24,369 nucleotides of DNA from IMG/VR virus record IMGVR_UViG_3300025652_006075, positions 1-24,369 of that record, one strand, 5' to 3'. The DNA comes from a virus. The translations under genes and the position numbers were made by a program. Below the pieces are notes generated by a model. It did no database searches and was not told the origin of the DNA. It saw only the letters and a list, made by a program, of their open reading frames with translations. Shown here in pieces: positions 1 through 24,369 of the stretch (its first letter is position 1; each line of letters starts with the position of its first letter).

Positions 1-2
1 AC

Positions 3-1499
3 GAGATACTAGCCAATGGGCGTATTAAGTTATATGAAGTTGGCGGTGCGGTAACACCTAAAGTAGCGTACTTAGACGCAGCAGAGACTACATCTGCTGG
101 AAGCACTATTGACTTAGACTCTTCAGGAAGACCTGAGAATGGGCCTCTATATTTTAAGGGTCTATACTTTGTGTTGATTGAAAAGAATACAGATGGAACG
201 TACTCTACTCAGGATACTATAGATCACTTTGGTTCAGAGGAAGGTACTACTGTAGTATCTACAGGTAGTAACGCTCCGTTAAATGGTTCGTTTGAAGCAG
301 ACAGTGATTCAGATGGAGTACCTGACTATTGGAATGAAACAGATTCTGGTACTGTCATATCTCTTGAATCAAGTGGTGCACATCACGGTAGTACTTACCT
401 TAAGTTTACAGGGACAAGTGGTTCAGCTGATTCATTAATCACTGACTACTACCCTATCACAGAAGATAAACGACTAGCAGTATCGTTTGCACTTAAAGCT
501 AGTAATGCTGCTGCTGAACCTAAAGTTCAGATACTGTGGGCTGATGAAGCACAGGCAGCTGTTAGTACTACTACTATATATAACGGTGATGATGCCGCTA
601 CACCGACTGATTGGACTGCGTTCACTAATTTAACTTCTGATGCTCCAGCTACAGCAGCATTCTACAGAATTAACTTAATAGGTAACGCAAGCGGTTCAGC
701 TTATGATGTATGTTTCGATAACATCACTGCAACTGAATTGTATGATGTGTTATTTCCAGCACCCTACAAACCTGTAGGTTTAATTATAAGTAACAACGCA
801 ACAGATGCTGAACATGATTTAGATATAAGTGCAGGTGCTGTTAAGAACCATGACTATACGCATGACTTAATACTTGCAACTGGTATTACTAAAGCTTTTG
901 ATGCGCCTTGGGCGTATGGTACAAACAATGGTGGAGATGATGGCACAGGTTTACAAGTAAGTACACAGTACTACATCTATTTAATACATGAGACATCTAC
1001 CAATAGAACAGATGTTATAGGTAGTGCTAGTGCAGCTAGTCCTACGCTACCTACAGGCTGGGATAAGTATAGGCGAATAGGTTATTGGATGACAGAAGCA
1101 TCTAGTAATATGGATAGTGGGTTTCAGCTTGGAAATAAATTTCAATTTGATACTAGTGTTACAGACATAAATGACAGTAGTGTTGCTAACGGTGTTTATG
1201 AAACAGGCACTTTATCAGTACCACCCAACAGTACTGCTATTGTTTCTTCTAGTCTTAATGTAACTGCTGGTACAGGTAATAATCAAGGTATTAAACTTCG
1301 TCACGCAGATTTTACAGCAGATTCGGATTCGTTAGTTATAAATCCAGACACAGCAAATATGGATGAAATATCAGCTGTTTTTGAAGTACCAGTTAACGCT
1401 AGTAGTCAGATAGATTACTCAGTCCGTACTGATGCAACTACAACTTCACTTAACGTAAAATCTAAGGGTGCTATAGATCACGGGAGGGATAATCCATAA
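3..1499 (+). CDS. tail fibre / tail protein, 5' end outside window
   Basis: The frame is open from base 3 to the TAA at 1499, so the GTG at 171 is not the true start and the protein enters from the left edge. The first residues read like the conserved N-terminal part of phage tail proteins: an LANGRIKLYEVGG-type stretch followed by T-P-K-x-x-Y-x-D. A jelly-roll-like region follows, with an N-G-S-F-E start, an Asp-rich DSDSDGVPDYW stretch resembling a calcium loop, and an FDNI end, as in carbohydrate-binding modules. The next part has the pattern PTGWDKYRRIGYW seen in many phage tail proteins. Likely role: distal virion protein that contacts the host surface. The stop overlaps the next start by one base (TAATG). 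The family is inferred from pattern; the exact fold is not proven. Confidence 0.75.
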   Translation, partial: EILANGRIKLYEVGGAVTPKVAYLDAAETTSAGSTIDLDSSGRPENGPLYFKGLYFVLIEKNTDGTYSTQDTIDHFGSEEGTTVVSTGSNAPLNGSFEADSDSDGVPDYWNETDSGTVISLESSGAHHGSTYLKFTGTSGSADSLITDYYPITEDKRLAVSFALKASNAAAEPKVQILWADEAQAAVSTTTIYNGDDAATPTDWTAFTNLTSDAPATAAFYRINLIGNASGSAYDVCFDNITATELYDVLFPAPYKPVGLIISNNATDAEHDLDISAGAVKNHDYTHDLILATGITKAFDAPWAYGTNNGGDDGTGLQVSTQYYIYLIHETSTNRTDVIGSASAASPTLPTGWDKYRRIGYWMTEASSNMDSGFQLGNKFQFDTSVTDINDSSVANGVYETGTLSVPPNSTAIVSSSLNVTAGTGNNQGIKLRHADFTADSDSLVINPDTANMDEISAVFEVPVNASSQIDYSVRTDATTTSLNVKSKGAIDHGRDNP

Positions 1500-1861
1500 T
1501 GATAATTTCAATATTTGATAATACAACAGGTAAGTTTTTACAATCTGGTCATGCTAAATATGACAAAGATAGTGATACATACACAGGTAAAGATCCTAAG
1601 ACAGATAGCCTTATACAGGATAACATAGTTTTAAAGGGGCAGTATGGCCCTGATAAAATGGTAGATAACTTGGGTAGAATACAAGATGATCCTGACTATA
1701 CAGCAACACAGAATGCTAAAGCCGCTAGAAAACAGAATCAAAAAGATGCTCAAGCAGAGATAGAAGTAGCTTCTGATACTTTCTTAAACCCTACAACAAA
1801 TAAACTTTTAGACGCAGAAGTCAATGAGATACTATTAACAATATTAAAAAGACTTAGGTAA
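1499..1861 (+). CDS. conserved phage protein of 120 aa, unknown function
   Basis: I do not recognise a characterised family. The protein starts with a short hydrophobic beta-like segment (MIISIFDNTTGKF), has a Lys/Asp-rich middle, a Gln/Ala/Lys helical stretch at about residues 70-90, and a Leu/Ile-rich end. It sits between the tail-fibre-like gene and the stabilisation protein with one-base TAATG overlaps at both ends, so it is very probably translated with them. A small virion or tail-assembly (chaperone) role is an inference from position only. Confidence 0.7.
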   Translation: MIISIFDNTTGKFLQSGHAKYDKDSDTYTGKDPKTDSLIQDNIVLKGQYGPDKMVDNLGRIQDDPDYTATQNAKAARKQNQKDAQAEIEVASDTFLNPTTNKLLDAEVNEILLTILKRLR

Positions 1862-3240
1862 TGCAAGCACAGAAACTAATATTCAACCCTGAAGGACATC
1901 CTGCAATACAGGGTGCTTCGCAGACTGCTATCAATATGTATAGGATAGCTAGTCCTTTAATGAAAAATGAGCAGATGTGGAGTGATACTCCGGGATGGAC
2001 TAAATATGCTTCACTAGGTAAAGGGGAAATAAGGGGAGGAAGTAGGTTCAGTAAGTACGGTAACTCAGTAATAGTATCAGGTAATGCTGTGTTTACTGTA
2101 GGTATGGGTGGTGCTCTAGCTCAAGTGGGCAGCTTAGATACAGAGGTGGGTCATGTAAGTGTGGCTGAGAATGGTATTGAAGTTATGCTTGCAGATGGTA
2201 ACGCTATGTGGCGTTACGATGGTACTAGCTTTGCTAAAGTTACTATGCCTTTTACTAATCCACCCACTAGGGTTATCTTCCATGAAGGGTTCTTTATTTC
2301 ATTTGAACCTGACACAGGTAACTTCTATATATCAGATAGCTTTGATGGCTTAACATGGAATGCATTACAGTTTGCTAACGCTCAGGAGAAACCTGACTTA
2401 TTAAAAGAGATTGCATCTGATAGAGTACTATGGTTGTTTGGTGAGTCAACTGCACAGGCGTATGATAATACAGGTGCTACCTTTCCGTTCACACCTAACT
2501 ATCAGGGACGTATGTTATACGGCATACGAGGTAGAACACAGGCACAGTTAGGTAACACTACATACTTCTTAGGTACATCAGCTAATGGTGGCATAGGTGT
2601 GTGGAGAAGTAAGGGTTACGTACCTGAACCTGTATCAACTCCGGGGTTTGAAACCCTGTGGTCTAGCTTTGATGACTTAGATGAAGCATATGCTATGGCT
2701 GTGTCATACGAGCGTAGGGAGTGGTACGTTATTACATTTCCTAGGACAAGAAGGACTTTTGTACTAGACATTGAAACAGGTTGGTTTGAATGGACTGTGT
2801 TTGATACGTCTGATAGTTCCTTTGATAGACATCCTGCAACTATGTTTATCTACTTTGATGATAAGAATATCTTTGGTGATCGTAACGGTGACCTATGGTA
2901 CTTAGATGGTACTACTACTAAACAGGGTGATGCTTTACAAGTAAGAGAGTTTACTACACAAGTATTCCATGATACTAATGAACGTATAGGTATAGCAAGA
3001 TTGTGGATAGACATGCAGGTAGGTGACCATGACCCTACAGTGACGCCTAACATTATGTTGCAGGTATCGAGGGACGGTGGTAAATCTTTTGGTAACTGGC
3101 TTCAGAGGGACTTAGGTGAGGCTGGAGAGTATGAGAGAAGAGCATGGTGGGCGAGGTTAGGATCAGGATTTAATATGGTATTTAAAGTTAGAGTAATGGA
3201 CGACTATCGTTGGAGAGTATTTGGAGGAGGCTTAGAATAA
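1861..3240 (+). CDS. packaged DNA stabilisation protein (P22 gp10-like)
   Basis: The 459-aa protein is close in length to P22 gp10 (about 470 aa). It shows the family pattern: an early N-x-Y segment (INMYRIASP), a TPGW motif near residue 43, then repeated beta strands typical of a propeller-like fold (for example MWRYDG, FFISFEPDTGNFYIS, WYVITFPRTRRTFVLD). The family ends on W-R-V-F-G-G-like residues, as here (WRVFGGGLE). In P22 such proteins sit in the tail hub below the portal and keep packaged DNA inside the capsid; the same role is inferred. It overlaps the genes on both sides by one base and is the first of a run of virion genes followed by the ejection proteins. Confidence 0.82.
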   Translation: MQAQKLIFNPEGHPAIQGASQTAINMYRIASPLMKNEQMWSDTPGWTKYASLGKGEIRGGSRFSKYGNSVIVSGNAVFTVGMGGALAQVGSLDTEVGHVSVAENGIEVMLADGNAMWRYDGTSFAKVTMPFTNPPTRVIFHEGFFISFEPDTGNFYISDSFDGLTWNALQFANAQEKPDLLKEIASDRVLWLFGESTAQAYDNTGATFPFTPNYQGRMLYGIRGRTQAQLGNTTYFLGTSANGGIGVWRSKGYVPEPVSTPGFETLWSSFDDLDEAYAMAVSYERREWYVITFPRTRRTFVLDIETGWFEWTVFDTSDSSFDRHPATMFIYFDDKNIFGDRNGDLWYLDGTTTKQGDALQVREFTTQVFHDTNERIGIARLWIDMQVGDHDPTVTPNIMLQVSRDGGKSFGNWLQRDLGEAGEYERRAWWARLGSGFNMVFKVRVMDDYRWRVFGGGLE

Positions 3241-3386
3241 TGGCAGATCCTTTTGACAAACCACCAAAGATGTTACCTACCATTAACCCAGAGACAGGTA
3301 ATATAGAACTTACCGCAGAAGAACTTGGTGAGCTACTAAGATGGCTAGAAAGATTCCAAGCATATGTTGAAACAAATTTACCATAG
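3240..3386 (+). CDS. small protein of 48 aa
   Basis: The ATG at 3240 shares one base with the TAA of the stabilisation gene (TAATG), and the frame ends at TAG 3384-3386. The product begins MADPFDKPPK, has a Pro/Thr-rich start and an amphipathic helix in its second half (ELTAEELGELLRWLERF). It fills the gap before the first ejection gene exactly, and the TAATG overlap matches its neighbours. A small virion-associated or chaperone protein is possible, but no family is recognised. Confidence 0.65.
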   Translation: MADPFDKPPKMLPTINPETGNIELTAEELGELLRWLERFQAYVETNLP

Positions 3387-3395
3387 GAAAATAAT

Positions 3396-4487
3396 ATGGC
3401 TGTTGATATACAGAAACTACTAAATGAATTAGTTTCTACTCAGAAACCCCAGAACTGGTTTGAATCTGCCTTAGATATGTTTGGCGTTGGGATTCTGTCT
3501 TGGATGCAAAGTGAGAACACTAAGGGTGCTAATGAGTCTAATGTAGGTCTTTTGCAAGAGATGATAGAAGGCGCAGATCAGTTAATAGAAGATGCTAGGG
3601 CAGAAGCTGATAGTCTTGTACAGCAGGGAGAACACTCAGCTGCGGCTGATTTAATCCAGTACACTACTGAAGGTGTAGGTGAAATTTGGAAAGGTGCTGG
3701 ATTAGGGGCTAAAGCAATTGATAAGTTTATGGGTAAAGCTAAAAGTACTTTAGCACCTCTCATTCAACAGGGCGGCTTTGCTTCTGATGAACAGGCTAGG
3801 ATGCTTGGCATTAAAGATAGTTCAGGTAAGATCAATGAATTTGATCCTTCTATTATAGAAGACACTCCGGGATTTAAGTTTAGACAAGAATGGGGTCAGC
3901 GTGGTGTAGAGAACTCTGCTGTAGGTAGGCAGTTGTCTGGTCAATCTGCTAGAGAGTTGGCGGATTACAACCAAGGATTAGCAGGTACTTACTTCGATAA
4001 AAGATATGATCAACTGGGTGCTATGGCAAACAGAGGCGCACAAGGTTCTGCTACTCTAGCTCAGTTGTATGGTAATGCAGGTGGTCAGGCTGCTAATTTA
4101 TATGGTAATGCAGGGCAGCAAGCAGGTGGTTTGTATAATAATTTAGGTGCTAATTTAGGTAACCTAAGAGTAAGTGCCGCAGGAACTCGTGCTAACTTAT
4201 TAACTGGTGCTGCTAATACATTAGCTAACTTAAGTTTAGCTGGAGTACAGGGACAGAATGCAAGTACGTCATCTAATGCAGCTGCTAACAATGCGCTTTT
4301 AAATGACTTGGCACAAGGCTTAGGTAGTTTAGGTACGTTTGGTAATACTACACACCAACCTACTCCAGTGTATATTTCCACACAACAAGGTACTGCACCC
4401 GGTCAACCTACTACCGCAGCCCCAAATTCAGTTGTAAGTGATAGATTTATACCTAACTCAGACCATCCTCAACTCCAAAAAACATAA
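3396..4487 (+). CDS. DNA ejection / internal virion protein (DNA transfer protein-like)
   Basis: The 363-aa protein carries the segment TPGFKFRQEWGQRGVENSA (about 157-175) followed by RQLSG and Y-N-Q-G-L-A. This is the pattern of DNA-transfer and ejection proteins of many podoviruses: an E-D-T-P-G-Y/F-x-F-R motif, then S-x-x-A and L-S-G-x-x. Residues 220-260 contain repeats of an LYGNAG unit, and the tail is Ser/Thr/Pro/Gln rich. The N-terminal third is helical and acidic. A good ribosome site (AGGAAA) lies before ATG 3396. It heads a run of three ejection-type genes. The protein would travel inside the capsid and enter the host envelope with the DNA; this is inferred from the family. Confidence 0.72.
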   Translation: MAVDIQKLLNELVSTQKPQNWFESALDMFGVGILSWMQSENTKGANESNVGLLQEMIEGADQLIEDARAEADSLVQQGEHSAAADLIQYTTEGVGEIWKGAGLGAKAIDKFMGKAKSTLAPLIQQGGFASDEQARMLGIKDSSGKINEFDPSIIEDTPGFKFRQEWGQRGVENSAVGRQLSGQSARELADYNQGLAGTYFDKRYDQLGAMANRGAQGSATLAQLYGNAGGQAANLYGNAGQQAGGLYNNLGANLGNLRVSAAGTRANLLTGAANTLANLSLAGVQGQNASTSSNAAANNALLNDLAQGLGSLGTFGNTTHQPTPVYISTQQGTAPGQPTTAAPNSVVSDRFIPNSDHPQLQKT

Positions 4488-4509
4488 CTTTCTTAATAGG
4501 TAATTATTA

Positions 4510-5556
4510 ATGCCACAATTTCCAGCAATGCAGGGATTCGATGTAAGTGAAGGATTGCTCGCAAGAGCAGCCCAGAGCGCAGCTATGCCTGATAGAAAGC
4601 AATCTCCTATGCAGGGGTTCTTAGCAGCAAAAGCAGCCAAGAAAGAAGAAGAACTTAAGCAAGCACAGTTTGCTGAACAGCAACGGCAGTTTGGTGTTAC
4701 TTCTGATAGAGCCGATAAGCAATTTAATCTAACTAGAGAACAATTAGAAAATACTATTGCAAATCAAAAACGTGTGGCTGAACAAGCCGCAGAAGAACTA
4801 GCTTATAATAAAGATCAGGATGCTACAAAGATTCAATTAGAGCAAGATAAACTTGACCTTGAACGTGAAAAATTTAATACTCAAGGTAGTGATTATCTCA
4901 AGAATATGCTGTCTACCATTGATCCCGACCTTTACAGTGGAGAATCCGTTAATAATTTCTTAGCGAGTGGGGCTAAAGATTATTCTCTTTTAATACCAAG
5001 AAAAGGGCCAGCAGCTAAAAGGGCTGAAGCAGCTATAAATACAGGTCTTAGGGCTGCAAAAGGTTTGTCGGGTGTAAAAAGGACTTTAGAATTACTGAAA
5101 AAAGTAAACACCAGTGGTGTAACTGAACAAATAACTCTGGCAAAACAGTTTTTTGGTATTGAAGATGCAAAAACGGGAGAGCTTAAAAATCTTTTAGCTG
5201 AAGCGGTGTTGGGTAGATTAAAAGATACTTTTGGTGCGGCATTTACTGCGGGAGAGGGTGATAGATTAGCAGACATATCAGCAGGGTTAGGTAAATCAAA
5301 CAAATCTAATGAGGCGATACTAAATAATATGCTACAAGTTATGGAGCAACAAATTGAAGACGCTAAAATTGCCGCTGAAGTTGAGAATGATACAGCGACT
5401 TTAGCTAGAATCCGTAAGTGGCAGAACATGAAACTAGGTGAAAACTCAGATAGCCCTACGACGAGTGATGCTAATCCTACTAATACTCAGGAGGAAGGTA
5501 CAGTTGGTGTGGAACATACTATTAATGGCATTACATTTAAGGTCATGCCAAAATGA
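4510..5556 (+). CDS. coiled-coil ejection / internal virion protein
   Basis: The 348-aa protein has a Met/Ala/Gln-rich start, then a long charged helix at about residues 35-125, rich in Glu, Lys and Gln with heptad-like spacing, typical of a coiled coil. A mixed helical domain and a Thr/Ser/Asn-rich linker near the C-terminus follow. No catalytic motif is seen. Its stop overlaps the next start in an ATGA arrangement. The position between two ejection-type genes and the composition suggest the second internal core protein of the set. The role is inferred from context; the sequence alone shows only a helical, coiled-coil protein. Confidence 0.62.
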   Translation: MPQFPAMQGFDVSEGLLARAAQSAAMPDRKQSPMQGFLAAKAAKKEEELKQAQFAEQQRQFGVTSDRADKQFNLTREQLENTIANQKRVAEQAAEELAYNKDQDATKIQLEQDKLDLEREKFNTQGSDYLKNMLSTIDPDLYSGESVNNFLASGAKDYSLLIPRKGPAAKRAEAAINTGLRAAKGLSGVKRTLELLKKVNTSGVTEQITLAKQFFGIEDAKTGELKNLLAEAVLGRLKDTFGAAFTAGEGDRLADISAGLGKSNKSNEAILNNMLQVMEQQIEDAKIAAEVENDTATLARIRKWQNMKLGENSDSPTTSDANPTNTQEEGTVGVEHTINGITFKVMPK

Positions 5557-7556
5557 GAGTTAAATCTAGGGGTGAATGGTTTGATTTTGATGACGGAACT
5601 ACTCCAGAGCAAATTGGGGAACTTTTAGATGCGTATTTTTCGGGCAAAACCACTTCTGGCAGTGCTGTTACTCCAAATATGCTGACACAAACTGCTCGAA
5701 AAGTAGGAAGTGCTTTAGGATTAGATGCGCCAGAAGCAGGAACTACTATGAGTGGAGGTTTTGGTGAGCCTACTGGCGAAAGGGGTGGTTTAATAGATCC
5801 ACTGCTGCAAGGTGCATCACTTAATACTGCGGATGAAATTGCAGGTGCTGCTAAAGGTGCTACTAGTTATCTTTCTGGTGAGGGTTATGAGGATGCTTAT
5901 ACAACTGAAAGGGATAGATGGCGAGGAGATGCAGCAGCGTTTTCTGAGCGAAACCCTAATACAGCACTTGCTGCTGAATTAGCTGGAGGATTAGCTACTG
6001 GAGGTGTTGGAGCAGCCCGTGCGGCTGGATCAAAACTTGCTTTGTATGGCTTAGGCACAGGAATGGGTGCGGTTGCTGGTGCAGGTAGCTCTGATTCGGA
6101 CAAATTAATGTCTACAGAAACAGCTGTTGATGCTGGTCTTGGTGCTGGTATGGGTTTAGTAACAATGGGCTTATTTGATGCGGCTTCTGCTGGGGTTAGG
6201 GGCTTGTGGAGAGCAGGTAGGCAGAGATTCTCTGACACAGCAAGGACTCAGCAAGCTTATAAAGACATCGTGGAAGATATAAAAAACTCTGAGTTAGATT
6301 TAAGTAAAGTCAATCAAAAGTTAAAAGATTTAGGAGATGATAGTGTAATAGCAGACATCCCTACACCACTAATTAAAGCTAGAGCAGCTGCGGGTTTAGC
6401 TAGAGGCGGTGACCTTGTAGGGGATGTGCAGAAAAAAACTGCACTTAGGCAGTCTAAAACATCATCCAGGGTTGTTCAAGCAATTAAAAACAACTTAAAA
6501 AACCCTAAAAACTTTGAGGTAAAACAACAAGCGGTAATGGATGAATTTAAAGCAGCATCTTCTGTGTACTATAAACGTGCATATGCAGCAGATTGGACAC
6601 CTAGCCTTAAACTGAAAGAAAATTTAGTTGATTCTGCAGGTAAACTAAGACCATCAGTAATGAAAGGTTGGCGAGAAGGCATATCTCTGGCTAAAGATGA
6701 GACAGGCGTAGTTTTACCTAAAACCCCTGATTTAGATGCGCTAACTTTAGAACAGTTTGATTGGATGAAAAGAGGTATAGATGAGTTGATATCTAAAGCT
6801 AAAAAGTCTGGTGGTGATAACAAAGCTAGGGTTTTAACAATCTTAAAAAAATCAGCTTTAAATGAGGTTGATAACCAAGATTATACTAAAGCTAGGGCTA
6901 TATGGTCTGGTGGTAGGTCAGAAGAAGAGGCTATGGATGCTGGTATGGAGATTTTTAAGACAGGAAATAATGCTGAAAAAGTTAAAAATTTAATGCGTGG
7001 AATGACCCCAACTGAAGTTTCTTTATACAAACAAGGCGTGGCAACTGCTTTAAGAGATAAAGCAGCTAATTCAAGTACTAATGTGTGGGAAAAACTACAG
7101 AAAGAAGATGGCATAAAGGATATGTTAGACGCTGTACTTGAAACTCAGCCTAAGATTGAGGGCTTTACTAAAGCCATGTATAGGGAGAAATTATACAAAG
7201 ATACTGCGGATATGGTTAGTAGTAAAACAAAATCTGGTGCTAGTAAAACTATAGATGCTAATGATGCTAGTGATGCGCCACAAGTTGTAGGTGGTGTGCG
7301 GCAAGATAGTAGGCTTTGGGTAAGAACTTCAAGTAAAATAACTGAGATGGTTGAAGGTGATCCTAAGAAAAAAGCACGTAAACTAGTTGATGTCTTGTTT
7401 CAACGTGGAAAAAGTAGAGATGAAATAATTGCTGGGTTAAAGAGCGCAGAAAAGCAGTTAGATAAACAATCTTCAGACGTAGCTAGGCGAGCAATACTGC
7501 TTCTTAGCGCAATGAAAGGAGGTGAGGCAGCTTCAGCTGCCTTTAGTGGGGAATAA
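5553..7556 (+). CDS. large ejection / internal virion protein
   Basis: The 667-aa protein starts with a short domain (WFDFDDGTTPEQIGELL) like the N-terminal unit found on several phage ejection proteins. Residues of about 125-215 are Gly/Ala-rich and hydrophobic, with glycine-zipper-like spacing (GGLATGGVGAARAAG, GLGTGMGAVAGAG), which suits membrane insertion. The rest is mostly charged helix with a C-terminal Ala-rich end. ATG 5553 overlaps the TGA of the coiled-coil gene (ATGA). A terminator follows only 12 bases after the stop, so this is the last gene of the plus-strand operon. Likely role: pore or conduit formation across the inner membrane during DNA entry, inferred from composition and position. 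Confidence 0.68.
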   Translation: MRVKSRGEWFDFDDGTTPEQIGELLDAYFSGKTTSGSAVTPNMLTQTARKVGSALGLDAPEAGTTMSGGFGEPTGERGGLIDPLLQGASLNTADEIAGAAKGATSYLSGEGYEDAYTTERDRWRGDAAAFSERNPNTALAAELAGGLATGGVGAARAAGSKLALYGLGTGMGAVAGAGSSDSDKLMSTETAVDAGLGAGMGLVTMGLFDAASAGVRGLWRAGRQRFSDTARTQQAYKDIVEDIKNSELDLSKVNQKLKDLGDDSVIADIPTPLIKARAAAGLARGGDLVGDVQKKTALRQSKTSSRVVQAIKNNLKNPKNFEVKQQAVMDEFKAASSVYYKRAYAADWTPSLKLKENLVDSAGKLRPSVMKGWREGISLAKDETGVVLPKTPDLDALTLEQFDWMKRGIDELISKAKKSGGDNKARVLTILKKSALNEVDNQDYTKARAIWSGGRSEEEAMDAGMEIFKTGNNAEKVKNLMRGMTPTEVSLYKQGVATALRDKAANSSTNVWEKLQKEDGIKDMLDAVLETQPKIEGFTKAMYREKLYKDTADMVSSKTKSGASKTIDANDASDAPQVVGGVRQDSRLWVRTSSKITEMVEGDPKKKARKLVDVLFQRGKSRDEIIAGLKSAEKQLDKQSSDVARRAILLLSAMKGGEAASAAFSGE

Positions 7557-7568
7557 CTAGTAAAAATA

Positions 7569-7590
7569 GGGGAGCCGATAGTGGCTCCCC
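7569..7590. terminator. bidirectional intrinsic terminator between convergent operons
   Basis: A perfect 8-bp stem (GGGGAGCC / GGCTCCCC) with a 6-base loop is followed by TTTATTTGTT on the plus strand and by TATTTTTA on the minus strand. It lies 12 bases after the last plus-strand gene and 8 bases after the last minus-strand gene, so it can stop transcripts from both sides. Confidence 0.9.
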
Positions 7591-7598
7591 TTTATTTG

Positions 7599-7838
7599 TT
7601 ATATAGCCTTACCTTCAGGTTCAATTCTTATCCTGTTAATCTGTACACATTTCAATAAGTGTCCTGCAAAGTTAGGGCTGTGGTATACGTCTCTCATATA
7701 CTCTTCCACCTCAGCTTTCTTCTCTAAGCAAGCAGCCTTGGTGTGTGTAGGTAAACTTACTCTAGGCATAAACTGTATCTCATCACCTTCAGGATTAGCC
7801 CACATAATTAATACGGATATTAGCGAATATTTAAGCAT
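7599..7838 (-). CDS. small protein of 79 aa with hydrophobic N-terminus
   Basis: No family is recognised. The N-terminus (MLKYSLISVLIMW) is a short hydrophobic stretch that could be a weak signal or membrane anchor. The remainder is hydrophilic with two cysteines (in AACLEK and LLKCVQ), which could form a disulfide if exported. ATG 7838 overlaps the end of the metallophosphoesterase gene by 8 bases, so it is probably the last gene of the minus-strand operon, ending just before the shared terminator. Export is a guess. Confidence 0.6.
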   Translation of the reverse strand: MLKYSLISVLIMWANPEGDEIQFMPRVSLPTHTKAACLEKKAEVEEYMRDVYHSPNFAGHLLKCVQINRIRIEPEGKAI

Positions 7839-8628
7839 ATCTGTTTACTCCATCCCAGTAATTGTTTAATAAATAATCTATTGATATTGTCATAATATCA
7901 TAGCTCCCATTGTTAACTTCGTTCTTCACCACAACTCCCCTCCAATACTCTGTGCCTTGCGGCGTTAGATAACCTTCTTCATGCATATAGAAACTACCTG
8001 CAATCAGACCGTAGTACCTACGTGTACCTGTCTGCTGTACGTGCCAATCTAATCCCTGAGTATGTCCAGATGTTGCAGACTGCATCTCTCGTTTAACTTG
8101 TGCAGACGCTGATGGCGCACCTGCCCTGCTTTGCATGACCTTACCATGCGTGTTGCGTGGAAAGAAGTGCGAGTAGAGTATACCATCCAACTCTAATACA
8201 TCTAAAAACTCATGTGTCTCCCAACCATGCATCTCATGTTCAAATAAGTCCTTAGATAATGTACCATCCAAAATAGGGTTAGCATTAATATGCCTATCTA
8301 TCCTAATTTCATGGTTACCGTATAGTAAATGTAACTCAGGTTTATATCTACGCTTCTTGTCTCTAGTTTGTTTATCGTTGTATAGATAAATAGGTTCCAT
8401 CAGTGTGTGCATACCTTCCTTAGCCGCATGTATATCCTCATATACCCTAGCCCCCTCAGCATTCTTAGTACCTTTATCGTAAGAAGATAGACTGTGCATA
8501 TCTGCCCAATCACCTAGCATAATTATCTTCTCGAACTGTTTATCTACAATATAATTACCTAAAGCATTCAGGTGATTAAGACATACCTCCGGTCTTATTT
8601 GAGTATCAGGAATTACTAGGTGGCGCAT
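7831..8628 (-). CDS. calcineurin-like metallophosphoesterase
   Basis: The 265-aa protein shows the ordered metal-binding blocks of the superfamily: DTQ at residues 8-10 (in place of DxH), GDWAD at 39-43, GNHE at 104-107, His154 in SHFFP, and GHTQG at 188-192. The first block has Gln instead of His, which is common in the phage versions. Such enzymes hydrolyse phosphomono- or diesters with two metal ions; the phage substrate is unknown, and nucleotide or nucleic-acid ends are possible. Its ATG overlaps the TAA of the HNH gene (TAATG) and its end overlaps the 79-aa gene, so the three are co-translated. Confidence 0.85.
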   Translation of the reverse strand: MRHLVIPDTQIRPEVCLNHLNALGNYIVDKQFEKIIMLGDWADMHSLSSYDKGTKNAEGARVYEDIHAAKEGMHTLMEPIYLYNDKQTRDKKRRYKPELHLLYGNHEIRIDRHINANPILDGTLSKDLFEHEMHGWETHEFLDVLELDGILYSHFFPRNTHGKVMQSRAGAPSASAQVKREMQSATSGHTQGLDWHVQQTGTRRYYGLIAGSFYMHEEGYLTPQGTEYWRGVVVKNEVNNGSYDIMTISIDYLLNNYWDGVNRYA

Positions 8629-9020
8629 TAATTAACCTCTATAGGGTGGTATGTGTTTTCGTTAAGTAAGTTCGACACTTCAAATACAATTGCCGGATCA
8701 AGCTGATGTTTCCAGTTGCTGTTATGACATATGTGAAAGTGGCAGTCACGGCAAGCAAGAACAATATTAGCATCGACAAGAGCCATGCTGCTATCCACAG
8801 AAACACTAATAAGATGATGACCATGCAAGTCCTTATCATCCCGACAATGGTAACAATGATACTCTCCATTACTTTTGGCTGTTCGTTTATACGCTCGCAT
8901 AAATTTAGAATAGGCATAGCTCCTACGCAATCCTCTAGTAATTCCCCTAGGGTTTCGAAAGATCTCTTCAGCTGATCCATAGTTTCTTCTCCAGTGGTCA
9001 TAAATTTCTATTAGGTTCAT
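8628..9020 (-). CDS. HNH endonuclease (130 aa)
   Basis: The second half carries a zinc-bound HNH fold: CYHC (56-59), HGHH (66-69), Asn85 in DANIVLAC, then CRDCH (90-94) with further His at 96 and 99. The first half is basic (many Arg) and probably binds DNA. It starts in an ATGA overlap with the upstream gene and ends in a TAATG overlap with the metallophosphoesterase. It is either a free-standing homing nuclease or a phage nuclease with a packaging or host-DNA role. The tight couplings suggest an established member of the operon rather than a recent insertion. Confidence 0.82.
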   Translation of the reverse strand: MNLIEIYDHWRRNYGSAEEIFRNPRGITRGLRRSYAYSKFMRAYKRTAKSNGEYHCYHCRDDKDLHGHHLISVSVDSSMALVDANIVLACRDCHFHICHNSNWKHQLDPAIVFEVSNLLNENTYHPIEVN

Positions 9021-9370
9021 GTAGATTTTTCCATCTGCTCTTTCAAAATATCTATAACAGCCTCATTGAAGACGGCTTGCTCCATGTCTCCTGTACTTTC
9101 GTAAACTGAGGCAGACTCCGGCGTAAGACTATTGTTGAGCCAAGACTTAATTAGTTTCAATCTTAACTCATCGCTTACAGCTATTTCTATTATTTGATTA
9201 TCCTCTTTCATAGCCTCAACAAGCACCTCAGCATTTCCATAAATCCAGCAATCGCCCTCATGTGACAAGTTATGTTCGCCTTCAACATATCCGCCAACGC
9301 CGCCCTTTAAAACGTCGCTAAAGTCTCTTAGTGCTTTGACTCTGCCGCCTACAATTTCGTATTTTCTCAT
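9017..9370 (-). CDS. 117-aa protein with a shortened beta-helix-like start
   Basis: I place the start at ATG 9370, not at the upstream in-frame GTG, because AGAAGGGG lies just before it and it follows the stop of the upstream gene. The first 50 residues (for example RVKALRDF, GGYVEGEHNLSHEGDCWIYGNAEV) match a pattern common in phage proteins that form left-handed beta helices with repeated N-A-x-V units. Here only the entry segment is present and a charged helical half follows. The stop overlaps the HNH start (ATGA). The function is unknown; the protein may be a cut-down relative of the longer repeat proteins. Confidence 0.6.
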   Translation of the reverse strand: MRKYEIVGGRVKALRDFSDVLKGGVGGYVEGEHNLSHEGDCWIYGNAEVLVEAMKEDNQIIEIAVSDELRLKLIKSWLNNSLTPESASVYESTGDMEQAVFNEAVIDILKEQMEKST

Positions 9371-9375
9371 CACGC

Positions 9376-9579
9376 TTACCCCTTCTGAGGGTGGTAGTAC
9401 CATTGACTATCCCTATGCTCCTCAAGCGTTCCCGCTTTCCTCCATAAGTCATGCCTCTGGTTCTCCCATGACTGCCACTCAATAATTTTATCCACGAGTT
9501 CATTCATCGACTCGCCGCTAAGGGTCAATGAATAATCAGAACCCATTCTAATCTCTGCTTTAATCTTCAAATCTTTCAT
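9376..9579 (-). CDS. small protein of 67 aa, unknown
   Basis: No family is recognised. The protein begins MKDLKIKAEI, has a predicted beta stretch (YSLTLSG), a helix (ESMNELVDKIIEWQSW) and a Trp/Tyr-rich end. It overlaps the upstream 70-aa gene by 4 bases (ATGA) and its last codons hold the ribosome site for the next gene, which supports a real, coupled gene. Function unknown. Confidence 0.55.
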   Translation of the reverse strand: MKDLKIKAEIRMGSDYSLTLSGESMNELVDKIIEWQSWENQRHDLWRKAGTLEEHRDSQWYYHPQKG

Positions 9580-9788
9580 TCAATTACCCCTTTAGTTTTC
9601 TTCCACTGTGAACTGTCATCTGCATTATAGAATACAGCCTCACCTGTAGGCTGCTTAAGTTTTAAGGCTACTAACTCTTGGTAAGTATTTTCTATGTAGG
9701 CTGATTTTTTGGTCATTACTGCAACCAAATCTGTATAATCCTCTATTAATTCTAAGACTATCTCAGTTGCTTCTCGACTTAGCTTCAT
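9576..9788 (-). CDS. small helical protein of 70 aa, unknown
   Basis: The product is almost entirely helical and charged (MKLSREATEIVLELIEDY..., then a Lys/Glu-rich second helix) with no metal-binding or catalytic motif. It is the first gene downstream of the non-coding region at 9789-10187. GAGAGAG lies before the ATG. It overlaps the next gene in an ATGA arrangement, so it heads a small sub-operon whose promoter probably lies in that region. Function unknown. Confidence 0.55.
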   Translation of the reverse strand: MKLSREATEIVLELIEDYTDLVAVMTKKSAYIENTYQELVALKLKQPTGEAVFYNADDSSQWKKTKGVIE

Positions 9789-9823
9789 TTATCACTCTCT
9801 CGGTTTAAAAATTTAAGCGGTTC

Positions 9824-9838
9824 GGTAGTATTACTACC
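9824..9838. repeat. 15-bp perfect palindrome
   Basis: GGTAGTA-T-TACTACC is a perfect palindrome with one central base. It lies 36-50 bases before the start of the 70-aa gene on the minus strand, where an operator would be expected. Confidence 0.6.
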
Positions 9839-9840
9839 AA

Positions 9841-9872
9841 TTTGGCCGATCTTTTGGCCGATCTTATCCACA
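9841..9872 (+). promoter_or_regulatory. two tandem TTTGGCCGATCT 12-mers and a DnaA box
   Basis: Two exact copies of a 12-mer run head to tail (9841-9852, 9853-9864), each with a GATC site. They are followed directly by TTATCCACA (9864-9872), identical to the strongest E. coli DnaA box. This arrangement resembles parts of replication origins. A single perfect box can occur by chance, so origin function is an inference. Confidence 0.5.
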
Positions 9873-9885
9873 AGTTCATATTTAT

Positions 9886-9912
9886 ACTGTGTTCACAATA
9901 CATGAACACAGT
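9886..9912. repeat. 10-bp inverted repeat, 7-base spacer
   Basis: ACTGTGTTCA (9886-9895) is repeated in exact inverted form as TGAACACAGT (9903-9912). It lies 14 bases from the DnaA box. On the minus strand it is followed by TATAAATA rather than a T run, so it looks more like an operator next to an A/T-rich promoter element than a terminator. Confidence 0.6.
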
Positions 9913-10087
9913 CCTTTCTTAACTTTTCTGTGTATCATCTCTGCAGCACAGTCTGCGTAGTTTAATCACGTCATTAGCTGAGGTCGAAAATCATTCATTA
10001 AAGTCGAAAAGTGTGCTAATTATGCTTTTCCTGTCGACTCGGCGCACACTCCACCCAATAAACCTAGATCCCATTATCATTTCTCAC

Positions 10088-10189
10088 CTAATCCTCACTG
10101 CTCAGAGGCGTCATGTTATTACTTGCACGAACCTTGGCAAACATAGCTTCGATAGCATCTACAGAATCACGTGCATCCCGTAACCTTAC
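10088..10189 (-). pseudogene. possible frame-shifted C-terminal tail of the 107-aa gene
   Basis: Reading on the minus strand one base back from the 107-aa frame, the codons give VVRLRDARDSVDAIEAMF and about 15 more residues, ending at TAG 10088-10090. The composition is like a real helix. No in-frame ATG, GTG or TTG start precedes this part, and no clear slippery heptamer is seen. The likely explanations are a one-base insertion or two-base deletion in this genome, a sequencing error, or a chance open stretch. Confidence 0.35.
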
Positions 10190-10512
10190 TACAACACCAT
10201 TACTCGTATATGATCCAAACGATCATTCAGAAGCTTGTTTACTTCACGCAGTTCAGCTAATGCCTTACCATAGAAGTCTACGAAAGCTGTCGGGCCAGTA
10301 TAGTATGATACCGCAGTACTTGTTTCTGCAATTTCCACACTATCATTTTCCACACTATTCATATCCTCTATAAGTACTACGAACTTTTGGTGTGTTATTC
10401 GTAGCTCTTCGATAGCATGCATTACATCTTTAAACCCGAAACGCTGTGCTTCACCTTCGCATTGTCCAGAGTTTTCAGTACCTTGCATTGTTCCCGCTCT
10501 TGCACTATTCAT
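10189..10512 (-). CDS. 107-aa protein, unknown; possible frameshifted end
   Basis: No family is recognised. The protein has a Gly/Glu/Gln-rich start, a helix (DVMHAIEELRITHQKFVVLIED), a middle with Thr/Ser/Val, and a C-terminal helix (KALAELREVNKLLNDRLDHI). Its ATG overlaps the TAA of the kinase-like gene (TAATG). Just at its stop, the frame one base back is open to 10088 and codes for a convincing charged helix, so the present stop may result from a one-base change. Function unknown. Confidence 0.55.
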   Translation of the reverse strand: MNSARAGTMQGTENSGQCEGEAQRFGFKDVMHAIEELRITHQKFVVLIEDMNSVENDSVEIAETSTAVSYYTGPTAFVDFYGKALAELREVNKLLNDRLDHIRVMVL

Positions 10513-11069
10513 TACACTTCTCCTACCATATTTGGTACACTTTTACGTTTTAATTCACACGCGAACTGTGGCAGAACTACACTCATAAGTGTGGCTATCT
10601 GTGGATGTAAGAGCGATGGTTCACCATTGTTATCTATGATGTAGTCAGCATCTAATTTACTAACAGTCATGCTCTCAGGACTCTCAGGAGGCAGACGCCT
10701 TGAAGCGTCTACCCACACTACAAAAGGATTAAGATCAGGGTGTTCCCTCACTGCATTAAGCTCCCTAGCACTACGCATACCTGTGTACACCCTATGTTTC
10801 TTAAACAGTTCAACTGAAATTTCATACCCAAATGGGTTAGCATCTTCTATTAATTTAAACCATTCTCTCCTGTGATTGAACCTGTCTGTGTAGCAATCTA
10901 GGACAGTATTATAGCCATACTTATGCTTTAAGGCTGGGAAAACAGTCATTTCAGCCATAAACCATGAACTATCACATGGGTCTAGTTTGTAATCTCTACT
11001 CAATATTTTACCTACGGTATCCTTACCATGCCTAGCATGTCCTATAATATATAAGTGTATGTCTTTCAT
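10512..11069 (-). CDS. P-loop deoxynucleoside monophosphate kinase-like protein
   Basis: The start at ATG 11069 (MKDIHLYIIG) is preferred over the upstream ATG 11084 because GAGAG precedes it and the P-loop strand then sits at the N-terminus as usual. The Walker A motif is GHARHGKDT, a form common in phage dNMP/adenylate kinase-like proteins. Downstream are R-S-x-R-E-L (GMRSARELNAV), a VVWVDASRR strand like the NMP-kinase core, and a D-Y-I-I-D-N-N-G motif typical of this group. The length (185 aa) fits. It would phosphorylate dNMPs and so complements the ribonucleotide reductase directly upstream. Substrate choice cannot be read from sequence. Confidence 0.75.
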   Translation of the reverse strand: MKDIHLYIIGHARHGKDTVGKILSRDYKLDPCDSSWFMAEMTVFPALKHKYGYNTVLDCYTDRFNHRREWFKLIEDANPFGYEISVELFKKHRVYTGMRSARELNAVREHPDLNPFVVWVDASRRLPPESPESMTVSKLDADYIIDNNGEPSLLHPQIATLMSVVLPQFACELKRKSVPNMVGEV

Positions 11070-11126
11070 TAAACAATCTCTCATCTGTTTAGTTACTGTA
11101 ATCTAATTCAGTTGTCATATTTTTCA

Positions 11127-11688
11127 TTATACTATATCACACGATATAGCACCACCACAGGCATATTCCTGTGATCCGGTAGTGTTATCTTCAACCTCGT
11201 AGCCTACAAAGGCAGACCAGTCTACTTCTACTTTCTCCATAGAATCATACTCCTCTTTAGTTATCTGTTGTTCAGGTGCTTGCTTATAGACATGGTCATC
11301 ATACGGTAGGAAGCTTATGCCTGACACTTCTTCAAAGTGCCTGAACACCCATGCACCAACATCCATCCACTCTGTCTCCCGCACTGTGATAGTACAGGAA
11401 GGCTTATGCTCACACCAATGATTCTGATACAGCAGCCATAACTCTAGCTGTTCTATTGCTGACATAGTTCCCTTAGTTATTGCTACTTCAGCAGACTTCT
11501 TAGGAAAACTAAACACAACAGTGTCTCCAGAATTAATGTCAGGTTCATTAGGTACTCCCTGATCCTTTAGGAACTGAGTGATAGGATCTTGTAACGAATT
11601 ACGTACAGTACGTATGTAGTACTCAGCTGGCGCAGCGTGTATGCCTGAACTAGAGTCTACTAACTGTGATACTGTACCACTGGGCTTA
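11127..11688 (-). CDS. nrdJ: class II ribonucleotide reductase, exon 2 (C-terminal part)
   Basis: Exon 2 of the split reductase starts at 11688 with the last base of a Val codon, then KPSGTVSQL, the conserved P-S-G-T-V loop of the active site. It continues with the usual I-R-T-V-R segment and a long Glu-rich region, and ends in ACGGAISCDIV, where two Cys close to the C-terminus act as the shuttle dithiol in this family. The ATG codons at 11702 and 11699 lie in the intron end, so the apparent separate start MMNNC is not used. The 562 bases join the 1349 bases of exon 1 in frame to give 636 aa. Confidence 0.88.
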
Positions 11689-11984
11689 CAATTGTTCATC
11701 ATTAGTCGTTACCTAATGACCGCTTAAGGCGGTAGTAGTGTGTTTTACTAACATTTCTTACCTCTTAGCTGCTTACGGTTTCCCGCAAGATCGGACTATA
11801 TCTTCATCCCTAAGGATGTTCGGCACTTCCACTCCACTTGGAGCGTACTTCGTCTTCACGAATAGTCTCTGAACCTTCCTCCGTAGAGGCTTGGATGCTG
11901 ATTGCCTTATCAAATGACTTAGGTTTCCAGCAGTTCACCGAATTATCCTTCACAGCTTACGCTGCTAGGGCGCTAAATTCCTCA
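11689..11984 (-). ncRNA. group I self-splicing intron without ORF, in nrdJ
   Basis: The 296-base insert interrupts nrdJ between Val450 and Lys-Pro-Ser-Gly. The 5' exon end CUUGCGU (11985-11991) pairs over 7 bp with the guide GCGUAAG (11956-11962), with the expected U-G wobble at the splice site. The intron ends in G (11689). The core has the P7 strands GGUUCAGAGACUA (11863-11875) and AAGAUAUAGUCC (11793-11804), the J8/7-type residues of T4-like introns, a 7-bp hairpin with a GAAA loop (11771-11790), and P9-type hairpins. It carries no ORF, and the exon 1 frame hits a stop after 9 intron codons, which excludes an intein. Confidence 0.88.
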
Positions 11985-13333
11985 ACGCAAGTTATAGATA
12001 CTGACTGATTGATACCTAACTTCTTAGCCCATACTTTATTAGTATCAATAGCTACTTGCTTTAACTCTTCAAGAGCAGAACCTAATTTATTAGTAAATGA
12101 ATTCCTACCATTTAGCAGTGGGTGATCCATGATACCTGTAAGGCTCACACCTAAGAGTCGTTCTTCTTCACAGTTTATTCTCCACTCTTTTGACAAGTAT
12201 CTGAAATTGGTGAGTGTGCTTTGGAGAGTGCCAAGGATTGTAGCAGCCTCAACTTTTCCTCTAAGCTCGTCGAGAGTATCTTCAGGTCGAATGACAACTT
12301 CAGACAAGTTGCAGAACTGCCTGTCTCTAAGGATAATTTCACTGCACGGGTTAGTTCCGAAATGAGGGTAAGGTTCTCGTCTACCAGTCCTTGCAGCTTG
12401 CCTATCTGCTGCGCCTCTGTAAAAGATACCACGTTCTCCTGACTTTGACTCATATAAATCCACCCAAAATTTCATAAAGATTGACGTATCTGGCTTCTCA
12501 GTAAAAGCCACGCTGTTGTTTGCTAGTGTCCGTTGAGGATCTAGGTTGTAGAACTTACCGTGCTTGGCTGTTGCCATGCGTTGATCTGTTAAGTTGCTGA
12601 GACTAATCATAGCTGATCTGCGTACACCGCCAACTACAACGGCGTCAGCTATGTAACAACATATGTCATGGCATTCAATACTAGTTAAATTACGACCCTC
12701 TTCAGTGTCTTTAGAAGCCCTCTCGAATACACTTACAATCTGCTTCATCAACATATCAAGTGGCTCTGGGCCACTAGCCCTACCACCAAATGTCTTGAGC
12801 CTAGAACCCTTAGCACGTACCTTACTAAGATCCCACTTAGGTATATGTCCTGAGTATAGCATGGCTATCAATTCTTTTATGGCTCTAGCCCAACCAATTT
12901 TAGAATCAGCTACTACTATTGTAGTGTCAGTATCATACAAACCTGTAGGTACTTCTGGTAGCTTACTAATAAACTGTCGTTCTACACTGTAGCCTACACC
13001 TGTACCACATAAAAGTATGTAGGCTAACTCATCAAAGGCTCGTATCCTATTGATGTGTAAGTAAGCACAATTGTATCCTGCTACATTATCTCTATCTAAT
13101 GCTTCACCACTAGTCATTAGTGCTCGCATTGATGGCATTACTTCTAAGTCTATTACTTGTTTCTGTAAGTCCTTAGCTTGCTTCGTAGTCAGTAACTCTT
13201 TATCTATCCAGTAATTAAAATATCTACTTACTGTTTCATTCCAATTTTCTCGTCTGCCTTTCTCTGGCATCCACCTAGCGTAGCGACTCTGGTGTATGAA
13301 AGACTGATAGCCATCTAATTTTTTGTTGCTCAT
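11985..13333 (-). CDS. nrdJ: class II (B12-dependent) ribonucleotide reductase, exon 1
   Basis: Exon 1 encodes residues 1-449 plus two bases of Val450. The enzyme reduces ribonucleotides to deoxyribonucleotides with adenosylcobalamin and works without oxygen. Seen: NCAYLHI (first redox Cys89), GTGVGYSVE, GGVRRSA, the FGTNPCSEIIL block with thiyl Cys330 and Glu332, and FCNLSE with Cys341. Together these fix the NrdJ family. The true C-terminal part is exon 2. GGAG lies 9 bases before ATG 13333. It follows the PP-loop gene by 20 bases and precedes the kinase-like gene. Class II enzymes are frequent in marine phages. Confidence 0.9.
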
Positions 13334-13353
13334 TTATTAATCTCCAGCATATG

Positions 13354-14157
13354 TTAAATATTTCTCATTAAATTGGGGTATTCAAAAATAAATTCAAGTT
13401 GTGGGTGTGTTAAATCTTCAAATTCTATGTCACAAAAATTACCGCAATCCGGTATAACTTCTTTTTGTAGCTGACCTTGATTAGGTTTAAGCTCATCTAA
13501 AAAAGTACCTTTAATGCAAGATCTCCCTACTTTTCTTTCAAGTTTTGCTAATCTTTCAAAATGATCTGGAAAATCAATTTTTATTTTATTAAAATAGCCT
13601 GCACCACCTTTAACACAAGCTATGCAGTTATTGTTTTTATACCCTAATGAGTACATAACTGGTTTTTTAATACCAGCATTTTCTAAATAGAATAAACACT
13701 CTGGTTTTGTTAACCTTTTTTCAATTAAAGGAAATATAGGTAATGCTTTAGGGTACTGCTCCTTAAAACGTAAAGCTCTGTTTATTTCTTTTTTACTAAA
13801 CTCAAAACCAAATACCTGCGCGTTATACTTATAAGTTTTTTCAATATTTAACCTAATTTTTTTCTTTAATTCAATAGTACATCTAGCACCACTTGGCCCA
13901 TTTATCCATCCAGTTTTTTCTATTACGTCAAATTGATCTGCATATTTTTCTGAAGAAAATTCTAGTATCTCACAACCATACCAATCTTCACACTGTTTTT
14001 TAAATCTTATATTATCTTCATGGGCTGATTTAATTTTAAAATACATGGGAACAACTTTATCACCAAACTCCTGTAAGGCTAATTTAGTTGCAACTGCGCT
14101 AGTTACTCCCGCGCTCCACCAAGCAATAATTTTATCATTTGCAGGTGTTTTACTCAT
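13354..14157 (-). CDS. PP-loop protein, PAPS reductase / DndC-like superfamily
   Basis: The 267-aa protein starts with an ATP-binding PP-loop in changed form: S-A-G-V-T-S at 15-20, where the usual form is S-G-G-x-D-S. It has Cys93 in GARCT followed by L-K-K-K, the CIAC pair (178-181), Cys214, and a CGNFC pair (238-242). Such Cys sets bind Fe-S or take part in sulfur transfer in the superfamily. True PAPS reductases act in sulfate assimilation, but phage members are thought to have other tasks, possibly nucleic-acid modification; the role here is unknown. The gene is clearly more A+T-rich than nrdJ beside it, which suggests separate origin. Its ATG overlaps the upstream stop (ATGA). Confidence 0.72.
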   Translation of the reverse strand: MSKTPANDKIIAWWSAGVTSAVATKLALQEFGDKVVPMYFKIKSAHEDNIRFKKQCEDWYGCEILEFSSEKYADQFDVIEKTGWINGPSGARCTIELKKKIRLNIEKTYKYNAQVFGFEFSKKEINRALRFKEQYPKALPIFPLIEKRLTKPECLFYLENAGIKKPVMYSLGYKNNNCIACVKGGAGYFNKIKIDFPDHFERLAKLERKVGRSCIKGTFLDELKPNQGQLQKEVIPDCGNFCDIEFEDLTHPQLEFIFEYPNLMRNI

Positions 14158-14387
14158 ATTGTACCCTCGTAGTTGTTAATCCATGCCAGTGTTTCTGGCA
14201 TCGTTTCAAATTCTTTAATCAAATATCCTTCATGTTTATGTGCCGCACAACATAATATTTGATACCGGCCTTTGCTGATAAAGCAGTATTCGAATCGGTA
14301 CGGCCTACCCTCGATGACACGCTCGGTATGCTGTTCAAGTGTGAGTTTGCCGGAGTTCAAGCGTTTAGTTAGTTCTACTTTTTGCAT
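14154..14387 (-). CDS. small protein of 77 aa, unknown
   Basis: No family is recognised. It is a basic N-terminal helix followed by alternating beta strands (RFEYCFISKGRYQILCC) and a C-terminal helix (ETMPETLAWINNYEG), a layout seen in many small phage regulators or DNA-mimic proteins, with three cysteines (one in FEYCF, a pair in LCCAA). It is linked to both neighbours by overlaps (TAATG upstream, ATGA downstream). Function unknown. Confidence 0.55.
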   Translation of the reverse strand: MQKVELTKRLNSGKLTLEQHTERVIEGRPYRFEYCFISKGRYQILCCAAHKHEGYLIKEFETMPETLAWINNYEGTI

Positions 14388-14560
14388 TACTTCATCCTGA
14401 AAGCTATTTCTGATGCGTCCTCGTCAGATAAAAGCACACCACTCAGCAGAGAAAGTACTTCATCTGGCGTCGTTAACTCGGCATAAGGATTAGCGCGATT
14501 AATACCTTCCGCTAACTTTTCAAGCGCGTCAATTATCTGGTTTGATATATTTGCTTTCAT
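14387..14560 (-). CDS. small helical protein of 57 aa, unknown
   Basis: I choose ATG 14560 (MKANISNQIIDAL) over the upstream TTG because it lies directly after the pentapeptide-repeat stop (14568), whereas the longer form would overlap it. The ribosome site is weak. The protein is acidic and helical (DALEKLAEGINRANPY, VLSLLSGVLLSDEDASEIAFR). It overlaps the next gene by TAATG. Function unknown. Confidence 0.5.
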   Translation of the reverse strand: MKANISNQIIDALEKLAEGINRANPYAELTTPDEVLSLLSGVLLSDEDASEIAFRMK

Positions 14561-14567
14561 AACTTCG

Positions 14568-15320
14568 TTAAAAATCCCCAAAGCGTGTTTTTGCTATACT
14601 CTCGATCATGTTTAATCGTAAGAATGTCTCATCACCCAGCGTTGTATCTTTTCTGGTTTCGTTCCAGTGCCGCCTTGCCTCATCGATGGAGAAGTAGCGG
14701 CAACCTGCTTTTATCCATAATTCACCATCTTTTATCTGGCCGTAAAACTCGTAACCGTCTGAGCGTTGACCGCCTGATATGAGATTAGCGTAAACGAGAT
14801 CAGCGCCACCGAGACTAGCGCCACGGAGGTCAGCGTCACGGAGATTAGCGTCACCGAGATTAGCGTCACGGAGATTAGCGCCACTGAGATTAGCGTGACT
14901 GAGATCAGCGCCACCGAGATTAGTGCCATAGAGATAAGCGCCATGGAGATTAGCGTCACCGAGATTAGCGTAAACGAGATCAGCGCCACTGAGATTAGCG
15001 TGACTGAGATCAGCGCCACCGAGATTAGCGCCATAGAGATGAGCGCCATGGAGATTAGCGTGACTGAGATCAGCGGCACCGAGATTAGCGCCATAGAGAT
15101 AAGCGCCATCGAGATCAGCGCCACGGAGGTCAGCGCCACTGAGATTAGCGCCATAGAGATGAGCGCCACGGAGGTCAGCGCCACTGAGATTAGATTTGTT
15201 TTCTAATCCCCACTTGACCGCCAGTCCGAGCTTAATAGGATCACTTTCGCTTTCGTCACAATTGATCTCTGTGGTAAATTGAACGATTCCTGTGAATCTA
15301 TTTTTAACTTCGTATTTCAT
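14568..15320 (-). CDS. pentapeptide-repeat protein (250 aa)
   Basis: Residues of about 43-185 are a run of A(D/N)LxG-type pentapeptides (SGADLRGAHLYGANL and variants), which fold into a right-handed four-sided beta helix. The ends differ: residues 1-40 form a small beta/helix domain and residues 186-250 a C-terminal domain (ELWIKAGCRYFSIDEARRHW). The latter resembles the extra domain found on other phage and plasmid pentapeptide proteins. Some such helices mimic DNA and bind gyrase (Qnr, MfpA); others have unknown roles. It lies upstream of small unknown genes and downstream of the resolvase. A role against host topoisomerase or restriction is possible but not shown. Confidence 0.85.
   Translation of the reverse strand: MKYEVKNRFTGIVQFTTEINCDESESDPIKLGLAVKWGLENKSNLSGADLRGAHLYGANLSGADLRGADLDGAYLYGANLGAADLSHANLHGAHLYGANLGGADLSHANLSGADLVYANLGDANLHGAYLYGTNLGGADLSHANLSGANLRDANLGDANLRDADLRGASLGGADLVYANLISGGQRSDGYEFYGQIKDGELWIKAGCRYFSIDEARRHWNETRKDTTLGDETFLRLNMIESIAKTRFGDF
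14777..15190 (-). repeat. 15-bp DNA repeat array inside the pentapeptide-repeat gene
   Basis: About 27 imperfect copies of a 15-bp unit (minus-strand form G-C-x-A-A-T-C-T-C with variable ends) encode the pentapeptides. Several units are identical or come in larger repeated blocks, so the array probably grows and shrinks by slippage or recombination. The repeats also keep the other frames open, which makes shadow ORFs on both strands. Confidence 0.8.
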
Positions 15321-15353
15321 TTTCTTTTCCTGTTTGATTAGTTACTTGCGTGT

Positions 15354-15848
15354 CTATGGCTTACCACTATTCAATAGTCCGTATGATCCTATGAGTAGTG
15401 CATCTGCTCTACCGTGGTCTTTTTTCCTGCTAAGTTTATCTGCTAATTCAGGTAATAATTCAATTGCTAATAGCCTTGCTGCGTCCTTCTCACAGTTTAA
15501 TAAGTTCATTTTCTTCTTCCACTTTTGTGGCGTAACATCAACGTAGCTGTGAAAATAATGAATTGCTGCTTGGCAAATAGCACCATAAGTCATACCAAAT
15601 TTAAATGTAGACGATACCCCTTGGTTTGGCATCGAATGAACCTTCTCAATATATACTACTGTATCCTCCTTACGGTGTAAGTGGGTAATCAAAAATACCA
15701 TACCCATCAGTACATTCAATTCTGATAGATCTAGCTTTAGCTTGTTGTCAATCTTAACGGTGGGCATATCCCACACTTGGGCTACCCTATCACTAGATAT
15801 TAATGATATCGCGCCAGTGATTCCAGGATCTATTCCAATTATATTCAA
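15354..15848 (-). CDS. RuvC-like Holliday junction resolvase
   Basis: The 164-aa protein has the RNase H-fold signature of RuvC: GIDPGITGAI with catalytic Asp7, the YIEKVHSM segment with Glu69, and KKDHGRADALLIG with Asp144 and Asp149 near the C-terminus. The length is close to that of bacterial RuvC (about 170 aa). It would resolve branched DNA during replication and before packaging, the task done by endonuclease I in T7. Its ATG overlaps the upstream stop (ATGA), which ties it to the exonuclease and SSB in the same operon. Confidence 0.85.
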   Translation of the reverse strand: MNIIGIDPGITGAISLISSDRVAQVWDMPTVKIDNKLKLDLSELNVLMGMVFLITHLHRKEDTVVYIEKVHSMPNQGVSSTFKFGMTYGAICQAAIHYFHSYVDVTPQKWKKKMNLLNCEKDAARLLAIELLPELADKLSRKKDHGRADALLIGSYGLLNSGKP

Positions 15849-16075
15849 GTGCTATCTCCCATTAATAACTTTAGCATTTCTTTTCTTGAGTCTTCAATAA
15901 TCTTAGCTATAGCACCATCAATCGAAAGGTATAACTTGTGGGGCGTATCTCCAACAGCAATTACTCGACCATATAAAATTGCAGTATACTTTGGAACCAT
16001 TGTTAAGTTACGCTCATCTGTCTCCTCACGTAGCGTAATACACGTTATACCACTGATTGCTTTTTCTACAGTCAT
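15845..16075 (-). CDS. small protein of 76 aa, unknown
   Basis: I use ATG 16075 (MTVEKAISG), which overlaps the exonuclease stop as ATGA, rather than the longer form that reads 21 bases back into that gene. The protein is a beta-rich front (CITLREETDERNL, YTAILYGRVIAVG) and a helix at the end (AIAKIIEDSRKEMLKLLM). No family is recognised. The place between exonuclease and resolvase suggests a DNA-processing partner, but this is context only. Confidence 0.6.
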   Translation of the reverse strand: MTVEKAISGITCITLREETDERNLTMVPKYTAILYGRVIAVGDTPHKLYLSIDGAIAKIIEDSRKEMLKLLMGDST

Positions 16076-16917
16076 ATGTAATCCTCGTAGTTCCAAAATT
16101 CACCATTAGCTTGTAGTATATATAAAAGACTAGCATTTTCTTTTAGCCTAGCCAGACCTTGATCTTCACCAAAAAACTCATTATATTTATTAAGAATTAT
16201 GGTGAGACATTTTCTGTAATACAAACCCCAGTCCCCTTCAGGGTCTACCTTATCTAATATCTTTGCAGCTGTCTTAACTCCAACACCCTTCAGTCCTATA
16301 ATATTATCTGTTGAGTCACCCGTCAGTAGCTGAGATAGAAACCACCTATCACCCTCATGTTGATGTACATAATACTTATCTTCTTTTACAAAGTCATAGT
16401 GCCAACCTCTGATCATGTTTAGATCTTTATCTATTGATACAATACAAGTATCCTCGTCGTCTTGCATGATACCTAGTCTATCATCTGTCTCTATGCCTAA
16501 GACTAGTTCTGCATTCCAGCGTTTAATTAAATGATCGCGCACACTTTGTAAATGATAAGGTCTATCTTCTTGTTTTCGATTACCTTTGTATGGATGTGTT
16601 ACCGCTAAATCATCTCTGTAATTACCTGCACCTTCGATATATAACTTATAATCTAATACGCCTGTACCCTTAATAATCTTTTTAATAATAGCATCTGCTG
16701 CATTGAGTGCTACACCAACAGGTTCTAAGCTAGTAGAGTATGTCATCTCTACATCATCTAAAGAATGCTGAGTCGATTGAAGCCACTCCTTGGCTTCAGC
16801 ACGACTAAGAAACTTTTGAATAGAACCGTTAGGTAATTCTACCTCAGTGATACGCTTCTGAGCAGCAAAAGATGCTCTGTAAACCACTATGTCACCGTCT
16901 ATCAAAAGAGTTTTCAT
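16072..16917 (-). CDS. 5'-3' exonuclease, FEN family (T7 gp6-like)
   Basis: The 281-aa protein starts with a PIN/FEN strand carrying Asp7 and Asp9 (LIDGDIV). It has an R-K-containing arch segment (HPYKGNRK, about 108-115), ETDDRLG (143-149) and SIDKDL (161-166) with further metal-binding Asp, and the helix-hairpin motif LTGDSTDNIIGLKGVGVKTA (198-217). This is the classic order of the family. The enzyme removes RNA primers and resects 5' ends, and may help degrade host DNA. It begins 3 bases after the SSB-like gene, so the two are co-expressed. Confidence 0.88.
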   Translation of the reverse strand: MKTLLIDGDIVVYRASFAAQKRITEVELPNGSIQKFLSRAEAKEWLQSTQHSLDDVEMTYSTSLEPVGVALNAADAIIKKIIKGTGVLDYKLYIEGAGNYRDDLAVTHPYKGNRKQEDRPYHLQSVRDHLIKRWNAELVLGIETDDRLGIMQDDEDTCIVSIDKDLNMIRGWHYDFVKEDKYYVHQHEGDRWFLSQLLTGDSTDNIIGLKGVGVKTAAKILDKVDPEGDWGLYYRKCLTIILNKYNEFFGEDQGLARLKENASLLYILQANGEFWNYEDYI

Positions 16918-16920
16918 ATC

Positions 16921-17439
16921 CTAGAATGGAATATCATCATCTAATGATTCAACAGGGGCAAGAGGATCAACTTCTTCCTCCGCTTCTGGTAGTTCAAAGT
17001 TAACTGCAAACACAACTAACTCCGTACACACCTGTTTAACGTAACCCATGTAAGCATCATAACTCTTATTCTTTTGAGATGGTAGAGCAATAGCACCGTG
17101 AGTAATCATATCACATACAATACGTGTAGCATCATGCATTGATGCACCTACTGTAATAGCAATATCTTTACGTACAGCAGCCTCAGTCTTACCAGAAGGC
17201 AGTACTTTAGCAGCCGCTATAATCTTTACCATCGTAAGATTCTCATACTTACCATTAGTCTTAGACTCAAACTCTACTGTGTCACCAATATTAACTTTCT
17301 CTAAGTCTGGCATACGTGGGCCTGTAAACCCACCAATGAATGTACCATTGAGTTTTAAACCAATAGCTTTCCAGGGTTTACCATCTTTACCACTACCAGT
17401 CCGTTCGTTACGATCTTCTACTACTGCTTGCTGTATCAT
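16921..17439 (-). CDS. single-stranded DNA-binding protein
   Basis: The 172-aa protein has an OB-like N-terminal half (beta strands around IGLKLNGTFIGGF, GDTVEFES, LTMVKII), a helical middle, and a strongly acidic tail (PEAEEEVDPLAP...) ending in DDDIPF. The D-D-x-I-P-F tip is the hallmark by which SSBs recruit partner enzymes. It lies between polymerase and exonuclease. Likely role: cover single-stranded DNA at the fork. The sequence differs from bacterial SSB, so the fold is inferred; the tip is seen directly. Confidence 0.82.
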   Translation of the reverse strand: MIQQAVVEDRNERTGSGKDGKPWKAIGLKLNGTFIGGFTGPRMPDLEKVNIGDTVEFESKTNGKYENLTMVKIIAAAKVLPSGKTEAAVRKDIAITVGASMHDATRIVCDMITHGAIALPSQKNKSYDAYMGYVKQVCTELVVFAVNFELPEAEEEVDPLAPVESLDDDIPF

Positions 17440-17470
17440 ATATTTACCATGTTGTATAATAATTTAGTGC

Positions 17471-18247
17471 CTACGCACATTCTCTATTGTAACCCCAGTT
17501 AGTATGTACCTCTTGGTCTATAGCTACTGGGTAATTTATATCTATGCCATAAAGATCCCTCATATATTGTAGTGTGTCTGTTACCATAGCTTTTTCTGAA
17601 AGCTCTGTTAATATATCATGCTCATCTGGGTGCTGCTCTATTACTACGCTATCGTGTACCTCATTCACTAGTAAACTTTTTAGTTTATGGCTCTTCATCT
17701 GATGCCATAACATGAACGTGCCTATCACTGCTGTCTCACCTGTTGCCATGTACTGTACATTGTAGTTCTTAATCTTAGTATGACCTGTGACATTACCGTT
17801 CTGCTGATATGTAGTGTTTGGGAAATGAAATATCAACCCTGTTCTTGCTACTACTTTACCTGTGCTAGCGGCTTCTGCCATCAACTTTCTGTGCCATGCT
17901 GAGATCCCTGCGTATCTCCTACGGAAGAACTCATAGTACTTACGTTGTTTAGGTGTACCTGACTCACCTCCGAATAAGGGTTTGAATGTATCTGCTTTAG
18001 CAGCAGTGCGGAGCTTACCTCTTTTAGGATCATCTAATGCTAATCCAGCATACTCATCAAAGAGTACAGTAGCCGTGTTACTGTGTACATCCTCACCATT
18101 GTTAATATCAATTAATGCCTGTTCATCCTGAGCTAAGAATGCTGCCATTCTAAATTCCATCTGAGCATAATCATTCTGTCTTGTCATCCAGCCATCATGT
18201 CTAGCAGTAACTACTTTCTTCAGCGTTCTATCTATATTTTGTAAGTT
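17471..18247 (-). CDS. family A DNA polymerase, exon 2 (polymerase domain)
   Basis: Exon 2 (258 aa) starts at 18247 with NLQNI, which joins RLSSSSP of exon 1 to restore the conserved R-L-S-S-x-x-P-N-L-Q-N motif. It contains motif A (NDYAQMEFR), the O-helix (RTAAKADTFKPLFGG) and motif C (VNEVHDSVV). In the O-helix both aromatic positions are Phe: the site equal to E. coli 762 is Phe, and the usual Tyr766 is Phe. Motif C has Ser after His-Asp, as in many phage enzymes. The apparent start MQSTG at 18280 lies in the intron and is not used. Confidence 0.88.
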   Translation of the reverse strand, partial: NLQNIDRTLKKVVTARHDGWMTRQNDYAQMEFRMAAFLAQDEQALIDINNGEDVHSNTATVLFDEYAGLALDDPKRGKLRTAAKADTFKPLFGGESGTPKQRKYYEFFRRRYAGISAWHRKLMAEAASTGKVVARTGLIFHFPNTTYQQNGNVTGHTKIKNYNVQYMATGETAVIGTFMLWHQMKSHKLKSLLVNEVHDSVVIEQHPDEHDILTELSEKAMVTDTLQYMRDLYGIDINYPVAIDQEVHTNWGYNRECA

Positions 18248-18940
18248 CTTTTGTGTTACGTCTATCCCTGTACTCTGCATGTTACCATGCAGTTCAGACT
18301 ATATCATCACCTGCTCTTTCGCAACAGGTGCAATGCGCTTCGGGTACTGTCCTTTTCCCCTACGCCTTTCGGCTAGTCGTTGCACGTTCTAATTGATGTA
18401 ATTTCATATGAGCACCAGCTACACATAAAGCAAGATTAGTCAAACTATTGTTTGTCCTATCTTTGTTGACATGATGAACGTGCCAACCTTTAGGTATACA
18501 TTTAAGACCAAGTGCCTCACACATTACTATGTGATGCACAAACACATGTTTACAACCCTTCCTACCTTCGTACCAATCAGGTTTTAAAGTCATTATATAA
18601 CCTTTACCATCAGATACTTCACCTATGTAGTTATGGTGTAGTTCTCGTGTCTTACCCTTCATAGGGTTCTTATTCCCTAACTTACTATTCCTATAGTTAG
18701 CTACCTTTCTGGTCTTCTGTGCAGCTTTAGAGTAATGCTTAGATACGTAATAGTGTACCTGTGCATATGTCTTACCAGTAGCTTCAGCTATTTGTTCAAG
18801 TGTTAGTTGTGTTTTCTCATATAATCGTTTTACATCTTTCATTATGTACCTCCAAAGGTAGATATGATATTAGCTTCGCTCAGGATTGTCCCATAGGGAG
18901 TTCCCCTGAATTCACATTGTTTTAATCGCCCAACTTATTT
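18248..18940 (-). ncRNA. group I intron with HNH ORF, in the DNA polymerase gene
   Basis: The 693-base intron splits the polymerase between SSSSP and NLQNI. The 5' exon end AUCGCCU (18941-18947) pairs with the guide GGGCGAU (18925-18931), with a U-G pair at the splice site. The bases just before the guide, UAAGUU (18932-18937), pair over all 6 bp with exon 2 AACUUA (18242-18247), which is P10. The intron ends in G (18248). Core signs are CAAUCCUGAGCGAAGC (P4-P6 strand), GACUA pairing with GAUAUAGUC (P7), a UUCAG/CUGAA P3, and a 7-bp hairpin with a GUAA loop (18275-18292). It carries its own HNH gene. Confidence 0.92.
18360..18842 (-). CDS. intron-encoded HNH homing endonuclease
   Basis: The 160-aa protein lies inside the polymerase intron, before the P7 strand. 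It has an N-terminal helix-turn-helix-like part (TLEQIAEATGKTYAQVHYYV), a NUMOD3-type segment (SKLGNKNPMKGK), and an HNH core with HVHHVNKDR (121-129), Asn in TNNSLTNL, and His145 and His149. A strong GGAGG site stands 7 bases before ATG 18842. Its last codons overlap the intron's P7 5' strand, so gene and ribozyme share sequence. The enzyme would cut intron-free polymerase genes of related phages and so spread the intron. Confidence 0.88.
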   Translation of the reverse strand: MKDVKRLYEKTQLTLEQIAEATGKTYAQVHYYVSKHYSKAAQKTRKVANYRNSKLGNKNPMKGKTRELHHNYIGEVSDGKGYIMTLKPDWYEGRKGCKHVFVHHIVMCEALGLKCIPKGWHVHHVNKDRTNNSLTNLALCVAGAHMKLHQLERATTSRKA

Positions 18941-19951
18941 AGGCGATGAACTAGATAGCCGCTGTGTAGCAGTCGTTGCTTGGTTAATACTACCCCACAT
19001 CAAACAGTCGTTACCTTCAATATACTCCTCAAATTTATTGTGATATGTGCTTACCCGTTTACCTGTCTTATGGTGTCTACTAATTAGATCAAGTATATTC
19101 CGCTGCTTTTTATTTTTTGGTTTCAATAACGCCAGAGTAGTTGCATCCGTCTTACCAGATCCATTCTTATTAAGTAGAGGTTGTCTACGTACTTGTGGTA
19201 TATCAAATCCAGCATCTTCATATAAGAACTTACTTACTTGCTTAGGTGAGTTCCAGTTAATGCCACCAGAAATTTCATCTAACTGCTCAAGTATGTCTAG
19301 TAGTTGTCTATTATCTTCCCTAGACAGTGTTTTAGCTAAATCTTTATCTAAAAACATCCCATTCATTTCCATATCTGCTACTACTGGGCAGAAAACATTC
19401 TTAGTATACGCCACATTTAATGCACCAGAGCTACGCAGAGCCTCAACCTGACGTTTAAATATAAACTCTGTATCATATACGTCTTTAATAACTCGACGTC
19501 TCAGTAAGCTCTCAGGCATCTCTGATGGGCATACCTTACCTTTCATTAGTAAGTCAACTAAATATTCTTTAGCCGTACCACCGTATCTGAGACTCACACT
19601 TCCTAAATCTAGTGGTTTATTTCTGTTGCTGAGGATTACCTTTTCACTAAGTAACGTGTCATATATTAGAATGCTGCTGACATTAATCCCATTTTTAATA
19701 AAATACTTTAACTCAAATTTAGCGTTATGAGCAACAATAAAATCATAGTCACCCTTAGATACTGTCTCTAGTATGCTGTCTGATGGATGGTATTGTATCT
19801 TACCATCTCCCAATTTACTGGCTGCACACACTATTCTGTTATCATATCTTGCATCTCCTTTTTCAATGTTGGTAGTCTCCAAATCTAAGACAAGGGCTTT
19901 ACCTTCTAGGTAAATATTAGGATCAGGGTTTGATACGAATTTAGGCAACAT
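18941..19951 (-). CDS. family A DNA polymerase, exon 1 (3'-5' exonuclease domain and thumb)
   Basis: Exon 1 encodes 337 aa. The start is ATG 19951 (MLPKFVSNPD) because a perfect AAGGAG stands 10 bases upstream, inside the end of the HNH-AP2 gene; the longer form from 20017 would overlap that gene by 77 bases. Seen: ExoI VLDLETT (Asp23, Glu25), ExoII FIVAHNAKFEL, and an ExoIII-like segment with IKDVYDT. At the usual ExoIII Tyr (4 before the Asp) there is Arg. The exon ends in QATTATQRLSSSSP, the start of the dNTP-binding region. With exon 2 it gives a 595-aa polymerase. Confidence 0.88.
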
Positions 19952-20414
19952 GTGGAGCGAACTCCTTAGCATATTTTTTCTTCGCCTTGAGATACGCGAA
20001 GTGGGCGGCTGTCTCACATTTAAAATATCCTAGAAAAGTCGTCTTACCTTGATGCTGGATCTGTGCTCTCCACTTACCCCTAGTCCAGCAACAGCCTTTC
20101 GCCTCAATGTTATGCAAATTTTGCGTCCGTGTGGCTAGTCGTAGGTTTTCGATGCGATCATCCGATTTAGGGGCGTCGTTATCAATATGATCGACATCAA
20201 GCCCTTCTGGAATTTCCCCGTTTAACATGATCCAGATAAGTCGATAGCGTAGGTAGTCCTTACCGTCGACCTTGACTTGAACCCTTCCGTCAGGCCTGCG
20301 CGTTCCAGCACTATCACCAACCTTAGAGCTTCGTCCTCGACCGCTAACTTTGCGTATTAACTCCCCATCTCTATATTCAAACAAATTATTCAGTTTCTCT
20401 TTCATTTTACTCAC
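19941..20414 (-). CDS. free-standing HNH endonuclease with AP2 domain
   Basis: The 157-aa protein has an HNH_3-type core (LDVDHIDND at 72-80, ENLRLATRTQN) and a C-terminal AP2 DNA-binding domain (about 107-150: KGCCWTRGKWRAQIQHQGKT, LGYFKCETAAHFAYLKA). The HNH-AP2 pair is typical of free-standing phage homing nucleases. The start is GTG 20414, 8 bases inside the helicase gene (GAGG nearby); ATG 20405 is an alternative. Its end overlaps the polymerase start and holds the polymerase ribosome site. By eye it is richer in G+C than the helicase and polymerase, which fits insertion. Confidence 0.85.
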   Translation of the reverse strand: MSKMKEKLNNLFEYRDGELIRKVSGRGRSSKVGDSAGTRRPDGRVQVKVDGKDYLRYRLIWIMLNGEIPEGLDVDHIDNDAPKSDDRIENLRLATRTQNLHNIEAKGCCWTRGKWRAQIQHQGKTTFLGYFKCETAAHFAYLKAKKKYAKEFAPHVA

Positions 20415-21606
20415 TAGTCAATACCTCGTTCGTCTCATATTTCATAACTACCTCAAAGGGTGCGAGCGGTGCTGTCAGTTTGTTTTTAGGGAATGCAAAC
20501 ATAGCACCACCTATTTCTTTCATGGTTGCGTTTTGACCAACCCCAATCATCAGATCCAACTGGGCTGCAAAGCCCGTGTTACTGTATTCAACGTCAGTAT
20601 AATCAAGTATCAATTTACCACTAGCACTATCGCCAGCTTGTGTTACAACGATTGAGACTAAATTATACTTCTTAGCTAATGTCCTACCTTCCTTAGCTAG
20701 TGTGTTTAAGGCGTCTGTGAGTCCAGTATCTTTACTTCCTACCCTCATATTTCTTAGCTGATCCACGATAATGACATCGGGCTTTAGATCTTTTACATAT
20801 TGTTCAATTTCAACCATAGTTCCAGGACTTAAGCTAATGAAAGTAAAATTAGCAAGTCCTCTCTTCATTGCAGCGTCATATGCCCCGTTTGGGTTAGCTA
20901 AGATCTTATCCCTAGTTGCTTTCAGGAACCTTGTATACGCACGTAATATCATAACGCTGTCAGGATCCTCATTACCAAAGAACACTACCTTATAGCCCTC
21001 TATACAGGCTTGTACTGCTATATTGATAGTAACAGTACTCTTACCTATGTCAGGTCTTGCAACTACACCTACCTGCGACTGTCTAGGCACTCCACCTCCT
21101 AGTAAATCATTTAACTTTTTTGGGTATATTGGAATTAAATTATCAGACAGTAAAGTGTCTGTTAACTCGCCAATATTGGGTGCTGTATAAACAACCGCTT
21201 CTTCGCCATCCTCTACTAGTGTCGAGGCTTTACTATACTGCTCTACTAGTTTAGCTAACTTTACTAAGTCACCAGTTCCCGCAGCTATAGCCATGTCATG
21301 CGATAGTTTTTCTTTGTGTTGATCAATGATCAACTCAATAACATTAGCATCTGAAACGTTAGTTACAATATTAGCGATATACTCGATAACGGATTCTTTT
21401 TGCTTTGGCAAAGATTTTACTAATCTTTCACCAATCAACGCTACATCCACAGTGTCTGCATCACTGTCTATTGAATAAAAGTTACTTATTTCTTTGAAGA
21501 CAGCTTTTCCTATTGCTGGCATGGTATTGGTATCAAGATAAAGGGTAGTTTTATTAAACCAATCTCTACTACTTGCACAAGCCGATAATATTTTATGATC
21601 TAACAT
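20407..21606 (-). CDS. DnaB-like replicative helicase
   Basis: The 399-aa protein has a helical N-terminal domain (1-140) like that of DnaB and a RecA-like C-terminal ATPase. Walker A is ARPDIGKST (183-191), the H1 region. Walker B is DVIIVDQL (about 277-284), followed by LVSIVVTQ, a motif H3 form, and NTGFAAQLDL. The final Gly of the classic G-x-x-x-x-G-K is kept, and the first Gly is Ala. It lacks a primase domain; the primase is a separate gene. It starts 2 bases after the acidic 84-aa gene and overlaps the HNH-AP2 gene. Confidence 0.88.
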   Translation of the reverse strand: MLDHKILSACASSRDWFNKTTLYLDTNTMPAIGKAVFKEISNFYSIDSDADTVDVALIGERLVKSLPKQKESVIEYIANIVTNVSDANVIELIIDQHKEKLSHDMAIAAGTGDLVKLAKLVEQYSKASTLVEDGEEAVVYTAPNIGELTDTLLSDNLIPIYPKKLNDLLGGGVPRQSQVGVVARPDIGKSTVTINIAVQACIEGYKVVFFGNEDPDSVMILRAYTRFLKATRDKILANPNGAYDAAMKRGLANFTFISLSPGTMVEIEQYVKDLKPDVIIVDQLRNMRVGSKDTGLTDALNTLAKEGRTLAKKYNLVSIVVTQAGDSASGKLILDYTDVEYSNTGFAAQLDLMIGVGQNATMKEIGGAMFAFPKNKLTAPLAPFEVVMKYETNEVLTSE

Positions 21607-21608
21607 TA

Positions 21609-21863
21609 TTAACTCTCATCTAAGAAATTTTCGTAATCTTCCTCAGCTTCTTCGACAAGATCTTCAATGCATGATTCATTAAGCATAGGTAGTATTTCAG
21701 TATTACTGCCAACTTCTACTACGTTATTAAGCCAAATATCCCAAGGTTTAACATTACGTTTACCTACTGCTCCTTCATATATTTCATATGTAACACTAAC
21801 CTCTAAATCTTTAATATTAGTGTAAAAAGACCTTTCAAATGCTGAATCTATTAAGTTAGACAT
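21609..21863 (-). CDS. acidic protein of 84 aa, unknown
   Basis: No family is recognised. The N-terminal half is beta-like (NIKDLEVSVTYEIYEG), and the C-terminal end is strongly acidic (IEDLVEEAEEDYENFLDES). It overlaps the sigma-factor gene by 13 bases, so the two are translated together. An anti-sigma or sigma-partner role is conceivable but the sequence gives no direct sign; a helicase partner is equally possible from position. Confidence 0.55.
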   Translation of the reverse strand: MSNLIDSAFERSFYTNIKDLEVSVTYEIYEGAVGKRNVKPWDIWLNNVVEVGSNTEILPMLNESCIEDLVEEAEEDYENFLDES

Positions 21864-22561
21864 TCTTTTCTAGCCTCACTTTCTTTGTAATAAGTCGGAT
21901 TAAATCCATTTTCTTGTTTGTAAGTAGGTTTTACAGCTAAATTTTTAATTGTTATTCCCTGCCACGCTCGTTGTTCCAAAGCAGGATCTACACCTAGCAG
22001 CATTTTACGCGCTCTTAAAATTCTAACTTTCACAGTACTTGCAGAAATACCTAGTAGCGCGGCAATATTTTTGTAAGACATCTCCCTGTATGAGTATAAC
22101 CAGATCGCGTCACGGTATATGGTGGGTAGCTCGCTAATCTTCTTTATTATTTGCTGTAAATCTTGCTTACTTTCCATAATCCGCTCCGGTGTGTTAAAAA
22201 TATGATCACTGGTTGCAGTGTCTAAACTTTCGTTTGTTGCAGGTGTCATATCTGCTGCATGTTCATTAGCAAACTTTTTTTCTTTTTCAAAGAAACGATA
22301 ACAACAGTTTTTAGCAATTCTGGTAGCCCATGTCAAGAATGATGCATCACCTTTAAAGGTCTTTATATGTTTAAAAATACGTGTAAGTGTATCTTGATAC
22401 ACATCTTCCAGGTTTTCATGTGATGGTGCGTTTTTCATTTCATTTGAAATCTGCATTCGTATCTTTTGTCCATATATTTTAATTAAATCTGCAAATGCTT
22501 TTTTATCTTTTTGTTTAGCTAATTGAATAAGTCTAGTTTCTACTTGTTTATTAATATTCAT
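21851..22561 (-). CDS. ECF-like sigma-70 family factor
   Basis: The 236-aa protein shows both core sigma domains. Sigma2 is at about 21-95, with LEDVYQDTLTRIFKHI, FKGDASFLTWATRIAKN and the basic RFFEKEKK. Sigma4 is at about 135-188, with SELPTIYRDAIWLYSYREMSYKNIAALLGIS and the HTH helix STVKVRILRARKML. There is no region 1 or 3, so it is ECF-like. A 50-aa tail of unknown role follows. The start ATG 22561 lies downstream of an A+T-rich regulatory gap with two palindromes. It could redirect host RNA polymerase to phage promoters. The last bases overlap the 84-aa gene. Confidence 0.85.
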   Translation of the reverse strand: MNINKQVETRLIQLAKQKDKKAFADLIKIYGQKIRMQISNEMKNAPSHENLEDVYQDTLTRIFKHIKTFKGDASFLTWATRIAKNCCYRFFEKEKKFANEHAADMTPATNESLDTATSDHIFNTPERIMESKQDLQQIIKKISELPTIYRDAIWLYSYREMSYKNIAALLGISASTVKVRILRARKMLLGVDPALEQRAWQGITIKNLAVKPTYKQENGFNPTYYKESEARKECLT

Positions 22562-22589
22562 AATATCTCTTATTTATATATAATATATA

Positions 22590-22662
22590 GCGAGCCTTAA
22601 AGCTCGCATATTTAATTATAGTATATAGTATGTATATATATAACGAACCTTTAAGGGTTCGT
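22590..22662 (-). promoter_or_regulatory. sigma-gene promoter region with two related palindromes
   Basis: Two palindromes flank a TATAAT box (22615-22620 on the minus strand). Plus-strand forms: GCGAGCCTTAAAGCTCGC (22590-22607) and ACGAACCTTTAAGGGTTCGT (22643-22662). Both share CGA-x-C, a TTAA centre and the mirror image, and their centres are 54 bp apart, about five helical turns. The right one overlaps the -35 position, the left one the transcript start. They look like operators, with hairpin formation in RNA as another option. The flanks are runs of TATA. Confidence 0.6.
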
Positions 22663-22821
22663 ATATTAGTTATATTTATTACTATGTAATCTCGCTGTTG
22701 CTCAATTACTTTTCTAAAGCTTGTATAATATTAGATCCAAAATCCAGCAAAAAGTTACAATTTGTATCAAAATTAGTCGCAAATAAGACTAAAATTGGCG
22801 CGATTTGAATCATCTTCCCGA
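22663..22821. other. A+T-rich non-coding gap between primase and sigma genes
   Basis: No gene is seen here. On the minus strand it holds TTGAGC, TTGCTG and TATTAT elements that could form weak promoter parts, but none has good spacing. The whole gap from the primase stop to the sigma start is 260 bases. Confidence 0.5.
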
Positions 22822-23661
22822 CTAATACTTCCATCCTGAATCTAAATATGGAAAAATACTGCGCCGAATAAGGGTTATAGGCATCTCTTTTGGATCAACA
22901 TTTGACGTATTTGGTATCACTGTTATCGGTAAAATATGCCGCAAATCGCTTGCAATTTTATATGCTTTGTCAGTAGCATCTGTATCTAACCATAGTAACA
23001 CCTCCTTAAATCCGCTATTTTTTATACTCAGTAAATCTGTTTCGTTCATATTTGTACCAAGTAGGGCCGCAACTGGGCATACTTGCTTTACTTTAATAGA
23101 AGATAAGGGGTCTTCAACTACTAATAATTTATTTGGTGGAGGATCATAACGATCTACTCCCTTTGGAAAATACAACAATGGTCGATTTTCTTTTACATAT
23201 AAAAAGTTTTTTGGTGTGTGTTTAGTTATCACGCCTATATTTTTTAAGTAGTCTGCAACAACTTTGAAATTGTAGTCTATAATGTTTATGTGTAGATAAG
23301 GTTCACCACCTACCTCAGTAGATTTTATTCTGTTTACACGTAATATTTCGCCATACAATCCGCATCTATCTTGAAGATAGTTTATAGCCTTCTCAGTTAG
23401 CGCAGTAACATCACCATGCCAATGCTTGGGTGTAAACTCTTTTGACGTACCACGCTTGCCTACGGAGCTTACATCACCAATATATCCCCTCTTATTGCAG
23501 CTGGCACTAAAACACATATATTTTATTACACCTTCTTCCCGCAAAACAGTTAGAGTTTCCTCTTTGCTGTTTTTCCTCTGTTTACAAAAAGGACATACAG
23601 CCCGTATCTGGACTCCTATAGGTGCAGATTTTCCAATTAATTCAATTTCATCTAATAGCAT
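22822..23661 (-). CDS. DNA primase (zinc ribbon plus Toprim, T7 gp4 N-domain-like)
   Basis: The 279-aa protein has a zinc ribbon with CPFC (23-26) and CFSASC (50-55), and a Toprim domain with catalytic Glu183 in LLVVEDPLSS and DTD (226-228) in LLWLDTDAT. This is the order of T7-type primases, here without the helicase part, which is a separate gene. It makes RNA primers for the polymerase. The ribosome site is weak. It is followed by a 260-base regulatory gap, so it may end one transcription unit and sigma start the next. Confidence 0.87.
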   Translation of the reverse strand: MLLDEIELIGKSAPIGVQIRAVCPFCKQRKNSKEETLTVLREEGVIKYMCFSASCNKRGYIGDVSSVGKRGTSKEFTPKHWHGDVTALTEKAINYLQDRCGLYGEILRVNRIKSTEVGGEPYLHINIIDYNFKVVADYLKNIGVITKHTPKNFLYVKENRPLLYFPKGVDRYDPPPNKLLVVEDPLSSIKVKQVCPVAALLGTNMNETDLLSIKNSGFKEVLLWLDTDATDKAYKIASDLRHILPITVIPNTSNVDPKEMPITLIRRSIFPYLDSGWKY

Positions 23662-23709
23662 TGTATTTTACCGTTATTTACGTTTAATTAACCTTATTTT
23701 TATCATAAT

Positions 23710-23907
23710 TTACTCATCACTAGCTAGACTATCCCACTCCTCCGCGATAATACCTGTTTTTATAAACTCCCTGTCGTCAGGTGTCAGGTTAGGCATAGCA
23801 CCTTGTATTAATGCGCCATTTTGCCATTCTTGCAATTCCTCTTCCGTTACATTTATTTCAATTTCACGGATAATACCTGTCATTGCAGATTTTCGTCTAA
23901 TTAACAT
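23710..23907 (-). CDS. conserved phage protein of 65 aa
   Basis: The protein has the pattern of a small family widespread in phages: T-x-E-E-x-x-x-W ... GALIQGAMPNLTPDDREFIKTGI, then E-E-W-D. No function is known to me for it. It is helical and acidic. ATG 23907 overlaps the TAA of the 58-aa gene by a few bases (CAATGTTAA). It lies upstream of the primase. Confidence 0.7.
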   Translation of the reverse strand: MLIRRKSAMTGIIREIEINVTEEELQEWQNGALIQGAMPNLTPDDREFIKTGIIAEEWDSLASDE

Positions 23908-24077
23908 TGCTCTAATTCTTCCTCGATTTCTGAGATTTGCTGTAGCGCGTCTTTTACACTAGATGCAGTGCCGGATAGCCCATTTTCTCCGTCATAATCC
24001 TCATGCCAATAGTCCCAGTCAAAACTGCGACTCGGTATTGGTTTACTGTTTTTAATAATATGCCAACCTGCCATCAT
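23901..24077 (-). CDS. small acidic protein of 58 aa
   Basis: ATG 24077 is preceded by GAGG and overlaps the stop of the membrane protein gene (ATGATG). The product starts MMAGWHIIKN, has a Trp/Asp/Tyr-rich stretch (FDWDYWHEDYDG) and ends in an acidic helix (ALQQISEIEEELEQC). The frame ends at TAA 23901-23903 and overlaps the next ATG. No family is recognised; the overlaps on both sides and the composition support a real gene. Confidence 0.65.
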   Translation of the reverse strand: MMAGWHIIKNSKPIPSRSFDWDYWHEDYDGENGLSGTASSVKDALQQISEIEEELEQC

Positions 24078-24226
24078 GTTAAGTTTTCCTCTACGTCTTT
24101 AATTGTGATCATGGTATCAATTTCATCCTCAAACCTCCAAAATAAACTCACAATTAATTGGCTCAATCCAAGAGCCAACCCAAAAATAACGATAAAACCT
24201 GTTAATATCAATAAATTCTCTATCAT
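24074..24226 (-). CDS. small single-pass membrane protein of 50 aa
   Basis: ATG 24226 has a good GTAGGAG site before it and overlaps the upstream stop (ATGA). Residues 4-30 are hydrophobic (LLILTGFIVIFGLALGL, LIVSLF) and form one membrane segment, with an acidic C-terminal part (FEDEIDTMITIKDVEENLT) that is probably in the cytoplasm. No family is recognised. Its place at the early end of the operon would fit a host-interaction protein; this is a guess. Confidence 0.62.
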   Translation of the reverse strand: MIENLLILTGFIVIFGLALGLSQLIVSLFWRFEDEIDTMITIKDVEENLT

Positions 24227-24369
24227 TTTGTTACTCCTACTAGTTCGTCCTCAAGTTTTTGATACACGTCGTGTTTTACGTCGTAGCTATGCGCGTATAG
24301 ATTGAATTCGAAAGGCCGTTGGCCTCGCGCATTTAACCAGATACGAACGCGCGGTTCTTCTACCCAAGC
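24223..24369 (-). CDS. partial protein, C-terminal 48 aa (5' end outside window)
   Basis: The frame is open from the right edge to TGA 24223-24225, which overlaps the next ATG. The visible part (AWVEEPRVRIWLNARGQRPFEFNLYAHSYDVKH, then QKLEDELVG) mixes a beta-like section and a helical end. The start is outside the window and no family is recognised. Confidence 0.6.
   Translation of the reverse strand, partial: AWVEEPRVRIWLNARGQRPFEFNLYAHSYDVKHDVYQKLEDELVGVTK

Follow-up and report, generated by a model that had tools for sequence, protein, structure and literature searches.

An ECF-type sigma factor in the replication module of an apparently VpV262-like phage fragment and its putative use of the host RNA polymerase

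How are the replication and late genes switched on in phages of the T7 supergroup that have no RNA polymerase of their own, and what part might a sigma factor gene play that lies between the primase and helicase genes of such a phage? The locus raising this question was found in IMG/VR record IMGVR_UViG_3300025652_006075, which was analyzed as a whole (24,369 bases; referred to as the window). The record is linear and hence a genome fragment; about half of the genome is missing, including most structural genes and the early genes beyond the primase.

ECF (group 4) factors of the sigma-70 family possess regions 2 and 4 without a region 3 between them, bind core RNA polymerase and start transcription at specific promoters. 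The minus-strand gene in the window, which a first-pass annotation had delimited exactly and described as a phage-encoded ECF-like sigma factor with clear sigma2 and sigma4 domains, encodes a small bacterial-type ECF sigma factor of 236 residues. In HMM searches both regions scored above the curated Pfam cut-offs (Sigma70_r2, E 7.5e-12, 45.3 bits against 24; Sigma70_r4_2, E 1.4e-15, 57.1 bits against 25.7), no match to region 3 (PF04539) was obtained with Pfam, and the protein matched phrog_1740 'RNA polymerase sigma factor' in PHROGs (E 1.1e-27) as well as TIGR02937 sigma70-ECF in NCBIfam (92.1 bits against a cut-off of 42.9). By homology, region 2 would mediate core binding and -10 recognition, and region 4 would mediate -35 recognition. 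The best solved relative is E. coli RpoE (1or7; E 1e-17, residues 9-188) and the best named NCBIfam relatives are PRK11922, RpoE and SigW; the protein differs from RpoE and SigW in that it scores below the equivalog cut-offs, as for all named relatives, carries an additional C-terminal tail and has no recognized anti-sigma gene adjoining it, the neighboring 84-residue ORF being without Pfam or PHROG match. A cognate anti-sigma gene beside an ECF sigma gene is usual, though not universal. The tail, estimated earlier at about 50 residues and measured here at 48, indeed yielded no known domain or family match, and its residues 205-236 are predicted to be disordered (pLDDT <50) in a single-sequence AlphaFold2 model, which was of low confidence and below the quality needed for a fold search. 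Matches in phage databases were all below 60% identity (23-31% among the matches listed). An IMG/VR search with the window protein alone returned no relatives, and a search with the window protein paired with that of L034 recovered only L034.

The minus-strand module comprises, in this order, primase, sigma factor, 84-residue ORF, DnaB-like helicase, HNH nuclease and DNA polymerase A, the last in two pieces around another HNH nuclease, followed by a 172-residue ORF and an exonuclease (Table 1); farther along, the sequence reads as a RuvC-like protein. The 84-residue ORF overlaps the sigma stop by 13 nt and ends 2 bases before the helicase, and it is probably co-translated with the sigma gene. 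In the left part of the window, plus-strand genes converge on this module; judged by position, they would represent the end of a VpV262-type structural cluster. The first-pass annotation had spoken of a T7-type replication module. A replication module it is, with primase and helicase as separate genes, as in VpV262; T7 gp4 is the fused primase-helicase form. The order primase, helicase, polymerase A, exonuclease and the converging replication and structural clusters likewise match VpV262, and judged by helicase the isolates closest to the window are vibriophages of the Zobellviridae (33% and 30% identity), so that the phage appears to be related to the Zobellviridae (VpV262-like).

Table 1. 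Features of the sigma gene and the surrounding replication module (window coordinates)
Feature	Position	Strand	Basis or remark
DNA primase	22822..23661	-	phrog_47
Palindrome/hairpin ACGAACCCTTAAAGGTTCGT in sigma leader	22643..22662	-	
Palindrome/hairpin GCGAGCTTTAAGGCTCGC, then TATATATTAT, in sigma leader	22590..22607	-	
ECF-type RNA polymerase sigma factor, 236 aa	21851..22561	-	ATG start; Pfam, PHROG, NCBIfam and PDB sequence matches
Sigma region 2, residues 46-96	22274..22426	-	Pfam PF04542; aligned to E. coli RpoE
Sigma region 4, residues 136-188	21998..22156	-	Pfam PF08281
C-terminal tail, 48 residues (189-236)	21854..21997	-	no family match
84-aa ORF	21609..21863	-	no Pfam or PHROG match
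DnaB-like replicative helicase	20407..21606	-	phrog_19, Pfam
HNH nuclease in helicase/polymerase gap	19941-20414	-	phrog_99; overlaps the called GTG start of the polymerase
DNA polymerase A, upstream piece	18935..20017	-	Pfam, PHROGs
Segment splitting the polymerase gene, with HNH nuclease	18281-18934	-	phrog_7545
DNA polymerase A, downstream piece	17471..18280	-	Pfam, PHROGs

The window had been said to contain no phage RNA polymerase, and this was borne out for the T7-type enzyme: PF00940 was detected in none of 19 records, among them the window and sigma-bearing relatives of nearly full length, nor in four further sigma-bearing records, the T7 control being found at E 9.9e-110 in both runs; a run over 50 related records, which lacked a control signal, was likewise negative. 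Because the window is a linear fragment, this does not establish that the whole phage lacks the enzyme. The Zobellviridae or VpV262-like group has been described before as having no RNA polymerase (PMC6775973, PMC9960094), as has SIO1 (PMC6775973).

Relatives were collected from IMG/VR with alignments of the helicase (80 loci) and of the DNA polymerase (another 77 loci, a few of them on contigs already seen). Pfam region 4 was above the cut-off in seven records of the helicase set and three of the polymerase set, and a profile built from the sigma proteins of the module added L021, L033, L041 and L051; among these four, the Pfam ECF model also accepts L033, L051 and L041. With near-identical contigs counted as one, a sigma or sigma-like gene is thus present in at least 14 uncultivated relatives (L009/L010, L015, L020, L021, L033, L034, L041, L046/L048, L050, L051, L061, L148/L149, L156 and L202). 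In most of these it lies between primase and DNA polymerase, and in L149 and L156 just before the primase. The proteins are of several types: a divergent mini-sigma family is encoded directly after the helicase in L009, L015, L020, L021, L033, L041 and L051; L046 and L050 carry another type; the L061 protein (9006-9779, plus strand, between primase and helicase) has regions 2, 3 (PF04539) and 4, a FliA/SigF-like architecture; and the window, L034, L149 and L156 have ECF-like factors, with only weak similarity between the window protein and the other three (E about 1e-5 to 4e-8). Since these types are not orthologous, sigma factors have probably been recruited repeatedly. The factor is not universal in the lineage, because this slot holds no sigma gene in many relatives, among them L063 and L007, close helicase relatives on longer contigs. 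On the helicase tree, sigma presence requires at least four changes when starred branches alone are counted, and no fewer than three gains or losses are needed for the ECF-like group; the place of the window is unsure, as its row is a long branch. The suggestion that the sigma factor replaces a T7-style RNA polymerase is not supported in the sense of an evolutionary replacement: absence of the polymerase had already been described for the group, many relatives carry neither gene, and the sigma genes have undergone several gains or losses.

Two cultured members of the Zobellviridae (Citrovirus), a family without its own RNA polymerase (PMC4505115, PMC9960094), also have a sigma gene in the replication module, like the window. 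Citrobacter phage CVT22 gp45 is annotated as 'RNA polymerase sigma factor' (phrog_1740, E 3.3e-24), its announcement naming a 'sigma transcription factor' (PMC4505115), and Klebsiella phage Klyazma orf044 as 'putative sigma factor' (phrog_1740, E 3.6e-4); each lies between primase/helicase and DNA polymerase. Given these annotations, a sigma factor in the Zobellviridae replication module is already on record. The two proteins differ from that of the window in being about 160 residues long and in following a primase/helicase annotated as one gene. TGA stops seen within their phrog_1740 matches were a false lead and were taken to fall outside the genes, since the records annotate ordinary open genes (31061-31540, 32411-32890). 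In the open-licence literature we found neither a functional test of gp45 or orf044 nor a paper discussing the role of the module's sigma factor in Zobellviridae. No phrog_1740 match was obtained in VpV262, SIO1, RIO-1, P12053L, ICP2 and two further vibriophages; Vibrio phage VpV262 and Roseophage SIO1, both Zobellviridae of the T7 supergroup without RNA polymerase, differ from the window in this respect.

Promoter-like repeats were found in several of the relatives. G010 (48.9 kb) has precisely three copies of CCCACGTGTTATATA, one immediately before the sigma gene (21291, minus strand), one immediately before the primase (23492, minus strand) and one on the opposite strand (35527, plus strand). 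In G031 (47.3 kb), GTCAGAA-N9-TCACCTGTTCTTT likewise occurs exactly three times, before the sigma gene (8241, minus strand), before the primase (10702, minus strand) and upstream on the capsid-bearing strand (22370, plus strand; capsid at 33774, plus strand), and after low-complexity filtering its 13-mers are the only ones present at three places genome-wide. G015 has nearly identical copies at the sigma gene and the primase and a weaker third one (8370, minus strand), and G016 has the variably spaced GTCAGAA-N13..16-GTCTATA in three places, before the sigma gene, before the primase and at position 258 (plus strand). In G010 and G015 the opposite-strand operon is putatively structural, no capsid gene having been seen directly downstream on the contig. 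In an ungapped test of primase-upstream against sigma-upstream regions, L015, L020 and L041 scored 15.0, 16.9 and 17.1; none of 277 comparable pairs taken from 33 relatives that lack a sigma gene exceeded 14.6, and other genes of these three genomes gave 9.7-11.9. L010 (9.0) and L021 (7.9) were not outstanding in this test, and the bipartite sequences in L009/L010 and L021, which were picked by eye and are not significant ungapped, are weak on their own. The ECF-type relatives G061 and G066 both have AATGTCACAAA followed by AAACGTT-ATAT-type elements before the primase, and in G066 TTATATAATACTAA is present twice before the primase and once at base 19 (plus strand), upstream of a terminase gene (2477, plus strand); these sequences were given less weight because the stretch is very AT-rich. 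Overall, the layout appears strong in G010 and G031 and similar but weaker in G015, G016 and G066, and the predicted promoters would fit an autoregulated sigma factor that drives replication and late genes via the host RNA polymerase.

The palindrome TTCACACGTGTGA of G015, G016 and G010 was also considered as a promoter and set aside as operator-like. It has many copies in G015, with related copies in G010 and G016 (L120:8797-18403, also L124 and L127-L128), and looks like an operator or protein-binding array. Palindromic repeats of the TACGTATAACAA type occur in the first 7.4 kb of the G061 contig (L219:2535-7368).

In the window itself, the regions upstream of primase and sigma gene share no common motif (score 6.4; 95% value of shuffled sequences 9.1), and the start of the late operon, that is, of the plus-strand cluster, lies off the contig. 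The leader of the sigma gene contains the only two copies of CGARC-N4..9-GYTCG in the window, both of them identical with the palindromes of Table 1, which fold as RNA better than shuffled sequences (z -2.8). In phage 7-11, a stem-loop has been proposed before the sigma gene (PMC8948821). A pairwise comparison of intergenic regions yielded for the window only a conserved core common to two intron-like regions, and for CVT22 no repeat above shuffles; as the same comparison did not recover the known promoters of 7-11 on 50 kb, its negative results mean little.

The control of transcription through a sigma factor that steers the host RNA polymerase is already known from other phages. The sigma factors gp36 of phiEco32 and gp47 of 7-11 form holoenzymes with the host core that recognize middle and late, or late, promoters; eight late promoters were mapped in 7-11, for which feedback on the sigma gene was proposed, and the two phages acquired unrelated sigma factors while promoter locations were kept (PMC8948821). 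They resemble the present case in combining a small phage sigma factor and host RNA polymerase with two opposed gene clusters, and in having promoters before sigma and late genes (PMC8948821), like the predicted sites in relatives of the window. They differ in their genomes of 78 and 90 kb and in their replication proteins. The gene for phiEco32 gp36 also sits in a minus-strand replication/nucleotide cluster and its product matches phrog_1740, as does the window protein, to which it is only 17% identical; gp36 has no region 4 homologue (PMC8948821), in contrast to the clear region 4 of the window protein.

With this precedent, we think it likely that the window gene encodes a phage sigma factor redirecting the host RNA polymerase to replication and late genes, where core binding, promoters and targets are inferred. 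An early or middle transcript shared with the 84-residue ORF and the helicase would give rise to the factor, which would bind host core RNA polymerase and direct the enzyme to a few phage promoters, the likeliest targets being the sigma and replication genes themselves, in positive feedback, and the late operon on the opposite strand; it would thus act as the early-to-late switch in a lineage without its own RNA polymerase. The position of the gene, flanked by primase and helicase and overlapping the following ORF at its stop, speaks for this role. Host RNA polymerase steering appears the most likely function, because relatives without RNA polymerase carry a sigma gene at the same spot, several with promoter-like repeats, and thereby repeat the phiEco32/7-11 pattern with other sequences. 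The extension from the relatives' factors to that of the window is itself presumed, and the window factor is not orthologous to the sigma type with the best promoter evidence. The first-pass proposal that middle or late genes are controlled through the host enzyme is therefore plausible and backed by the relatives' sigma factors and repeats and by phiEco32 and 7-11; for promoter targets of the window factor itself, no common motif lends support.

Other functions of a phage sigma factor were weighed against this one. As the protein resembles bacterial RpoE/SigW-type factors, and a passage in PMC9429907 describes sigma factors of Bacillota phages that alter host dormancy programs, it might mainly redirect host genes such as stress or envelope regulons rather than phage late genes; we consider this unlikely, given that the gene is placed inside the replication operon and that the promoter-like repeats of the relatives precede replication and late operons of the phage itself. 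It seems quite improbable that the gene is a passenger (moron) acquired from an ECF locus of a host and dispensable for the phage program: the patchy distribution, with the empty slots of L063 and L007 and the multiple gains or losses of ECF-type factors on the helicase tree, would agree with such an origin, but the same module is occupied repeatedly by different sigma types, the sigma stop is coupled to the next ORF, and the protein has diverged for long from any relative in the phage databases, as its low identities indicate. Finally, the protein could shut off host transcription by sequestering the host core RNA polymerase instead of being a promoter-specific initiator, in keeping with the lack of a detected own-genome promoter motif in the window and with Xp10 P7, which a passage in PMC3985653 places among the phage proteins displacing host sigma; the helix-turn-helix of region 4, needless for core capture alone, is well conserved, and we regard this function as very improbable.

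Beyond the single locus, we give about even chances to the idea that, in the branch of the T7 supergroup that lacks an RNA polymerase, unrelated sigma factors (ECF-type, divergent mini-sigma family and region-3-containing type) have settled repeatedly in the replication module, each with its own small promoter set at sigma gene, primase and late operon. In that branch, the part of T7 RNA polymerase would then commonly be played by a reprogramming of the host enzyme through exchangeable sigma-promoter pairs, and the window would be one independent case. Such pairs fit the prediction that further sigma-promoter pairs would turn up (PMC8948821), and those of the relatives are apparently unreported; in open-licence papers we found no report of recurring unrelated sigma factors with predicted promoter sets across uncultivated VpV262-like phages. 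Nor did the open-licence literature yield an explanation of how late genes are switched on in phages of the VpV262/SIO1 type, although transcription in Zobellviridae was noted to require a different regulation, with phiEco32 being pointed to (PMC9960094). The module's sigma factors and the promoter sets predicted in several relatives provide a concrete hypothesis, testable in the cultured phages CVT22 and Klyazma.

Several further features of the window were recorded. A group I intron (RF00028, 89 bits, E 7.7e-22) is located at 11772-11994 (minus strand) between the ORFs 13333..11957 and 11702..11127, which look like exons of one ribonucleotide reductase gene. The end of the segment splitting the polymerase gene (GATGATATAGTCTGAAC...) resembles the core of this intron, at a score under the Rfam gathering threshold, and L012, L038 and L063 also have a divided polymerase, with the break in a comparable position and a short ORF separating the pieces. 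At 14568-15320 (minus strand), a pentapeptide-repeat-like protein is encoded, whose 15-base repeats extend over about 500 bases and leave long open frames in overlapping registers. A stretch of 400 bases without a called minus-strand gene (9789-10188, minus strand) contains the hairpin CTGTGTTCATGTATTGTGAACACAG and the direct repeat AAGATCGGCCAAAAGATCGGCCAAA, and is a possible regulatory region.
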